Origin: Cycloclasticus sp.
GTDB taxonomy: Bacteria; Pseudomonadota; Gammaproteobacteria; Methylococcales; Cycloclasticaceae
Direction of reading: 5' to 3'
Assembly: GCA_040743155.1 (NCBI GenBank)
Contig: JBFLJU010000001.1
Coordinates: forward strand, 2,353,144 to 2,417,143
Length of the DNA stretch: 64,000 nucleotides
Shown here one piece after another: positions 1-64,000 of the stretch; the stretch's first letter is position 1; each line of letters begins with the position of its first letter. The notes beneath the pieces were generated by a model that was not told the origin of the DNA, ran no database searches, and saw nothing but the letters and a program-made list of their open reading frames with translations. Position numbers and translations under genes: made by a program.

Positions 1-2060
1 ATTGAAATATCAGCAATTTTTATGAAATTAGCATGAATATTAGCGAGTAGTGCTAAACGGGTATTTTTAACTTTCTCATCATCAGCCATGATGAAAACAT
101 GTTCAAAAAAGTCGTCAATCGGCTGTTTAAGAGTCGATAGCGCCTTTAGTGCATCAATGTAGTTGTTCTGCTCAATAAGCGGGTTAATTTGCAGTTCAGT
201 TTTTTGTAGTTCTTTATGTAGATGAATTTCTTGGCTATCAGATAAAATCGCTTCGTTGAAGTGTTCAGCAACATTATTAGGCGCTTTCTTTAATAGGTTT
301 TGAATACGCTTATTGGCTTCGCCTAGGCTTGCCGCTTCATCAAGTAGGGCAAATTCTTTAACCGCTTGAAGGCGGTTCATAAAATCTACCGGCTCGGTAC
401 AGTTCACCGAGGTTACCGCTGCAAACTGCTCGGGGCTGAACCCTTGGCTCAAGCAATAGCCTTTTAGGCGATCAAGCATAAAACCAATAACTTGCTTTGT
501 GGTGCTATCTTCGTCGAAATCATGGTTAAAGTGTTGGCATGATAGCGAAACGAGTGATTTTAGGTCTAATTTAATATTGTGTTCAATCAATATTCTTAAA
601 ACACCCAACGAAGCGCGACGTAGCGCAAAAGGATCTTTGTCGCCGGTTGGCAGTAGTCCAATACTAAAAATACCCACCACTGTATCGAGCTTATCCGAAA
701 GCGCTAAAATTTGCCCCGTTTGTGTGCTGGGCAATGTACCACCGGATTGTTTTGGTAGATATTGTTCTTGTATGGCAGTGGCGACTTCTTCCGGTTCAGC
801 ATTTTCAGTGGCATAGTAACGGCCAATAACGCCCTGTAAACTGGCGAATTCGCCGACCATATCGGTCACTAAATCAGTTTTACTGAGGAGTGCCGCACGT
901 GAAGCATAATCAAGATTATGGCCAAGCTGTTTCGCCAGTTCGCTTGATAGCTTTTCAATACGACGGGTTTTATCGCCAACGGAGCCGAGTTTATGTTGAA
1001 AAACGACATTGTCTAGAGAGGCAATACGATCAGCCAAGCTGGTTTTTAAATCTTGTTGCCAGAAAAACTCTGCATCGGACAAACGCGGGCTAATGACGCG
1101 TTCATTACCATGGCTTACAGAGGCAGGGTTGGTACTTTGGATGTTACTGATGGTGATGAAAAAAGGCAGTAACGCGCCAGCACTATCAAGCACAGGGAAG
1201 TACTTCTGATTAATTTGCATGGTGGTAATGAGCACTTCTTTTGGTAAAGCTAGAAAGTGTTCATCAAATCGACCGGTAACGGCGACTGGAAATTCTACCA
1301 AGGCGCTAATTTCATCCAATAAGCTAGGTTCGATATGCGCATTACCGTTAACCGCTTCAGCGGCTTGAATGGCTTGTTTTTCAATAGCGGCCTTGCGCTC
1401 TTCAAAATCAGCAATAACCATGGCTTTACTCAGTTGCTCACTGTAATCGCTTGGTTTATCAATAGAGATGCCAGCCGGTGCATGAAAGCGGTGGCCAAAG
1501 GTAGTATTAGACGCGGTAATACCATAGAACTGGCTGTTGATTACATCGTTGCCAAATAATAGAACAACCCAATGGACGGGGCGCACAAAGGCTTCGTTAG
1601 AACTGCCCCAACGCATACGTTTTGCAATGGGTAAGCGGTTGAGTGACTTTTCGATAATGCCGGGAATAAGTGCTTCAGCGGCTTGGCCTTTTTCAAGTTT
1701 TTTGTACGATAGCCATTCGCCTTTATCGGTTTTTAACGTGCCTAAGTCGCTAAACTCAGCGCCGCAACCACGGGCAAAGCCTAAAGCGGCTTTACTGGGG
1801 TTGCCTTCTTTATCGTAGGCGGCTGCAACAGCGGGGCCGCGTTTTTCAACGGTCTCATCTGCTTGAGCGGTTTCAACGCCTTCAATCCACACGGCTAAGC
1901 GACGCGGGCTGGCAAAACTATGGGTCTTTCCGTAGCTTAAATTAGCGTCATCTAGGCCTGCACAAATACCGTTTAACAGGTGGTCGCGTAGCGTTTTTAG
2001 CGTGGTGGGTGGTAACTCTTCACAGCCCAGTTCAAATAATAAGTCTTTACTGGCCATCAT
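1..2060 (-). CDS. glyS: Glycyl-tRNA synthetase beta subunit (3' end off window)
   Basis: Beta subunit of the alpha2beta2 glycyl-tRNA synthetase, which binds tRNA(Gly) for charging. The minus-strand frame is open from 2060 to the window edge. It begins [18 protein letters not shown], the typical GlyS start, and the last visible residues end in ...FIKIADIS. E. coli GlyS ends a few residues after the same ADIS, so only about 4-6 codons are missing. Two ATGs stand in tandem at 2060 and 2057. A GGAGG lies 7 nt before the first, so I prefer 2060. The start overlaps the glyQ stop, so the two genes are co-transcribed and probably coupled. Family identity is certain; only the exact start is open. Confidence 0.95.
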
Positions 2061-2974
2061 GCTGATTCCTCCGTTTTTAACATTGGGAATCCAAGTGCTT
2101 CACGTGAAGCAAGGTAGGTTTCAGCGACCATTTTAGATAAGGAACGCACGCGAAGAATAAAGCGCTGTCTTTCGGTAACGGATATGGCGTGGCGCGCATC
2201 CAATAAATTAAAGGTATGCGAGGCTTTTAAAACGTGTTCATACGCGGGTAAAGCTAAGCCTTTTTCAATCAATAAGTTGCAAGCGGTTTCGCATTCGTCA
2301 AACTGTTTAAACATCGCGTCTGTGTTGGCGTGGTCAAAATTATAAGCGGACTGTTCCACTTCGTTTTGATGAAAAACATCACCGTAACTAACCGGGCCAT
2401 TTTTAGTGTTTGCCCAAACCAAATCGTAAACACTTTCTACGCCTTGAATATACATGGCAATTCGTTCTAGGCCGTAGGTGATTTCACCGCTTACTGGGCG
2501 GCAATCTAAACCGCCAACTTGTTGGAAGTAAGTAAATTGCGTGACTTCCATGCCGTTTAGCCAAACTTCCCAGCCAAGCCCCCAAGCGCCAAGCGTTGGT
2601 GACTCCCAGTTATCTTCAACAAAACGGATATCGTGTTCCAGCATATCTAGCCCTAAATGGCTTAACGAGCCGAGATACAAGTCTTGAATATCGGTTGGTG
2701 ACGGTTTAATAAGCACTTGAAACTGATAGTAATGTTGCAAGCGGTTAGGGTTTTCACCAAATCGACCGTCGGTTGGGCGACGCGAAGGTTGCACATAAGC
2801 GGTTGCCCAAGGCTCTGGGCCAATCGCACGCAAAAAAGTAGCGGGGTGAAATGTTCCTGCACCGACTTCAAGATCGAGAGGTTGAAGAATAACGCAGCCC
2901 TGGTCAGCCCAATATTCTTGCAATGCAAGGATAAGGCCTTGGAATGTTTGGAGGTCTTGTTTGGATTTTGACAC
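2057..2974 (-). CDS. glyQ: Glycyl-tRNA synthetase alpha subunit
   Basis: Catalytic alpha subunit of the heterotetrameric glycyl-tRNA synthetase, forming glycyl-adenylate in the cytoplasm. The 305 residues match the usual length of about 300. The sequence has the family blocks [18 protein letters not shown] near the N-terminus, then the segment around [19 protein letters not shown], then [16 protein letters not shown]. It precedes glyS with a stop/start overlap, the normal bacterial order. No promoter was convincing in the 270 bases upstream, but that region contains a strong hairpin (3063-3100). Confidence 0.97.
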
Positions 2975-3062
2975 GCTGAAATTGACAGTAATTTAAATAA
3001 ACGAGAAGTATATCTAATAAGCCCGCATATATCATTAAAACGCTGGTAATGGGTCGTCATTA

Positions 3063-3100
3063 ACCTCCCCCAAAGCTTTGTGTAAGCATGGGGGGGAGGT
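3063..3100. repeat. Strong GC-rich hairpin between GMC gene and glyQ
   Basis: ACCTCCCCC (3063-3071) pairs perfectly with GGGGGAGGT (3092-3100), and inside it GCTT/AAGC can form a second short stem. No T-run follows on either strand, so it is not a textbook terminator. It lies about 90 bases upstream of the glyQ start and 150 bases past the GMC stop. It could act as an attenuator, an RNA stability element or an isolated repeat; nothing seen decides this. Confidence 0.5.
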
Positions 3101-3246
3101 GTTTGAGTTGCTATGCCAATTATATCCTTAGCAAAAAAAGGAAGAGTTACTGGCTGACTTAGTAAGATACAGCTTGTCGTCTAAGTGTGGAATTTATCCA
3201 CATCAATAATCTAGTTTTTTCAGTAAATTAAAGACTGTGAAATACC

Positions 3247-4782
3247 TTAAGTTTTTTCCTTCTGAAGTTTAACAATGAGCTGCTCAGCAACGTGGTTTGC
3301 CCAGGCAGCGATAGTCATCGCTGGAGGCGCTGCTACTGGCTTTGGTAGCGCTGCAGCATCAGCTACATAAAGACCTGGGTGGTCAAAAACCTCTCCCTTG
3401 TCATCGATAACACCCGTGTTGACATCGCGCCCAATACAAGCGCCGCCCAATGGGTGGACAGTAGTCGGTCGTTTAAAGGATAAAATACGCTTGTCTGTAC
3501 TTTTAGCAATACGATCCATTTGATCGCGGATCTGACGAAAAATAGAGCTATTGTCAGGGTTATAATCAACGTTCAATTTGCCGTTTTTAAGGCTAACCGT
3601 ACCATCCATCGCATCTTCACCCATGCCTGCAACCATAGTTCCTTGTCGCATTTTATTGGCAAGCCAGCTAGGTAAGCGAAGCTTATTTGGACTAGGCATT
3701 GGCGTTTCAACAATGGTTGGTTGGGTGGCTCCATTCTCCTCATCCCAATTTTTCAAACGCACATAACCATTAACTGGCAGACTTTGGGTCATGTCTTGAC
3801 CCTTGTTTTGCAAATTCCAATACGCAAAGAGGTCACCATTACTGCCAAAGCTTTTACCTAACTGAGGCATACCGCCGAGACCTTTTTCGCCCTCGCGACT
3901 TTGTAGTAGAAGATGGAGCGTATTGAGAGTACCCGCTGCAAAAATAACATGATCTGCAAAATGATCTTCAAACTCACCAGTGTGGTGGTTTTCCACCTTC
4001 ACACAGTAGCGGGGTTTACCTAGTTCGCTTGTTTTTCTGATAGCCAAAACTTCCTGAAGGTCACAGATTTCTAAGCCATGTTTTATCGCTTGGTATAAAT
4101 ACGCCACATCTAGTGATGTTTTACCGCCTTTAGGTGAACCAAGAAAACCACCCTCGTTAGGAGCAATTTCACAACGCCGAACGCCATCTTCAGTGGTGAC
4201 CTCTTGAGGATTTCCTGCCTCTTTTGGAAATAAAAACCCCATCTGCAAGTTACCTACTTCGTCATCACTTTGAATTGAATCAGAGTCAGAAAATCGCTTA
4301 CGAATCGACAACGGGATATGCTCATCACCTGGCACGCTAGAGCCCATACGGCCGAAGACAGAATCGTAATGCCCTGCCATCTGCTCTTCACTCAGGCCAC
4401 TGGTGATGTCATCCCAATAATTCGATTTGGCTGGCAGCATATTTAAACCACCATAAGCGTGACTACCACCCCCCACATTGGAAGAGCAAACGATGTTTAA
4501 ACCTTTGCCAATATGGGCTTCATAAAAACCATTTATGTTAAGCGTAAGGCGGCCGCCTGGTAATTTATTGTTACGTAATGTGCGAACTACTTTCGTCCAA
4601 AAATTTAGCCCTTCGCTAGGAAACGGGACTCGGTTAGGAATACCTTGGGAAGCATTAGGCAGGCTGTCGCGCCAAGGCCCCCGTTCTAATATCTTAACTT
4701 TAAATCCGGCTTCGGCAATATTCGAAGCAGAAACAGCGCCACCAAAACCACTGCCGATAACAATCACGTCTTGTGTATTCAT
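3247..4782 (-). CDS. GMC family FAD oxidoreductase (cholesterol-oxidase-like)
   Basis: Flavoprotein of the glucose-methanol-choline family that would oxidise an alcohol or sterol-like hydroxyl; the substrate cannot be read from sequence. The 511 residues begin with the FAD dinucleotide fold (GSGFGG, residues 10-15). The C-terminal block carries HPLGGACIG (from residue 443) and a late Asn-His pair (496-497), at the positions of the catalytic His and Asn of GMC enzymes. No signal peptide is seen. AAGGAG precedes the ATG. It follows the 133-aa membrane protein by only 14 bases on the same strand, so the two probably form one transcript, which suggests a membrane-linked oxidation step. Confidence 0.85.
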   Translation of the reverse strand: MNTQDVIVIGSGFGGAVSASNIAEAGFKVKILERGPWRDSLPNASQGIPNRVPFPSEGLNFWTKVVRTLRNNKLPGGRLTLNINGFYEAHIGKGLNIVCSSNVGGGSHAYGGLNMLPAKSNYWDDITSGLSEEQMAGHYDSVFGRMGSSVPGDEHIPLSIRKRFSDSDSIQSDDEVGNLQMGFLFPKEAGNPQEVTTEDGVRRCEIAPNEGGFLGSPKGGKTSLDVAYLYQAIKHGLEICDLQEVLAIRKTSELGKPRYCVKVENHHTGEFEDHFADHVIFAAGTLNTLHLLLQSREGEKGLGGMPQLGKSFGSNGDLFAYWNLQNKGQDMTQSLPVNGYVRLKNWDEENGATQPTIVETPMPSPNKLRLPSWLANKMRQGTMVAGMGEDAMDGTVSLKNGKLNVDYNPDNSSIFRQIRDQMDRIAKSTDKRILSFKRPTTVHPLGGACIGRDVNTGVIDDKGEVFDHPGLYVADAAALPKPVAAPPAMTIAAWANHVAEQLIVKLQKEKT

Positions 4783-4796
4783 AAAAAATCTCCTTG

Positions 4797-5198
4797 TTAA
4801 GCAGCCGCACGTGCAAGACGACGCGGGTGGTAAATGTAAAAACCTATCGCCATTGCGTACATAAAGGGTATGTCACCCCACATGTGCGCCATTTCACCTT
4901 CCAGTACTAGGGCGTAATAAGCCATCACGGTACCATGCAAAATACTTGAGATGATGGTGAAATCAATAAGGATTGCATTACGCAGCGGGTCTTTAGCGGC
5001 AATAAAAAAGCAAATACCTAAAGCATAATATATCGACACAATCATATGCTCATCGGCCATGTTGACCGCCGGATTTGACCAGCGAAACATACTGGGTAAC
5101 AACTCCACAAGAATTGGTAATGCGAGGAATGATATACCCAAAACCACTAGTGCAATTGACAGGTGGCGCATAGCTGGGATATTGCTTTTATAAAGCAT
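4797..5198 (-). CDS. Small four-helix membrane protein of unknown function
   Basis: The 133 residues hold about four hydrophobic helices: near 12-32, 49-66, 75-98 and 107-121. The C-terminus is basic (HPRRLARAAA), which suggests a cytoplasmic end. I do not recognise it with certainty; it resembles DUF6632-type small membrane proteins. The start is supported by AGGAG about 7 bases before the ATG. It is the first gene of a two-gene unit with the GMC oxidoreductase, so a supporting membrane role is possible, but that rests on position only. Confidence 0.7.
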   Translation of the reverse strand: MLYKSNIPAMRHLSIALVVLGISFLALPILVELLPSMFRWSNPAVNMADEHMIVSIYYALGICFFIAAKDPLRNAILIDFTIISSILHGTVMAYYALVLEGEMAHMWGDIPFMYAMAIGFYIYHPRRLARAAA

Positions 5199-5415
5199 CG
5201 TTTTCTCCTTTAGTTTTTAAGTAAATTGTATTGTAGTTGTGCAACTGAATTAGCTGAGAACTCAAACGCAACACTATTGATGTATTTCCAAGTAATAAGT
5301 TCAACTTCATGTGTAACGGTTAAGTTTTTTATAAAGAGGCTCACTTGTTAGTGGCTCCAACATAGCAAGCTACCATCCGGTATAATGCGTGCAATTAACT
5401 TATTGATTGAGAGCT

Positions 5416-6459
5416 ATGTCAAAACAACGTAAGGCGGTCGCACTTATTTCAGGCGGCCTAGATTCATTATTAGCGGCAAAAGTAATGCTTGAGCAAGGCG
5501 TTCATGTGGAAGGTATTAACTTTTACACTGGGTTTTGTGTGGAAGGGCACACCCATGCGATTCGTAAAAAAGACAAGGCGAAGCCGAAACGCAATAACGC
5601 ACTTTGGAGTGCGGAAACGCTGGGCATAAAACTGCACATCATTGATATTATTGAAGAATATAAAGATGTGTTGATCAACCCAAAACACGGTTATGGGGCA
5701 AACATGAACCCATGCTTGGACTGTAAAGTGTTTATGGTGGGTAAAGCCAAAGAGTGGGCAGACGAGAATGGTTTTGATTTTATTATTACCGGTGAGGTCA
5801 TCGGCCAGCGCCCTATGTCGCAACGTAAAGAAACGATGCCGATTATTTCGGAAGAATCTGGTGCAGAAGATCGTTTATTGAGGCCGTTATGCGCACAAAA
5901 TTTACCAGAAACATTACCCGAACGTGAAGGTTGGGTTAATCGTGATGAATTGTATGACTTCAGTGGCCGTACACGTAAACCACAAATGGCCTTGGCTGAA
6001 AAATTTGGTTTTGATGATTACGCGCAACCAGCCGGTGGCTGTTGCTTCTTAACGGATAAGGCCTATTCGGTGAAGTTGACGGATTTATGGGCGTCACGCG
6101 GTAAACGCGACTATGAAATAGACGACATTATGTTGTTAAAAGTAGGCCGTCATTTTCGCCCTAAACCAAACTTTAAAATAATAGTGGCGCGCGAAGAAGG
6201 TGAGAACAACTTTTTACAAGGCTATAAAAAACAGTTTATTACGCTAAGAACAATGAGTCATAAAGGGCCATTAACATTACTGGATGGCACGGCGAGTGAT
6301 GAAGATTTGGTGCTTGCAGCGAAAATTGTTGCACGTTTCAGTCAAGGGCGTGATGCGGATACGGTTGATGTGGAAGTGGCTGAGAAAAATGGTGTGGCTA
6401 AAAACATCGCGGTAAAACCTTTTGCGGCGGATGAAATTCAAGAGGCTTGGCGGGTATGA
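5416..6459 (+). CDS. PP-loop thiolation-type enzyme with NFACT-R-like C-terminal region
   Basis: ATP-pyrophosphatase of the MnmA/ThiI superfamily. The PP-loop SGGLDS is at residues 12-17. Cysteines at C100/C103 (PCLDCK) and C209/C210 (PAGGCC) lie where MnmA has its two catalytic cysteines (about 102 and 199), so the chemistry is probably sulfur transfer to an adenylated substrate. The C-terminal third (from about residue 235) resembles DUF814/NFACT-R and is absent from MnmA. ATG 5416 is chosen over the in-frame TTG at 5407; GAGAG lies just upstream. The stop overlaps the start of the tusA-like gene, pointing to TusA as sulfur donor. The substrate (tRNA or other) is unknown. Confidence 0.75.
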   Translation: MSKQRKAVALISGGLDSLLAAKVMLEQGVHVEGINFYTGFCVEGHTHAIRKKDKAKPKRNNALWSAETLGIKLHIIDIIEEYKDVLINPKHGYGANMNPCLDCKVFMVGKAKEWADENGFDFIITGEVIGQRPMSQRKETMPIISEESGAEDRLLRPLCAQNLPETLPEREGWVNRDELYDFSGRTRKPQMALAEKFGFDDYAQPAGGCCFLTDKAYSVKLTDLWASRGKRDYEIDDIMLLKVGRHFRPKPNFKIIVAREEGENNFLQGYKKQFITLRTMSHKGPLTLLDGTASDEDLVLAAKIVARFSQGRDADTVDVEVAEKNGVAKNIAVKPFAADEIQEAWRV

Positions 6460-6680
6460 TTGAGTTAGATGCGCGTCGATTGATGTGTCCTATGCCAGTT
6501 ATTAAAACGCAAAATATCATTAAAACGTTGTCAACTGGTGATAACGTGCGGGTAACGTGTACCGATCCGGGCGTTATGCAGGATATTCCAGCTTGGTGCA
6601 GAATTAATGGACATACTGTGTTAAAAACTGAGGAAATTGACCACGAATATATCCTTACTATCGAAGTTGGAAAGGATTAA
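6456..6680 (+). CDS. TusA-family sulfur carrier protein
   Basis: Small sulfurtransferase of the TusA/SirA family, 74 residues, carrying persulfide sulfur on the Cys of the N-terminal CPMP motif (C11). The start ATG overlaps the stop of the PP-loop gene (ATGA), so the two are translationally coupled and the carrier most likely feeds sulfur to that enzyme. True TusA of the 2-thiouridine relay and several TusA-like carriers in sulfur oxidation share this motif, so I give no firm symbol. Confidence 0.85.
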   Translation: MIELDARRLMCPMPVIKTQNIIKTLSTGDNVRVTCTDPGVMQDIPAWCRINGHTVLKTEEIDHEYILTIEVGKD

Positions 6681-6689
6681 TACAACGCT

Positions 6690-7826
6690 ATGTCGCAAAC
6701 CATAACGGAAACACAGGCTAAAAAGAAAATCACTGTTATTGGCAGTGTGGTTAACTTAGTGCTGTCTATTTTGAAAATAGGCTTTGGTTGGTTGGGTCAG
6801 TCGCACGCGTTAATTGCCGATGGCTTTCACTCATTATCTGATTTATTAACTGATGCCTTGGTGTATTACGCCGCCCATCATGCAAACGAAGCAGCAGATG
6901 AGGAGCACCCGTATGGGCATGCGCGCTTTGAAACATTAGCAACCGTCATCTTGGGTTCGATACTCATAGCGGTGGCTGGTGCAATTGTTTGGGATGCAAT
7001 ATCGCGATTTTTTAATGACCAGAGCCTGTCGTATGGTTGGTTGATTATAGGCATTGCAACACTGTCAGTGCTTTCTAAAGAAGTGATGTTTCATTTAACG
7101 ATGAGGACAGCAAAAGAAACTAAGTCGGCTTTATTAAAGGCAAATGCTTGGCACCATAGAAGTGATGCGATTTCATCATTGGTGGTGTTGATCGGGGTTG
7201 GCCTTGAGATGGCAGGTTTCCAGTATTTTGATTCCATCGCGGCGCTTGTTGTGGGTCTAATGGTGGTAAAAATTGGTGTTGACCTGGTGCTTAGTGCGAG
7301 TAAAGAACTGGTTGATACCGCCTTAGATGCTCGCATTGTAGAGCAGATCAAACAGCTTATCTTGAATGTACATGGAGTAAGGCAGCTGCATTTTTTGCGC
7401 ACCCGAAAAATGGGAGAAACGGCTCTGGTTGATGTGCACATTCTTGTTGATCCAAAAATCAGTGTATCAGAGGGTCACTTAGTCAGTGAAACGGTACGAC
7501 TGTCATTGATGAGCGGAGTGGAAAACATTGGTGAGGTGATGGTGCATATTGACCCAGAAGACGACGAAATGTATTCACCAAGCGCGGCACTGCCGTTGAG
7601 AGATAGTCTGTTGACGCAATTTGATGAAGCGTGGGATGGGCTCATTGAAAAAGACAGCGTGCGTAATATTAATCTCCACTACCTCGGTGGCAAAGTGGAG
7701 GTCGAAATAAGGCTGCCTTTTGAGATAGTTGAAAACATAAAACAAGCGGAAGAAGTGTCGGAAAGGTTTAAAAATAGAACGCTAACAGTGCCGAAAGTTG
7801 TGGATGTAAAGGTGTTGTTTTTATAA
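6690..7826 (+). CDS. Cation diffusion facilitator, FieF-like metal efflux transporter
   Basis: Inner-membrane proton antiporter of the CDF family exporting divalent metals such as Zn or Fe. The 378 residues show six membrane helices in the first 215 residues, the metal-site motif HALIADGFHSLSDLLTD (residues 38-54) and a second HHRSDAISS motif in helix 5. A cytoplasmic C-terminal domain follows with conserved histidines. It is longer than E. coli FieF (300 residues), with an extra 80-residue C-terminal extension. It starts 9 bases after the TusA-like gene, so the three genes probably form an operon. Confidence 0.88.
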   Translation: MSQTITETQAKKKITVIGSVVNLVLSILKIGFGWLGQSHALIADGFHSLSDLLTDALVYYAAHHANEAADEEHPYGHARFETLATVILGSILIAVAGAIVWDAISRFFNDQSLSYGWLIIGIATLSVLSKEVMFHLTMRTAKETKSALLKANAWHHRSDAISSLVVLIGVGLEMAGFQYFDSIAALVVGLMVVKIGVDLVLSASKELVDTALDARIVEQIKQLILNVHGVRQLHFLRTRKMGETALVDVHILVDPKISVSEGHLVSETVRLSLMSGVENIGEVMVHIDPEDDEMYSPSAALPLRDSLLTQFDEAWDGLIEKDSVRNINLHYLGGKVEVEIRLPFEIVENIKQAEEVSERFKNRTLTVPKVVDVKVLFL

Positions 7827-7827
7827 T

Positions 7828-7845
7828 TTGACCAATATTGGTGCG
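7828..7845. promoter_or_regulatory. Probable NtrC-type enhancer site 1 upstream of glnA
   Basis: Imperfect palindrome TTGACCAATATTGGTGCG. It resembles the NtrC consensus TGCACC-N5-GGTGCA but has a six-base spacer. Its centre is 33 bp from the second site, about three helical turns, as in the paired enteric glnA enhancers, and about 118 bp before the inferred transcription start. Confidence 0.55.
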
Positions 7846-7860
7846 CTTATGACCTCGCGT

Positions 7861-7878
7861 CGCACCAATGTTGATGCG
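7861..7878. promoter_or_regulatory. Probable NtrC-type enhancer site 2 upstream of glnA
   Basis: CGCACCAATGTTGATGCG, a second imperfect palindrome of the same design and the same six-base spacer as site 1. It is centred about 85 bp before the inferred sigma-54 start. Its left arm and the right arm of site 1 form a perfect 9-bp inverted repeat (ATTGGTGCG / CGCACCAAT), so the region can also fold as a hairpin after the transporter gene. Confidence 0.5.
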
Positions 7879-7928
7879 CTTTGAAGGAGCTTGAGCGAAA
7901 TATCCGTAGAAAACAAGGGGTTATATTT

Positions 7929-7944
7929 TGGCACAATATGTGCA
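7929..7944 (+). promoter_or_regulatory. Sigma-54 promoter of glnA
   Basis: TGGCACAATATGTGCA carries the invariant GG (7930-7931) and GC (7942-7943) exactly 12 bases apart, matching the -24/-12 consensus TGGCAC-N5-TTGCA in all but one base. It predicts a start near 7955 and a leader of about 44 nt. With the two upstream NtrC-like sites and ntrBC downstream, this indicates nitrogen-regulated glnA transcription. Confidence 0.85.
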
Positions 7945-7998
7945 AAAATTGTCAGGCTAACGTATTTGAATTAATAACATTAAATTTTAGGAGTAATC

Positions 7999-9408
7999 AT
8001 GTCAGCACAAGACGTATTAGATCTAATCAAAGAAAAAGAAGTCACTTTTGTTGATTTTCGTTTCGTTGATACCATTGGTAAAGAACAACATGTAACGGTT
8101 CCATCACACACGATAGATGCCGGCGTATTTGAAGATGGCAAAATGTTTGATGGTTCATCCATCGCAGGTTGGAAAGGTATTAACGAGTCTGACATGATTT
8201 TGATGCCAGACCCTTCAACAGCTGTATTAGACCCATTTTTTGACGATGTAACACTAATCATTCGCTGTGACGTTGTAGAGCCTACTGATATGTCAGGCTA
8301 CGAAAGAGATCCTCGCTCGATTGCTAAAAGAGCAGAAGAATACCTTCAATCAACAGGCATTGGTGATACGGCTTATTTTGGCCCAGAAAATGAATTCTTC
8401 GTATTCGACGATATTCGCTGGGGTACTGATATGTCAGGGTCTTTCTACAAGATTGACTCAGAAGAAGCGGGTTGGAACTCAGAAAAATCATATGAAAGTG
8501 GTAATATGGGTCACCGTCCTGGCGTAAAAGGCGGTTATTTCCCAGTGCCTCCAGTTGATTCTCTTCATGATATGCGTGCAGCAATGTGCCTAACGCTTGA
8601 AGAAATGGGTCAAGAAACTGAAGTACATCACCATGAAGTTGCAACAGCTGGTCAATGTGAAATTGGTACTGTGTTCAACACACTCGTGAAAAAAGCGGAT
8701 GAAGTATTAGAGCTTAAATATGTTGTACAAAACGTAGCACACGCATACGGTAAAACAGCAACCTTTATGCCTAAACCAATCGTTGGTGATAACGGTAATG
8801 GTATGCACGTTCACCAATCTATCTTTAAAGATGGCAAAGCTTTATTTGCTGGTGATTTATACGGTGGTCTATCTGAAACAGCGTTGCATTACATTGGCGG
8901 TATCGTTAAGCATGCTAAAGCAATCAACGCATTTGCAAACGCATCAACAAATAGCTACAAGCGTTTAGTACCTGGTTTTGAAGCACCTGTTATGTTGGCT
9001 TACTCTGCACGTAACCGTTCAGCATCTATCCGTATTCCTTTTGTTGCTAACCCTAAAGGACGCCGTATTGAAGTACGTTTTGGTGACTCAACAGCTAACC
9101 CATACCTTTGCTTTGCAGCGATGTTAATGGCTGGCCTTGACGGTATCAAAAACAAAATTGATCCAGGCGCAGCGATGGACAAAGATCTTTATGACCTACC
9201 AGCTGAAGAAGAAGCAAAAATTCCTCAAGTAGCAAAATCATTTGATGAAGCGCTTGATGCATTGAATGAAGATCGTGCGTTCTTAACAGAAGGCGGCGTA
9301 TTTACAGATGACATGATTGATGCTTATATCGACCTTAAAATGGAAGAAGTGACTCGTTTACGTATGAGCACTCACCCTGTCGAGCTTGATATGTACTACA
9401 GCTTGTAA
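7999..9408 (+). CDS. glnA: Glutamine synthetase type I
   Basis: Cytoplasmic dodecameric enzyme making glutamine from glutamate, ammonia and ATP. The 469 residues equal the enteric length. Family landmarks include [12 protein letters not shown], the metal-site [11 protein letters not shown], the [10 protein letters not shown] block and the arginine-rich [10 protein letters not shown]. Tyr398 in LYDLPAEE corresponds to the adenylylated Tyr397 of E. coli, so control by GlnE is expected. AGGAG precedes the ATG by 5 bases. The gene stands alone, with a sigma-54 promoter before it and a terminator after it, followed by ntrBC as in many gammaproteobacteria. Confidence 0.98.
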
Positions 9409-9425
9409 GAAGCATTAAAGTTGTG

Positions 9426-9454
9426 AAAAACCCCGCAATTGCGGGGTTTTTTTT
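9426..9454 (+). terminator. Rho-independent terminator of glnA
   Basis: AACCCCGCAATTGCGGGGTT forms a perfect stem followed by eight T residues, 17 bases past the glnA stop codon. Confidence 0.92.
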
Positions 9455-9513
9455 GCACAAAAATTAAGATTTATGGTCTTATGTTCAGTAGGACTAGTTG
9501 AAAGGGAGCGCAG

Positions 9514-10014
9514 ATGAAGCTGAATATTTTATTAATAGGGTTGTTTGCGGTAGGTTTTGTGCAAGCAGATGTTTATAAATACATCAATAAGCAAGGTAAA
9601 ACAGCGTACTCTGATAGGCCTGTAGCAGGTGCGGAGAAAGTGATCGTGCCGCCGGTTATGACTTATGAAGCGCCAGTTATTACAGTTGCTCCAACCAAGA
9701 TCATAGAACAAAATAAAAGTCCTTTTGAGCAGCATATCCCGTATCAATTTTTAGAAATAACAGCGCCGAGAGCAGAAGGAACTGTAAGGAGTAATGAAGG
9801 GATTTTGAATGTTTCCTATGAACTACAACCGGCTTTACAAAAAGGAGACAGTGTTAATCTTTTACTTGATGGAATTAAGCGGCAAGGCCTTAATGTTCGG
9901 GGGGTAGAAAAGGGGGCGCATGTTGTTTCGGTAGAGGTGATGAATGAAAATGGAGACATACAAATTCGCAGTCCGGACGTAACTTTTTATCTACAACGCA
10001 GTTCAAGGCTATAA
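9514..10014 (+). CDS. DUF4124 domain periplasmic protein
   Basis: Exported protein of unknown function, 166 residues. A signal peptide occupies about residues 1-18 (hydrophobic core then VQA-D). The short DUF4124 motif follows: DVYKYINKQGKTAYSDRP, residues 19-36. The rest (80-166) looks like a beta-rich domain. GGGAG lies 6 bases before the ATG. DUF4124 genes commonly sit between glnA and ntrB in gammaproteobacteria, but no role in nitrogen control is established from this sequence. Confidence 0.8.
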   Translation: MKLNILLIGLFAVGFVQADVYKYINKQGKTAYSDRPVAGAEKVIVPPVMTYEAPVITVAPTKIIEQNKSPFEQHIPYQFLEITAPRAEGTVRSNEGILNVSYELQPALQKGDSVNLLLDGIKRQGLNVRGVEKGAHVVSVEVMNENGDIQIRSPDVTFYLQRSSRL

Positions 10015-10037
10015 GTTTTGGCGTAAATAAATAGACA

Positions 10038-10054
10038 TGCACTATTGTGGTGCG
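10038..10054. promoter_or_regulatory. NtrC-type binding site upstream of ntrB
   Basis: TGCACTATTGTGGTGCG matches the 17-bp consensus TGCACY-N5-GGTGCA at all but the last base. It lies 92 bases before the ntrB start. Enteric ntrBC is repressed by NtrC from a comparable site; autoregulation here is inference. Confidence 0.65.
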
Positions 10055-10145
10055 TATAGTTGGTGGTGACAGCCAGTACATGGCTTACTTTGTTTGAAGG
10101 TTGGCCTTATCTGGCTTGGCGTAGTAATTGCTTCTTAATCTCGAA

Positions 10146-11210
10146 ATGAAAAAACAAACCTATATGCCTAATTCTGTGATGGAACAGCTCTCCATTGGCA
10201 TTGTTGTGTTTAACGAAAAGAATGTGTTGATCTATATTAATAACGCAGCAGAAGAATTGTTAGACATCAGTGAACGGAAAGCTACCGGGATTAGAGCGGA
10301 AAGGTTGTTTAGATCGGCTGGTTTTAATATAGATAAAGCACTAAAACGTTGTCGGCAACTAGGCTCCAAGATAACGGAACATTTAGTGTCGATCGGTGGG
10401 CCGATTGGAATCAAAAGGAACATCAGTTTATCGGTGACGCCAATATCAACAGGCAGTGAGAACAGCGAAGGTATTCTGGTTGAGATGGTTGATTTTAATC
10501 ACTATCTGCAAATAGATAACGATGAAAAGCTGTTATCACAAAATGAATTAGCAACTGATATGTTGCGTGGTCTTGCACATGAAATAAAAAACCCCTTAGG
10601 TGGTATCAGGGGAGCGGCTCAGCTATTGTCAAAAGAACTGAACGGACAATTCAAAGATTACATTCATGTCATTATCGAAGAGGCGGACCGGTTAAGGACA
10701 TTAGTTGACAGAATGCTCGGTTCATCAGAATTGCCGAATCACGAAGATATTAATATTCATGTGATTATGGAACGCGTTCGTCAATTAGTGGGGGCGGAGG
10801 TCAGCGAAAAAATTGTAATACAGACAGACTACGACCCCAGCATACCTGAGATAAAGGCGGACAGGGATCAGCTGATTCAGGCTTTATTAAACGTGGTTAT
10901 AAATGCCACACAAGCCGTTCATAGTGGTGGAACGATCATTCTTAAAACTCGGATACAACGTAATTTCGCCATTGGCGAAGAAATATACAAGCTAGCAGTA
11001 AAAATTGATGTTATTGACAATGGGCCCGGTATAGCAAAGGACATGCAAACAAAGATTTTCTACCCAATGGTGACGGGCAGAATAGACGGCACGGGCTTAG
11101 GTTTATCGATTGCTCAAACAAATGTCCAGCGCCATAACGGCATTATTGAGGTGGCAAGTGAACCGGGGATGACGGTATTTTCAACAATACTACCGTTAGA
11201 AAAAAAGTAA
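10146..11210 (+). CDS. glnL: Nitrogen regulation sensor kinase NtrB
   Basis: Cytoplasmic histidine kinase/phosphatase that, under PII control, sets phosphorylation of NtrC. With ATG 10146 it has 354 residues, close to E. coli NtrB (349). A PAS domain spans about 9-120. The H-box RGLAHEIKNPLGG places the phospho-His at 145. N-, G1- and G2-boxes follow (VVINATQAV, DNGPGIAKDM, GTGLGLSIA). No transmembrane segment is present, as expected. The ribosome-binding site is weak and an in-frame TTG lies at 10128, so the start is not certain. It precedes ntrC by 79 bases. Confidence 0.95.
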   Translation: MKKQTYMPNSVMEQLSIGIVVFNEKNVLIYINNAAEELLDISERKATGIRAERLFRSAGFNIDKALKRCRQLGSKITEHLVSIGGPIGIKRNISLSVTPISTGSENSEGILVEMVDFNHYLQIDNDEKLLSQNELATDMLRGLAHEIKNPLGGIRGAAQLLSKELNGQFKDYIHVIIEEADRLRTLVDRMLGSSELPNHEDINIHVIMERVRQLVGAEVSEKIVIQTDYDPSIPEIKADRDQLIQALLNVVINATQAVHSGGTIILKTRIQRNFAIGEEIYKLAVKIDVIDNGPGIAKDMQTKIFYPMVTGRIDGTGLGLSIAQTNVQRHNGIIEVASEPGMTVFSTILPLEKK

Positions 11211-11289
11211 GAAAAATGGAGCAATATTCACAATGGATGGTCAAACGAAGAGAAATACGCAGTTGGCAGAGAAATGGAACATATTAAGT

Positions 11290-12699
11290 ATGGGTGAAAA
11301 GGTAAAAGTGTGGGTTGTCGATGATGACAGTTCAATAAGGTGGGTGTTGGAAACGGCACTTAAAAGAGAAGGTCATCATGTGACAAGTTTTGATAATGCG
11401 GAAGGCATTATGAACCTCATGCATAAAGAAATGCCCGACGTGCTTCTAACCGATATCCGTATGCCGGGTAAGAGTGGAATAGAGTTATTAGCGGATATAC
11501 AAGATCAGTTCCCAAGCTTGCCCGTTATTGTTATGACGGCTCACTCAGATATGGATAGCGCTGTTTCTGCTTATGATGGAGGGGCTTTTGAATATTTACC
11601 TAAACCATTTGACGTTGATGAGATGGTTAATCAGGTAGAGCGTGCGTATGAGCATAACAAGAAGAAAGCCAGTGCTGAAAATGCTCGCGCTCAAGAAGAG
11701 GCAAGTGAGTCAGGAATTATTGGTAGTGCTCCTGCAATGCAGACAGTGTTTCGTGCGATCGGCCGTTTATCGCGATCAAATATAACCGTTATGGTGAATG
11801 GTGAGTCGGGCACGGGAAAAGAGTTGGTTGCCAAAGCTCTGCATCAACATAGTCTTAGAAAGGAACAGCCATTTATAGCCTTAAATATGGCGGCTATCCC
11901 CAAAGACTTATTAGAGTCGGAGTTATTTGGGCATGAAAAAGGCGCTTTCACGGGAGCAACGAGTCGCCGTAAAGGACGCTTTGAGCAAGCGGATGGTGGA
12001 ACCTTGTTTTTGGATGAAATTGGCGATATGCCTGCGGAAATGCAGACGCGTTTATTGCGCGTGCTTTCAGACGGTGAGTTCTTTTCAGTGGGTGGGCATC
12101 AGCCGATAAAGGTTGATGTTCGAATCATTGCGGCGACACATCAAGGCCTAGAAAAACTAGTTGAAGAAAAGCTTTTCAGGGAAGACTTGTTTCATCGTTT
12201 AAACGTTGTACGGATAAAAATTCCGCCGATTAGAGAACGACGCGAAGATATTCCATTGTTGCTGAAGCATTTTTTAGCAAAAGCAGCGAAGGAGTTGGGC
12301 GATGATATCAAGGTATTAGATGAAGAGGCTATGCGCTATCTGTCGGATCTTCCTTGGTCTGGGAATGTCAGGCAAATTGAGAATACCTGTCATTTATTAA
12401 CGGCGATGTGCCCAAGCAATACAATCCAGTTAGAGGATTTACCGGAAGAGCTTAAAGACGCTAAAACAGCGCAGGCAGCCACGGTTGATGGTGATTGGTT
12501 GGAGGCTGCAAAAGTGGATATTAGTAAACGCTTATCAGCAGGGGAACCGGATATTGCGAAAAGAGTCGTCGCATCGGTAGAAAAGGTGCTGATTATGCAG
12601 GCATTAGAGGTGACAAATGGCCGCCGTCAAGAAGCAGCCAAGCTTCTCGGGCTGGGGCGTAATACCTTAACGCGGAAAATTAAAGACTTTAGCGCCTAG
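11290..12699 (+). CDS. glnG: Nitrogen regulator NtrC, sigma-54 activator
   Basis: Enhancer-binding response regulator that activates sigma-54 promoters such as that of glnA. With ATG 11290 it has 469 residues, the enteric length, and starts MGEKVKVWVVDDDSSIRW; an in-frame ATG at 11233 would add 19 unusual residues. Receiver domain with phospho-Asp55 (LLTDIRMPG); AAA+ domain with Walker A GESGTGKE (171-178), the sigma-54 contact loop GAFTGA (218-223) and Walker B LFLDEIG; Fis-type helix-turn-helix at the C-terminus (RRQEAAKLLGLGRNTLTRKI). Confidence 0.96.
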   Translation: MGEKVKVWVVDDDSSIRWVLETALKREGHHVTSFDNAEGIMNLMHKEMPDVLLTDIRMPGKSGIELLADIQDQFPSLPVIVMTAHSDMDSAVSAYDGGAFEYLPKPFDVDEMVNQVERAYEHNKKKASAENARAQEEASESGIIGSAPAMQTVFRAIGRLSRSNITVMVNGESGTGKELVAKALHQHSLRKEQPFIALNMAAIPKDLLESELFGHEKGAFTGATSRRKGRFEQADGGTLFLDEIGDMPAEMQTRLLRVLSDGEFFSVGGHQPIKVDVRIIAATHQGLEKLVEEKLFREDLFHRLNVVRIKIPPIRERREDIPLLLKHFLAKAAKELGDDIKVLDEEAMRYLSDLPWSGNVRQIENTCHLLTAMCPSNTIQLEDLPEELKDAKTAQAATVDGDWLEAAKVDISKRLSAGEPDIAKRVVASVEKVLIMQALEVTNGRRQEAAKLLGLGRNTLTRKIKDFSA

Positions 12700-12709
12700 T
12701 CGGCGTTCT

Positions 12710-13639
12710 TTAATAGTCGAGGCTACCAACTAACTCAGACAGGTGTTTGAGTTGATGTTTGTCTAGGTAGTCCGCTATGCCGCTATTAATTTTTTTACTT
12801 AATAGCGGGTCATAGAACAAGCCTGTACCCAGCCCGATAGCACTAGCACCCGCAATGATAAACTCAAGCGCATCGTTAACGGTGGTGATGCCGCCTTGCC
12901 CGATAATAGGAATACTGTGTTCTTTACAGACCTGATAAACCTGATGGACCTTTAACAAGGCAATGGGCTTGATGGCAGGACCTGACAGACCGCCTTGAAT
13001 GTTACCAATGATCGGCGTTCTAGTTTTAGTGTCAATCGCCATACCCATGAGGGTATTAATAACGGAAAAGGCATCGCTACCCGCTTCGATACAGCGTTTC
13101 GCATTATCAGCAATATTGGTTTGATTAGGCGAAAGCTTGGTAATAATGGGTTTTTTTGTCACAGAGCGGCAGGCCTCAACGACGCGGGCCGACATCTCCG
13201 GGTCGTTGCCAAATGTTACACCACCTTCTTTTACGTTTGGACAAGAAATGTTTATTTCGATTGCATCAACGGGGGACTGATCAAATATGCGAGTCACCGC
13301 TGTATATTCCTCTATTGTGGAACCTGATACATTGGCGATGAAACGAGTTTCATTAAAATCTAGCGCGGGTAAAATAGTGTTGACCACCTTGTCAGCACCA
13401 GGGTTTTGTAAGCCTATGGCGTTTAGCATGCCGGAAGGCGTTTCATAAACACGGTGAGTGGGGTTACCCGGACGGGCGTCCAATGTCGTGCCTTTTAGGC
13501 ACACAGCACCGACATCTTGATGAGAAAAACCCTCAACTCGGGTATATTCTTGGCCAAATCCTACGCAACCAGACAGTAAGACGACGGGTGTTTGGAAATG
13601 CATTCCACAGAAAGAAGAAGCTAATTTAGGATGCAGCAT
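12710..13639 (-). CDS. pyrD: Dihydroorotate dehydrogenase, class 1 (1B-like)
   Basis: FMN enzyme oxidising dihydroorotate to orotate in pyrimidine synthesis. The 309 residues carry the class 1 signature NISCPN with the catalytic Cys133, instead of the Ser of membrane class 2 enzymes. The block TTLDARPGNPTHRV followed by ETPSGMLNAIGLQNPG is typical of class 1B. Class 1B enzymes normally need the PyrK electron-transfer subunit, and none is adjacent. It converges on ntrC with a 10-base gap and diverges from trmL. Most gammaproteobacteria use class 2, so the type is slightly unusual. Confidence 0.88.
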   Translation of the reverse strand: MLHPKLASSFCGMHFQTPVVLLSGCVGFGQEYTRVEGFSHQDVGAVCLKGTTLDARPGNPTHRVYETPSGMLNAIGLQNPGADKVVNTILPALDFNETRFIANVSGSTIEEYTAVTRIFDQSPVDAIEINISCPNVKEGGVTFGNDPEMSARVVEACRSVTKKPIITKLSPNQTNIADNAKRCIEAGSDAFSVINTLMGMAIDTKTRTPIIGNIQGGLSGPAIKPIALLKVHQVYQVCKEHSIPIIGQGGITTVNDALEFIIAGASAIGLGTGLFYDPLLSKKINSGIADYLDKHQLKHLSELVGSLDY

Positions 13640-13701
13640 TTGATTAATGATAATGAGATAATGCTCGGAATTATACCAGTTAAGCGAGAGTCGAGATCAC
13701 C

Positions 13702-14160
13702 ATGATACATGTTGTTTTATTTGAGCCAGAAATCCCCCCTAATACGGGTAATGTCATGCGTCTTTGTGCGAATACGGGCGTTCGATTGAATTTAATTCAC
13801 CCGCTTGGGTTTGAGATCAATGATAAACAGCTGAGGCGAGCTGGGATGGATTATCGTGATCTGGCTGATGTTAAAGAGTATCAGAGTTTTGATGAGTTTT
13901 TAGCGAGTGAAAAGCCAAATAAGGTATTTGCCTTTTCTCGGTTTGCCAAAAATAACTATGCACAAGTGAGCTATAAGGCCGGTGATGCGCTTGTTTTTGG
14001 GCCGGAAACGCGGGGCTTGCCAAAAACTTTGCTGGAGTCGCTGCCAGAAGAGCAACGGATATTAATTCCTATGAAGGAAGGCAATAGAAGCCTTAATCTG
14101 TCAAATTCTGTTGCTGTTGCTGTGTATGAGGCTTGGCGTCAACAGGACTTTGAGTGGTAG
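13702..14160 (+). CDS. trmL: tRNA (cytidine/uridine-34-2'-O)-methyltransferase
   Basis: SPOUT-class methyltransferase modifying the wobble ribose of tRNA(Leu) isoacceptors with S-adenosylmethionine. The 152 residues match TrmL length. It opens MIHVVLFEPEIPPNTGN, and the knot motifs FGPETRGLP and the C-terminal GNRSLNLSNSVAVAVYEAW are present. It converges on gpsA with a gap of 9 bases, so the transcripts probably overlap. Confidence 0.95.
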   Translation: MIHVVLFEPEIPPNTGNVMRLCANTGVRLNLIHPLGFEINDKQLRRAGMDYRDLADVKEYQSFDEFLASEKPNKVFAFSRFAKNNYAQVSYKAGDALVFGPETRGLPKTLLESLPEEQRILIPMKEGNRSLNLSNSVAVAVYEAWRQQDFEW

Positions 14161-14169
14161 TAGCGGCTT

Positions 14170-15180
14170 TTAACTTAAATGAGGCGTAGCCAACTGGGCT
14201 CTACTGAGTAGGTATTTAACGGCAACATCGGGCGCGAGGCCTTCATATAAAATACGATAAGTTTGAATGCAAATAGGCATATCAAGAGACCATTTTTTAC
14301 AAATAGTATGCACTTCACGTGCGGCGTGAATACCCTCTACTTCCTGCCCAATGGCCTGCCTGGCCTGATCAATCGTTTTGCCTTGGCCAAGTTGTAAACC
14401 GAGACGCCGGTTACGTGATTTATCATCGGTGCAGGTTAAAACGAGATCGCCGACACCGGCTAAGCCAAGAAAAGAACTTTCTGAACACTGGTAGATATTT
14501 CCAAGCTGTACCATCTCATTCAGACCGAGTGTAATGAGGGCTGCACGAGCATTCGCGCCATAACCTAAGCCGTCAGAAATTCCTGCGGCAATGGCCAATA
14601 CATTTTTCATAGAGCCGCCAATTTCGGCGCTGGCAATATTGTCACTTGGGAAGGCGAGAAAATTTGATGTTCTTAACGTGTTTGCAACCTGTGTCGCAAC
14701 ACTGATGTCAGGCGAGGCAACAACGACGGCTGTCGGTAAGTTGTCGGCTACTTCAAGCGCAAAACTGGGCCCAGATATTAAAGCGATGTTGGTGTTTTTG
14801 CCTAAGGTATCCAAAACAACTTCATGGGCAAGTAACCCCGTATTGGTCTCAAACCCTTTGGTGATCCAAGTGACGATGACGTTTTGTTGAAGGTGTGGTT
14901 GACACTTCAGTAAGGTGTCTCTAAAAGCATGGCTTGGTACAGCGAGCATTATAAATTTATGCTCGGCAACGGTTTGTTCTAAGTTATCTGAAACCGTCAG
15001 GGTTTCAGGAAAATCGGTACCGGGAAGAAACTGTACATTGCTGTTGTCTAAGCGAAGTTGCTTGATATGGACAGGCTCATGTCCCCACAGGGTTACGTGG
15101 TGGCCTGAACGCGCCATCATGATGGCCATTGCTGTACCCCATGAGCCAGCGCCTAGAACTGCAATTTTCTCAGGGGTCAT
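14170..15180 (-). CDS. gpsA: Glycerol-3-phosphate dehydrogenase [NAD(P)+]
   Basis: Cytoplasmic enzyme reducing dihydroxyacetone phosphate to sn-glycerol 3-phosphate for phospholipid synthesis. 336 residues; Rossmann motif GAGSWGTA near the N-terminus, then LISGPSFALEVA and the GGSMKNVLAIAAG block with the catalytic lysine. It follows secB by 11 bases on the same strand, the usual secB-gpsA arrangement in gammaproteobacteria. Confidence 0.97.
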   Translation of the reverse strand: MTPEKIAVLGAGSWGTAMAIMMARSGHHVTLWGHEPVHIKQLRLDNSNVQFLPGTDFPETLTVSDNLEQTVAEHKFIMLAVPSHAFRDTLLKCQPHLQQNVIVTWITKGFETNTGLLAHEVVLDTLGKNTNIALISGPSFALEVADNLPTAVVVASPDISVATQVANTLRTSNFLAFPSDNIASAEIGGSMKNVLAIAAGISDGLGYGANARAALITLGLNEMVQLGNIYQCSESSFLGLAGVGDLVLTCTDDKSRNRRLGLQLGQGKTIDQARQAIGQEVEGIHAAREVHTICKKWSLDMPICIQTYRILYEGLAPDVAVKYLLSRAQLATPHLS

Positions 15181-15191
15181 TGCGTGGTTAC

Positions 15192-15653
15192 TTAGTTTGC
15201 TTTAGATGTATCACGCTGTTGACTGTGCTGAGCGTATAAGGCGTCGAAGTTAACAGGGTTCAGCAACATGGGAGGGAAACCACCTTTTGTGATAATTTCG
15301 GAGACGACTTCACGTAAATAGGGAAATAACACGCTGGGGCAAAAGCTTCCTAGCAGCGGGCCCATTTCGGAATCAGGGAAACCTTTAACGCCGAATATAC
15401 CAACTTGAGTCGCCTCAACTAGGTAGGCTACTTTGTCATTGTTCTTTACCGTCACGGTCACCGTAATAGATACTTCAAATAAATCTTGAGGCGCCTTTTT
15501 AGCATTACTGTTTAAATTGATGTCAACAGCGGGCTCCCATTTCTCAGTAAAGATAATGGGGGTGTTGGGGGATTCAAAAGACAGGTCTTTTACAAATAGT
15601 TTTTGAATTGCAAATTGCTTTTCAGGTGTTGACGTTGGTTCAGTAGAGGCCAT
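15192..15653 (-). CDS. secB: Protein-export chaperone SecB
   Basis: Tetrameric cytoplasmic chaperone that holds preproteins unfolded and hands them to SecA. 153 residues, near E. coli SecB (155). Conserved segments include QKLFVKDLSFESPNTP near residue 18 and the central FCPSVLFPYLREVVS. It lies between the rhodanese gene and gpsA on the minus strand and is probably co-transcribed with both. Confidence 0.97.
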   Translation of the reverse strand: MASTEPTSTPEKQFAIQKLFVKDLSFESPNTPIIFTEKWEPAVDINLNSNAKKAPQDLFEVSITVTVTVKNNDKVAYLVEATQVGIFGVKGFPDSEMGPLLGSFCPSVLFPYLREVVSEIITKGGFPPMLLNPVNFDALYAQHSQQRDTSKAN

Positions 15654-15675
15654 ATGTTTTTAAGGTATGTGAGTT

Positions 15676-16101
15676 TTATTTTTTAACAAGCGGCATATTG
15701 GAATCTTCCCAAGACTGAATGCCGCCACTTAAGGCGTAAAGTTTATCAAAGCCTTGTTTGCTTAAAATCTTACAGGCCTCATCAGAGCGCGTGCCGGTTT
15801 TGCAATAAAAGAGAAGGGGTCTTCCTTCGTACTTATTTAACTTGTCAGCGCTATCTTTTATTTCTGGAAAGGGAATTAATATAGCGTCCGATATATGACC
15901 AGCTTTAAATTCAGCTTTGTTACGTGTATCAATGATAACTGCATCTTCACGATTAATCAGGCTGATTGCTTCGGGTGGGGAGATCAGTTTAAATTTACGT
16001 GTCACGTCGCTAAAAACGGTTTGTAACAGCAAGACAATAACCAGTAGCAGGCCGACAAAAAGGAGGCTGTGATTGCTTACAAATTCGAAATAAATATCCA
16101 T
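15676..16101 (-). CDS. Membrane-anchored rhodanese-like sulfurtransferase (YibN-like)
   Basis: Single rhodanese domain behind one N-terminal membrane helix (about residues 12-30). 141 residues; the active-site loop CKTGTR places the catalytic Cys at 100, which would carry a persulfide. It resembles YibN, commonly encoded beside secB. It lies 30 bases after the ArsR gene on the same strand; that regulator has the cysteine pair of persulfide sensors, so the two may form a small sulfur-response unit. Confidence 0.88.
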   Translation of the reverse strand: MDIYFEFVSNHSLLFVGLLLVIVLLLQTVFSDVTRKFKLISPPEAISLINREDAVIIDTRNKAEFKAGHISDAILIPFPEIKDSADKLNKYEGRPLLFYCKTGTRSDEACKILSKQGFDKLYALSGGIQSWEDSNMPLVKK

Positions 16102-16131
16102 CTAGAGGGGGAACCTTATTGAGTCATCAAG

Positions 16132-16440
16132 TTAACAGTAAATGTTTTTTAGTAATTGCACCAAGTCTATAGCAGCTTTTTCAGACACGCTGTATAACAC
16201 TTGAGTTGCATTTTTTCGATACTGTAAAACCCCATTGTTACGCATAATAGCAAGGTGTTGAGAGACATTACTTTGAGTAGACCCAACACTGTCGATCAAT
16301 TGTTGAACGGTCTTTTCTTCAAGCCCCAATTGGCAGATTATTTTTAATCGAATAGGGTGAGAAAGGACTTTTAGAAGCTCGGCGGCTTTACTAATTTCAT
16401 CATCATTATTGATGAGTGTGTTAATGGCTTGGTCGCTCAT
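16132..16440 (-). CDS. ArsR-family regulator, possible persulfide sensor
   Basis: Winged helix-turn-helix repressor of the ArsR/SmtB family, 102 residues, with recognition helix region STQSNVSQHLAIMRNNGVL (54-72). It has only two cysteines, C36 (KIICQL) and the C-terminal C102, 66 residues apart. This equals the C41-C107 spacing of SqrR and fits the SqrR/BigR/YgaV sulfane-sulfur sensors; metal sites of the ELCVCDL type are missing. The downstream rhodanese supports a sulfur role. It is divergent from gpmI, with a candidate operator between them. Confidence 0.8.
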   Translation of the reverse strand: MSDQAINTLINNDDEISKAAELLKVLSHPIRLKIICQLGLEEKTVQQLIDSVGSTQSNVSQHLAIMRNNGVLQYRKNATQVLYSVSEKAAIDLVQLLKNIYC

Positions 16441-16496
16441 AGTGTTGTGTCTTTACGTTATAGTTTTAAGCATTTAAAAGGCATATATTGTAAAAT

Positions 16497-16511
16497 GAAT
16501 CTAATATATTC
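16497..16511. promoter_or_regulatory. Candidate palindromic operator between arsR-type gene and gpmI
   Basis: GAATCTAATATATTC is a GAAT-N7-ATTC inverted repeat in an AT-rich stretch, 57 bases before the ArsR start. ArsR proteins bind such AT-rich palindromes at their own promoters. Assignment rests on position and symmetry only. Confidence 0.3.
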
Positions 16512-16546
16512 GATCATTATAACAAGCAAATCGTGGAGAAAACATT

Positions 16547-18100
16547 TTGAAGCAACATTTAGTAAAACGCCCCATTGTTTTAATGATTTTGGATGGGTTT
16601 GGTTACTCCAACTCAGAAGATTTTAATGCGATTAATATGGCAAACACACCAACTTGGGACAAGTTATGGGCGAGCAAACCTAAAGCATTGCTAGATTGCT
16701 CTGGTTCTGCGGTGGGTTTACCGGATAGGCAGATGGGTAACTCCGAAGTGGGTCATTTACACTTGGGTGCAGGCCGCTTATTAGCGCAAACGTTTACCCA
16801 ATTAAATAATGAAGTTCAATCCGGTGAGTTTAAAAAGAATAACGCCCTTTGTGATGCCATTTCAGGCGTGGTGCAACAAGAAAAGGCCTTACACGTGATC
16901 GGTTTATTGTCGCCAGGCGGGGTGCATAGCCACGAGGATCATATCCAAGCGATGTTGGAGATGGCGGCAGAGCAAGGTGTTAAGAAATTGTATTTACATG
17001 CCATTTTAGACGGGCGCGATACGCCACCTCGAAGTGCACAAGCGTCTTTAGAAAAGATGGACGCGTTATTTGAGCGGCTGGGTGTGGGTAAAACAGCATC
17101 ATTGGTTGGTCGTTTTTACGCAATGGACAGAGATAATCGTTGGGATCGTGTGCAACCAGCTTACGATTTGTTAACACAGGGTGGTTCAGGCTTTGTTGCT
17201 AAGAGCGCGGTTAGTGGCTTGTTATCTTCTTATCAACGCGAGGAATACGATGAATTTGTGTTGCCAACCCGCGTTCAGGCTGACGGCGAAGAGGCGGTGA
17301 CAATATGCGATGGCGACAGCGTCGTGTTTATGAATTTCAGATCAGACAGGACACGAGAGTTGACGCGGGCATTTACCGAGCAAGGTTTTGATGAGTTTAC
17401 GCGTGAGGTTGTGCCGAATGTGCAGCAATTTGTTTGTTTAACGCAATACCATGAGGGTTTTGGTCTGCCAGTGGCCTACCCGCCGACATTGGTTGAAAAT
17501 GGTTTTGGCGAGATTTTGGCAAAAAAAGGTTTAAAGCAACTGCGAATAGCGGAAACAGAAAAGTATGCTCACGTCACATTCTTTTTTAATGGTGGCGTTG
17601 ATGAGCCCAATGAGGGCGAAGACAGGGTTTTGATTCCTTCGCCGAATGTTAAGACATACGATTTGCAGCCCGAAATGAGTGCGCCAGAATTGACCGATAA
17701 ATTGATTGAAGCAATTAACTCAGAGAAATATGACGCGATTATTACCAATTATGCAAATTGTGACATGGTCGGTCATACCGGCAATTTTGATGCAGCAGTT
17801 AAGGCAGTGGAAACCATTGATATCTGCATAGCGCGATTGCTTGAAGCACTTGAAAAAGTGGGTGGTGAGGTTTTTATTACCGCCGATCATGGTAACGCGG
17901 AGCAGATGACAGACCCTAAAACGGGGCAAACGCATACCGCTCACACGACAAACCCGGTGCCTTTTGTTTATGTTGGTCGTTCTGCAACGCTTGACAGTAC
18001 TGGGGATTTAGCGGATGTAGCACCAACTTTGTTAGCAGCAATGGGCGTTAGCCCATCAGATGAAATGAGTGGTCACAGCCTGCTGCATTTAGACGAATAA
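16547..18100 (+). CDS. gpmI: Phosphoglycerate mutase, 2,3-bisphosphoglycerate-independent
   Basis: Manganese enzyme interconverting 3- and 2-phosphoglycerate in glycolysis. 517 residues, the usual length. It starts with a metal-binding ILDGFGYS motif; the phosphoserine is S66 in GNSEVGH. The C-terminal metal cluster includes DMVGHTG and ITADHGNAEQM. The start is TTG 16547, with GGAG 9 bases before it; no in-frame ATG precedes the conserved region. It begins the gpmI-envC-ctpA-yibQ series found in many gammaproteobacteria. Confidence 0.96.
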   Translation: MKQHLVKRPIVLMILDGFGYSNSEDFNAINMANTPTWDKLWASKPKALLDCSGSAVGLPDRQMGNSEVGHLHLGAGRLLAQTFTQLNNEVQSGEFKKNNALCDAISGVVQQEKALHVIGLLSPGGVHSHEDHIQAMLEMAAEQGVKKLYLHAILDGRDTPPRSAQASLEKMDALFERLGVGKTASLVGRFYAMDRDNRWDRVQPAYDLLTQGGSGFVAKSAVSGLLSSYQREEYDEFVLPTRVQADGEEAVTICDGDSVVFMNFRSDRTRELTRAFTEQGFDEFTREVVPNVQQFVCLTQYHEGFGLPVAYPPTLVENGFGEILAKKGLKQLRIAETEKYAHVTFFFNGGVDEPNEGEDRVLIPSPNVKTYDLQPEMSAPELTDKLIEAINSEKYDAIITNYANCDMVGHTGNFDAAVKAVETIDICIARLLEALEKVGGEVFITADHGNAEQMTDPKTGQTHTAHTTNPVPFVYVGRSATLDSTGDLADVAPTLLAAMGVSPSDEMSGHSLLHLDE

Positions 18101-18111
18101 CAGACCTTACC

Positions 18112-19290
18112 TTGTACCTAACAGTGTTGAACAGGCGGCTTATTTGCAGCATTTTAATGCTGCTTTTGTTGCTATGTTCAACACCTTTAGTGGCCTCAGC
18201 AGAGAGCGAAAAAAAGCAACAGTTAGCTTTATTGCGCGCGCGCGTACAGTCAGTTGAAAAAAGTATCGCGTCAACTCAGCAATCTAAAACAAAAGAAGAA
18301 CAAGCGCTTAAGCAACTCGACAAGAAGTTGAGTGAGTCATCAAAAAAACTTCGATTTTTAAAAGCTAAGTTGGTTAACGCGAATAAAAAAATAAAGGAAT
18401 TACAGGCAGAACAAGGGGCGTTAAAACAGGGTATAAAAGAGCAAAAATCATTATTAGCTGAACAGTTAAAGTCAGCCTATTTAATGGGTAAGCAGCAGCG
18501 AGTAAAGATGTTGCTAAACCAACAGCAACCAGATCGAATGAGTCGGGTTATGCAGTATTATGATTATTTTAATCAAGCCAGAATGGATAACGTAAAGGTG
18601 CTTGAAACAGATATTCAGCAGCTGCTGAGTGTTGAAGAGCAGCTGATGAGTAAAAGGCGAGAGTTCGCATCATTTGTTGCTGCGAAAAAGGCCGAGAATA
18701 AAACGCTAGTGGTTGCAAAAAAACAGCGTAAATCAATCTTGGCACAGCTAAGTAAAAAAATTAAATCGTCGGCTGAAGAGCTGGCAGAGTTAAAAGAGAA
18801 CGAAAAGCGCTTAACCAAGCTATTGGCCAGTATTCGTCAAGCCATTATTGATATCCCCGTCTTAGCACAAAAAAACAAACCCTTTAAAAGTTTGAAAGGC
18901 AAACTTTCATGGCCGATAAAAGGGCACTTGCGTAAGCGTTTTGGTAGTGCAAGAAAATCCGGCCGTTACGATGGCGTAGTAATAAATGCAAGCGAAGGGA
19001 CAGGTATCAGGTCTATTTCACATGGTAGAGTGGTGTATGCTGACTGGTTGCGTGGTTACGGTTTATTAATCATTGTCGATCATGGCTCAAATTATATGAG
19101 CTTATATGCCTTCAATGAAGGCCTTTATAAAGAGGTGGGTGACTGGGTGGAGACGGGTGAGACCATAGCGGCGGTTGGTGTGAGTGGCGGCCAACAAAAA
19201 GCCGGTCTATACTTCAGCATTAGAAAAAATGGAAAACCAGTGAATCCTATTCACTGGTGTCGAGCGGTTAAAAAAGGCCGCGTCGGATAA
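18112..19290 (+). CDS. EnvC-like murein hydrolase activator
   Basis: Periplasmic protein that activates amidases at the septum. 392 residues or slightly fewer. Signal peptide at about 1-26 (charged NRR, leucine run, VASA). A long coiled coil runs over about 27-245, followed by a LytM/M23 domain (about 270-385). The zinc ligands of active M23 enzymes are gone: YDGVV, LYAFNE and AGLYFSI replace the HxxxD, HxH and HLHFE positions. As in EnvC, it should activate and not cut. The start is uncertain: TTG 18112, GTG 18124 and TTG 18127 are all in frame and no clear ribosome-binding site favours one. Confidence 0.88.
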   Translation: MYLTVLNRRLICSILMLLLLLCSTPLVASAESEKKQQLALLRARVQSVEKSIASTQQSKTKEEQALKQLDKKLSESSKKLRFLKAKLVNANKKIKELQAEQGALKQGIKEQKSLLAEQLKSAYLMGKQQRVKMLLNQQQPDRMSRVMQYYDYFNQARMDNVKVLETDIQQLLSVEEQLMSKRREFASFVAAKKAENKTLVVAKKQRKSILAQLSKKIKSSAEELAELKENEKRLTKLLASIRQAIIDIPVLAQKNKPFKSLKGKLSWPIKGHLRKRFGSARKSGRYDGVVINASEGTGIRSISHGRVVYADWLRGYGLLIIVDHGSNYMSLYAFNEGLYKEVGDWVETGETIAAVGVSGGQQKAGLYFSIRKNGKPVNPIHWCRAVKKGRVG

Positions 19291-19314
19291 ATATAGTGAG
19301 TTAATGGAGTTGAT

Positions 19315-20613
19315 ATGAGTTTTTTACGTAAAACGTTGCCGGTGTTGTTAGCTGGTGCGGCACTGGGTGTTATGTTGAGTGTTGGCGGCACGGTGCTGGC
19401 TGAAAAAGATCGGCTACGGAGTTCTTTGCCGCTCGAAGACTTAAGGGCGTTTTCAGAGGTGTTTGGGCAAATTAAAGCGTCTTACGTTGAAGAAGTCAGC
19501 GATCATGATTTATTGGAAAGTGCCATTAAAGGCATGTTATCGGGTTTAGACCCGCATTCAACCTACCTAGATAAAAAAGCGTTTAAGGACTTGCGTGAAG
19601 GAACACGTGGGGAGTTTGGTGGCCTAGGTATCGAGGTCGGCATGGAGGATGGTTTTGTTAAGGTGATTACTCCTATCGATGACACACCGGCGTTTAAAGC
19701 AGGTGTTGAAGCGGGTGATTTGATTATCCGACTAGATGAAAAGCCGGTTAAAGGAATGACGTTATCCGACGCTGTAAAAATCATGCGCGGTAAACCGGGC
19801 ACCGATATTTTATTAATGATCATAAGAGAAGGTGAACCAAAGCCGCTAAATATCACCATTACACGGGCGGTTATAAAGGTCGTCAGCGTGAAGAATCGCA
19901 TGTTAGAACCAGGCTATGGTTATGTCAGAATCGCAAGCTTTCAGACGCGGACGGGTGCGAACTTGAACGAAGCGATTTCTAAGCTGAAAAAAGAAAGTGA
20001 AAACAGTGAACTTAAAGGTTTGGTGTTGGATTTGCGTAATAATCCTGGAGGTCTGTTAAATGCCGCCGTTTCGGTGAGTGATTCGTTCTTAGACAGCGGC
20101 CTCATTGTTTATACAGAGGGCCGAATTGAACATTCCAAAATGAGTTTCAAAGCGGGGCCAGACGATATCTTAAAAGGTGCGCCTATTGTTGTGTTGATTA
20201 ACGGTGGCTCTGCATCGGCATCTGAGATTGTCGCTGGTGCGTTGCAAGACCATAGGCGCGCGGTGATTATGGGGCAACAAAGCTTTGGCAAAGGCTCGGT
20301 ACAAACCATTCTTGAAAATAATAAGGGTGGTGCAATTAAGTTGACTACGGCGCGTTATTTCACGCCATCAGGTCGCTCAATTCAAGCGGAAGGCATCACC
20401 CCCGACGTGACCTTGTCTAAAGTAAAACTAGAGCAGCTGGATGACGAATTTGCTTCTATCAAAGAAAAAGATTTGACCAAACACTTGGCTAATCCAGACG
20501 GTGAAGCCGATAATAATGAGCAAGTAGGTAAGAAAGAAAAAGCCTTGAGCAGTGATTACCCATTGAATGAGGCGTTAAATCTTCTGAAAGGGATTAATAT
20601 CCTGAGAAGGTAG
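19315..20613 (+). CDS. ctpA: C-terminal processing peptidase, S41 family
   Basis: Periplasmic serine protease that trims the C-termini of envelope proteins. 432 residues; a signal or anchor sequence covers about 5-29, a PDZ domain about 100-180 (FGGLGIEVG..), and the S41 core carries the Ser in NGGSASASEI (297-304) with the catalytic Lys in SFGKGS (about 326). TGGAG precedes the ATG. It follows the EnvC-like gene by 24 bases. EnvC-type activators and Ctp proteases both act in cell-wall turnover. Confidence 0.95.
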   Translation: MSFLRKTLPVLLAGAALGVMLSVGGTVLAEKDRLRSSLPLEDLRAFSEVFGQIKASYVEEVSDHDLLESAIKGMLSGLDPHSTYLDKKAFKDLREGTRGEFGGLGIEVGMEDGFVKVITPIDDTPAFKAGVEAGDLIIRLDEKPVKGMTLSDAVKIMRGKPGTDILLMIIREGEPKPLNITITRAVIKVVSVKNRMLEPGYGYVRIASFQTRTGANLNEAISKLKKESENSELKGLVLDLRNNPGGLLNAAVSVSDSFLDSGLIVYTEGRIEHSKMSFKAGPDDILKGAPIVVLINGGSASASEIVAGALQDHRRAVIMGQQSFGKGSVQTILENNKGGAIKLTTARYFTPSGRSIQAEGITPDVTLSKVKLEQLDDEFASIKEKDLTKHLANPDGEADNNEQVGKKEKALSSDYPLNEALNLLKGINILRR

Positions 20614-20667
20614 TTCAAGCTAGACGGAGGGCAGGGCGCTATCGGTAACTTTTCTGAAAAAGAGGGT

Positions 20668-21432
20668 GTGCGGCACTTAGTCGTCGTTATAGTCATGATG
20701 ATGCTGGCTTTTGCACCTACCGGCAGCGAAAGTGCGGGCGATAACTCACCGGCTGTGGTGAGTATTATTATTGATGATATTGGTTACCGGCTTAAGCAAG
20801 ACAGGCAGATGATTGAGCTGCCGGGTAAATTGACCTACGCCGTGCTACCTAATGGGCCAAAGGCCAAGCAATTGGCAAATTATGCACACCAGCTAGGCAA
20901 GGAAGTTATTTTGCATATGCCGATGCAATCAACACTTGGGGCGGTCGCGGAGAAGGGCGTGCTGGAAGTTGATATGGGTGAAAAAGAGGTCGTTAATGCC
21001 TTGCGTGAAGCGTTTTCTAAAGTGCCCCATGCTGTTGGTATGAATAATCACCAAGGCAGTTTATTAACAAGGCATCCAGGTCATATGGCGTGGGTGATGA
21101 AAGAAATGGCTAAAAAAGATTACTTTTTTATCGATAGCCGCACGTCAAAACAATCCGTTGCTGAAAAAATAGCCAAGGAACAGCGCGTTCGTGTACTGAG
21201 GCGGGATGTTTTTCTTGATCACGATGTTGATATGTCGAGTATCAAAGCACAATTTAATGAGCTCATCAAAAAAGCCAAGAAGAATGGCGCTGCGATAGGT
21301 ATTGGTCACCCACACCCTGAAACAATAGCCGTTCTTAAAGAGCTGTTGCCCACGTTAGAGTTACAAGGCATTGTGCTTGAGCCAATTTCATACCAATTTC
21401 AACAGCAAGCTACTCAGCTGGTTCTTCATTGA
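20668..21432 (+). CDS. Divergent polysaccharide deacetylase family protein (YibQ-like)
   Basis: Exported protein of the divergent polysaccharide deacetylase family (DUF610). 254 residues with a signal peptide over about 1-22, the start of the deacetylase fold at VVSIIIDDIGYR, and histidines in VILHMPMQS, GMNNHQGS and IGIGHPHPE at typical positions. The start is GTG 20668, close behind GAGGG. It is the last gene of the gpmI-envC-ctpA series. The substrate is not established for the family. Confidence 0.88.
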   Translation: MRHLVVVIVMMMLAFAPTGSESAGDNSPAVVSIIIDDIGYRLKQDRQMIELPGKLTYAVLPNGPKAKQLANYAHQLGKEVILHMPMQSTLGAVAEKGVLEVDMGEKEVVNALREAFSKVPHAVGMNNHQGSLLTRHPGHMAWVMKEMAKKDYFFIDSRTSKQSVAEKIAKEQRVRVLRRDVFLDHDVDMSSIKAQFNELIKKAKKNGAAIGIGHPHPETIAVLKELLPTLELQGIVLEPISYQFQQQATQLVLH

Positions 21433-21492
21433 CGCGTCATAGCGCAATAAATGCGTCAGCTTCACTTCTAGTTTCTTCTCATCGTGTGTGGC

Positions 21493-21523
21493 TTGCATAT
21501 TAATTTGATAAATTAGTATGCAA
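21493..21523. repeat. 31-bp near-perfect inverted repeat in a convergent intergenic gap
   Basis: TTGCATATTAATTT (21493-21506) and AAATTAGTATGCAA (21510-21523) are inverted copies with one mismatch around a GAT centre. It lies between the 3' ends of the YibQ-like and DUF934 genes. An RNA hairpin with one G-U pair would form on one strand. It could block read-through or be a protein-binding site. Confidence 0.55.
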
Positions 21524-21530
21524 TGAGCAT

Positions 21531-21548
21531 AAAAACTCTACTGTAGAG
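21531..21548 (-). terminator. Terminator of the cysI-DUF934 transcript
   Basis: Read on the minus strand, CTCTA-CAG-TAGAG is followed directly by TTTTT, 12 bases past the DUF934 stop. The stem is short (5 bp), extended by the neighbouring inverted repeat. Confidence 0.5.
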
Positions 21549-21559
21549 AGGCTGGCTCG

Positions 21560-21994
21560 TTAAAAAATGCTAAATTCGTCTAATTTGCTAAGCGCTAATT
21601 GGGCAGACTTTTCGTTAGCTAATTCCAGCACATCAAACCCTACGCGTGCTAAATACAACGCTTGGTCGGGCAGTATATCGCCGGTAGCTCTTAGTTCTTG
21701 CGCGTACTTACATTGCTCGCGCAGTGTTTTAGCAAGTGAGTAACCGCGGCCGTCGGCAAACGTGGGGAAGTTTATAGCGATAAGCGAAAAATACTGGAGG
21801 TCGTCGATAAAGGACTCTAGGCCCTCATTTCCGTCAACTAGCAGCCCTAGTGAAGATTTTTCTGAGATTAGGTCGCTTTTATTGGCCTGCCAATAGGCTA
21901 AATCAACGATGTTATGGCTGCCATGTAAGTCCTGCTCAGCGGCTTGATAGTGCCAACTGTCGTCAATAATTTGTTTGTTTTTAATGAGCGTCAT
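21560..21994 (-). CDS. DUF934 family protein linked to sulfite/nitrite reductase
   Basis: 144 residues of the DUF934 family, a small cytoplasmic protein almost always encoded directly after a siroheme sulfite or nitrite reductase. The conserved core includes LIAINFPTFADGRGYSLAKTLR (about residues 73-94). No cofactor motif is visible. It overlaps the cysI stop by 14 bases, so translation is coupled. Its biochemical role is unknown; an accessory or electron-transfer role is guessed from neighbourhood. Confidence 0.85.
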   Translation of the reverse strand: MTLIKNKQIIDDSWHYQAAEQDLHGSHNIVDLAYWQANKSDLISEKSSLGLLVDGNEGLESFIDDLQYFSLIAINFPTFADGRGYSLAKTLREQCKYAQELRATGDILPDQALYLARVGFDVLELANEKSAQLALSKLDEFSIF

Positions 21995-23624
21995 ACACTC
22001 GATCCTTAAAGGGTTTTAGCCCGATTCGTTTTAGTGTGGTGGCGAATTTTTCATTCTCTGTGCGATTTTCTTTATAGACTTGAACGATATCGTCAATAGC
22101 ATCGACCACAGAATCTTTGGCGATGGCTTTGCCTAATCTGTCGCCAAGCTTACTTTGATGGCTATCTGAGCCGCCAAGGGTGAGTTGATACCACTGCTCG
22201 CCTTTTTTATCAACGCCCAAAATGCCAATTTCGCCGATGCTGTGATGGCCGCAACCATTCATGCAGCCAGACATTTTTAAGCTGATATCGCCCATGTCGA
22301 TGGCACTTTCAGTAAAGCGATCGGTAATGCCTTGAGCAATGTCAATCGAGCTGGCGTTAGCTAGGCTACAAAAGTCTAGACCGGGGCAACAAATCATATC
22401 GGTAATGGTGCCGATATTGGCGGTGGCGAGGTCTTGCTCTTGCAATTGCTGCCAGAGTGCATATAAGTCGCTTGATTTGACATCGGTGAAGGCCAAATTT
22501 TGGTCGTGCGTGGTTCTAATTTGTCCGAAACTATAGCGATCAGCCATGTCGGCAACTTGTTCCATTTGCTCTGTCGTGACATCGCCAGGCGCGCGGTTTG
22601 GCGATTTTAGTGATAGAAAAACGACTCGATAACCGGTTTGTTTGTGTTCTTTCGTGTTTTGTTTGAACCATTGACGAAATAAGCCGCTGTTTTCTAAATG
22701 CTGCTCCAGAACCTCGTCCGTTGATGTTTCGTATTTAAACGGGGTGAAAAAGTGCTTAACACGCTGAATTTCTTCTGCTGAAAGGGTTAGCTCTCCGTTT
22801 CTAATAGAGGCCCACTCAGCTTCAACTTGTTCTTTAAATTTATCTAAACCTGTTTCACGCACAAGAATTTTAATACGTGCTTTGTATTTATTATCGCGAC
22901 GACCAAAACGGTTATAGGTTCGCAAAATAGCCTCAAGATACGATAGTAGGTCGGCTTCGGCGATAAAAGAATTGATGGTTTGCCCGATTACTGGGGTTCG
23001 CCCAAGGCCGCCGCCAACTAAGACTTCAAAACCAATATTCCCATTAGCATCTTTTTTAACGTGTAAGCCAATATCGTGCACTTGAGTCGCTGCTCGGTCT
23101 TTTGGTGATCCGCTAACGGCTATTTTAAATTTACGCGGCAGGTATGAAAACTCTGGGTGTAATGTTGACCATTGACGAATGATTTCGCAATACGGTCTTG
23201 GGTCTTCAATTTCATCAGCGCAGACACCCGCTAGTGGATCACTCGTGACATTTCTTATGCAGCTACCACTGCTTTGAATGGCGTGCATCTGGACGCTTGC
23301 AAGGTCGGCAAGAATGTCAGGCACTTGCTCAAGGGCAGGCCAATTGTATTGAATGTTCTGACGAGTGGTGAAGTGCCCGTAATCTTTGTCGTATTTATGC
23401 GCAATATGAGCAAACATGCGAAGCTGTTTACTTGATAACAAGCCGTACGGTATATTGACGCGCAGCATCGGTGCGTGAGTTTGAATGTAGAGCCCGTTCA
23501 TAAGGCGCAACGGACGAAATTGCTCTTCTGTTAGGTCGCCACTTAAGAATCGTTTGGTTTGATCGCGGAACTGTTCAACGCGTTCGTTGACGAGAGTTTG
23601 ATCAAATTCGTTATACAAGTACAT
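21981..23624 (-). CDS. cysI: Siroheme-[4Fe-4S] sulfite (or nitrite) reductase
   Basis: Haem enzyme carrying out a six-electron reduction, most likely sulfite to sulfide for cysteine synthesis. 547 residues with two ferredoxin-type repeats and the cluster/siroheme cysteines in CCPGLDFCSLA and KMSGCMNGCGHH. No flavoprotein subunit (cysJ) is adjacent, so electrons may come from ferredoxin or another donor. Sulfite is favoured over nitrite because of DUF934 and the neighbouring methionine genes; sequence alone does not settle it. It is divergent from metX. Confidence 0.87.
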   Translation of the reverse strand: MYLYNEFDQTLVNERVEQFRDQTKRFLSGDLTEEQFRPLRLMNGLYIQTHAPMLRVNIPYGLLSSKQLRMFAHIAHKYDKDYGHFTTRQNIQYNWPALEQVPDILADLASVQMHAIQSSGSCIRNVTSDPLAGVCADEIEDPRPYCEIIRQWSTLHPEFSYLPRKFKIAVSGSPKDRAATQVHDIGLHVKKDANGNIGFEVLVGGGLGRTPVIGQTINSFIAEADLLSYLEAILRTYNRFGRRDNKYKARIKILVRETGLDKFKEQVEAEWASIRNGELTLSAEEIQRVKHFFTPFKYETSTDEVLEQHLENSGLFRQWFKQNTKEHKQTGYRVVFLSLKSPNRAPGDVTTEQMEQVADMADRYSFGQIRTTHDQNLAFTDVKSSDLYALWQQLQEQDLATANIGTITDMICCPGLDFCSLANASSIDIAQGITDRFTESAIDMGDISLKMSGCMNGCGHHSIGEIGILGVDKKGEQWYQLTLGGSDSHQSKLGDRLGKAIAKDSVVDAIDDIVQVYKENRTENEKFATTLKRIGLKPFKDRVYDAH

Positions 23625-23738
23625 GTTATTATCGCTATCTAAGACGCGGTTAGTTTAGTTTAGATCGGCGAATATAAAGGCTTTTTCATATGATTAAAAA
23701 TAATATTAATTGATATTTATATAACCTAAAAGAATATT

Positions 23739-24878
23739 TTGTCTAAAATACCAACAGATTCAGTGGGCATTGTTCGGCCCGAAAAGCTTCATTTTGATGA
23801 GCCTCTAGCATTGGTGAGTGGAAAAAAAATTGAACAATACGATATCGTGTATGAAACGTATGGCACGTTAAACGCGCAGGCTGATAACGCAGTATTAGTT
23901 TGCCACGCGCTATCAGCGGATCATCATGCGGCGGGTTACCACAGCGACGAAGACGCTAAAGCAGGCTGGTGGGAGATTTGCATCGGCCCCGGAAAAGCGA
24001 TAGATACAAATCGTTTTTTTGTGGTGTCTCCAAGCAATCTTGGGCATTGCAGTGGGTCGACTGGGCCGCGTAGCGTGGACCCAAAAACCGGCAAGGCATA
24101 CGGCCCAGATTTCCCCATTGTAACGGTGGTTGATTGGGTTAATTATCAAAAACGTTTAGCCGACAGCTTAGGTATTACGCAGTGGGCGGCAGTTGCAGGC
24201 GGAAGTCTTGGTGGTATGCAGGCGCTGCAATGGGCGATTCAATTTCCTGAGATGATACGGCATAGTATTGTGATTGCCTCGGCACCCAAGTTATCCGCGC
24301 AGAATATTGCATTTAATGCAGTGGCTAGGCAAGCGATTATGAGTGACCCTGATTTTCACGAAGGTCGGTATTATGACCATGACACGGTGCCGACGAGTGG
24401 CTTAAAAACGGCCAGAATGCTAGGTCATATAACTTACTTATCAGACGACGCGATGGGCGATAAGTTTGGTCGTGAGTTGAAAGGCGATAAACTCAATTAT
24501 GACTACGGGGTGGAGTTTCAAGTAGAAAGTTACTTGCGCTATCAAGGCGAATCATTTGTTAGCCGGTTTGATGCGAATACCTATTTATTGATGACTAAAG
24601 CGCTGGACTATTTTGACCCCGCGGATCAAGAAGGGGGCGATTTGGCCGCCGTTTTCAAAAAAGTTCAAGCAAAATTCTTCTTAGCATCTTTTACAACGGA
24701 TTGGCGTTTTTCACCTGCGCGTTCACGAGAGATTGTCAGTGCGTTGGCAGACGCCAAGCGCGAGGTGAGTTACCTAGAGTTTGAGTCAAACCACGGTCAT
24801 GATGCGTTTTTAGTGAAAAATGATGACTATATTGATGCATTTAGTGCCTATATGCAGAATATTGAGGTGTCTAAATGA
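23739..24878 (+). CDS. metX: Homoserine O-acyltransferase
   Basis: Alpha/beta-hydrolase enzyme acylating homoserine, the first committed step of methionine synthesis. 379 residues. Nucleophile Ser156 in GGSLGGMQ, with Asp and His in TTDWRFSP and ESNHGHDAF completing the triad. MetX proteins use acetyl- or succinyl-CoA; many proteobacterial ones with metW beside them are succinyltransferases, so the acyl group is left open. The start is TTG 23739, aligned with the usual (D)DSVGIV opening; the ribosome-binding site is weak. metW overlaps its stop. Confidence 0.93.
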
Positions 24879-25477
24879 GTGAGTTAAGGCCCGAACTACA
24901 GAAAATTTGCGAATGGATTGAACCGGGTTCTAGAGTGCTTGACTTAGGCTGTGGTGACGGAGCTCTTTTAGATTGGTTGCAACGAAACCGCCAAGTGACG
25001 GGGTATGGAATTGAAATCAATCAAAAAAATGTTCTGAGTTGCTTAAAAAAGAAGGTGAGCATTATCCAGACGGATTTAGATGCGGGTCTAACGGATTTTG
25101 CAGATGCATCGTTTGATTACGTGATTATGACGCAGGCCTTACAAGCGCTTCAACGGCCAGATAAAACGTTGGAAGAAATGCTTCGTGTCGGGCGAAAGAG
25201 TATCGTCACCTTTCCTAACTTTGGCTTATGGCGATGTCGATTGTATTTGTCTATAAAAGGGCGTATGCCAGTCTCTAAGGCGTTGCCGGCAGAGTGGTAC
25301 GACACAAAAAACATTCACTTATGTACGGTGAATGATTTTGAGCGATTTTGTGAGCAACGCTCGATGGTCATCTCTAAGAGAGGTATCGTCGACTATAATC
25401 ACCAGCCTAGCGCGCTAATGAAACTATGGCCAAACCTATTTGGCGAGGTAGCGCTGTATCAATTGGATGAAAAATGA
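24875..25477 (+). CDS. metW: Methionine biosynthesis protein MetW
   Basis: SAM-dependent methyltransferase-fold protein needed with MetX for methionine synthesis in many proteobacteria. 200 residues; SAM motif [15 protein letters not shown] (about 21-35) and the conserved [15 protein letters not shown] block. The ATG overlaps the metX stop by four bases. Its molecular role is as a MetX partner; methyltransferase activity is not assured. Confidence 0.93.
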
Positions 25478-25920
25478 TCAAGAAACTTAAGAAATATTGC
25501 GTGTTACTTTTATGTTTAATGCCGACAGTCAGTACAGCGGATAACGCTTATGTTTTTGGCGATTATATTGTGTATTACAACGCATTTACAGCAGACACAT
25601 TGCCGGCACAAATGGCGACGGCTTACGGCATTTTAAGGAGTAAATATAAGGGTGTCTTGAACCTTTCTATTCAAAAAAAGCAGAACCCGGGGAGCTTGCC
25701 TGAGCCAGTTAATGCAAGAGTTGAAGTGGATGCCATTAACCTTGTGGGGCAATTAAAATCTCTGGATTCAAGGCGGGTAACAGAAGGCGCGGCGATTTAC
25801 TACATCAGTGAATTTAGGGTGTCTAATAAAGAGAGGGTTACGTTTAATATCCGCTTGAAGCCCGAGGGCGAAACAAAATGGTTAGACTTTAGCTTTAAAC
25901 GCCAGTTTTATATAGACTAA
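25474..25920 (+). CDS. DUF4426 periplasmic protein
   Basis: 148 residues with a signal peptide of about 22 residues (KKLKK, hydrophobic core, STA-D) and a beta-rich remainder typical of DUF4426. The conserved start FGDYIVYYNAFTADTLPAQMA follows the cleavage site. It overlaps the metW stop by 4 bases. DUF4426 genes often follow metW, but a function is not known to me. Confidence 0.8.
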   Translation: MIKKLKKYCVLLLCLMPTVSTADNAYVFGDYIVYYNAFTADTLPAQMATAYGILRSKYKGVLNLSIQKKQNPGSLPEPVNARVEVDAINLVGQLKSLDSRRVTEGAAIYYISEFRVSNKERVTFNIRLKPEGETKWLDFSFKRQFYID

Positions 25921-25922
25921 CT

Positions 25923-25937
25923 AAGCCGTGAAGGCTT
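25923..25937. terminator. Weak hairpin between convergent DUF4426 and AmpG-like genes
   Basis: AAGCC-GTGAA-GGCTT lies in the 29-base gap between convergent genes. No real T-run follows, so termination is only possible. Confidence 0.3.
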
Positions 25938-25949
25938 GATTTCCTTATA

Positions 25950-27497
25950 CTATTTGTCCAGCTTGAAGTGCTTATTGGCGAAAGCAATTAAAACCAAGAC
26001 GGGCAAGCCCATTAGCGCAGTAATAAGGAAAAACTGCTCGTATCCCAGTGACTCAACCATAGAGCCTGAATAGCCGCCGAGTATTTTAGGAAGCAGTGTC
26101 ATTAGCGAACTAAAAATAGCGTATTGAACGGCGGTAAATGAAACGTTGGTTAAGCTTGATAAGAACGCAATGAAGGCGGCGCTGGCGAGGCCGGCGGATA
26201 GGTTGTCGGCAGAAATGACTATATAAAGCATCGGCATGTTATGCCCAACTTGCGCTAGAAGCATAAATAACAAGTTTGTTAGCGCAGACAATACCGCGCC
26301 AATAAATAAAATACGCATCACGCCAAAGCGCAATACTAGTAGACCGCCCAGAAAGCCGCCGACAAGTGTCATCAGTAGGCCAAATGTTTTGACGACGCTG
26401 GCAATTTCAGGCTTTGTAAAGCCTAAGTCTTGATAGAAAAGGTTAGAGATAACGCCGAGAACGATATCAGAAATCCGGTAGAGGCCAATCAGTGCTAATA
26501 ACAACCATGCCAATGACCAGCCGTAGCGGCGGAAAAAATCGTTGACGGGCTCGATGTAGCTTTTAGCAACAAGGGAATATGAAATAAGGCCGCTAGAAAC
26601 GAGGGTATAGGCAACGATGCTGGTTACAAATAGGCCAATTGCTAAACGCAGAAATTCGATGAAAGCGCTTGCCAAGGGTGCATTGGCTAAGAGAGAAACC
26701 AAGCCGGCTTTTGCAACGTTGGCGACAGTCGAGCTTAAAAGATAAAAAGTGATAAAGCTGGCGACGGCCAATGTGAAGAGCATTAACAGCTGTAAGTGAT
26801 CACGTTTATCGTGAAAAAAGTCGTTATGTACTTGTTTGTTAGGTTCGGAAATACTGAGGGTTGTGACAACACCAATGAGCATAAAGCCGGCCATTGAGAA
26901 ATAAGTGCCCTGCCAAGCGATATAGCTATAGCTGGCTAAGCTGGAGCCAAAATAGCTGGCCAATAATAAAGCGCCAGCGCCGGATGTGATCATGCCGATG
27001 CGATATCCTGCGATATAGCTAGATGACATTAACGCTTGCAGGTCGCTTTCGGCAGACTCAATACGGTAGGCGTCTATAACAATATCTTGGGTGGCGGACG
27101 AAAAGCCGAGCAAAATAGCGGCAAAGGCCATCAGGGTTAGGCTGTCGTGAGCAGGGTTTATGGAGGCGATCAGAGCGATGGACAATATAATCATTAATTG
27201 AGACAGTAAAATCCAGCTCCGTCGATACCCTAGCCAATGAGTTAAAAAGGGTAGCGGCAATTTGTCGACCAAGGGCGCCCAAACAAATTTAAATGAATAG
27301 CCTAGAGCCGCCCAGCTAAAATAAGTGACGGTGGCGCGTTCAATGCCGGCCTCACGTAGCCATAAACCCAAAGACGAAAAGATCAGTAATAGTGGAATAC
27401 CAGCAGAAATACCTAAAAAAAACATGGTAATGACGCGCGGCTGAGAGAAAGCACGAATGGATACTAACCAGCTAGTCTGTGCCATAGGTTGGGGCAT
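25950..27497 (-). CDS. AmpG-like major facilitator (muropeptide permease family)
   Basis: Inner-membrane MFS transporter of the AmpG group, which imports anhydromuropeptides for wall recycling. 515 residues with about 12-14 membrane helices; family segments FFLGISAGIPLLLIFSSLGLW near the N-terminus, GFSSATQDIVIDAYR and ADNLSAGLASAAFIAFLS. It overlaps the xthA stop by one base on the same strand, so both may be expressed together. AmpG identity is probable, with the exact substrate inferred. Confidence 0.85.
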   Translation of the reverse strand: MPQPMAQTSWLVSIRAFSQPRVITMFFLGISAGIPLLLIFSSLGLWLREAGIERATVTYFSWAALGYSFKFVWAPLVDKLPLPFLTHWLGYRRSWILLSQLMIILSIALIASINPAHDSLTLMAFAAILLGFSSATQDIVIDAYRIESAESDLQALMSSSYIAGYRIGMITSGAGALLLASYFGSSLASYSYIAWQGTYFSMAGFMLIGVVTTLSISEPNKQVHNDFFHDKRDHLQLLMLFTLAVASFITFYLLSSTVANVAKAGLVSLLANAPLASAFIEFLRLAIGLFVTSIVAYTLVSSGLISYSLVAKSYIEPVNDFFRRYGWSLAWLLLALIGLYRISDIVLGVISNLFYQDLGFTKPEIASVVKTFGLLMTLVGGFLGGLLVLRFGVMRILFIGAVLSALTNLLFMLLAQVGHNMPMLYIVISADNLSAGLASAAFIAFLSSLTNVSFTAVQYAIFSSLMTLLPKILGGYSGSMVESLGYEQFFLITALMGLPVLVLIAFANKHFKLDK

Positions 27498-28276
27498 TAT
27501 GAGGTTGCGGGAATCTCGTAATCAATGATTAAGGGGGCGTGATCAGAAAAACGCTGATCTTTATAGATAGATGCGTCGGTTACCGTATCGGCGAGGTTAC
27601 GTGAAATAACCTGATAATCAATTCGCCAACCGGTGTTATTTGCCCATGCTTGGCCTCGGTTAGACCACCAGGTGTACTGATCGGCTTCTTGATTAACGAG
27701 CCGGAAGGCGTCGCCCCAAGCTTCAGCACCGAATAACTCATCCATCCAAGCGCGCTCTTCAGGTAAGAAACCGGAGTTCTTTTGGTTTCCGCGCCAGTTT
27801 TTAATGTCTATTTTTTTGTGGGCGATATTCCAGTCGCCGCAGATAATGTGCTGCTTACCATCCGCTTGTTTTTCGCGTAATACGGGGATTAGTCGATCCA
27901 TGAGGTCATATTTGAACGCTTGGCGTTCTTCTTTTGATGAGCCTGAGGGCATATAAATAGACGATACACGAAGATCGCCAAAGGCGGCCTCGATAAACCG
28001 GCCTTCACTATCAAAGTCTGCCCAACCGATTCCTTTCGTGACGTTATCTGGTTTCATTTTGGAAAAAATGGCAACACCGCTATAACCTTTCTTTTCAGCG
28101 GGGTGGTAAAAACAGTGATAATTGCTCGGCCAGAAGCTATCAGCCGTGAGTTGGTCTTCTTGAGCCTTTATTTCCTGTAGGCAAAGAACGTCAGCATCTA
28201 ATTGCTTCATCCAGTCAAAAAAGCCTTTCCGTTCACCAGCGCGAATGCCGTTTATATTGATTGAAACAATTTTCAT
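27497..28276 (-). CDS. xthA: Exodeoxyribonuclease III
   Basis: AP endonuclease and 3'-5' exonuclease of base-excision repair, 259 residues. Metal and catalytic motifs are in order: SININGIRAG, LCLQEIKA (metal Glu), YMPSG, GDWNIAH and the terminal SDHAPLIIDYEI with the catalytic Asp-His. It is divergent from rpmE. Confidence 0.95.
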   Translation of the reverse strand: MKIVSININGIRAGERKGFFDWMKQLDADVLCLQEIKAQEDQLTADSFWPSNYHCFYHPAEKKGYSGVAIFSKMKPDNVTKGIGWADFDSEGRFIEAAFGDLRVSSIYMPSGSSKEERQAFKYDLMDRLIPVLREKQADGKQHIICGDWNIAHKKIDIKNWRGNQKNSGFLPEERAWMDELFGAEAWGDAFRLVNQEADQYTWWSNRGQAWANNTGWRIDYQVISRNLADTVTDASIYKDQRFSDHAPLIIDYEIPATS

Positions 28277-28341
28277 GTGGGTATGTGCTTATAAATGAAT
28301 AAAACGGATATCATACCGAACACAGGTAACAATGAAAGGGC

Positions 28342-28370
28342 TTGCTAAAATGCGGCATTTTTCGTATGAT
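28342..28370 (+). promoter_or_regulatory. Sigma-70-type promoter of rpmE
   Basis: TTGCTA (28342-28347) and TATGAT (28365-28370) are separated by 17 bases, close to consensus. The predicted start near 28377 gives a leader of about 47 nt before the rpmE ATG. Confidence 0.6.
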
Positions 28371-28423
28371 GCGCGACCGAGCAAGGGACAGAGTTGTCCC
28401 GACACAAGATTTTAGAGAATACT

Positions 28424-28630
28424 ATGAAACCAGATACACATCCTGAATATAACGAAGTTGCCGTTACTTGCAGTTGCGGTAATGCTTTTAAAACTAGTTC
28501 AACGCTAAGCAAAACAGAGTTGCATATTGAATCATGTTCAGAATGCCACCCGTTTTATACTGGTAAACAACGTATTGTTGATACTGCTGGTCGTGTTGAT
28601 AAGTTTAACAAGCGTTATCAGCGTGGGTAA
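28424..28630 (+). CDS. rpmE: Ribosomal protein L31
   Basis: Large-subunit protein, 68 residues with ATG 28424 (AGAGAA upstream). The ten codons before it are open but unlike L31. It has the zinc-type cysteines TCSCGNAF and SCSECHPF, so it is the C+ form, and ends KFNKRYQRG as usual. It stands alone between a promoter and a terminator. Confidence 0.96.
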
Positions 28631-28655
28631 ATAGGCGTTCAAAAACGTATAGTCA

Positions 28656-28688
28656 GAAAAATGCTACCTTATAGGTAGCATTTTTTTT
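28656..28688 (+). terminator. Rho-independent terminator of rpmE
   Basis: AATGCTACCT-TAT-AGGTAGCATT forms a 10-bp stem followed by a T-run, 25 bases past the stop codon. Confidence 0.9.
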
Positions 28689-28713
28689 GCCTGAAGATAA
28701 TGGGAGTAAAGAT

Positions 28714-30168
28714 ATGTTGAGCCGGTGCTTTTTTATAATAATGGCTTTATTGCTAGTGAGTGGGTGTTCAATTAACCCCGCTACGGGTCAGCGTGATTTT
28801 GTTTTAATGTCAGAACAGGAAGAATTGGCACTAGGGCGCAAGCACAGTCAGCAAGTATTAAAGGAATACCGTGTTTACGATAAGCCATCACTTCAACAGT
28901 ACATACAATCGGTAGGTGATCGGGTAGCAGCTGTCAGCCATCGGCAGAATTTAATCTATCGATTTACGTTACTTGATAGCACCCAAGTGAATGCATTTGC
29001 ATTGCCGGGTGGCTACATTTATATCACGCGTGGAATGTTGGCTTACCTTAATAGTGAAGCGGAATTGGCGGCGGTATTAGGGCACGAATTGGGCCATGTT
29101 ACGGCAAGGCACTCGGTTCGTCAGCATAGCTTATCGACCGCGACTAATGTCTTGGGCGGTTTGATAGTGTCAGCTTCAGGGGTGCAAGGCGTTGGCCAAT
29201 TAACCAATATATTAGGCACGGGTATAGTAAGGGGTTACGGGAGAGAGTATGAGTTAGAAGCCGATGGCCTAGGCGTCGAGTACCTTGCTAAGGCGGGATA
29301 CCCTGCAGCGGCAATGCGCCAAGTGATTGTGACGCTGAAGAATCAGGAGTTATTTGATAAGAAGCTGGCGCTTGAAGAGGGGCGTGAACCGCGGGCATAT
29401 CATGGTGTTTTTTCAACACACCCTGATAATGATACGCGCTTGCAGCAAGTTCTGGGGCGAATTGGGCAGGGGCTTGCAACCTCGGCAAGTGATAAGCAAG
29501 ATATAGGGTTTTTAAAGAAGTTAGACGGTTTAACGTTCGGTGACAGTGAAAAAGATGGAATAGTTCGTGGGCGTCACTTTTATCATCCAGATTTGAATTT
29601 CAAGTTAAGGTTTCCAGCTAATTGGCGAATTTTGAATAGGCCTGGCTCTATAGCAGGATCCGCTCCGCGCAATGAAGCCTTTATACAGGTAAGGCTGGAG
29701 GATTTAAATAAAAAAATAACGCCGAAAGAGTTTCTGAGCACGAGGCTGGGGATAGGGAAAACGGTCAGCGAAATGGCGCTGTCGGTCGAGGGATTTTCAG
29801 GCTATATGGCCGTTGTTGAGGGTAAAACACCGTATGGGCAGGGTAAGGTGCGTGTGGCGGTTTTATTCGAAGGGTTGAGGGCGTTTGTATTTTTCGCGGC
29901 GGCAAAGCAGGCCGATAGGTTTGAATATATTGATTCGCTAGTTCTTAACACCATCAAAAGCTTTTCGGCACTGAATCCTAAAGATAGGAAGGTAGCTAAA
30001 GAGTTGAAAGTCAGCTTGGTTAAGGTGAGTCGGCGAAATAGGAAAATGGCTAGCATTGCGAAAAAATCACCGATTAGCCATCATTCGGAAGATCAACTTA
30101 GGCTGTTAAATGACTTTTTCCCCAAAGGAGAGCCCAAACTAGGTGACCTCATCAAGATAATTCGTTAG
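28714..30168 (+). CDS. M48-family metallopeptidase lipoprotein
   Basis: Envelope zinc protease of the Oma87/BepA-Loi type, 484 residues. The lipoprotein signal ends at Cys18 (LLLVSGC). Zinc site HELGH at 124-128, with the third ligand in the YELEADGLGVEY helix. A later C-terminal domain (about 285-420) resembles those of M48 proteins lacking TPRs. ATG 28714 is preferred (GGGAG 8 bases before) over an upstream TTG at 28687. Family members process or degrade outer-membrane proteins; the target here is unknown. Confidence 0.88.
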   Translation: MLSRCFFIIMALLLVSGCSINPATGQRDFVLMSEQEELALGRKHSQQVLKEYRVYDKPSLQQYIQSVGDRVAAVSHRQNLIYRFTLLDSTQVNAFALPGGYIYITRGMLAYLNSEAELAAVLGHELGHVTARHSVRQHSLSTATNVLGGLIVSASGVQGVGQLTNILGTGIVRGYGREYELEADGLGVEYLAKAGYPAAAMRQVIVTLKNQELFDKKLALEEGREPRAYHGVFSTHPDNDTRLQQVLGRIGQGLATSASDKQDIGFLKKLDGLTFGDSEKDGIVRGRHFYHPDLNFKLRFPANWRILNRPGSIAGSAPRNEAFIQVRLEDLNKKITPKEFLSTRLGIGKTVSEMALSVEGFSGYMAVVEGKTPYGQGKVRVAVLFEGLRAFVFFAAAKQADRFEYIDSLVLNTIKSFSALNPKDRKVAKELKVSLVKVSRRNRKMASIAKKSPISHHSEDQLRLLNDFFPKGEPKLGDLIKIIR

Positions 30169-30258
30169 AATTGCCGGTCAAGTTTTGAAATTAATTTAGT
30201 GATTGCACAGTAATGTGTGCAGATAGCGCAAGCGCTATAAATGAATAAGGAGTTATAG

Positions 30259-31551
30259 ATGTCATCAAAGAGTTTAACGTTAACAGATAACACAACGGGG
30301 AAAAGCGTAGAGTTACCATTGTTAGAAGGCACGCTTGGTAATTCAACTATTGAAGTAAAAGGGATTCCTGCTGCGTTAGGTTACTTTACACATGATCCAA
30401 GTTTTGGAACGACGGCTAGCTGTGAAAGTGATATTACGTTTATTGACGGTGATAAAGGTATTTTGTTACACCGTGGCTATCCGATTGATCAGTTGGCGGA
30501 GAACAGTAATTACCTAGAAACGGCTTACCTGCTTCTACATGGTGAATTGCCGACGACAGAGGAGTTTGAGTCTTTTAGTACGATTATTCGCCGTCATACA
30601 ATGATTAATGAGGCGTTAAAGAAATTCTTTGATGGTTTCCGTCACGACGCTCACCCGATGTCGATGATGATGGGTGTTGTTGGTTCATTAGCTGCTTTTT
30701 ATCATGAAGGGCTAAATATGAATGATGAAGAGCACTTGATGATTTCTGCGCATAGGCTGATTTCTAAGCTGCCTACAATTGCAGCGGCGTGCTACAAACA
30801 CTCAATTGGTGAGCCGATTGTGTACCCGCGTAATGATTTAAACTATTGTGAAAACTTGTTGCACATGATGTTCTCTGTGCCCTGTGAAGAATATATCGTC
30901 AGCCCGGTTGCCGCTAAAGCACTCAACTTATTATTTATTTTGCACGCAGATCACGAACAAAACGCAAGTACATCAACGGTTAGGTTAGTGGGTAGCACAG
31001 GCGCAAATCCATTTGCGTGTATTTCAGCGGGTATTGCCGCGTTATGGGGTCCTGCACACGGTGGTGCTAATGAAGGTGTGTTAGAAATGTTGAGTGAAAT
31101 CGGCAGCGTTGAGAACATTCCTAAGTATTTAGCAAAAGCAAAAGATAAGAACGACCCGTTCAAGCTAATGGGCTTTGGCCATCGCGTGTATAAAAACTTT
31201 GACCCTAGAGCAACGATCATTCGAAAAGTTTGTTATGAAGTGTTGGAAGAAACAGGCACGGAAGACCCAATGTTTGAGTTAGCGATGAAACTTGAAGAAA
31301 TCGCATTAAAAGACGATTACTTTGTTGAGCGTAAACTATACCCAAATGTTGATTTCTATTCGGGTGTTATTTATAAAGCACTTGGGATTCCTGTGAGCAT
31401 GTTTACGGTGATGTTTGCATTGGCAAGAACGTCAGGTTGGGTTTCTCATTGGTTAGAAATGATGGCTGATCCAAATGGTCGAATTGGTCGCCCTCGTCAG
31501 TTATATAAAGGTGCACCAAAACGTGATTATGTCTCTATTGATAAGCGTTAA
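30259..31551 (+). CDS. gltA: Citrate synthase type II
   Basis: Condenses acetyl-CoA and oxaloacetate at entry to the TCA cycle. 430 residues, the hexameric gram-negative length. Active-site regions include [15 protein letters not shown], the [10 protein letters not shown] block and [20 protein letters not shown] precedes the ATG. It is monocistronic, ending at a bidirectional terminator shared with mrcA. Confidence 0.97.
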
Positions 31552-31569
31552 TATTTGATAGGGCACAGT

Positions 31570-31599
31570 AAAAAACGCACCGTTTGGTGCGTTTTTTTT
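31570..31599. terminator. Bidirectional terminator between gltA and mrcA
   Basis: AAACGCACC-GTTT-GGTGCGTTT stem with A-run before and T-run after. It can end the plus-strand gltA transcript and the minus-strand mrcA transcript. Confidence 0.88.
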
Positions 31600-31612
31600 A
31601 TGGCTATAAGTT

Positions 31613-34093
31613 TTAGAAAAGTTCTTCGAGGGTTTGTTGTTCGGCAGTAGAGTCTCCAGCTTCACTACCTTGGCTGTCTGATAGAGGGGCATTTTCTTCT
31701 CGGAAGTATTCAAAAATAGCCCTTTGATTGGAGGGTTCCGTTTTCAAGCCAGTTTCTGGGTCAATCAAAAGACCGACGATACCGTCTGGCTGCGCTAGAG
31801 GGATATTTGGCGTGTTCTTAAGTGATTCCCTCATAAAGTCGATCCAAATGGGTAAGGCCGCGCGCCCTCCGGTCTCTTTGTTGCCTAGCGGCTTGCTGTT
31901 ATCAAAACCAACCCAGGCAACGGCAACCAGTGAAGGGTTGAAGCCATTGAACCAAGCATCTCGTTGGTCGTTGGTTGTGCCTGTTTTCCCCGCTAAATCT
32001 GAGCGCCCTAGGCTGAGGGCTCGTCGCCCTGTTCCGCGTTTAACTACGTCTCTTAATAAAGAGTTAATAAGAAAGTGGAGTTGGGGTGAGATGACGCGCT
32101 CAGCTTTTTTTATAAGCGGTTCATTAAGGCCGTTAGTTGATGCGTTGTCCTCTACGGGAGTGGGCATTTCTAGAGGCGTTGTAATGCTTGATTCTGGTGT
32201 AAGTTCATGTTTTTGTGGCCCCGGATCATCGTCACCGGCAATGGCAGGCTCGGCCTTAAATAACTCGTCGCCAGATGCGGAAGTCACTCGCTCAATAAAG
32301 TAAGGGGTGACGCTGTAGCCGCCGTTGGCAAAGACGGAGTATGCGGTTGCCATTTGATAAGGGTTTGCGCTGCCGCTGCCAAGAGCGAGCGAAAGGTTAC
32401 GGGGTAGGGCAGAGGAGTCAAAACCAAAACGGCCTGCAAAGTGCCGGACGTGCTTTATGCCTATGTCCCTGAGAATGCGGATAGAAACGAGGTTTCTGGA
32501 ATGAATTAATGCTTCACGCATACGTGTCGGACCAAAAAACTTGCCGCTATAGTTTTGCGGCCGCCATTGCTGCTCGAGGCCAGCATCATCAAAAACAACA
32601 GGGGCGTCGTTAATTAGAGTTGCCGTTGAGTAGCCTTTCGATAAAGCGGCAGAATATAGAATAGGTTTAAAGCCAGAGCCGGGCTGTCGTTTGGCTTGAA
32701 ATGCACGATTAAATTTGCCTGAATAGAAGTCATAGCCGCCAACAAGAGAGGTCAGGGCGCCATCAAGAGGGTTCATCGATACCAAGGCACCGGAGACGTT
32801 TGGTACTTGAGCCAGCTCGAAATCATCCTTGTTGAGTTGCTGGCGTATTCGAATAATGTCACCAAGGGCCAAAATGTCCGCAGCAACTCTCGGTTGTTTC
32901 CCCTGTTTGTTTTCATTGATATATGGCCAAGCCCACTTTAAATTATCCCAAGCAATATCGACAGTAAGATGAGTGGAGGTAGTGACGGTGATGCTTTTGT
33001 CCGACAGGGCGATAACAATGGCGGGTTCAGTTTCACCAATTTTCTTATAAGCAGATAATTGGGTTAGGTCTAGCTCGCTTGAGTCAGCTTCGTTAGGCTC
33101 AATATGCCCTAAAATTCCGCGATAACCGTGACGTTTATCATAGTCGTGTAGCGCGTTTCTAACAGCGTGGTTGGCAGCGTTTTGCTGTGAACTATCTATA
33201 GTGGTGTACACATGCATACCAGCGGTATAAATGTCGTCACCATACTGCTGATGCATGTCTTTGCGAACCATTTCCGCAACGTAAGGGGCTTCAAGTTCGA
33301 CAGAGGCGGAATGCAAGCGAGCAGTAACGGGCTCGGTAATAGCGGCGTCAAATTCGGGTTGATTTATATAGTCAAGGCTAAGAAGCCGATTTAGTACGTA
33401 GTTACGCCGTAATAGGGCTCTTGCAGGATTGGTTATCGGGTTGAACGCGGAAGGTGCCTTTGGCAGCCCAGCTATCATTGCTTGCTGAGCTAGAGAAAGT
33501 TCAGATAAAGTTGAATCGTAGTACACCTTGGCGGCAGCGGCAATGCCGTAAGATCGGTGGCCTAGGTAAATCTTATTTAAATAAAGGGTTAGGATTTCTT
33601 GTTTGCTGAGCTGTTGTTCAATGATAAAAGACAGTAGTATTTCACGAACCTTTCTTCCGTAAGTTTTTTGCTTGGAAAGAAAGAAGTTTCTTGCTACTTG
33701 CATGGTGATGGTGCTGCCACCCTGCTTCTTTTTGCCGGTCAGTATGAGTTGACCGGCGGCACGTGCTAGACCAAAAAAGTCGACGCCAGAATGTTGAAAA
33801 AAGTCTTTATCCTCAGCGGCAAGGAATGCATTTATTTGAATTTGTGGAATGTCGGCGTATAGCGTCGGGATGCGTTTTTTCTCTCCAAACTTAGCGATGA
33901 GCAGGCCGTCTCGACTGTATACGCTCATGGGTGTTTGCAGTTGAATGTCCTTTAATGAGTTAACATCAGGCAGGGCGGGGATGACGCTGAATTTGATATA
34001 AAGCCCGACAAGGCCAGCGAGAGTCAGGACGATAATGATCAGCCATTTTAAAAGCTTTTTAAAAGATGATTGCGTTTTGGGCTGTTGCTTCAT
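31613..34093 (-). CDS. mrcA: Penicillin-binding protein 1A
   Basis: Bifunctional peptidoglycan glycosyltransferase/transpeptidase anchored in the inner membrane. 826 residues; one membrane helix at about 13-34. The GT51 domain starts with AAEDKDFFQHSGVDF. An OB-like insert follows. The transpeptidase domain has SxxK in RQPGSGFKPI, SRN in IHSRNLVS and KTGT in LAGKTGTTNDQ. It is divergent from pilM, the conserved ponA-pilM arrangement of gammaproteobacteria. Confidence 0.96.
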   Translation of the reverse strand: MKQQPKTQSSFKKLLKWLIIIVLTLAGLVGLYIKFSVIPALPDVNSLKDIQLQTPMSVYSRDGLLIAKFGEKKRIPTLYADIPQIQINAFLAAEDKDFFQHSGVDFFGLARAAGQLILTGKKKQGGSTITMQVARNFFLSKQKTYGRKVREILLSFIIEQQLSKQEILTLYLNKIYLGHRSYGIAAAAKVYYDSTLSELSLAQQAMIAGLPKAPSAFNPITNPARALLRRNYVLNRLLSLDYINQPEFDAAITEPVTARLHSASVELEAPYVAEMVRKDMHQQYGDDIYTAGMHVYTTIDSSQQNAANHAVRNALHDYDKRHGYRGILGHIEPNEADSSELDLTQLSAYKKIGETEPAIVIALSDKSITVTTSTHLTVDIAWDNLKWAWPYINENKQGKQPRVAADILALGDIIRIRQQLNKDDFELAQVPNVSGALVSMNPLDGALTSLVGGYDFYSGKFNRAFQAKRQPGSGFKPILYSAALSKGYSTATLINDAPVVFDDAGLEQQWRPQNYSGKFFGPTRMREALIHSRNLVSIRILRDIGIKHVRHFAGRFGFDSSALPRNLSLALGSGSANPYQMATAYSVFANGGYSVTPYFIERVTSASGDELFKAEPAIAGDDDPGPQKHELTPESSITTPLEMPTPVEDNASTNGLNEPLIKKAERVISPQLHFLINSLLRDVVKRGTGRRALSLGRSDLAGKTGTTNDQRDAWFNGFNPSLVAVAWVGFDNSKPLGNKETGGRAALPIWIDFMRESLKNTPNIPLAQPDGIVGLLIDPETGLKTEPSNQRAIFEYFREENAPLSDSQGSEAGDSTAEQQTLEELF

Positions 34094-34268
34094 GCCGTTT
34101 TTAGGTGTAAAAGTAAGGTGTGAGTTAAGTAATGCTGTACTATTGTATTAGCATTGTGAAGGAAATCACATAAACCTTGGCTTAATGAACATAACTTAAA
34201 TAAAAACAGCAAATATTTAAAAGCAAGGCTATACTCTAAGAAAACGTTGTTAGTTGTTGATTTTTGGC

Positions 34269-34298
34269 TTGATTTCGTTGTATTTTAAAGTATATAAA
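34269..34298 (+). promoter_or_regulatory. Candidate promoter of the pilMNOPQ operon
   Basis: TTGATT (34269-34274) lies 16 bases before TATATA or 18 before TATAAA (34293-34298). It sits 50 bases before the pilM start in the 255-base divergent gap with mrcA. The rest of the gap is AT-rich with no other clear element. Confidence 0.4.
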
Positions 34299-34348
34299 AG
34301 CTCTTTGTGTCATCACGGAGACGATAAAAAAGAGAAGGGAAAAAAAGG

Positions 34349-35410
34349 ATGTCTTTTTTCAAACGTAACAACCCTAATGTTTTGGGCATTGATGTCAGTA
34401 CAACGGCTGTCAAGCTGATAGAGCTCAGCCAGCATGGCGCACGCTATCGAGTAGAAAGCTATGCAGTTGCACCTCTCCCCGAAAATGCCGTTATTGATAA
34501 TAACTTTGCTGATATTGAAGCGATTGGTCAAACACTCAGTAAGGTTGTAGAGCGTTCGGGGACAAAGCTGAGGCAGGCAGCGGTTTCGGTTTCAGGCTCT
34601 GCTGTCATTACAAAGATAGTGACCATCCCCGAGCCAGAAAATGACGAAGAGCTTGAAGCTCAAGTTGAAATGATAGCCGACCAATATATTCCCTATTCAC
34701 TTGATGAGGTTAATTTAGACTTTAGCGTTATTGGCCGTAATGAAAAGAATGCGGGGATGATAGATGTTCAGCTAGCAGCGTCAAGGCGTGAAAATATAGA
34801 TGATAGGGTGGCCGTATTAGATTTGGCTGGACTTAAGGCTAAGATTGTTGACGTAGAGGCATATGCTTTAGAAAATGCTTACGGCCTTTTGCAAAGTTCT
34901 TTGCCCGACTATGGTTCTGATGCGACGATTGCCATCGCAGATACCGGTGCTAATGTAACAACGCTCAATATTGTTCATAACAATAGAGTTATTTACTCGA
35001 GAGAACAAGGTTTTGGCGGTAAGCAACTGACAGAAGAAATTCAGCGGCGTTATGGCCTTTCGTATGAAGAAGCGGGTATGGCCAAAAAGCATGGAGGATT
35101 GCCTGATAGCTATATCACCGAGGTGCTAGACCCATTTAAAGATGTCATGTGCCAACAGATTGGGCGTTCTTTGCAGTTTTTCTTCTCTTCTAGCTCTCAG
35201 CACAGCGTAGATCAAATAATTCTGTCGGGTGGGACATCGTCGCTACCGGGTGTTGACGCGTTGTTGGAAGAAAAGCTTGGAACACCCGCTACTGTTGCGA
35301 ACCCCTTTTCTCAAATGACATTAGCGGCAAAGGTGAAGGCTCAGGCGCTAAGTAATGATGCACCCGCAATGATGATTGCAACGGGTCTTGCATTAAGGAG
35401 TTTTGATTAA
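34349..35410 (+). CDS. pilM: Type IV pilus assembly protein PilM
   Basis: Actin-like cytoplasmic protein of the pilus alignment complex that binds the N-terminus of PilN. 353 residues; phosphate-1 motif LGIDVSTTAVKLIEL near the N-terminus, and IADTGANVTTLNIV and LSGGTSSLPGV as later nucleotide-binding motifs. It is the first gene of pilMNOPQ; its TAA overlaps the pilN ATG by one base. Confidence 0.97.
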   Translation: MSFFKRNNPNVLGIDVSTTAVKLIELSQHGARYRVESYAVAPLPENAVIDNNFADIEAIGQTLSKVVERSGTKLRQAAVSVSGSAVITKIVTIPEPENDEELEAQVEMIADQYIPYSLDEVNLDFSVIGRNEKNAGMIDVQLAASRRENIDDRVAVLDLAGLKAKIVDVEAYALENAYGLLQSSLPDYGSDATIAIADTGANVTTLNIVHNNRVIYSREQGFGGKQLTEEIQRRYGLSYEEAGMAKKHGGLPDSYITEVLDPFKDVMCQQIGRSLQFFFSSSSQHSVDQIILSGGTSSLPGVDALLEEKLGTPATVANPFSQMTLAAKVKAQALSNDAPAMMIATGLALRSFD

Positions 35411-35964
35411 TGGCTAAAATTAACCTTCTTCCATGGCGTGAAGAGCTGCGTAAGCAGCGGCAGGTCGATTTCTTAATATTTTTGGGGGCCGGGGTTCTGG
35501 TATCTGTCATGATTATGGCAACGGTGCACTTTTCGATAGAAGGGCTGATTGAGACCCAAAATAACCGTAATCGCTTTATACAGAATGAAATATCGGTTTT
35601 GGATAAAAAAATTAAAGAGATTGAGGCGTTGGATAAAACAAAAAGCCGGTTACTTGCTCGAATGGAAGTAATCCAGCAGTTACAAAGTAGCCGTCCAGAA
35701 ATTGTCCACATGTTTGACCAATTGGCAAAAACGGTTCCGGAAGGTGTTTACTTAACCAAGTTTAACCAAAATGGCAAAAATCTTTCAATTGCGGGTAATG
35801 CGCAATCTAACACAAGGGTGTCGGCTTATATGCGTAGCTTGGAGCGATCTCCTTGGCTCAAAGGTACGGATTTGAATGTTATCCGCTCCAAAGGTGTTGA
35901 TGCAAATAGCTTTACCCTAAAGGTTGCCCAAGCTAAAGTTGGGGAACCCACGGAGGGGAAGTAA
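35410..35964 (+). CDS. pilN: Type IV pilus assembly protein PilN
   Basis: Bitopic inner-membrane protein of the alignment complex. 184 residues; the N-terminal PilM-binding motif INLLPWREELRKQR is followed by a membrane helix (about 23-40), a coiled coil and a ferredoxin-like periplasmic domain. The gene overlaps pilM and abuts pilO. Confidence 0.96.
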   Translation: MAKINLLPWREELRKQRQVDFLIFLGAGVLVSVMIMATVHFSIEGLIETQNNRNRFIQNEISVLDKKIKEIEALDKTKSRLLARMEVIQQLQSSRPEIVHMFDQLAKTVPEGVYLTKFNQNGKNLSIAGNAQSNTRVSAYMRSLERSPWLKGTDLNVIRSKGVDANSFTLKVAQAKVGEPTEGK

Positions 35965-36549
35965 ATGAATTTAGACGAGATCAATTGGGATTTTAACGAA
36001 GCGGGCAACTGGCCGAGCAGCATTAAGGCCGCGGCCATCGTATTGGTGAGTATTATTTTGGTGGGTGCGTGGATTTACTACGACACGCTCGACCAGTGGG
36101 ATGGTTTAGAGAAGGTTGAGAAAAAAGAGCTCGCGCTAAAGAAAACGTTTGAACGAAAACAAGCAAAAGCGGTTAATCTTTCTGCTTACAAGCAACAATT
36201 AAGTGATATGCAAAAGCAGTTCGGCGCGATGTTGCAGCAATTGCCGAATAAGACCCAGATTGCCGATTTGTTGGTTGATGTATCTCAAGCGGGTTTAGCG
36301 AGTGGCTTAGAATTTAGTTTATTTCAGCCATCAGGCGAAAGTCGGAAAAACTTTTACGCTGAAAAGCCGATCCGCTTAACGGTGGTTGGTAGCTATCACG
36401 AGTTCGGGCAGTTCGTTAGTAATTTGGCTGCCTTGCCACGTATTGTAACGCTCCATAATGTGTCAATAACACCTGCTGGAAAAGGTGGTCGAATGACAAT
36501 GAATGCCACTGCAAAAACATACCGTTACCTAGATGAGGATGATAAATGA
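35965..36549 (+). CDS. pilO: Type IV pilus assembly protein PilO
   Basis: Partner of PilN in the inner-membrane alignment complex. 194 residues; membrane helix at about 24-42, coiled coil to about 100, then a ferredoxin-like fold. ATG directly follows the pilN stop and the stop overlaps pilP. Confidence 0.95.
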   Translation: MNLDEINWDFNEAGNWPSSIKAAAIVLVSIILVGAWIYYDTLDQWDGLEKVEKKELALKKTFERKQAKAVNLSAYKQQLSDMQKQFGAMLQQLPNKTQIADLLVDVSQAGLASGLEFSLFQPSGESRKNFYAEKPIRLTVVGSYHEFGQFVSNLAALPRIVTLHNVSITPAGKGGRMTMNATAKTYRYLDEDDK

Positions 36550-37088
36550 TGATCCGCCTTACTCTACATAGATCAATAAAATCATTAGCATTCATAACGT
36601 TGCTGATATTCATGTCTGGTTGTGTTAGTGAAGAATTTAATGATTTAAAAGCCTATATTTCGCAAATTAAAGCTAGGCCGGCGACGCCTATTGAGCCAAT
36701 GCCGATGATCAAATCATACGAGTCTTTTGACTATCTAGCAGAGGGATTACGAAATCCATTTGAAAGACTTGATGAGCCACAGGCCATAGAAGATATGGTC
36801 GATGCGGAAGGACCGGGGCCAGACTTAGACCGAGAAAAAGAAGAGCTAGAGGCTTATCCGCTAGATACATTGAGGATGGTAGGTACGCTGTCTAAGAATG
36901 GTGAGCTATGGGGGCTTGTGAAGGCGAGTGATGGCGTTATACATCGTGTTCAGGCTGGTAATTATTTAGGCCAAAACTTTGGCAGAATTGTTGGAGTTCA
37001 AGATCAACAGATTGATCTTGGAGAGTGGGTGGCAACAACGGCCGGCAAGTGGCGTGAAAGAGAAGCCTCTTTGGCTCTCGTTGAATAA
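36546..37088 (+). CDS. pilP: Type IV pilus lipoprotein PilP
   Basis: Inner-membrane lipoprotein linking PilNO to the PilQ secretin. 180 residues; lipobox LIFMSGC (Cys about 26), a disordered acidic linker, then the beta-sandwich domain with YPLDTLRMVGTL typical of PilP. Two ATGs (36546, 36549) could serve as start. Confidence 0.95.
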   Translation: MMIRLTLHRSIKSLAFITLLIFMSGCVSEEFNDLKAYISQIKARPATPIEPMPMIKSYESFDYLAEGLRNPFERLDEPQAIEDMVDAEGPGPDLDREKEELEAYPLDTLRMVGTLSKNGELWGLVKASDGVIHRVQAGNYLGQNFGRIVGVQDQQIDLGEWVATTAGKWREREASLALVE

Positions 37089-37103
37089 TAGAGAGAATTG
37101 ATA

Positions 37104-39188
37104 ATGAAACATGTAAATAAGGGAAAATTCATGCACAAGTTAAACGCAAGTGGATGGGGTGTAGCAAAGCAAAAGGCCTTGGTGATGAGAGGAGCGCTTG
37201 CTTTGACATGTTGGTTTTCAATGTCGGTTATGTCGGCGCAAGCTGCTGTACTAGAAAGTATTCAGTTTTCTGGTTTGCCGGGTAATAAAGTACAGATTGA
37301 GTTAGCATTAGATTCGGCCCCAGGCCAAATAAAAAGTTTCAGCACGGATAATCCCGCGAGAATTGCTATAGACCTTTTAGGAACTAGTAATGGATCGGGT
37401 AAAACAACCATCCCCATAAATATCGGTAAAGCAGTTAGTGTAAGAGCTCTTGAAGCAGGTGGTAGAACGAGAGTTGTGTTAAATCTTAATGATGCGGCGC
37501 CTTATGCAACAAGAGTAGAGGGTAACAGCGTCTTTTTAACAATTGGTAATGTTACGGGTGCTTCAGTAGCAAGCACTGCTAACGCGGTAGTTGTCTCAGC
37601 TGAAAAGGCAGTTAGTGGTATTGACTTTAGGCGTGGTGAGGAAGGCGAAGGTCGAGTTCTTGTGAGCCTTACAAATACATCGTCAGTTGTTGACGTTAAA
37701 CAAGAGGGCGACAAGGTGATTGTAGATATTCATGACACTGCGTTACCGGCCCAGCTAGCAAATAGATTAGATGTACTAGATTTTGCAACGCCCGTTAAGA
37801 CAATCGATGTGATGTCTGCCGGAAGTAATACCCGGTTATCAATAGCTGCTATTGGCCACTACGAGTTTTTATCGTACCAAATGGATGAGCTGTTAACGAT
37901 TGAATTTAAACCATTAACAAAGCAAGAACAAGAAGAGTTAGCGGCCGATAAGTTTCCGTATACAGGTGAAAAATTATCTTTAAATTTCCAAAGCATAGAG
38001 GTGCGTTCGGTATTGCAATTATTGGCAGATTTTACTGATATGAATCTTGTTGCTAGTGATTCGGTAGGCGGCAGCGTTACGTTACGCTTAAATAATGTTC
38101 CATGGGACCAAGCACTAGACATCATTTTAAAAAGTAAGGGCTTAGCTAAACGCATTACGGGTAATGTCATGATGGTTGGCCCGCAAGCGGAAGTAGCCGC
38201 TCAAGAGAGATTAGAATTAGAAGCCAAAAAACAAGTTGAGCAACTCTCTCCACTGATAACAGAATTTTTTGAGATTAGTTACGCTAAAGCTGGAAGCTTG
38301 ATGGGAATAATACAAGCAAGCGGAGGGAGTGAGAAAACAAGGCTAATTTCAGCTAGGGGCGGGGTATCAGTAGACAGCAGAACAAATACACTCTTAGTGC
38401 AAGAAACGGCTGAAAAATTAGTAGAGATACGAAAAATTATTGAGCGCCTTGATAGACCAATTCGACAAGTAATGGTTGAAGCTAGAATTGTATTGGCAAA
38501 CGAAGATTTCAGAAGAGACTTAGGAGTAAAATTTGGTCTTACAGGGCTTGACTATCAAAATGCAGGGCTGGGAACAGGAAATGAGGGAGAGGCCATATTC
38601 AAAGCTGGTGAAATAGCCGTGGATCTTTCGACTGCGAGTAACTCATTTGCCCAGTTTACAATTGGTAAGATTGGTAGTGTATTGTTAGACCTTGAGTTAA
38701 CAGCCTTACAAGCGGAGTTGAAAGGTGAGGTGCTATCAAGTCCACGAGTGGTTACTTTGGATCAGCAGGAAGCATCTATAAGTCAAGGTGTTCAAATTCC
38801 TTTTCAGGAGGCATCATCTTCAGGTGCGACTTCTGTAAGCTTTCAAGACGCATTGCTAGAGTTGTCAGTGACTCCACGTATAACGCCAGATGATAGGGTG
38901 AATTTGGAGCTTAATATCACTAAAGATTCACCTGACCGCTCTACAAATCCACCAGGAATAAATAAACAAGAGGTTTCTACAACTATTCTAGTTGATAATG
39001 GAGATACGGTAATACTAGGCGGTATATATGAGCATTCAAATAGTTCCGGAGTTGATAAAACACCATTTTTTGGGGATTTACCTGGCATAGGAGTGATGTT
39101 CAGGAATAACAGAAAGTCAGAGCAAAGAAGTGAGTTGTTATTTTTTGTTACACCTAAAATTTTAAAAGATAATTTAACTATAAATTAA
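37104..39188 (+). CDS. pilQ: Type IV pilus secretin PilQ
   Basis: Outer-membrane ring through which the pilus passes. 694 residues with ATG 37104, preceded by GAGAG at 8 bases. Signal peptide to about residue 47 (SAQA-A), preceded by an unusually long polar leader of some 25 residues. Two AMIN domains, N0/N1 (STN-like) domains from about 290, and the secretin core with the VTPRITPDD and NGDTVILGGIYE blocks. It closes pilMNOPQ and is followed by a terminator. Confidence 0.96.
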   Translation: MKHVNKGKFMHKLNASGWGVAKQKALVMRGALALTCWFSMSVMSAQAAVLESIQFSGLPGNKVQIELALDSAPGQIKSFSTDNPARIAIDLLGTSNGSGKTTIPINIGKAVSVRALEAGGRTRVVLNLNDAAPYATRVEGNSVFLTIGNVTGASVASTANAVVVSAEKAVSGIDFRRGEEGEGRVLVSLTNTSSVVDVKQEGDKVIVDIHDTALPAQLANRLDVLDFATPVKTIDVMSAGSNTRLSIAAIGHYEFLSYQMDELLTIEFKPLTKQEQEELAADKFPYTGEKLSLNFQSIEVRSVLQLLADFTDMNLVASDSVGGSVTLRLNNVPWDQALDIILKSKGLAKRITGNVMMVGPQAEVAAQERLELEAKKQVEQLSPLITEFFEISYAKAGSLMGIIQASGGSEKTRLISARGGVSVDSRTNTLLVQETAEKLVEIRKIIERLDRPIRQVMVEARIVLANEDFRRDLGVKFGLTGLDYQNAGLGTGNEGEAIFKAGEIAVDLSTASNSFAQFTIGKIGSVLLDLELTALQAELKGEVLSSPRVVTLDQQEASISQGVQIPFQEASSSGATSVSFQDALLELSVTPRITPDDRVNLELNITKDSPDRSTNPPGINKQEVSTTILVDNGDTVILGGIYEHSNSSGVDKTPFFGDLPGIGVMFRNNRKSEQRSELLFFVTPKILKDNLTIN

Positions 39189-39254
39189 GAAGGCCGCTTT
39201 GTTTGGGATAGAGGTTTTATAGCTCCTGTCTTTGTATAAAGCATATAGAAATAT

Positions 39255-39287
39255 AAAAAAAACGGGGCAACGCCCCGTTTTTTTTAT
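39255..39287 (+). terminator. Rho-independent terminator of pilM-Q
   Basis: CGGGGC-AAC-GCCCCG stem flanked by an A-run and at least eight T residues. The flanks extend the pairing, so it could also act in the reverse direction. Confidence 0.9.
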
Positions 39288-39379
39288 GGGCGATGTCGAT
39301 GCAATTAAGAATAGCACCTAATAGTTATAGTGAGCTCGTGATATAGTTTTACTTACAAGAAACATCTAAAGATTCGCAC

Positions 39380-39898
39380 ATGCCAGAAAAAAATAATATT
39401 TACCTTGTTGGGCCTATGGCAGCAGGCAAATCGACAGTTGGAAAGCTTTTGGCAAAGCAAATGAATAAGGAGTTTTATGATACTGATACAGAGATTATTA
39501 AATGTACGGGTGTCGAAATATCTTTAATTTTTGAGCTTGAGGGAGAAGAAGGGTTCAGAAAACGTGAAACCGAGAAATTACATGCTTTATCTGAAAAGAA
39601 TGGTGTAGTTATTGCGACAGGTGGCGGTATCATTTTGAAAGACGAAAACCGTGACGTATTGCAGGAAACAGGGTGTGTTATCTATTTGCAGTGTTCGGTT
39701 GATCAGCAGTTAAGCCGTACCAAGTTTGATACGAAAAGGCCCTTGCTTCAGATAGATAATCCAAGAAAAAAACTAGAAGAGCTTATGCAGTTAAGAGCGC
39801 CAATCTATGAGTCAGTTGCAGATATTGTCATCAGTACAAATAAAACAAACAGTAAAAGAGTGATTAATACCATCCTCGAACAGTTAAATCCTCAATGA
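39380..39898 (+). CDS. aroK: Shikimate kinase
   Basis: Phosphorylates shikimate in aromatic amino-acid synthesis. 172 residues; P-loop GPMAAGKST (11-19), the DTDTEI substrate motif, and ATGGGIIL. It is the first gene of the aroK-aroB-damX group, with a 4-base overlap into aroB. Confidence 0.96.
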   Translation: MPEKNNIYLVGPMAAGKSTVGKLLAKQMNKEFYDTDTEIIKCTGVEISLIFELEGEEGFRKRETEKLHALSEKNGVVIATGGGIILKDENRDVLQETGCVIYLQCSVDQQLSRTKFDTKRPLLQIDNPRKKLEELMQLRAPIYESVADIVISTNKTNSKRVINTILEQLNPQ

Positions 39899-40986
39899 AG
39901 AAAGAGATGGAAATATTAAAAGTAGATTTAGGGAGTAGAAGCTACCCAATTTATATTGGCGAAACCTTGTTAAGCCATCAGGCTTTAATTGAAAAGCATA
40001 TTTCGTCAAAACAGGTGCTAATTGTAACGAATGAAACGATAGCACCAATTTACCTAGATCGCTTTATCGCACAATTCCCTTCTAGCGTAGATGTTAAGGC
40101 GTCCATACTTCCCGATGGCGAAAAATTCAAAACGTTAGAGTATTTAAACAAGATTTTTGATTCGTTGCTAGAAAACAGGTGCAATCGGCAAGTGACGTTG
40201 ATCGCTTTGGGCGGTGGTGTCATAGGCGATATGACAGGCTTTGCAGCCGCTAGTTATCAACGGGGGGTTAATTTTATTCAGGTTCCAACAACGTTGTTAT
40301 CTCAGGTTGATTCTTCAGTTGGCGGTAAAACAGGTGTCAATCACCGGCTTGGTAAAAATATGATTGGTGCTTTTTATCAACCTAAATGTGTGCTGATAGA
40401 CACGTCGGTACTCTCAACATTACCTGATAGGGAACTAAGTGCGGGTCTAGCCGAAGTAATTAAATACGGCGCGATTTGTGACATAAAATTCTTTGAGTGG
40501 CTAGAAAAAAACATACTTAGCCTTTTAGCAAAAGATACAGCTGCACTCGCTTATGCAATAAAGACATCGTGCGAGAAGAAGGCTGAAGTAGTTGCTCAAG
40601 ATGAAAAGGAATCAGGCATACGCGCTACGCTTAATTTTGGTCATACATTCGGCCACGCAATAGAAACTCACATGGGTTACGGTGAATGGTTACATGGTGA
40701 GGCGGTTGCAGTGGGCATGTGCCTAGCTGCGGATATGTCAGAAAACTTGGGCTGGATTTCGTCTGCTAATAGCGCACGCGTTAAAACGTTATGTGAGCGT
40801 GCAAACCTGCCCGTTGAAAAGCCAAAAGATATGGACGAGTCAGACTTCATTAGAAATATGAAGGTGGATAAGAAAAATGTTTCTGCATCCATTAGGCTGA
40901 TTTTATTGAAGGAACTAGGTCAAGCGGCTATTTATGACTGCAATGATGAAGCATTGATTGGCCAAGTAATAAGCAGACAAGGCTAA
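39895..40986 (+). CDS. aroB: 3-Dehydroquinate synthase
   Basis: NAD- and metal-dependent second step of the shikimate pathway. 363 residues; GGGVIGDMTGFAAASYQRG and the substrate/metal motifs DSSVGGKTGVNH and LNFGHTFGHAIE. ATG 39895 overlaps the aroK stop; an in-frame ATG at 39907 is also possible. Confidence 0.96.
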   Translation: MKKEMEILKVDLGSRSYPIYIGETLLSHQALIEKHISSKQVLIVTNETIAPIYLDRFIAQFPSSVDVKASILPDGEKFKTLEYLNKIFDSLLENRCNRQVTLIALGGGVIGDMTGFAAASYQRGVNFIQVPTTLLSQVDSSVGGKTGVNHRLGKNMIGAFYQPKCVLIDTSVLSTLPDRELSAGLAEVIKYGAICDIKFFEWLEKNILSLLAKDTAALAYAIKTSCEKKAEVVAQDEKESGIRATLNFGHTFGHAIETHMGYGEWLHGEAVAVGMCLAADMSENLGWISSANSARVKTLCERANLPVEKPKDMDESDFIRNMKVDKKNVSASIRLILLKELGQAAIYDCNDEALIGQVISRQG

Positions 40987-42435
40987 ATGGACTTTAGCCA
41001 CTCAAATAAAGAATCACGTAAAGAAGAGTTTTTTCCCGTAGAAAGGCAGCAACGGCTTGATTTAATTCTTCATTTAATCCCGAATGCTCGGGGTGTTATT
41101 CTTTTGAGGGGGCCAGAAAGATCGGGGAAATCATTTTTTATCACACAGCTTGAAAAACAGGTAGATACAAGCTGGCAGTTCTGTGTAGTGCCGGCAGAAG
41201 ATTTAATGCAAACAAGTGAGCCATTGCAAATTTTTGCTGATGTATTCGATAACTCAGAAGGCAACAACAAACAAATTATTGTGCGGTTTGAGGCTTGGTC
41301 AAAAGCTGGAAAGAAAGTGATTGTTTGCATCGAAGATGCGCAGAAGTTGGATGCGACGAAATTCAAATTTTTGTTCAAATTATCAGATACTTATGACTGT
41401 GTGCAGATCATTCTAACTTCCTCGGAGAACTTGGGGGAGACCATAGAGTCGCGTTGTCAGTTGATTGATATCGAGCCCTTTACACAGAAACAAACCACGG
41501 AATATGCTAGACAAAGGGTGCATAAAAAGAACCTAGGTATTGTTGATTTGGTGGAGTTAGATGATGTAGTACTTTTTATTGAAACGGGTGGTTTGCCAGG
41601 ACGAATAAATGATGCGCTTGAACAGATGGGTCATGCAGTGAATCGTAATGAAAGGCGGGTGACAATGCAGTCGATGCCACTGGTTTGGGCGGTAGGTGCG
41701 GCGTTAGTCGTTATGGGTTATTTGTTTTTTGGCTTGTACTCAGAGAAAGAAATCGAGCCGCTTGCAAAAAAAATAGAAACAGAAGAGAGACAAAATAATA
41801 GAGTTGTGGGCGGTTTGGTGAAGCCATTTACGGGTACTGGAGCGGCTACAGGGCCCGTTAGAAAATCAACAGGGGTACCGGGAAAAGTCCTAGAAGTTGA
41901 GACACCAGCGATAGCGTTAACTGCATTACCGAAGCCAAGGCAAAAAGAGGCGCCGAGTGTTGCAAAGACAATAAAAAAGGCCGCGGTTGTTACAATAGAA
42001 AAAAAAGCTGAGCGGCAGAGAAATAAGACGGTTAAGACGGAGCTAGAAAAACCGATCATTACAGAGCTGATGGCGAGTTTAAAGGTCGAAAAAACGCTAC
42101 CCAAACTTGGACCGGTAACGGAATTAACAGTAATTCAATCGAATCACTTATGGATAAACAGCAGAATCAAGAACCATTTCACATTGCAATTAATGAGTGT
42201 TTCTACAAAAGCATCTGCTAGTAACTACCTTTCTCAGAATGAAAAGGTTAAACAACTGCATTTTTTCCAACATAAAAGGAATGGCGGTAAGTGGTTTAGT
42301 GTGGTTTATGGCGATTTTGAAAATAAAGAAATGGCAATCAGCGCGGCTAGGAAACTCCCTGTCTCCTTGGGGAAGTTAAAACCATGGGTTCGTGACTTTA
42401 GGGCTATTCAAAGAGACTTATTCGTTAAAAAATAA
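40987..42435 (+). CDS. damX: DamX-like cell-division protein: ATPase domain, TM helix, SPOR domain
   Basis: 482 residues. The N-terminal ExeA/AAA-type ATPase region has Walker A GPERSGKS (42-49) and a Walker B-like VIVCIEDAQK (111-120). One membrane helix at about 231-251, a basic, low-complexity linker, then a SPOR domain (about 395-475) that would bind septal denuded peptidoglycan. It lies directly after aroB, the conserved damX place. The full P-loop suggests the ATPase is intact. Confidence 0.9.
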   Translation: MDFSHSNKESRKEEFFPVERQQRLDLILHLIPNARGVILLRGPERSGKSFFITQLEKQVDTSWQFCVVPAEDLMQTSEPLQIFADVFDNSEGNNKQIIVRFEAWSKAGKKVIVCIEDAQKLDATKFKFLFKLSDTYDCVQIILTSSENLGETIESRCQLIDIEPFTQKQTTEYARQRVHKKNLGIVDLVELDDVVLFIETGGLPGRINDALEQMGHAVNRNERRVTMQSMPLVWAVGAALVVMGYLFFGLYSEKEIEPLAKKIETEERQNNRVVGGLVKPFTGTGAATGPVRKSTGVPGKVLEVETPAIALTALPKPRQKEAPSVAKTIKKAAVVTIEKKAERQRNKTVKTELEKPIITELMASLKVEKTLPKLGPVTELTVIQSNHLWINSRIKNHFTLQLMSVSTKASASNYLSQNEKVKQLHFFQHKRNGGKWFSVVYGDFENKEMAISAARKLPVSLGKLKPWVRDFRAIQRDLFVKK

Positions 42436-42440
42436 ATAAA

Positions 42441-42462
42441 CACATAACTATGCAGTTATGTG
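42441..42462. terminator. Hairpin after damX
   Basis: CACATAACT-ATGC-AGTTATGTG is a perfect 9-bp inverted repeat 5 bases past the damX stop. No T-run follows, so it may act as a weak terminator or RNA end stabiliser. Confidence 0.45.
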
Positions 42463-42522
42463 CGTTTAACTGACAGTTTATTTGCCGAATTGTGTGGCGA
42501 CAAATTCGATATCTCCAGCAAA

Positions 42523-42551
42523 TTGAAAATATCTCGTGTGATTGCTATAAT
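42523..42551 (+). promoter_or_regulatory. Sigma-70 promoter of gltBD
   Basis: TTGAAA (42523-42528), 17-base spacer, TATAAT (42546-42551). The predicted start near 42558 lies about 55 bases before the gltB GTG. Confidence 0.75.
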
Positions 42552-42612
42552 CACCGGCCGACTTGCGTGTAAGTAAGTCATATTTTCAATAACTAAGTAC
42601 AAGGTTAGCCGA

Positions 42613-45600
42613 GTGAAACAAACCTCAATCCCTCAAGCGGGTTTATATGACCCTGCGTTTGAGAAAGACAGCTGCGGATTTGGACTAATTGCGCATATTG
42701 ATAATAAACCAAGCCATTGGCTGGTTAAAACATCTATCGACTCACTTGCTCGTCTAACGCATCGTGGCGCGATTGCAGCAGATGGAAAATCAGGTGACGG
42801 TTGTGGTTTGCTCCTTAAGACGCCTGAAAAATTCTTCCGTGAAAAAGCAAAAGAGCAAGGTGCGACAGCTGCCGAATTGTTTGCAGTGGGTATGGTATTT
42901 CTTAATCAAGATGATGCGAAAGCCCAGTTAGCTAAATCAATTCTTAAAGAAGAAATAGAAAAAGAAGGTCTTGATGTTATTGCATGGCGTACTGTGCCAA
43001 CAAATACGGCTGCATGTGGGGAGCAAGCACTAGCAACACTGCCATCTATTCAGCAAGTGTTTGTTAATGCGAGGGAAGGCATTGATAATGCAGCATTTGA
43101 CGGGCATTTGTATATTGCAAGACGCCGTGCGGAAAAAAGGATAGAGCAGAGCGATGACATGTTTTATGTGGCTAGTTTGGCCTCGAATGTTATTTCATAC
43201 AAAGGGTTGGTCATGCCAGAGTTTTTGCCAACCTTTTACCCCGATTTAAGCGATCCTGAATTAGAGAGCTCACAGTGTGTTTTCCATCAGCGATTCGCAA
43301 CCAATACGTTCCCGCAATGGCGTTTGGCCCAGCCGTTTAGGTTTTTAGCGCATAACGGTGAGATTAATACTATTCGAGGGAATAGAAATTGGGCTCAAGC
43401 ACGTAGCTTTACCTTTGAAACGCCGCTGATTCCAAATATGGACGATATCCGCCCTTGGGTTTCGTCAGTAGGGTCAGATTCAAATAGTTTAGACAATATG
43501 GTCGACGGGCTGATTGCCGGCGGTATGGATATTTTCCGTGTTATGCGTTTATTAGTGCCACCAGCTTGGCAAAATGTTCATACGATGGATCCTGATTTAC
43601 GCGCATTTTATGAATATTCATCGATGCACATGGAGCCTTGGGATGGCCCCGCCGCTATTGTATTGACTGATGGCCGCCACGTTGCCTGTTGTTTAGATAG
43701 GAATGGTTTACGTCCTGCACGTTATGTGATTACAAAAGATCGTCATATCACACTGGCGTCAGAAGTTGGAGTGTACGACTATAAGCCTGAAGATGTGATT
43801 CAGAAAGGCCGTTTAAAGCCAGGTGAGATGCTGGCTGTGGATACAGAAAAAGGCGAGCTTATTACGCCGGCACAGATTGATGAGCGCTTGAAATCGCGCC
43901 AGCCATATAAGGCATGGTTGGCTGAGCATACTAAAAAGCTCAGTACCACAAGAGATGATGACCCGTTGACTCTAGCGCCTTTTGATAAGGACTCGTTAAA
44001 GGTGTATGAAAAGCAATATCAACTAACATTTGAAGAACGCGATCAAGTGCTTAAGGTGTTGGCTGAAGCGGGCCAAGAGGCAATTGGTTCAATGGGTGAT
44101 GATATTCCAATGCCCGTTTTATCGAGAAAAATTCGTAGCTTATATGATTATTTTAGACAACAATTTGCGCAAGTAACAAACCCACCAATTGACCCCTTGC
44201 GTGAGCAAGTTGTGATGTCATTAATGACAAGTTTTGGCAGCGAAAAGAACTTGTTTGAAGAGTCTGCAGAGCACGCTCATCGTTTAGAAGTGGGTTCACC
44301 CGTGTTATCAGCATCAAAGTTTGATGCGCTACTGTCGAATACGGACGAGTCATATAAAAGCTCGGTTATTAGCTTACAGTACGAGCCGTCAACAGAATGC
44401 TTGGAAGAGGCTGTTAAACAGATCTGCCAACAAGCTGAGCAAAAGGTTCGTGAGGGCTGTGTTGTGATTGTCTTGAGTGATCGGGGCTTGCAACAGGACT
44501 TGATACCGGTACATGCATTATTGGCTACGGGGGCAGTTCACCATCATTTGGTTAATGTTGGTTTGCGCTGCCAAGCAAATATTGTTGTAGAGTCGGCAAC
44601 GGTTAGAGACCCGCATCAGTTTGCCACCTTAATTGGCTATGGGGCGACGGCGGTGTGCCCATATCTTGCGTATGAAACGTTAAATGATATGTTGGAAACA
44701 GGTGATATTGCCGACATTGAAGAAGATGCACTTGCCCAAAACTATCGTAAAGGCATAAATAAAGGCCTTTATAAGATTTTATCAAAAATGGGTATTTCAA
44801 CCATTGCAAGTTACCGTGGTTCTCAGTTGTTTGAAATTGTTGGATTGCAGTCGGTTGTGGTTGATGTTTGCTTTAAAGGAACCACAAGCCGTATTCAGGG
44901 TGCAGGTTTTGAAGAGCTAGAAAAAGAACAAAAGCAATTATCTAAAGTCGCCTGGAACCCACGTAAAGGCACGGAACAAGGTGGGTTGCTGAAATATGTG
45001 CACGGTGGTGAGTACCATGCGTATAACCCCGATGTAGTGAACTCCTTGCAAGAGGCTGTTCGTACTGGGGATATAAACAAATACCGCATTTATGCCGATG
45101 AAGTGAATAATCGAGCGCCAGCATCTATGCGTGATATGTTCCGTTTGAAGTTAGATGATGCTAAGGCAATTCCTATAGATAAGGTAGAAGCAGCTGAAGG
45201 GTTGTATCAACGGTTTGATACGGCAGCGATGTCGCTTGGCGCCTTATCCCCAGAAGCACATGAAACACTTGCCATCGCGATGAACCGCCTAGGCGGTCGT
45301 TCTAACTCCGGCGAGGGTGGTGAAGACCCCGCACGCTTTGGCACCGAAAAATTATCAAGAATCAAACAGATTGCTTCGGGGCGTTTTGGCGTTACACCGC
45401 ATTATTTAGTGAACGCAGATGTGTTACAAATCAAAGTAGCTCAAGGTGCAAAACCGGGTGAAGGCGGTCAGTTACCTGGAGACAAAGTGAATAAAATGAT
45501 AGCAACACTGCGCTTCTCAAAGCCGGGTGTTGCATTGATTTCACCGCCGCCGCATCATGATATTTATTCAATTGAAGATTTAGCGCAATTGATTTTTGAT

Positions 45601-47091
45601 CTAAAGCAAGTTAATCCGAAGGCGCTGGTATCAGTGAAGCTGGTTTCAGAAGCCGGTGTAGGAACCATTGCTGCGGGCGTGGCCAAATGTTATGCCGACT
45701 TAATCACTATCGCCGGTTATGACGGTGGCACAGGTGCAAGCCCATTAACATCAGTGCGCTATGCTGGCGCACCTTGGGAATTAGGGTTAACTGAAACACA
45801 TCAAACACTACTGGCCAATGACTTAAGAGGCAAAGTTCGTTTACAAACAGACGGCGGCTTAAAAACGGGCTTGGACGTTATTAAAGCAGCTATTTTAGGT
45901 GCGGAAAGCTTCGGTTTCGGAACCGGGCCAATGGTGGCGATGGGTTGTAAATACCTACGTATATGCCATCTTAATAATTGTGCAACAGGGATTGCTACGC
46001 AGGATAACGTGCTTCGCATGAAGCATTATCATGGCGAAGTTGAGTATGTGATGAACTACTTCCGCTTCCTGGCTCAAGAGGTGCGCGAATGGTTGGCAAA
46101 ACTTGGTGTCGAGAAACTAGAAGATATTATTGGCCGAACAGACCTGTTAGAGCAAATCGAGGGAACAACGGATAAGCAACAAGGCCTTAATCTACAGCCT
46201 ATATTGGACTATATTCCGGGCAATGAAACTAAAACGCAGCATTGCATCTCGCCGCAAAATGACCCATTTGATAATGCTGAATTTGCAGAAGAAATGGTGC
46301 TTGAAGTGCTGCCTGCTATTGAAAGCAAAACAGGCGGGTCGTTTAGCTATAAAATTGGTAATATTCATCGCTCTATTGGAGCTCGTTTATCGGGTGAAAT
46401 TGCCAAACGCTACGGTAATAAAGGCATGAGTGATGCGCCTATCGAGATCAACTTCACCGGTTCAGCAGGCCAAAGCTTTGGTGTTTGGAATGCCGGCGGT
46501 TTAAACATGACGCTTGAAGGTGACGCCAATGATTACGTTGGTAAAGGCATGGCTGGTGGTAAGCTCGTGTTAAAACAGCCTGAAGTGAGTGTATTTAATA
46601 GCCACGAATCGACCATCATGGGCAATACTTGTCTATATGGTGCTACTAGCGGTAAATTGTTTGCAGCTGGATTAGCTGGCGAGCGTTTCGCCGTTCGGAA
46701 CTCAGGTGCAACAGCCGTTGTAGAAGGCATCGGCGATCATGGCTGCGAGTATATGACCGGCGGTGTTATCGCTGTATTAGGTGAGGCAGGCATTAACTTT
46801 GGCGCTGGTATGACAGGTGGTTTTGCATTTGTATTAGATGAATCCCGTACCTTTGTGGACAGGTACAATCATGAACTCGTTGAAATTCATCGTGTTTATA
46901 CAGAGTCAATGGATGAGCATAGCGACTATTTACGCAGTTTAATCACGGAGTTTGTCGCTGAAACAGGCAGTGTGAGAGGGCAAGATATGCTCGATAATTT
47001 TGCTGATTATGTACAACACTTTTGGCTGGTGGCTCCCAAGGCTGCCGATGTTAAATCCCTACTAGATTCCTTAAGCTCAGAAGCAGCTTAA
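42613..47091 (+). CDS. gltB: Glutamate synthase (NADPH) large subunit
   Basis: Makes two glutamates from glutamine and 2-oxoglutarate. 1492 residues, usual length. A 20-residue propeptide precedes the catalytic Cys21 ([10 protein letters not shown]) of the Ntn glutaminase domain. Central and FMN domains follow; the 3Fe-4S cluster motif is [12 protein letters not shown]. The C-terminal GXGXG helix domain ends the protein. The start is GTG 42613 with AAGG upstream. It forms an operon with gltD, 19 bases downstream. Confidence 0.97.
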
Positions 47092-47107
47092 CGCACAGAG
47101 ATACTGA

Positions 47108-48529
<1,422 letters not shown>

Positions 48530-48570
48530 CTCTTTCTTTAAAACAGCACTCAATAGGCGAGTATTAGATA

Positions 48571-49629
48571 ATGACGACTTTAAAAAATGATTTAATACTA
48601 AGAACGCTACGCGGTGAAAACACAGAGCGTACGCCGGTATGGATGATGCGCCAAGCGGGTCGTTACTTGCCCGAATACCGCGCAACTCGTGCCGAAGCAG
48701 GTAGCTTTTTAGACTTATGTAAAAATGCGGAGCTAGCCTGTGAAGTTACCTTGCAGCCACTCGAGCGTTACCCGCTAGATGCCGCAATTTTATTCTCAGA
48801 TATCTTGACCATACCGGATGCGATGGGCTTAGGTCTATATTTTGCGGAAGGTGAAGGCCCACGGTTTGAACGCACGGTACGAACAGCAGCAGATGTAGAT
48901 AAGTTATTTGTCCCTGATCCGAATCAAGAGCTTCAATACGTAATGAATGCCGTTTCAACCATTAAAAAAGGTTTGAATGGTCGCGTGCCCCTTATTGGTT
49001 TTTCGGGGAGTCCATGGACGCTTGCCTGCTATATGGTTGAAGGCAGTGGCAGCAAAAATTTCGCACACATCAAACGCATGATGTATGACACACCGGAATT
49101 AATGCATCGGCTTTTGGAGATCATTAGCCAATCTGTTATTTCTTATTTACAAGCGCAAATTGAAGCGGGCGCTGAAATTGTCATGGTGTTTGATACATGG
49201 GGCGGCAACTTAACAAGCACAGATTACGAAATATTCTCGCTGGCTTATAGCCGTAAGATTTCGCAAGCATTGCAAGCAACGAACCCTGATGTGCCTCGGA
49301 TGTTGTTTACTAAAGGCGCGGGCGTTTGGTTGCGGACCATGGCAGACGCGGGCTATAACGGTTTAGGTGTAGATTGGACAACCGATCTAAGATTCGCACG
49401 TGAACTGACGCAAGATAAAGTTGTGTTACAGGGCAACCTCGACCCAACGAGTTTATATGCGAATCCCAACACCATTCGGCAAAAAGTGCGTAATGTATTA
49501 GCCGACTATGGGCAAGGCCATAAACATATATTCAATTTAGGCCATGGCATATTGCCAGATATTAACCCCGAGCACGTTACGGCAATGATAGATGAAGTAC
49601 ATCAAAGCAGCCCGGCATATCACTTATAG
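48571..49629 (+). CDS. hemE: Uroporphyrinogen decarboxylase
   Basis: Decarboxylates uroporphyrinogen III to coproporphyrinogen III in haem synthesis. 352 residues; signature [17 protein letters not shown] and the [16 protein letters not shown] block. It follows gltD by 41 bases, the conserved gltBD-hemE order. Confidence 0.97.
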
Positions 49630-49657
49630 TGTATTAAAGCGCTCACTAAGCTATAAA

Positions 49658-49948
49658 ATGAAACCCCGTGTTGAAATCCTGTATTGCACACAATGCCGTT
49701 GGCTATTACGCGCAGCGTGGTTAGCGCAGGAGTTACTAACCACTTTTGAAGAAGAGCTTGGTGGGGTTACGTTAGTCCCTGCCAGCGGCGGTCGTTTTGA
49801 AATTAATTTAATGGATAGCGAAACAACCACATTGATTTGGTCACGCAAACAAGAAGGCCGCTTTCCCGAGGCGAAGGAAGCTAAGCAACGAATACGTGAT
49901 TATTTATGCCCTGATAGGTCGTTAGGGCATTCTGACGTTAAGCCGTAG
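49658..49948 (+). CDS. SelT/SelW/SelH-family thioredoxin-like protein
   Basis: Small cytoplasmic protein of the Rdx family, 96 residues, with CxxC at C10-C13 (YCTQCRW) where selenoprotein members have CxxU. The GGRFEINL and KQEGRFPEAKE segments are conserved. ATG 49658 is chosen because the family begins just before the CxxC; an open frame upstream overlaps hemE. Redox activity is presumed, the partner unknown. Confidence 0.85.
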   Translation: MKPRVEILYCTQCRWLLRAAWLAQELLTTFEEELGGVTLVPASGGRFEINLMDSETTTLIWSRKQEGRFPEAKEAKQRIRDYLCPDRSLGHSDVKP

Positions 49949-49987
49949 CAAATAAGTCTTCAGTAGAGCCTAGCCGACCCCATAAGC

Positions 49988-50020
49988 CCATTGGCTTCGC
50001 TCACTCAGGGCCAATCTACT
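49988..50020 (-). repeat. Diverged REP-like repeat
   Basis: Read on the minus strand it begins AGTAGATTGG and contains AGCC and CAAT at the places of the REP arms seen at 50041 and 58197. It is the most degenerate of five copies, in the gap after the SelW-like gene. Confidence 0.4.
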
Positions 50021-50040
50021 CAAGGTCAACGCTAACAACC

Positions 50041-50070
50041 GTAGGTTGGGCTGAAACATGAAGCCCAGCA
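50041..50070 (+). repeat. REP-like repeat: GTAG plus hairpin
   Basis: GTAG followed by GTTGGGCT and, after a 9-base loop, AGCCCAGC. This is the classic REP layout of a GTAG tetranucleotide beside a stem-loop. It lies just past the stop of the GT-C/TPR gene, with the hairpin GCACTT-A-AAGTGC (50072-50084) immediately beyond. Confidence 0.65.
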
Positions 50071-50075
50071 AGCAC

Positions 50076-52109
50076 TTAAAGTGCAGGTGTAATGGCGCTT
50101 AGGCTATTGTGCTTAATTGTTCGAATAGCATTTTTCAATTTATTTATTCGGCTGGCATATTTTCGCACCCGCCCAGCAGAAGACTGCGCAATATCATTTA
50201 GTAAGGTTTCTGCTGAATCTATACGCTTTAAGCCAATGAGTGCATGTGCCTGCATTAGCCCAAAACGTGGATTACGCGGGTTAAGTTTCAAGCCTAAATC
50301 GGCGGTGGATAATGCATCGGCAAAACGGTTTTGTTTCATACGTATAGCAAATAAATGTACCAAGGAATAGTAGCGATGAGCGGGCTTGCCATTAGGCTTG
50401 TCAATAAGCGCTTGTAGCCAGCTAGCCACATCGTCAGCCTTCGATAAGCATCGATCATTGCCCGACATTACGCACTTTATTGAAACATCCAATGCGCGGA
50501 TTCCCCATGCGCCCATCGGTTTCTGACGAATGGTTGTGGCAATGTACTCAGGGCGGGCAAGTTGCAATGAGTTAAGTTGGCTTTCTAATTGCAGGAATGA
50601 TTTAGGAGTGACCATACTCAAGCTAATTAGAAACCCAGCCTCCTGAGGTGATAATTCGGCAGCTCGTAAGTAATAGGCATAGGAGCCTTCGAAGTCTTTC
50701 TCGCGTTTGCGTAAAATCTCACCGCGCAGGTATTGGCTGCTGGGTGAATCAGGGTGATTCATGGCAAGGCTTTCAATTAATGCCGATTCGGTGCTCCAAT
50801 ATTGAGCGCGATTAAACGTGCCAAAGCCTAAACAAAAAACAATAGTGCTTATTAAGCCTATTCGAATTGCTTTAGGCATTTTATCAGGTAAGGCAAAAAC
50901 TAATAAATAACTCATGCCGAATAATGGCCCAAGTGCCGGTAGGTAATTACGGTGTTCGTGGATTATTTCTAGTGGAAATACCGTAGACTCAAGGCTGTGC
51001 CCAACTAGGAACCAGAGCACCGAAAAGGCAAAGATGGGAAAGCGTTTGCGCCAAGCAATAGACAAACTCAATAAAATGATAATGCCAAAAATGCTCGGAA
51101 CGGTCGTTCCAATAGACAGCATATCCGAACTAAGCGGGAAATCATCATGAAACAGCCCCATTGTTTGAATATTGGGCACAATGATCATATACAAATAAAA
51201 CCACAAAACGCGAGGTTCAGTTAGCACGCGCTCAAGCAGGGTAAAAGGTCGTCCTGCGTAGCCGCCGGTAATAAACGTTGGGTGTTGAAACCAATATGCT
51301 AAACCGGCTAGTACGGGTAAGGCTAAAAACACAATAAAAAACCAGCGGACTCTTTTTATTGTTTCAGTTCGGCGGGGTAATTGGCTTAATAAGGTAAATT
51401 CTAGTACGCCGACATACACAGGCAATAGAATCGCATTTTCTTTACAAGCTGCACCCAGCACTGTGCCGCCGATAAGTCCTAAGCACATTAGCCATAATCC
51501 TTGATATGGTTTCTCTTCTAGGGATAATCGCCCAACTACATAAATACAGGCACCCATTAGCATAAACATGCCCGCCATGCTGGTCATGCGTTGTACAACA
51601 TAAAGTACACTGGTCAACAAGAAAGCGTGTAGTGCCCAAATAAGCGTACCGCTGATAGCAAAGACTAGACGGGGATTGGATATATTTGTGCGTTGCGCCC
51701 AAGGCGTTCGTGCAATACAGGGCCAAAGGAGGGTTAATAGCCAAAAGACCAAACCAGAGTTAATGCAATGAACGGCAATGTTTGTCAGCTTGAAATGAAC
51801 AGACTTAAAGCCCTCAGCAAAAAAGTAATTTAAGCCAAAAGAAAGCGCAGGAATGACACGCTTAAAAGGCCCACTTTCATTAGATAGCGCAGAGCGAATT
51901 ATTTCGTGCTCAGTAAGTTCATGAATAGGAACGTTTGGATTTTCTAAAATATTCAGCTGGTCATCAAATACAAACGGCCCATGCCAGCCAGGCGCATAGG
52001 CAAGAAAAATAACAATAAAGCATATGCTCCAAGCTAAAAGAGGTGAGCGAAAAATCAAGGGGTCAGCCAGCTTGATTTTTATACGATTCACTCTTTCTAT
52101 CTCCACCAT
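50076..52109 (-). CDS. TMTC-like GT-C glycosyltransferase with TPR region; 5' end altered by mobile element
   Basis: 677-residue membrane protein. About 11 helices fill residues 25-450. The first outer loop has FVFDDQLNILENP (about 46-58), like the Asp-Asp motif of GT-C enzymes and TMTC proteins, and a later loop has IHEHRNYLPALG. TPR-like helices fill the C-terminus (about 450-650, with LNPRNPRF). A lipid-linked sugar transferase is inferred; the pilin genes nearby make pilin a candidate target. Residues 12-19 are encoded by the left inverted repeat of the transposase element and residues 1-11 by transposase DNA, so the native start is lost or hidden. GTG 52091, with GGAG 9 bases before, is an alternative start. 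Confidence 0.75.
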   Translation of the reverse strand: MVEIERVNRIKIKLADPLIFRSPLLAWSICFIVIFLAYAPGWHGPFVFDDQLNILENPNVPIHELTEHEIIRSALSNESGPFKRVIPALSFGLNYFFAEGFKSVHFKLTNIAVHCINSGLVFWLLTLLWPCIARTPWAQRTNISNPRLVFAISGTLIWALHAFLLTSVLYVVQRMTSMAGMFMLMGACIYVVGRLSLEEKPYQGLWLMCLGLIGGTVLGAACKENAILLPVYVGVLEFTLLSQLPRRTETIKRVRWFFIVFLALPVLAGLAYWFQHPTFITGGYAGRPFTLLERVLTEPRVLWFYLYMIIVPNIQTMGLFHDDFPLSSDMLSIGTTVPSIFGIIILLSLSIAWRKRFPIFAFSVLWFLVGHSLESTVFPLEIIHEHRNYLPALGPLFGMSYLLVFALPDKMPKAIRIGLISTIVFCLGFGTFNRAQYWSTESALIESLAMNHPDSPSSQYLRGEILRKREKDFEGSYAYYLRAAELSPQEAGFLISLSMVTPKSFLQLESQLNSLQLARPEYIATTIRQKPMGAWGIRALDVSIKCVMSGNDRCLSKADDVASWLQALIDKPNGKPAHRYYSLVHLFAIRMKQNRFADALSTADLGLKLNPRNPRFGLMQAHALIGLKRIDSAETLLNDIAQSSAGRVRKYASRINKLKNAIRTIKHNSLSAITPAL
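52052..52077. repeat. Left 26-bp inverted repeat of the Y1-transposase element
   Basis: Perfect inverted copy of 52803-52828. Within it AATCAAG and CTTGATT pair, so each end can also form its own hairpin. It encodes the last four residues and stop of the transposase and, in another frame, part of the GT-C protein N-terminus. Confidence 0.85.
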
Positions 52110-52773
52110 GAGAACAAAGTCTAGTTGCCCTGTTAACTAACAAGCTTATTTTTTTATGAAAACGATCATTACCAAACACTTCCCCCGCCAACGTTGCCTT
52201 TGTTATTTGTTTTTGTTGCTGGTCAATATCTAGCCGTTCAAACAGGCCCTTATAACTATGACAGCGTAACTCAGAGGTTTTGCCTAAAGCAGTGTATAAA
52301 TTGTGTTCAGTTATTAGCTTATCAGGCTCTCCCAGAGCGTTATAAGGATAACTTGACCATGGGTATTCAGAAGCATTATTCACCATGCTCGCTTTAACAG
52401 GATTCATTTCAATATATTTGTACAAGCTGAAAAGATAAGAGTCACTGTCCACCAAACAAGATTTATAACGACCTTCCCAAATAGTACCTGTTCTCTTATG
52501 AAGTGAGTTGAAGTATCGCACATACCTATTCGCCATTGCCTGCATAAAAATGGCCAACTGCTCTTTGCTTTCGGGAGTTACCAGTAAGTGTAAATGATTG
52601 CTCATGATGACATAAGCATGCAAACAACACCCAGACTTCTTTAAACCATAAGAGATATCCTCTTTGATTCTTACCATATCATCTTCAGTATTGAAGATAT
52701 GCTGCTTGTTATTACCCCTATGCATAATATGCAAAGGTTGATCAGGAATAACGAGTCGAGGGAGTCTTGCCAT
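52063..52773 (-). CDS. REP-associated tyrosine transposase-type HUH endonuclease
   Basis: Single-strand DNA transposase of the Y1/IS200-like family, 236 residues. It opens with MARLPRLVIPDQPLHIMHRG; the HUH motif is H60-L-H62 in MSNHLHLLV, and the catalytic Tyr is likely Y120 in LYKYIEMNPVKA. The final residues NQAG and the stop TGA come from the left inverted repeat. It overlaps the GT-C gene start by 47 bases on the same strand, so read-through could drive that gene. The reading frame is intact, so it may still be active. Confidence 0.88.
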   Translation of the reverse strand: MARLPRLVIPDQPLHIMHRGNNKQHIFNTEDDMVRIKEDISYGLKKSGCCLHAYVIMSNHLHLLVTPESKEQLAIFMQAMANRYVRYFNSLHKRTGTIWEGRYKSCLVDSDSYLFSLYKYIEMNPVKASMVNNASEYPWSSYPYNALGEPDKLITEHNLYTALGKTSELRCHSYKGLFERLDIDQQQKQITKATLAGEVFGNDRFHKKISLLVNRATRLCSHGGDRKSESYKNQAG

Positions 52774-52802
52774 TGAGGTAATTTAACCTAATCAATACAT
52801 GG

Positions 52803-52828
52803 AATCAAGCTGGCTGACCCCTTGATTT
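52803..52828. repeat. Right 26-bp inverted repeat of the Y1-transposase element
   Basis: Perfect inverted copy of 52052-52077, 30 bases before the transposase start. A partial repetition CTTGATTT follows directly at its outer side. Confidence 0.85.
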
Positions 52829-52857
52829 CTTGATTTTTGGTCAGTTATGGCCAATGA

Positions 52858-52877
52858 TCATGACTATGTAGTCATGA
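52858..52877. repeat. 20-bp palindrome
   Basis: TCATGACTA-TG-TAGTCATGA, perfect 9-bp arms. It may be an operator or a hairpin; no T-run follows. It lies 85 bases upstream of the transposase start. Confidence 0.55.
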
Positions 52878-52940
52878 ATTAATCATTTCAATTTAAAGAG
52901 TAATCGTTCCGATGTGGCAAGTTTGATGTATTAACAGGTT

Positions 52941-53017
52941 AAACCGATACCTACGAGACCTGAAAGGGGTCATGGTGATAAGCACCGTCTGGCTGATAAG
53001 GTGTAGGTATGCGGTTT
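52941..53017 (+). other. Unidentified 77-nt multibranch stem-loop
   Basis: AAACC (52941-52945) pairs with GGTTT (53013-53017) and ATACCTAC (52947-52954) with GTAGGTAT (53003-53010). Inside, GACC/GGTC (52957-52971) and GGTG/CACC (52974-52986) form small hairpins, and TGATAAG occurs twice. It is not a tRNA (no T-arm or acceptor) and no riboswitch class was recognised. The strand is assumed. Confidence 0.4.
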
Positions 53018-53186
53018 TCATCATGGCTATAGATCATTATGATCTTACTTAAGAGCCGAATATATGACTGCTAATCAATCTGTTTTAACATCAAAAAAAG
53101 AATAGGAACCATCAAGAAAGGTAGAGATGAATGAATTAAAAGTTGTTTTTAACCGCGTGTCCATATATGACCCCTTGATGTTCTCT

Positions 53187-54953
53187 TTATTGGGTAATAT
53201 CCATGGAACTTATGGCAATAGTTTCAGAAGTATTGGTAGCTCTATCTACGGGCCCGTTATTACCAGTAAATATTACAGCTTTAACGCTTTCAGTTGGGCC
53301 ACCGCTAGTTGGATTTAGATCACCTCGCGTATAAACAGCATCACATTTAGCAGTCAACTCTTCATTGGTGATATAAGCACGGCTTGTAGATACGCTGTCA
53401 GTAGCACAAGTATTGCCATTCATATCATCGTGGTTATCAACATAATCAACGCCTACTGATCTGTCACCAATCGCTGTTGAATCATCATAGTTCAAGTTGA
53501 CGTCCGGAGCCCAGCCGACAAGCTGTGTAAAATTAAATTCGAAAAAAGGTATTCTTTCGAGTGGAATATTAGTGGCTGTGTAAGTGCTACCTTCATATGA
53601 CCCATTGGCGGGCAGGTCTAAATACAACACTCTAGCTTGCATTTTTCTGCTTGCTCCGCCAGCAAACGAGGCGTGATTAATGCTGCCATCATTAAAATTC
53701 GAAGCTGTTGGAAAGGTGGTGTCGACGGTAGTTAATGCGAGAAGCTCAGCTGTTGTTGTGTAATTTAGGAGAACTTGTCTAATTAACGTGCCAAGGTAGT
53801 TAACGTAAGAGGATTTATTTGCGTCAGTCGTCGTCGTTCCTGTTGTACCTTGCCCAGAAACAGATACGCCTTCTGTAAAGTAGCTTTCAGGGATAACATT
53901 AATTGCTATGGCTTTCCATGGGTCATACATAAAGAGCTTTCCACCTATTAATTTTAGGCGACAAATTTTATCTGTTTCAGTCGGGTCACCGTTTATACCA
54001 AGACCTTGTTCGCAGCATAGAGTACATTCGCCAGCAATAGTACTAGCATCGCCACCGAGTGGCGCAATAGCCGTTTGTGTTATTGTGTCATTTCGGAGGC
54101 TTTGTACATCAGTTCTTTCTTTTTTAACGTTATCCCAAGATGGAACATAATAAATTTGTTCGGTATTATTTGTACCATTTTTACAGGGGCAGGCCACGGT
54201 TCTAAATTCATCTCGCGATGTAATGACGCGATCACTTGTTCTAAAGGTAGTTGAAACGGTTCTTGTTAAAATGCTACTGCCCTTGTTACTGATCTCGGGA
54301 GCTATTTCTTCGTGACCAAAACTTGACCCGTCGCCATTATCGAAAACTTCATCAGCACTGCTCTGTAGGTCGATTTCACCGCCACCCGCTGATGCCGGAG
54401 TTCCAGCCAATGCCGTGTTTTTTGTATTATAGCCGTACAAAGCAGTGTCGAATGAAACCACATTATTAGTCGTATCGCCCACGCCATCCCAAGTTACTTT
54501 GACATGCGCTAATTTCAGCGTTGATGAGGCAGGAGTAGTAATTGTGGCAACAGTACCTGCGCCATCAAAATGATAATTTGAAATAGTCCAAGTTAGTTCA
54601 TATGTTTGCCCGCCGAGCGTTGCTGTACCTGATTGCATGCGCCCACCTTTATTATCGGCAATATGTTCAAATGCCAATGATGCGGGGTGTTTTAGACCGT
54701 CAGAATCAACACCAATGTTATCCCATATAATGCCAGGTGTACTTGAGCTAAGGTGTATGAAACGCCTTAAATCATCAGCTTTTCTCTGAGCAATCGAGGC
54801 CGCCACCGCTCGGTTATTGGCATCCGCACCACTCCTTAGTAGGGATGTTTGTAATTTAGAAACAGCAAGAATACCAATACCCAAAATTAACACAGCCAGC
54901 ATGACTTCTATCAAACTAAAGCCAGATTGCTGTTTTTTCATATTTTTTTTCAT
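53187..54953 (-). CDS. PilV-like minor pilin, very long
   Basis: Class III prepilin start with cleavage after G11 (QQSG-FSLIEVML) and Glu5 of the mature protein, followed by the usual PilV helix. PilV proteins are normally about 170-190 residues; this one has 588. The extension is low in charge, threonine/serine rich, and has two cysteine clusters (CPCKNG and CTLCCEQ). It is the last gene of the fimT-pilW-pilX-pilV-like series and no pilY1 follows. The extra domain could form a pilus-tip structure; that is inference. Confidence 0.8.
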   Translation of the reverse strand: MKKNMKKQQSGFSLIEVMLAVLILGIGILAVSKLQTSLLRSGADANNRAVAASIAQRKADDLRRFIHLSSSTPGIIWDNIGVDSDGLKHPASLAFEHIADNKGGRMQSGTATLGGQTYELTWTISNYHFDGAGTVATITTPASSTLKLAHVKVTWDGVGDTTNNVVSFDTALYGYNTKNTALAGTPASAGGGEIDLQSSADEVFDNGDGSSFGHEEIAPEISNKGSSILTRTVSTTFRTSDRVITSRDEFRTVACPCKNGTNNTEQIYYVPSWDNVKKERTDVQSLRNDTITQTAIAPLGGDASTIAGECTLCCEQGLGINGDPTETDKICRLKLIGGKLFMYDPWKAIAINVIPESYFTEGVSVSGQGTTGTTTTDANKSSYVNYLGTLIRQVLLNYTTTAELLALTTVDTTFPTASNFNDGSINHASFAGGASRKMQARVLYLDLPANGSYEGSTYTATNIPLERIPFFEFNFTQLVGWAPDVNLNYDDSTAIGDRSVGVDYVDNHDDMNGNTCATDSVSTSRAYITNEELTAKCDAVYTRGDLNPTSGGPTESVKAVIFTGNNGPVDRATNTSETIAISSMDITQ

Positions 54954-54968
54954 GACTTTTCCAGAAAT

Positions 54969-56330
54969 TTAGGGAATAAAATTTCGCCAGCTATATTTAA
55001 CTTTTAAAAGCTTTGGCTCATTTATGGACTTAATTAAATTGCTGCCTACACACCAATCAAAAACTTGCGTGTAGTTACCGTTAGTTAAATTCGTAGGATC
55101 CTCTGAAACCACGGACCCGTGAACCATCGGGTTACCATTAAAAGTAATATTGCCATTACTAATCATAATTCCCCAAATATCGGAGTTATTAGATATAGTA
55201 AGGTCGCCGTTAACCACGACAAAAACGGGGTTGAGCTGGGTGCCGATAGAGCTAAAACTACAGTCTTCGGTAACAAAAATAAAAGGCTGGCTCGCATAGT
55301 CGTTGGCACCAGCCTCTGCGCACGTAAGGCTATCGTCAGCGAGGATCGAGATTACGCCCATATCTGATGTGCCGAAAATATAAGCTAAAGGTGAGGCTGG
55401 GAAGGGTGTTGTTGAGTTACTGCCTTCAATGCGAATATCGTAATCCAAATCGGCTGGGCCGCCGCCACCACCTGTACTTAAAACGCTATTACATGTACAG
55501 CTAGTCCAAGTGGCATGGGGGGTGGAATCGTCGTATACATCGGCGCATTCCTCACCTAAGGAATTTTGGTAATCACCCGTTAAACAAGTTGTCCAGTTGC
55601 CATTTGCGCCCGTTGCCGTCGTCGTCCAAACAGAAATGTCGGTCGCATTTTTTGGGTCTTCAAAAGCAGATCGTCCGTCTGTACATTCCCTACCCTCTAT
55701 GAGGTTCATTTGAGGGTCGGCAACGATCATAAAAGAACCACTTAAATTGGCAACCGGAGCTAAAACAGGAGGTAATCTATCAATACCAATAGTGGTGGTT
55801 TTTGCATAAGAAAGTTGGGCAATCGCCTCACCCGTGCCATCCGCACTTTCCCCTGTTCCTAACACTGTGATCATGTTTCCTATTGTCACAGAGGTGGTAA
55901 AAACCATATAACTGTCAGAAGCCACATTAGGAAGGTCAACAGTCGTCTCAACGGGGTCTATGGTATTTGTTGTGGTTAGGTTGCCGTCATAGGCAAATTC
56001 GTAAGTATCGGTTACGGTTGAGCCAACAACTTGGCAAGGGAACTTTGTGGCCAAGCCACCCGTGCAAGCCACCCATGACGCATGAGTTGATTCATATAGT
56101 TCATTATTTTCTTCAAGATAAGCTGCGCCTTGATCTAAAGCAGCGTTAGCGGCGGAAAAGGCTTCCTTATGGCGGTATTCATTACCTGCAATGCGTTGAT
56201 CCATCACGCCTACTCGCGCGGCGAAAATGGTGATTAACGTGACGCCTATCAATAGGACAATGGATACGAGTAAAACAGCCGCACCTTTTTGTTTGTTGAC
56301 GGAGTTTTGTGGATTAATCTGCTTCATCAT
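54969..56330 (-). CDS. PilX-like minor pilin, long
   Basis: N-terminus NKQKGAAVLLVSIVLLIGVTL and the block RIAGNEYRHKEAFSAANAALDQG are typical PilX; it lacks the Glu5 of major pilins, as PilX usually does. 453 residues, about twice usual PilX length, with several Cys pairs (CTCN, CTGG) and a glycine run. The C-terminal part (about 300-420) has repeats of beta character. It starts 5 bases after pilW and ends 15 before pilV. Confidence 0.8.
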   Translation of the reverse strand: MMKQINPQNSVNKQKGAAVLLVSIVLLIGVTLITIFAARVGVMDQRIAGNEYRHKEAFSAANAALDQGAAYLEENNELYESTHASWVACTGGLATKFPCQVVGSTVTDTYEFAYDGNLTTTNTIDPVETTVDLPNVASDSYMVFTTSVTIGNMITVLGTGESADGTGEAIAQLSYAKTTTIGIDRLPPVLAPVANLSGSFMIVADPQMNLIEGRECTDGRSAFEDPKNATDISVWTTTATGANGNWTTCLTGDYQNSLGEECADVYDDSTPHATWTSCTCNSVLSTGGGGGPADLDYDIRIEGSNSTTPFPASPLAYIFGTSDMGVISILADDSLTCAEAGANDYASQPFIFVTEDCSFSSIGTQLNPVFVVVNGDLTISNNSDIWGIMISNGNITFNGNPMVHGSVVSEDPTNLTNGNYTQVFDWCVGSNLIKSINEPKLLKVKYSWRNFIP

Positions 56331-56335
56331 AAACC

Positions 56336-56971
56336 TCAGTCTTTAGGGTCTTCATTTCTAATTCGGATAGTTTCGGTAACAGTTCGCCTTGGGTCGTTTG
56401 CATCAGAGCTATGCGGTAAATCAGTTATACCCGTTAATGTGATGGTCACATCATAAACACTAACACCGGTCGTGGTTGTCAAAGCCGTTACACCAGATAC
56501 CCCGCCTGTGTTAACGCTGCCAGTGATATCAAAATCCAAAGTGGTGATAGACGCTATACCTAGGGTTGTTAATGAGTTCCAAGTGCCCCCAGTACAACCC
56601 GTCCCTGTAGCATTTCGAGACCATTGTACTTTGCTATCGTTCAGTCTAAAACCAAACTTTTCATCAGCATCTTGCACTCCATCAGCATCGTCATCATAGG
56701 AGTATCGCGAACAAGTTGACGTAAAATTAAGGTCGTCCATAAAAACGGACACAGAGGGGTTAGCGGAATAGCCAGCTCTTTTTAACTCGTCTGCCATCAT
56801 GGTCATAACACCCCTTAATTCTTGATTAAGGCGAATCATTTTTATGTTTTCTGTGCTTGAGCGAACATTAGTTGAAAAAACAGTAATGATGACAGCAGTA
56901 ACAAATAGCCCAAGCACCAGTGCTATCATCATTTCGATGAGGGTTAAGCCAGCTTGTTTTTGATTAAACAT
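56336..56971 (-). CDS. PilW-like minor pilin
   Basis: Prepilin cleavage after G8 (QAG-LTLIEMMIAL) with Glu13; the continuing helix VIITVFSTNVRSS and the RLNQELRGVMTMMADELKRAGY block match PilW. 211 residues. It begins 2 bases after the fimT-like stop. It should prime pilus assembly with the other minor pilins. Confidence 0.85.
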   Translation of the reverse strand: MFNQKQAGLTLIEMMIALVLGLFVTAVIITVFSTNVRSSTENIKMIRLNQELRGVMTMMADELKRAGYSANPSVSVFMDDLNFTSTCSRYSYDDDADGVQDADEKFGFRLNDSKVQWSRNATGTGCTGGTWNSLTTLGIASITTLDFDITGSVNTGGVSGVTALTTTTGVSVYDVTITLTGITDLPHSSDANDPRRTVTETIRIRNEDPKD

Positions 56972-56973
56972 AA

Positions 56974-57534
56974 TTAGCAGTCCTCGAACCCCATTCCGCT
57001 GTCGGAGCAGATAGTTGCTCTCCCACGGACATTGACATTAGTTTTTATACTCCTACCGTCGGTTAAGGAAAATTCAACGTTACCGGCATTTGAATGTCCG
57101 CGTAGGGGAGTAAAAGAAACCAGGTCACTGCCAAAATTGACATCGTTATCTTTAATTAACACATTGTCACCATAGTCAGCTCGGTTGATTACTTTTTTAA
57201 CGTCATCAATTTCACAGTAATCAGATTCAGTAGCGACGTTTTCAAAGCAATCACAAGCAGCGTTAACTTTCATTCCGTAACACCACTTAGCTGTATCTAC
57301 AGAGTCGAATTTGAATTGAATTCTTACGGGAGAGTTTCTTTTTATTGCTTCGGTTTTAATAAACATTAAATCAACTTGGAAGTTTTCCGCAGCACCCTTA
57401 AGCTTGCGCCCCTCTAAAATACTGAACATAGATGGCGCAGCGATAGCAACAAGGATTCCTAATATCACTACGACGATTAGTAGCTCTATCAGCGTAAAGC
57501 CTTTTTGTATATTTTGATTTTTCTTTAGGTCCAT
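56974..57534 (-). CDS. FimT/GspH-type minor pilin
   Basis: Prepilin cleavage after G12 (QKG-FTLIELLIVVV) with Glu17; 186 residues with a GspH/FimT-like C-terminal domain and several cysteines (CDCF, terminal C). It is the first gene of the minor-pilin operon, with AGGAGA before the ATG and a good promoter at 57561-57588. In other species FimT binds DNA for uptake; whether that applies here is unknown. Confidence 0.85.
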   Translation of the reverse strand: MDLKKNQNIQKGFTLIELLIVVVILGILVAIAAPSMFSILEGRKLKGAAENFQVDLMFIKTEAIKRNSPVRIQFKFDSVDTAKWCYGMKVNAACDCFENVATESDYCEIDDVKKVINRADYGDNVLIKDNDVNFGSDLVSFTPLRGHSNAGNVEFSLTDGRSIKTNVNVRGRATICSDSGMGFEDC

Positions 57535-57560
57535 ATAAAGAGTTCTCCTAGGTGGCTTTA

Positions 57561-57588
57561 ATTATAGTAGTGATGTTAATACTTTCAA
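57561..57588 (-). promoter_or_regulatory. Sigma-70 promoter of the minor-pilin operon
   Basis: On the minus strand TTGAAA, a 16-base spacer and TATAAT, followed by AGGAGA and the fimT-like ATG at 57534. Confidence 0.7.
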
Positions 57589-57708
57589 GGTGTTAGGCAT
57601 ACCACTTATCGCGTGAGAATAGCCGTTTGTCTATTTGTGTGCTATTTTTGATGGAAATAATGTTTTTATCGTTAGCATATAGCTAATTTACAGTACTGGA
57701 GCAAACAA

Positions 57709-58128
57709 ATGCGTACGACGCCTTCAAATGGATTTACTTTAATAGAGCTGATGATTGTAGTAGTAATTATTGGTATTTTAGCGGCGATAGCTTTGCCTGC
57801 TTATCAGAGCTATTCGCAGAAGGCTCGACGCTCGGATGCTAAGCATGCGCTGTTGGATATGCAGCTTGAGCAAGAGAAATGGCGGGCGAATAATATTAGA
57901 TATACTTCTACACTCAGTGATTTGGGGTGGGCGACGGGTAACTCGCTAGACGGGTATTATGATTTGGAAATTACTAGTTCAGCAGCTAACACTTACTTAT
58001 TGACTGCTGATGTGGATAGCTCTGACCTTCAAACGAATGATTCTGAATGTGATAGTTTTACGTTGGACCAGAATAATGACAAAAAATCCTATAATGCCTC
58101 TTCAGCTGAGACAGCTAGTTGTTGGTAA
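57709..58128 (+). CDS. pilE: Type IV pilin, PilE-like
   Basis: Prepilin with cleavage after G8 ([28 protein letters not shown]) and Glu13. 139 residues, typical of PilE/ComP-type pilins. Two cysteines near the end (SECDSF and ASCW) form the D-loop disulfide. It is divergent from the minor-pilin operon. It may be the major pilin or a minor pilin; no other pilA is in the window. Confidence 0.88.
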
Positions 58129-58131
58129 TTG

Positions 58132-58162
58132 GTAGGTTGGTGCTGACGTAAGGAAGCCCAAC
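58132..58162 (+). repeat. REP-like repeat, forward copy after pilE
   Basis: GTAGGTTG then GCTGA, a short loop and AAGCCCAACA. Inverted partner at 58197, 34 bases on: a paired, BIME-like unit between the convergent pilE and pilU genes. Confidence 0.7.
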
Positions 58163-58196
58163 AACTTTAGTTCAAAACTTGCTTTAATGAGAGGTC

Positions 58197-58227
58197 TGTT
58201 GGGCTTCGTGCCTCAGCCGCAACCTAC
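58197..58227 (-). repeat. REP-like repeat, inverted copy
   Basis: Minus-strand reading GTAGGTTGCGGCTGA...AAGCCCAACA; close to the copy at 58132 and opposite in direction. Confidence 0.7.
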
Positions 58228-58310
58228 TGTTTTCTAGAGCTTTCTTTTGCCAGTTCGCGCAATCCAACAAATCACTGATAATAACAACGCTGGAAAGTAT
58301 GTTTTTATTT

Positions 58311-58342
58311 TGTTGGGCTTGAAAAGCGTAGCATCAACCTAC
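58311..58342 (-). repeat. REP-like repeat, second inverted copy
   Basis: Minus-strand reading GTAGGTTGATGCT...AAGCCCAACA. The outer arms are conserved and the loop differs. It lies 22 bases past the pilU stop. Confidence 0.65.
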
Positions 58343-58363
58343 ATGAAATTATTGCTTTTACGG

Positions 58364-59500
58364 TTAACCATCATAATTATCAATTAATTCCATTCCACCA
58401 TCATTATCGCCGTCATCGTCAGATGGTGATTTAACGCCTGCATCGCCGAGTTTTATCATTAGGCGTATTTCGTTGCTTGAATCGGCATATGCAAGGGCAT
58501 TTTCGTAGCTTATGTCGCCATTGGCGTAGAAGCCATATAGCGCCTGGTCGAAGGTTTGCATGCCTTGTTCGGTGGAGTTTTTCATCAATTCTTTTAGCTT
58601 GTGTATATCGCCTTTTCTGATGAAGTCGGAGGCGAGCGGCGTGTTGAGCATTATTTCAATAACGGCTTTTCGTGTCTTGCCGTCAATGGCGGGTACTAGC
58701 TGCTGCGCGATCATGGCTTTTAGATTGAGCGATAAGTCCATGAACAGTTGTTTGTGGGCGTCTTCTGGGAAGAAGTGAATTATTCGGTCGAGTGCTTGGT
58801 TGGCGTTATTCGCGTGAAGTGTGGATAGGCATAAATGGCCAGTTTCCGCAAAAGTCATGGCGTGTTCCATGGTTTCGCGCGAACGAATTTCGCCAATTAG
58901 GATAACGTCTGGTGCCTGCCTCAATGTGTTTTTTAGCGCGACTTCGTAGGATTCGGTATCAATGCCGACTTCACGTTGAGTAATGACGCAGCCTGCGTGT
59001 TCGTGTACGTACTCCACTGGGTCTTCAATGGTGATGATATGGCCGGAACTGTTTCTATTGCGGTAGCCGACCATGGCAGCTAACGAGGTTGATTTACCTG
59101 TGCCGGTTGCACCAACGAAGATAATTAAGCCCCGTTTGGTCATGGCTAGCTCATCTAAGATGGGCGGTAAATTTAGTTCTTGGGTGGTTGGAATAGTGGT
59201 TTCAATTCGACGAAGAACCATCCCGGCGTCGTCTTTTTGTACGAAGGCACTGACACGGAAGCGGCCAATATCAGGGCGCTGAATAGCGAATTGGCATTCT
59301 TTGGTGTCAGTGAATTCTTGTTTTTGATCATCGGACATAATGCTTTGAACGATATCTAAGGCTTGATTGGCGCTTAAACGCGTTTTGGACACTTGCTGAA
59401 GCACACCGTTTACCTTGATGGTCGGCGCCCAACCGGAGGTAATAAATAAATCAGATGCTTTTTTGTGAACGACGAGTTGTAAGAGTGCGTCAAAATCCAT
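58364..59500 (-). CDS. pilU: Pilus retraction ATPase PilU
   Basis: PilT-like hexameric ATPase aiding retraction. 378 residues; Walker A GATGTGKST, Asp box IIGEIR-type (VILIGEIRSRETME) and His box STLHANNAN. It lacks the AIRNLIRE motif of PilT, as PilU does. The acidic C-terminus DDDGDNDGG is unusual. It follows pilT by 16 bases. Confidence 0.94.
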   Translation of the reverse strand: MDFDALLQLVVHKKASDLFITSGWAPTIKVNGVLQQVSKTRLSANQALDIVQSIMSDDQKQEFTDTKECQFAIQRPDIGRFRVSAFVQKDDAGMVLRRIETTIPTTQELNLPPILDELAMTKRGLIIFVGATGTGKSTSLAAMVGYRNRNSSGHIITIEDPVEYVHEHAGCVITQREVGIDTESYEVALKNTLRQAPDVILIGEIRSRETMEHAMTFAETGHLCLSTLHANNANQALDRIIHFFPEDAHKQLFMDLSLNLKAMIAQQLVPAIDGKTRKAVIEIMLNTPLASDFIRKGDIHKLKELMKNSTEQGMQTFDQALYGFYANGDISYENALAYADSSNEIRLMIKLGDAGVKSPSDDDGDNDGGMELIDNYDG

Positions 59501-59516
59501 GAGTGTCTCCTGAGTC

Positions 59517-60566
59517 CTAGCTAAACGCTTTTTTGTCGACGGCTTTCATTTTGGCGTCTTGCCTTGTAATGATACCGGCCTGAACAAGTTCGGTTAGGTG
59601 TTGATCGAGTGTTTGCATGCCATCTTTGCGGCTGGTTTGAATGGTGGAATACATCTGCGCGATTTTATCTTCACGAATAAGGTTTCTGATCGCGGCTGTA
59701 CCAGTCATGATTTCCCATGCGGCGATACGCCCACCGCCAATTTTTTTCATCAAAGTTTGCGCAATAACCGCACGAAGTGATTCAGACAGCATGGAGCGAA
59801 CCATGCCTTTTTCACCTTCTGGAAATACGTCAATGATCCTGTCGATAGTTTTTGCGGCAGAGCTGGTGTGCAAGGTGCCGAATACTAAGTGACCAGTTTC
59901 TGCGGCTGTTAATGCTAAACGAATAGTTTCAAGGTCTCGCATTTCGCCGACAAGGATAATATCGGGGTCCTCACGAAGCGCAACGCGCAGCGCTTCACTA
60001 AAACCGTGCGTATGTTTATGAACTTCACGTTGATTAATCAGGCATTTTTTACTTGTATGGACAAATTCAATCGGGTCTTCAATGGTTAGAATATGTTCAT
60101 ACACGTTATTATTTTTATAATCCATTAACGCGGCTAAGGTCGTTGATTTGCCTGACCCTGTTGGCCCTGTCACCAATACAATGCCACGCGGGACATTGAT
60201 GATTTCTTTGAAGGACTGAGGGCAGTTAAGATCTTCGAGCGACAGAATGTCTACTGGAATAGTTCTGAAAACGGCTGCTGCACCACGGTCTTGGTTGAAT
60301 GCGTTAACACGAAAGCGTGCGGTTCCAGGCAGTTCAAACGAGAAATCGACTTCAAGAAACTCTTCGAAATCACGCCGTTGCTTATCGTTCATGATGTCGT
60401 AAATCATGGCGTGAACTTCTTTATGCTCAAGTTCTGGCATATTAATCCGGCGAATATCACCATCAACTCGGATCATAGGCGGCAGGCCGGCTGACAGGTG
60501 TAAATCGGACGCGTTATTCTTGGTGCTGAAAGTTAATAAGTCTGAAATATCCATGTTTAAATCCAT
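59517..60566 (-). CDS. pilT: Pilus retraction ATPase PilT
   Basis: Cytoplasmic motor that depolymerises the pilus for twitching. 349 residues; Walker A GPTGSGKST, VGEMRDLETI, FGTLHTSSA and the PilT hallmark AIRNLIRE. Two in-frame starts differ by a few residues (MDLNMDIS). It forms an operon with pilU and is divergent from yggS. Confidence 0.96.
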   Translation of the reverse strand: MDLNMDISDLLTFSTKNNASDLHLSAGLPPMIRVDGDIRRINMPELEHKEVHAMIYDIMNDKQRRDFEEFLEVDFSFELPGTARFRVNAFNQDRGAAAVFRTIPVDILSLEDLNCPQSFKEIINVPRGIVLVTGPTGSGKSTTLAALMDYKNNNVYEHILTIEDPIEFVHTSKKCLINQREVHKHTHGFSEALRVALREDPDIILVGEMRDLETIRLALTAAETGHLVFGTLHTSSAAKTIDRIIDVFPEGEKGMVRSMLSESLRAVIAQTLMKKIGGGRIAAWEIMTGTAAIRNLIREDKIAQMYSTIQTSRKDGMQTLDQHLTELVQAGIITRQDAKMKAVDKKAFS

Positions 60567-60677
60567 TTACCCTTGTGAGCTTCGTTATTTGTATAATGAA
60601 GTATGCTAGAAAATAACACTAACATAGGCGTATGTAAATCTAGCTGTTAGCAAAAGTATAGATACGAATTTAAAAAA

Positions 60678-61367
60678 ATGCCCTCTTTATTACAACGATA
60701 TATTACTCAGCGTGAACTAGTTAATAGGTTAGCGGATACGCGTGGTTCGCCGGTGGCCTTGTTAGCGGTGAGTAAAACAAGGCCGGCTGACGAGGTGATG
60801 GCATTGTATAAAGCAGGGCAGCGTGATTTTGGTGAGAACTATTTGCAAGATGCCTTGCAAAAGCAACGCTTGCTAGCGCATCTGGATATCGCTTGGCACT
60901 TTATTGGCCCCATTCAGTCGAATAAAACCCGCGATATTTCGCGCTATTTTAGCTGGGTGCATAGTGTTGATCGCTTAAAAATCGCTACTCGACTAGGCCA
61001 ACAGCGCCCGCAAAACTTGCCGCCTTTAAATATATGTTTGCAGGTTAATATCGATCAGGAAAAAACGAAATCGGGGTTTGCCCTTGATCAGTTGCCAGAT
61101 GTCATTGAGCCGGTGTTGGAGTTAAAAAACATCAGGTTACGTGGGTTGATGGCGATTCCTAAAGTGGCTGAGTCGGTGGCTGAGCAACGCGATTCTTTTA
61201 AACGCTTGGCGGACGCACAACAAGATATTAACCAGCGTTTTAATTTGCAACTGGGTACGTTATCGATGGGGATGAGTGGTGATTTAGAAGCGGCTATTTC
61301 CGAAGGCTCAACAATGGTGAGAATTGGTACGGCTATTTTTGGTGCTAGGGTAAAAAATACGGTTTAA
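60678..61367 (+). CDS. yggS: PLP homeostasis protein (YggS/PLPBP family)
   Basis: Pyridoxal-phosphate-binding alanine-racemase-fold protein without racemase activity. 229 residues; LLAVSKTRP with the PLP lysine (about 35), FGENYLQDA, WHFIGPIQSNK and LSMGMSGDLEAAI. It opens yggS-proC-yggT. Confidence 0.95.
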   Translation: MPSLLQRYITQRELVNRLADTRGSPVALLAVSKTRPADEVMALYKAGQRDFGENYLQDALQKQRLLAHLDIAWHFIGPIQSNKTRDISRYFSWVHSVDRLKIATRLGQQRPQNLPPLNICLQVNIDQEKTKSGFALDQLPDVIEPVLELKNIRLRGLMAIPKVAESVAEQRDSFKRLADAQQDINQRFNLQLGTLSMGMSGDLEAAISEGSTMVRIGTAIFGARVKNTV

Positions 61368-61398
61368 TGACACATAAATTTTTTAATTAAGTGAGATT

Positions 61399-62226
61399 AT
61401 GAATACACAACACATTGGGTTTATTGGTGGTGGAAATATGGCAAGCAGCTTGATTGGGGGGCTAGTGAGTAATGGCTATCCTGCTGATAAAATCACGGTG
61501 TCGGATTTAAGCACCGAAAAATTAAGCTATTTGAGTAAAACGTTTGGTATTAATATTACCCAAGATAGCAGCGCCTTGACCGAGAGTGTGGATGTTTTGG
61601 TGTTGGCGGTGAAGCCGCAAAGCATGCAAGTAGTCGCTGAAGGGGTTAGTTCGGCGGCTAAAGAGAAAAGGCCGGTGCTGGTATCTATTGCTGCTGGCAT
61701 TCGAGTAGATGCCTTAGATCGCTGGTTTGGTGGCGATTTACCGATAGTACGCTGCATGCCAAATACGCCGGCATTGGTTAAAACAGGCGCAACAGGGCTT
61801 TATGCAAATGCTCAGGTCAGCGAGCTGCAAAAAGATCTAGTGGAATCACTCTTGCGGGCGGTTGGGGTTACGGTTTGGGTTAAAGAAGAAACCCAGCTTG
61901 ACGCAGTGACAGCCTTGTCGGGTAGTGGACCAGCTTACTTCTTTTTGATGATGGAAGCGCTCGAAATGGCAGGTATTGAAGCAGGGTTGGATCAAAAAAC
62001 GGCGCAACTATTAACACAAGAAACGGCATTGGGCGCTGCGAAAATGGCGCTGGCATCTAGTGAGTCGGCAGGCGTGTTACGTCAGCGAGTCACTTCTCCA
62101 GGCGGTACAACTGAACGTGCTCTTGGCGTAATGGACGAACGAGGACTCAAGGCTATTTTTCGTGAGGCGGTGATGGCGGCTAAAGAACGGTCGACTGAGC
62201 TGTCTGATGAGTTGGGAGCTAGCTGA
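61399..62226 (+). CDS. proC: Pyrroline-5-carboxylate reductase
   Basis: Last step of proline synthesis. 275 residues; Rossmann motif FIGGGNMASSLIGG, then MPNTPALV and the C-terminal signature VTSPGGTTERAL. It overlaps yggT by one base. Confidence 0.96.
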   Translation: MNTQHIGFIGGGNMASSLIGGLVSNGYPADKITVSDLSTEKLSYLSKTFGINITQDSSALTESVDVLVLAVKPQSMQVVAEGVSSAAKEKRPVLVSIAAGIRVDALDRWFGGDLPIVRCMPNTPALVKTGATGLYANAQVSELQKDLVESLLRAVGVTVWVKEETQLDAVTALSGSGPAYFFLMMEALEMAGIEAGLDQKTAQLLTQETALGAAKMALASSESAGVLRQRVTSPGGTTERALGVMDERGLKAIFREAVMAAKERSTELSDELGAS

Positions 62227-62774
62227 TGCCCGCAGGATATTTATCAAACCCGTTAATGCTGATTATAAGCTCAGTGGTTGGTGCGTATATTTTTGTATTA
62301 GTGATTAGAGTGTTGCTGCAGTACACAGGCGCGGACTCTCACAATCCCGTATCTAGCTTTATTATCAAGGCGACTAAAGCGCCGCTAACGCTATTAAAGC
62401 CCTTTTTTCCAACACTTAAAAACGTCAACTTATCCGCTATAGCTCTTATGCTTTTGTTGCAAATGGGCCTAGGCTTTTTAGCCATGAGTGCAAATATTTG
62501 GGTTATTTTTATTTGGAGCCTAACAGAGCTGATTAGCCTCATCATTAATGTCTTCATTTACAGTATTTTTGCGACGGTCATCCTAAGTTGGATTAACCCT
62601 GGCGCGTATAACCCGGTCGTTAGTTTGTTGTACAAAATAACAGAGCCGGTCATGCAGCCTTTTCAGCGAATAATCCCACCGATGGGAGGGATGGATTTAA
62701 GCCCGATAGCCGCGCTATTGGCATTGCAAGTATTGAAAATGTTGCTGATTCCACCTCTTTTTGCGCTGTTATAG
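62226..62774 (+). CDS. yggT: YggT family membrane protein
   Basis: 182 residues with two YggT repeats of two helices each; FRPL-type segments KPFFPTLKN and EPVMQPFQRIIPPMGGMDLSPIAAL. Inner membrane; the role is poorly known, with links to osmotic stress and cell division in other bacteria. Confidence 0.9.
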   Translation: MPAGYLSNPLMLIISSVVGAYIFVLVIRVLLQYTGADSHNPVSSFIIKATKAPLTLLKPFFPTLKNVNLSAIALMLLLQMGLGFLAMSANIWVIFIWSLTELISLIINVFIYSIFATVILSWINPGAYNPVVSLLYKITEPVMQPFQRIIPPMGGMDLSPIAALLALQVLKMLLIPPLFALL

Positions 62775-62875
62775 TAAGCAATGCACGAAGGGTTTACTTG
62801 CTAGGTAGCTGATAGCCTCTCTTCGAAAGAGGCAGCCCTGTTTCAAGGTGAAAATATTGATCGTTAGGCATCAAC

Positions 62876-63160
62876 ATGGCAGCTGAATATTTTTCGTGGC
62901 AAGGCACGAGTTTGGTTTTTAATGTTTTTATGCAACCGCGTGCTAGTAGAAATAGCTTGCTGGGCTTGCATGATAACGCGCTTAAAATTTCATTAACCGC
63001 ACCACCCGTGGACGGGGAAGCGAATAAGCAGCTTATTAAATTCTTGTCCAAGCTATTTCGTGTGAAAAAATCTGCTATTGCGATCGTTAGCGGTGAGCAC
63101 AGTCGACACAAACGTGTCAGGGTGTGCGAGCCGTCACAAACCCCAGCGGGTTTTTTTTAA
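62876..63160 (+). CDS. yggU: DUF167/YggU family protein
   Basis: 94 residues, DUF167 fold; QPRASRNSLLG, LTAPPVDGEANKQLIKFLSK and KSAIAIVSGEHSRHKRV are the family blocks. Function unknown. It follows yggT by about 100 bases. The terminator stem lies inside its last codons. Confidence 0.9.
   Translation: MAAEYFSWQGTSLVFNVFMQPRASRNSLLGLHDNALKISLTAPPVDGEANKQLIKFLSKLFRVKKSAIAIVSGEHSRHKRVRVCEPSQTPAGFF
63138..63158 (+). terminator. Terminator embedded in the end of yggU
   Basis: AAACCC-CAGC-GGGTTT followed by T-run; the last Pro-Ala-Gly-Phe-Phe codons and stop are part of it. Confidence 0.7.
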
Positions 63161-63225
63161 TAATCATCTATACTCTATAGCAAACGTTTATGGGATAAAC
63201 GTCCAGAATAACAGGTGATTAACAC

Positions 63226-64000
63226 ATGAATCTTGATGCTCAACTCCGTAGTTATGACCTGTGGAAGCAGTCAATGTCTGACTCAATACATGACTATCAG
63301 CGCTGGCTAGATGGCGCAAGCCTTAGTGATACTGAGACAGAGCTGATGTTGATCAAGAATTTAAGGCTACTGGAAAAGGACAGTATCACCATTGCATTTG
63401 CTGCCGAGTTTTCGCGCGGCAAAACGGAATTGATTAATGCCTTGTTTTTTTCCTCAGCGGGTATTCGCTTGCTACCATCTAGCCCTGGCCGTACGACAAT
63501 GTGCCCCACCGAACTTTTTTATGACGCAACTGAAAAGCCCTATCTTCGACTGCTAGATATTGAAACGAGGTTGAGCGATAAGTCCCTTGAGGACTTTAAG
63601 AAAGAGGCCAAACAGTGGACGTATATTGAGCTCAATTGTGATTCACCGGAACAAATGCAGGACAGTTTTTTGGAGCTGTTAAAAACTAAAACGGTCTCGG
63701 CTGATCAGGCTAAAGCCTTGGGGCTTGCAGGTAAAGAAGGGGAGGCCGACGTCGTCATTCCTTTTTGGCGTCACGCGTTGATCAGCTTTCCGCACCCGCT
63801 ATTAGAAAAAGGCCTAACGATATTAGATACGCCTGGCTTGAACGCCTTGGGTAGTGAGCCGGAGCTGACCCTGAGTATGTTACCGAATGCGCAGGCGATG
63901 ATTTTTGTCTTAGCGGCTGATACGGGTGTGACGCAAAGCGATATGGCGATGTGGGAACAGCATATTCAGGCTTATCGAAGCAAGCACCCGCATGGTTTGG
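63226..64000 (+). CDS. Dynamin-like GTPase, 5' part only
   Basis: The open frame starts at ATG 63226 (AGGTG 8 bases before) and runs off the right edge; 258 residues are visible. P-loop AEFSRGKTEL (about 60-69), switch region PSSPGRTT and DTPGLNAL as G3 match dynamin-family GTPases. Such proteins act on membranes; bacterial members vary and no partner is visible here. A full protein of some 600 residues is expected. Confidence 0.85.
   Translation, partial: MNLDAQLRSYDLWKQSMSDSIHDYQRWLDGASLSDTETELMLIKNLRLLEKDSITIAFAAEFSRGKTELINALFFSSAGIRLLPSSPGRTTMCPTELFYDATEKPYLRLLDIETRLSDKSLEDFKKEAKQWTYIELNCDSPEQMQDSFLELLKTKTVSADQAKALGLAGKEGEADVVIPFWRHALISFPHPLLEKGLTILDTPGLNALGSEPELTLSMLPNAQAMIFVLAADTGVTQSDMAMWEQHIQAYRSKHPHGL

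Follow-up and report, generated by a model that had tools for sequence, protein, structure and literature searches.

A membrane-protein gene of Cycloclasticus whose reading frame opens inside a neighbouring transposase gene: a probable case of start-codon takeover

The window analysed here is a stretch of 64,000 nucleotides from Cycloclasticus sp. (GenBank assembly GCA_040743155.1, contig JBFLJU010000001.1, positions 2,353,144 to 2,417,143), the genome of which consists of one contig of 2.56 Mb. The window contains a pilus locus with the gene order pilT, pilU, (pilE), fimT, pilW, pilX and pilV, followed by a transposase gene and the gene of a membrane protein with TPR repeats, and then by Rdx, hemE and gltD on the opposite strand. 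The names pilV, pilX and Rdx are based on family searches; the genes which we take to be pilT, pilU, pilE, fimT, pilW, hemE and gltD were named from the look of their sequences. The pilV- and pilX-like proteins (53187-56330) are just 31-44% identical between species, while gltD, hemE, pilU and pilT reach 84-98% there, and other members of the genus seem to have a different set of minor pilins at this pilus locus. The features around the junction are listed in Table 1.

Table 1. Features at the junction between the transposase gene and the membrane-protein gene (positions within the window).
Feature	Position	Strand	Remarks
Membrane/TPR protein open frame (putative GT-C), last gene of the minor-pilin cluster	50076..52109	-	residues 1-18 element-derived
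Right terminal repeat	52053..52077	-	RNA hairpin -8.3 kcal/mol; overlaps last codons and stop of the transposase gene
TTG, rival start (MIFRSPLLAW...)	52056..52058	-	SD -3.3 kcal/mol, 20.9% of random positions as good
Y1 (HUH) transposase, TIRYT/RAYT-like, 236 aa	52063..52773	-	Pfam Y1_Tnp, E 4.4e-13
GTG, most likely start (MNRIKIKLADPLIFRSPLLAW...)	52089..52091	-	SD duplex -6.4 kcal/mol, matched by 3.1% of random positions
Shine-Dalgarno-like GGTGGAG within the transposase GGDRKSE codons	52101..52107	-	
ATG, start of the longest frame	52107..52109	-	SD just -1.5 kcal/mol (51.5% as good); absent from G014
Left terminal repeat, inverted	52803..52827	+	
Third, outer half-repeat ATCAAGGGGTCA, just past the pilV-like gene	53168..53179	-	3 exact 12-mers in the window; mean of 0.14 in shuffles
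pilV-like minor pilin, upstream neighbour	53187..54953	-	TIGR02523 48.9 bits, under cut-off of 52.2; N_methyl

The open frame of the membrane/TPR protein comprises 677 amino acids when counted from the ATG at 52109 and overlaps the transposase frame by 47 nt (52063-52109) in a different frame. A sequence-only reading of this DNA had described a gene that starts 47 nt inside the transposase end on the same strand, which is borne out by the list of open reading frames with both genes on the minus strand. The statement that the frame reads through the terminal repeat at 52053-52077, and that some 19 of its first residues are derived from the element, holds as well (residues 1-18 or 19). The right repeat covers codons 11-19 and is read as IKLADPLI, after which the first membrane helix, as judged by eye, follows. 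An assembly error is unlikely, because the same junction is present in a second genome, G011 (L020). In 369 gammaproteobacterial genomes, a draw to which G011 and G014 did not belong, the exact back-translated transposase tail (GGDRKSExxKNQAG-stop) gave one match, the window itself.

Two inverted copies of an imperfect 25-nt palindrome, AATCAAGCTGGCTGACCCCTTGATT, flank the transposase gene, and the first half of the right copy encodes the terminal NQAG and the stop of the transposase. Within the window the 23-nt core of the repeat matches at the two terminal repeats only (mean of 0.00 in 100 shuffles). The repeat family is dispersed, as ten places with at most 3 mismatches are found in G000, of which this element accounts for two; the reversed control gave 0. 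A repeat copy elsewhere in the genome, at L129:1768-1792, sits 10 nt ahead of a 130-aa open frame, which is presumably the end of a truncated transposase.

With the motifs NHLHLLV and YIEMNP the transposase carries the Y---NP signature of Y1/HUH enzymes, and GGGGTCAG in both 25-mers (52053-52077 and 52803-52827) agrees with GGGGWSAS. The passages on TIRYTs and TIRtrons in Di Nocera et al. (2013; PMC3733652) describe a Y1 transposase gene between inverted GGGGWSAS repeats, and the figure legends mark flanking repeats that overlap the 3' end of the gene as '3'ov'. The element studied here shares the Y1 gene, these inverted repeats, the overlap of repeat and 3' end and, with some TIRYTs, the dispersal of the repeats over the genome. 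It differs in that a host gene begins inside the element and in that Pfam detects no HTH; a C-terminal HTH is reported in the part of PMC6006769 on subclass 2.1 transposases, which probably correspond to the TIRYTs. The Pfam search for an HTH was run at E values up to 10, where the HMMER filters drop weak matches. RAYT/TnpAREP-REP systems, as outlined in the relevant parts of PMC2817692 and PMC8266576, are similar in being HUH-Y single-gene elements between inverted palindromes. In contrast to them the present element has ten repeat copies and no GTAG/GTGG guide beside the 25-mers (the preceding four bases are TAAA, GAAA, AAGA and ATGG, both orientations inspected by eye). An identity as GTAG-REP RAYT/TnpAREP was rejected, since GT[AG]G is missing 0-2 nt 5' of the hairpin and the NCBIfam model NF047646 (REP-associated tyrosine transposase) scores 70 bits, below its cut-off of 80. 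The label TIRYT-like best fits the element, because its repeats contain GGGGWSAS and the GTAG guide is missing.

The product of the downstream gene is a TPR protein in which hydrophobic stretches are numerous. The earlier label of a GT-C glycosyltransferase found no confirmation, as Pfam matches TPR alone and no GT-C family in the window protein or in eight relatives, and the AlphaFold model (pLDDT 49.3) is too poor for a fold search. A sequence search of the PDB returned only weak TPR and chance matches. As a candidate for the acidic first-loop motif of a GT-C fold there is the pair D49-D50 near the first helix, which does not vary in an alignment of 19 sequences with that of the window among them; a GT-C fold which rests on this pair is putative. 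In the same alignment the invariant residues begin at Y38.

A relative is encoded at five named loci, three from Cycloclasticus and one from a Methylococcaceae MAG at 80-86% identity and a distant one at 33%. We compared 18 genomes of the genus, the window and 17 relatives. Close orthologues (at least 79% identity) were found in seven of them (window, G008, G011, G005, G014, G010 and G013), and the 5' end is readable in six, since G013 is cut by a contig end. Three orthologues are free of the element and start with their own ATG as MNKNIFTSPLLSW (G008), MLNKIFPSSLVLW (G005) and MLNKLFSSSLLLW (G010). None of them encodes the N-terminus of the window protein, which is therefore not native. The window, G011 and G014 carry the element at a common position. 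The junction of the window and G011, ...LADPLI(F/Y)RSPLLAW, lacks the native start. That of G014 reads ...LADPLILLKMTNPLASPLVLW; here the native ATG persists 19 nt past the transposase stop and shares its frame with the residues added by the element. The view that the insertion replaced the start is thus supported for the window and G011 but needs refining, as the survival of the native ATG in G014 makes its loss look like a second step.

The picture of a fresh insertion had to be given up. The transposases of G011 and G014, in orthologous position, are 75% and 74% identical to that of the window on the amino acid level, and nucleotide identity is 0.74 in each of the three pairs. The insertion appears old, because this divergence resembles that of the membrane/TPR gene (0.72-0.76). 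Between the three carriers the transposase shows pairwise dN values of 0.14-0.16, while dS exceeds 2 or could not be estimated; judged from these values the transposase at this locus is old and under purifying selection.

The descent of the locus is not simple. On a tree of six neighbouring proteins from 12 genomes the presence of the element requires one change among the six genomes with the membrane/TPR gene (support 74/69, 71% of 200 bootstrap trees), a result also reached in 51 of 500 shuffles of the label. An exclusive clade of the three carriers among the 12 genomes is rejected (p-AU 0.0003), so that losses or recombination must be added; G014 groups with G017, G001 and G004, and no membrane/TPR gene was found in their stretches at the locus, which calls for later losses. 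The tree of the gene itself pairs the window with the element-free G008 (88/99), contrary to simple descent, and this pair is not rejected by the six-gene data either (p-AU 0.159). Along the gene, 16 of the 23 informative sites that come first are G011-like, compared with 116 of 404 in the remainder (block permutation p 0.003, with any cut from 10 to 80 sites allowed). A recombination near the 5' end of the gene, in the lineage of the window or of G008, can explain the conflict, an explanation that is post hoc.

Could the membrane/TPR gene of the window be dead or dying, the insertion having taken its start while a long frame merely persists? Degraded or short remnants of the gene do occur in G002 and G001 (the short one of G001 on another contig), and in G006, which is just 58% complete, no such gene was found between hemE and a transposase remnant beside it. 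In G002 a pilT-like fragment adjoins the degraded copy beside hemE (L118:9312-10061), and this stretch yielded none of the remaining pilus genes. In the window, however, all 677 codons are intact, dN is 0.059 and dS 0.77 against G008 (dN/dS ~0.08), the respective values against G011 are 0.100 and 3.1 (dN/dS ~0.03, with dS near saturation), and the branch of the window in the gene tree is no longer than that of the element-free G008 (0.048 vs 0.066). With dN far below dS the gene is still constrained and thus presumably translated, and a dead gene is very improbable.

The question is then which codon is used. In-frame ATG, GTG or TTG codons of the window are found at residues 1, 2, 7 and 18 (52109, 52106, 52091 and 52058), all of them in the transposase gene or the repeat, and beyond the repeat none follows until residue 120. 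An ATG is first met again at residue 175, in agreement with the earlier observation that no ATG lies between repeat and first helix. For a constrained gene with no ordinary start until residue 120, a start supplied by the element seems nearly forced in the window, unless a non-canonical codon is used; this argument is weaker for G011, which also has TTG codons at residues 25 and 29 inside the first helix. Initiation at ATT or ATA in or just ahead of the first helix, by which the element-derived residues would never be made, could draw on such codons at residues 19, 29, 32 and 34. We regard it as extremely improbable, because the element-free orthologues and G014 have an ordinary ATG just ahead of the helix and a normal start thus seems needed.

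For the candidate codons anti-SD duplex energies were compared with those of 2000 random window positions; a second comparison set consisted of 47 mechanically called open frames, spurious ones included. Both GTG 52091 and TTG 52058, the alternatives named by the sequence-only reading, are in frame, and GTG has the stronger Shine-Dalgarno match, a by-product of transposase codons. This GTG is conserved in G011 and G014 with duplex energies of -5.5 kcal/mol (8.0% of random positions as good, hence a modest site) and -9.5 kcal/mol (0.2%), and the native ATG of G014 is without such a match (+0.6 kcal/mol). By termination at the transposase stop TGA (52063-52065) and reinitiation at TTG 52058 a protein MIFRSPLLAW... 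of near native length would be made, with just repeat-derived residues added. The TTG lies 4 nt past the transposase stop in the window, G011 and G014, and its product resembles the native MNKNIFTSPLLSW. On the other side, it is without a strong Shine-Dalgarno match and is located within the 3' arm of the repeat hairpin, and TTG is a weak start codon. Reinitiation is therefore a possible but rather unlikely route, and GTG 52091 is the best candidate, perhaps twice as credible as the TTG.

We consider it likely that the start codon was taken over and that, the native start being lost, translation now begins inside the transposase gene, most likely at GTG 52091. An ancestral Y1 unit flanked by its terminal inverted repeats would have inserted directly ahead of the start codon that belonged to the membrane/TPR gene at the end of the minor-pilin cluster. 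By chance the frame would have been open back into the transposase gene, where the GGDRKSE codons could double as ribosome-binding site and GTG. An N-terminally extended protein would then have been made and the native ATG become redundant, the condition that G014 displays. The lineages of the window and of G011 would subsequently have lost this ATG together with a few codons, and translation would now run from within the transposase gene across the repeat to the first membrane helix.

The gene may also be co-transcribed with the transposase. The proposal of a replaced promoter with read-through from the transposase gained no support, as no sigma-70-like site above threshold was found just upstream on the transposase strand in G014 and G011, where the lone promoter-like site of each stretch faces the other way, and the scan of the window gave three sites vs 5.4 in shuffles. 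Inspection by eye gave a weak lead to a candidate promoter, as 17 nt past the TTGATT in the left repeat comes TAAATT in the window and G011 and TAGAGT in G014, with four of six matches per box. The transposase and the membrane/TPR gene of G011 and of G014 are parted from the pilus genes by a toxin-antitoxin pair that runs on the other strand. This fits separate transcription and suggests that in these two genomes transcripts from pilV do not just continue into the transposase and the gene behind it. Ahead of the native ATG there are strong hairpins in G005 (-21.4 kcal/mol) and G010 (-14.6 kcal/mol), that of G008 is not above shuffles, and a terminator scan, which did not cover G010, did not list the hairpin of G005. 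The element might have replaced a native terminator hairpin in the manner of the stem-loop replacement that the part of PMC5678879 on IS1272 reports.

The toxin-antitoxin genes vary. Between the outer and the left repeat a ParD/ParE-like pair is found in G011 and a MazE/PemK-like pair in G014, both on the strand opposite to the transposase, and PIN-type toxin genes adjoin the transposase remnant of G006 (L083:7462-7922, L085:7607-8165 and L126:1867-3204; 52828-53167 in the window). The interval of the window contains no open frame over 63 aa. The repeats may frame an exchangeable toxin-antitoxin cargo.

We also looked at 28 transposase loci, the window included, with mechanically called open frames and without fragmentary copies; they include related copies and are not independent. 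As raw counts, the nearest open frame downstream shares the strand of the transposase at 23 of the 28 loci, and the nearest one upstream does so at 16. At seven loci (L055, L057, L058, L059, L141, L145 and L151) the first in-frame ATG of the downstream frame lies 17-33 nt past the transposase stop, and in two more, the window and G011, the downstream frame overlaps the transposase gene. Such a spacing could come from insertion shortly ahead of ribosome-binding sites or else from selection for co-transcription. A frame that opens 92 nt inside a transposase gene of a different kind is found downstream of it in G015 (L058), but with an ordinary ATG 25 nt past the stop no takeover is evident in that genome. 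It is improbable, though conceivable, that the 3' end of the transposase gene acts as a portable out-of-frame start module, consisting of the GGDRKSE ribosome-binding site, the GTG and the open frame through the repeat. If true, the element would become indispensable by taking over the start of the gene behind it, which could help to explain the persistence, between species, of Y1 transposases that are low in copy number and seemingly immobile.

Starts donated by elements are already known; the novelty lies in the overlap with a transposase gene that is maintained and in the apparent intermediate in G014. Among the matches listed in the literature on element-supplied start codons this arrangement is not described. 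The sections of PMC3733652 on intragenic REPs and Rickettsia palindromic elements report repeat-derived residues in host proteins and suspect misannotation for most N-terminal cases. The residues seen here are alike, but the native start is absent, and therefore misannotation alone is not sufficient. The blaNDM chimera is similar in that its foreign start goes back to an event involving a mobile element. According to the part of PMC8894482 that deals with it, its first six residues match aphA6, a cargo gene, whereas here the foreign residues are contributed by a transposase gene and its terminal repeat under selection between species.

The six genomes form a natural series with the native start and no element (three), the element together with the native start (one), and the element with the start lost (two). 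With this series, the step-by-step capture of a start codon by a transposase gene that is maintained can be put to a direct test, and it is a counter-example to writing off N-terminal repeat-derived residues as misannotation.
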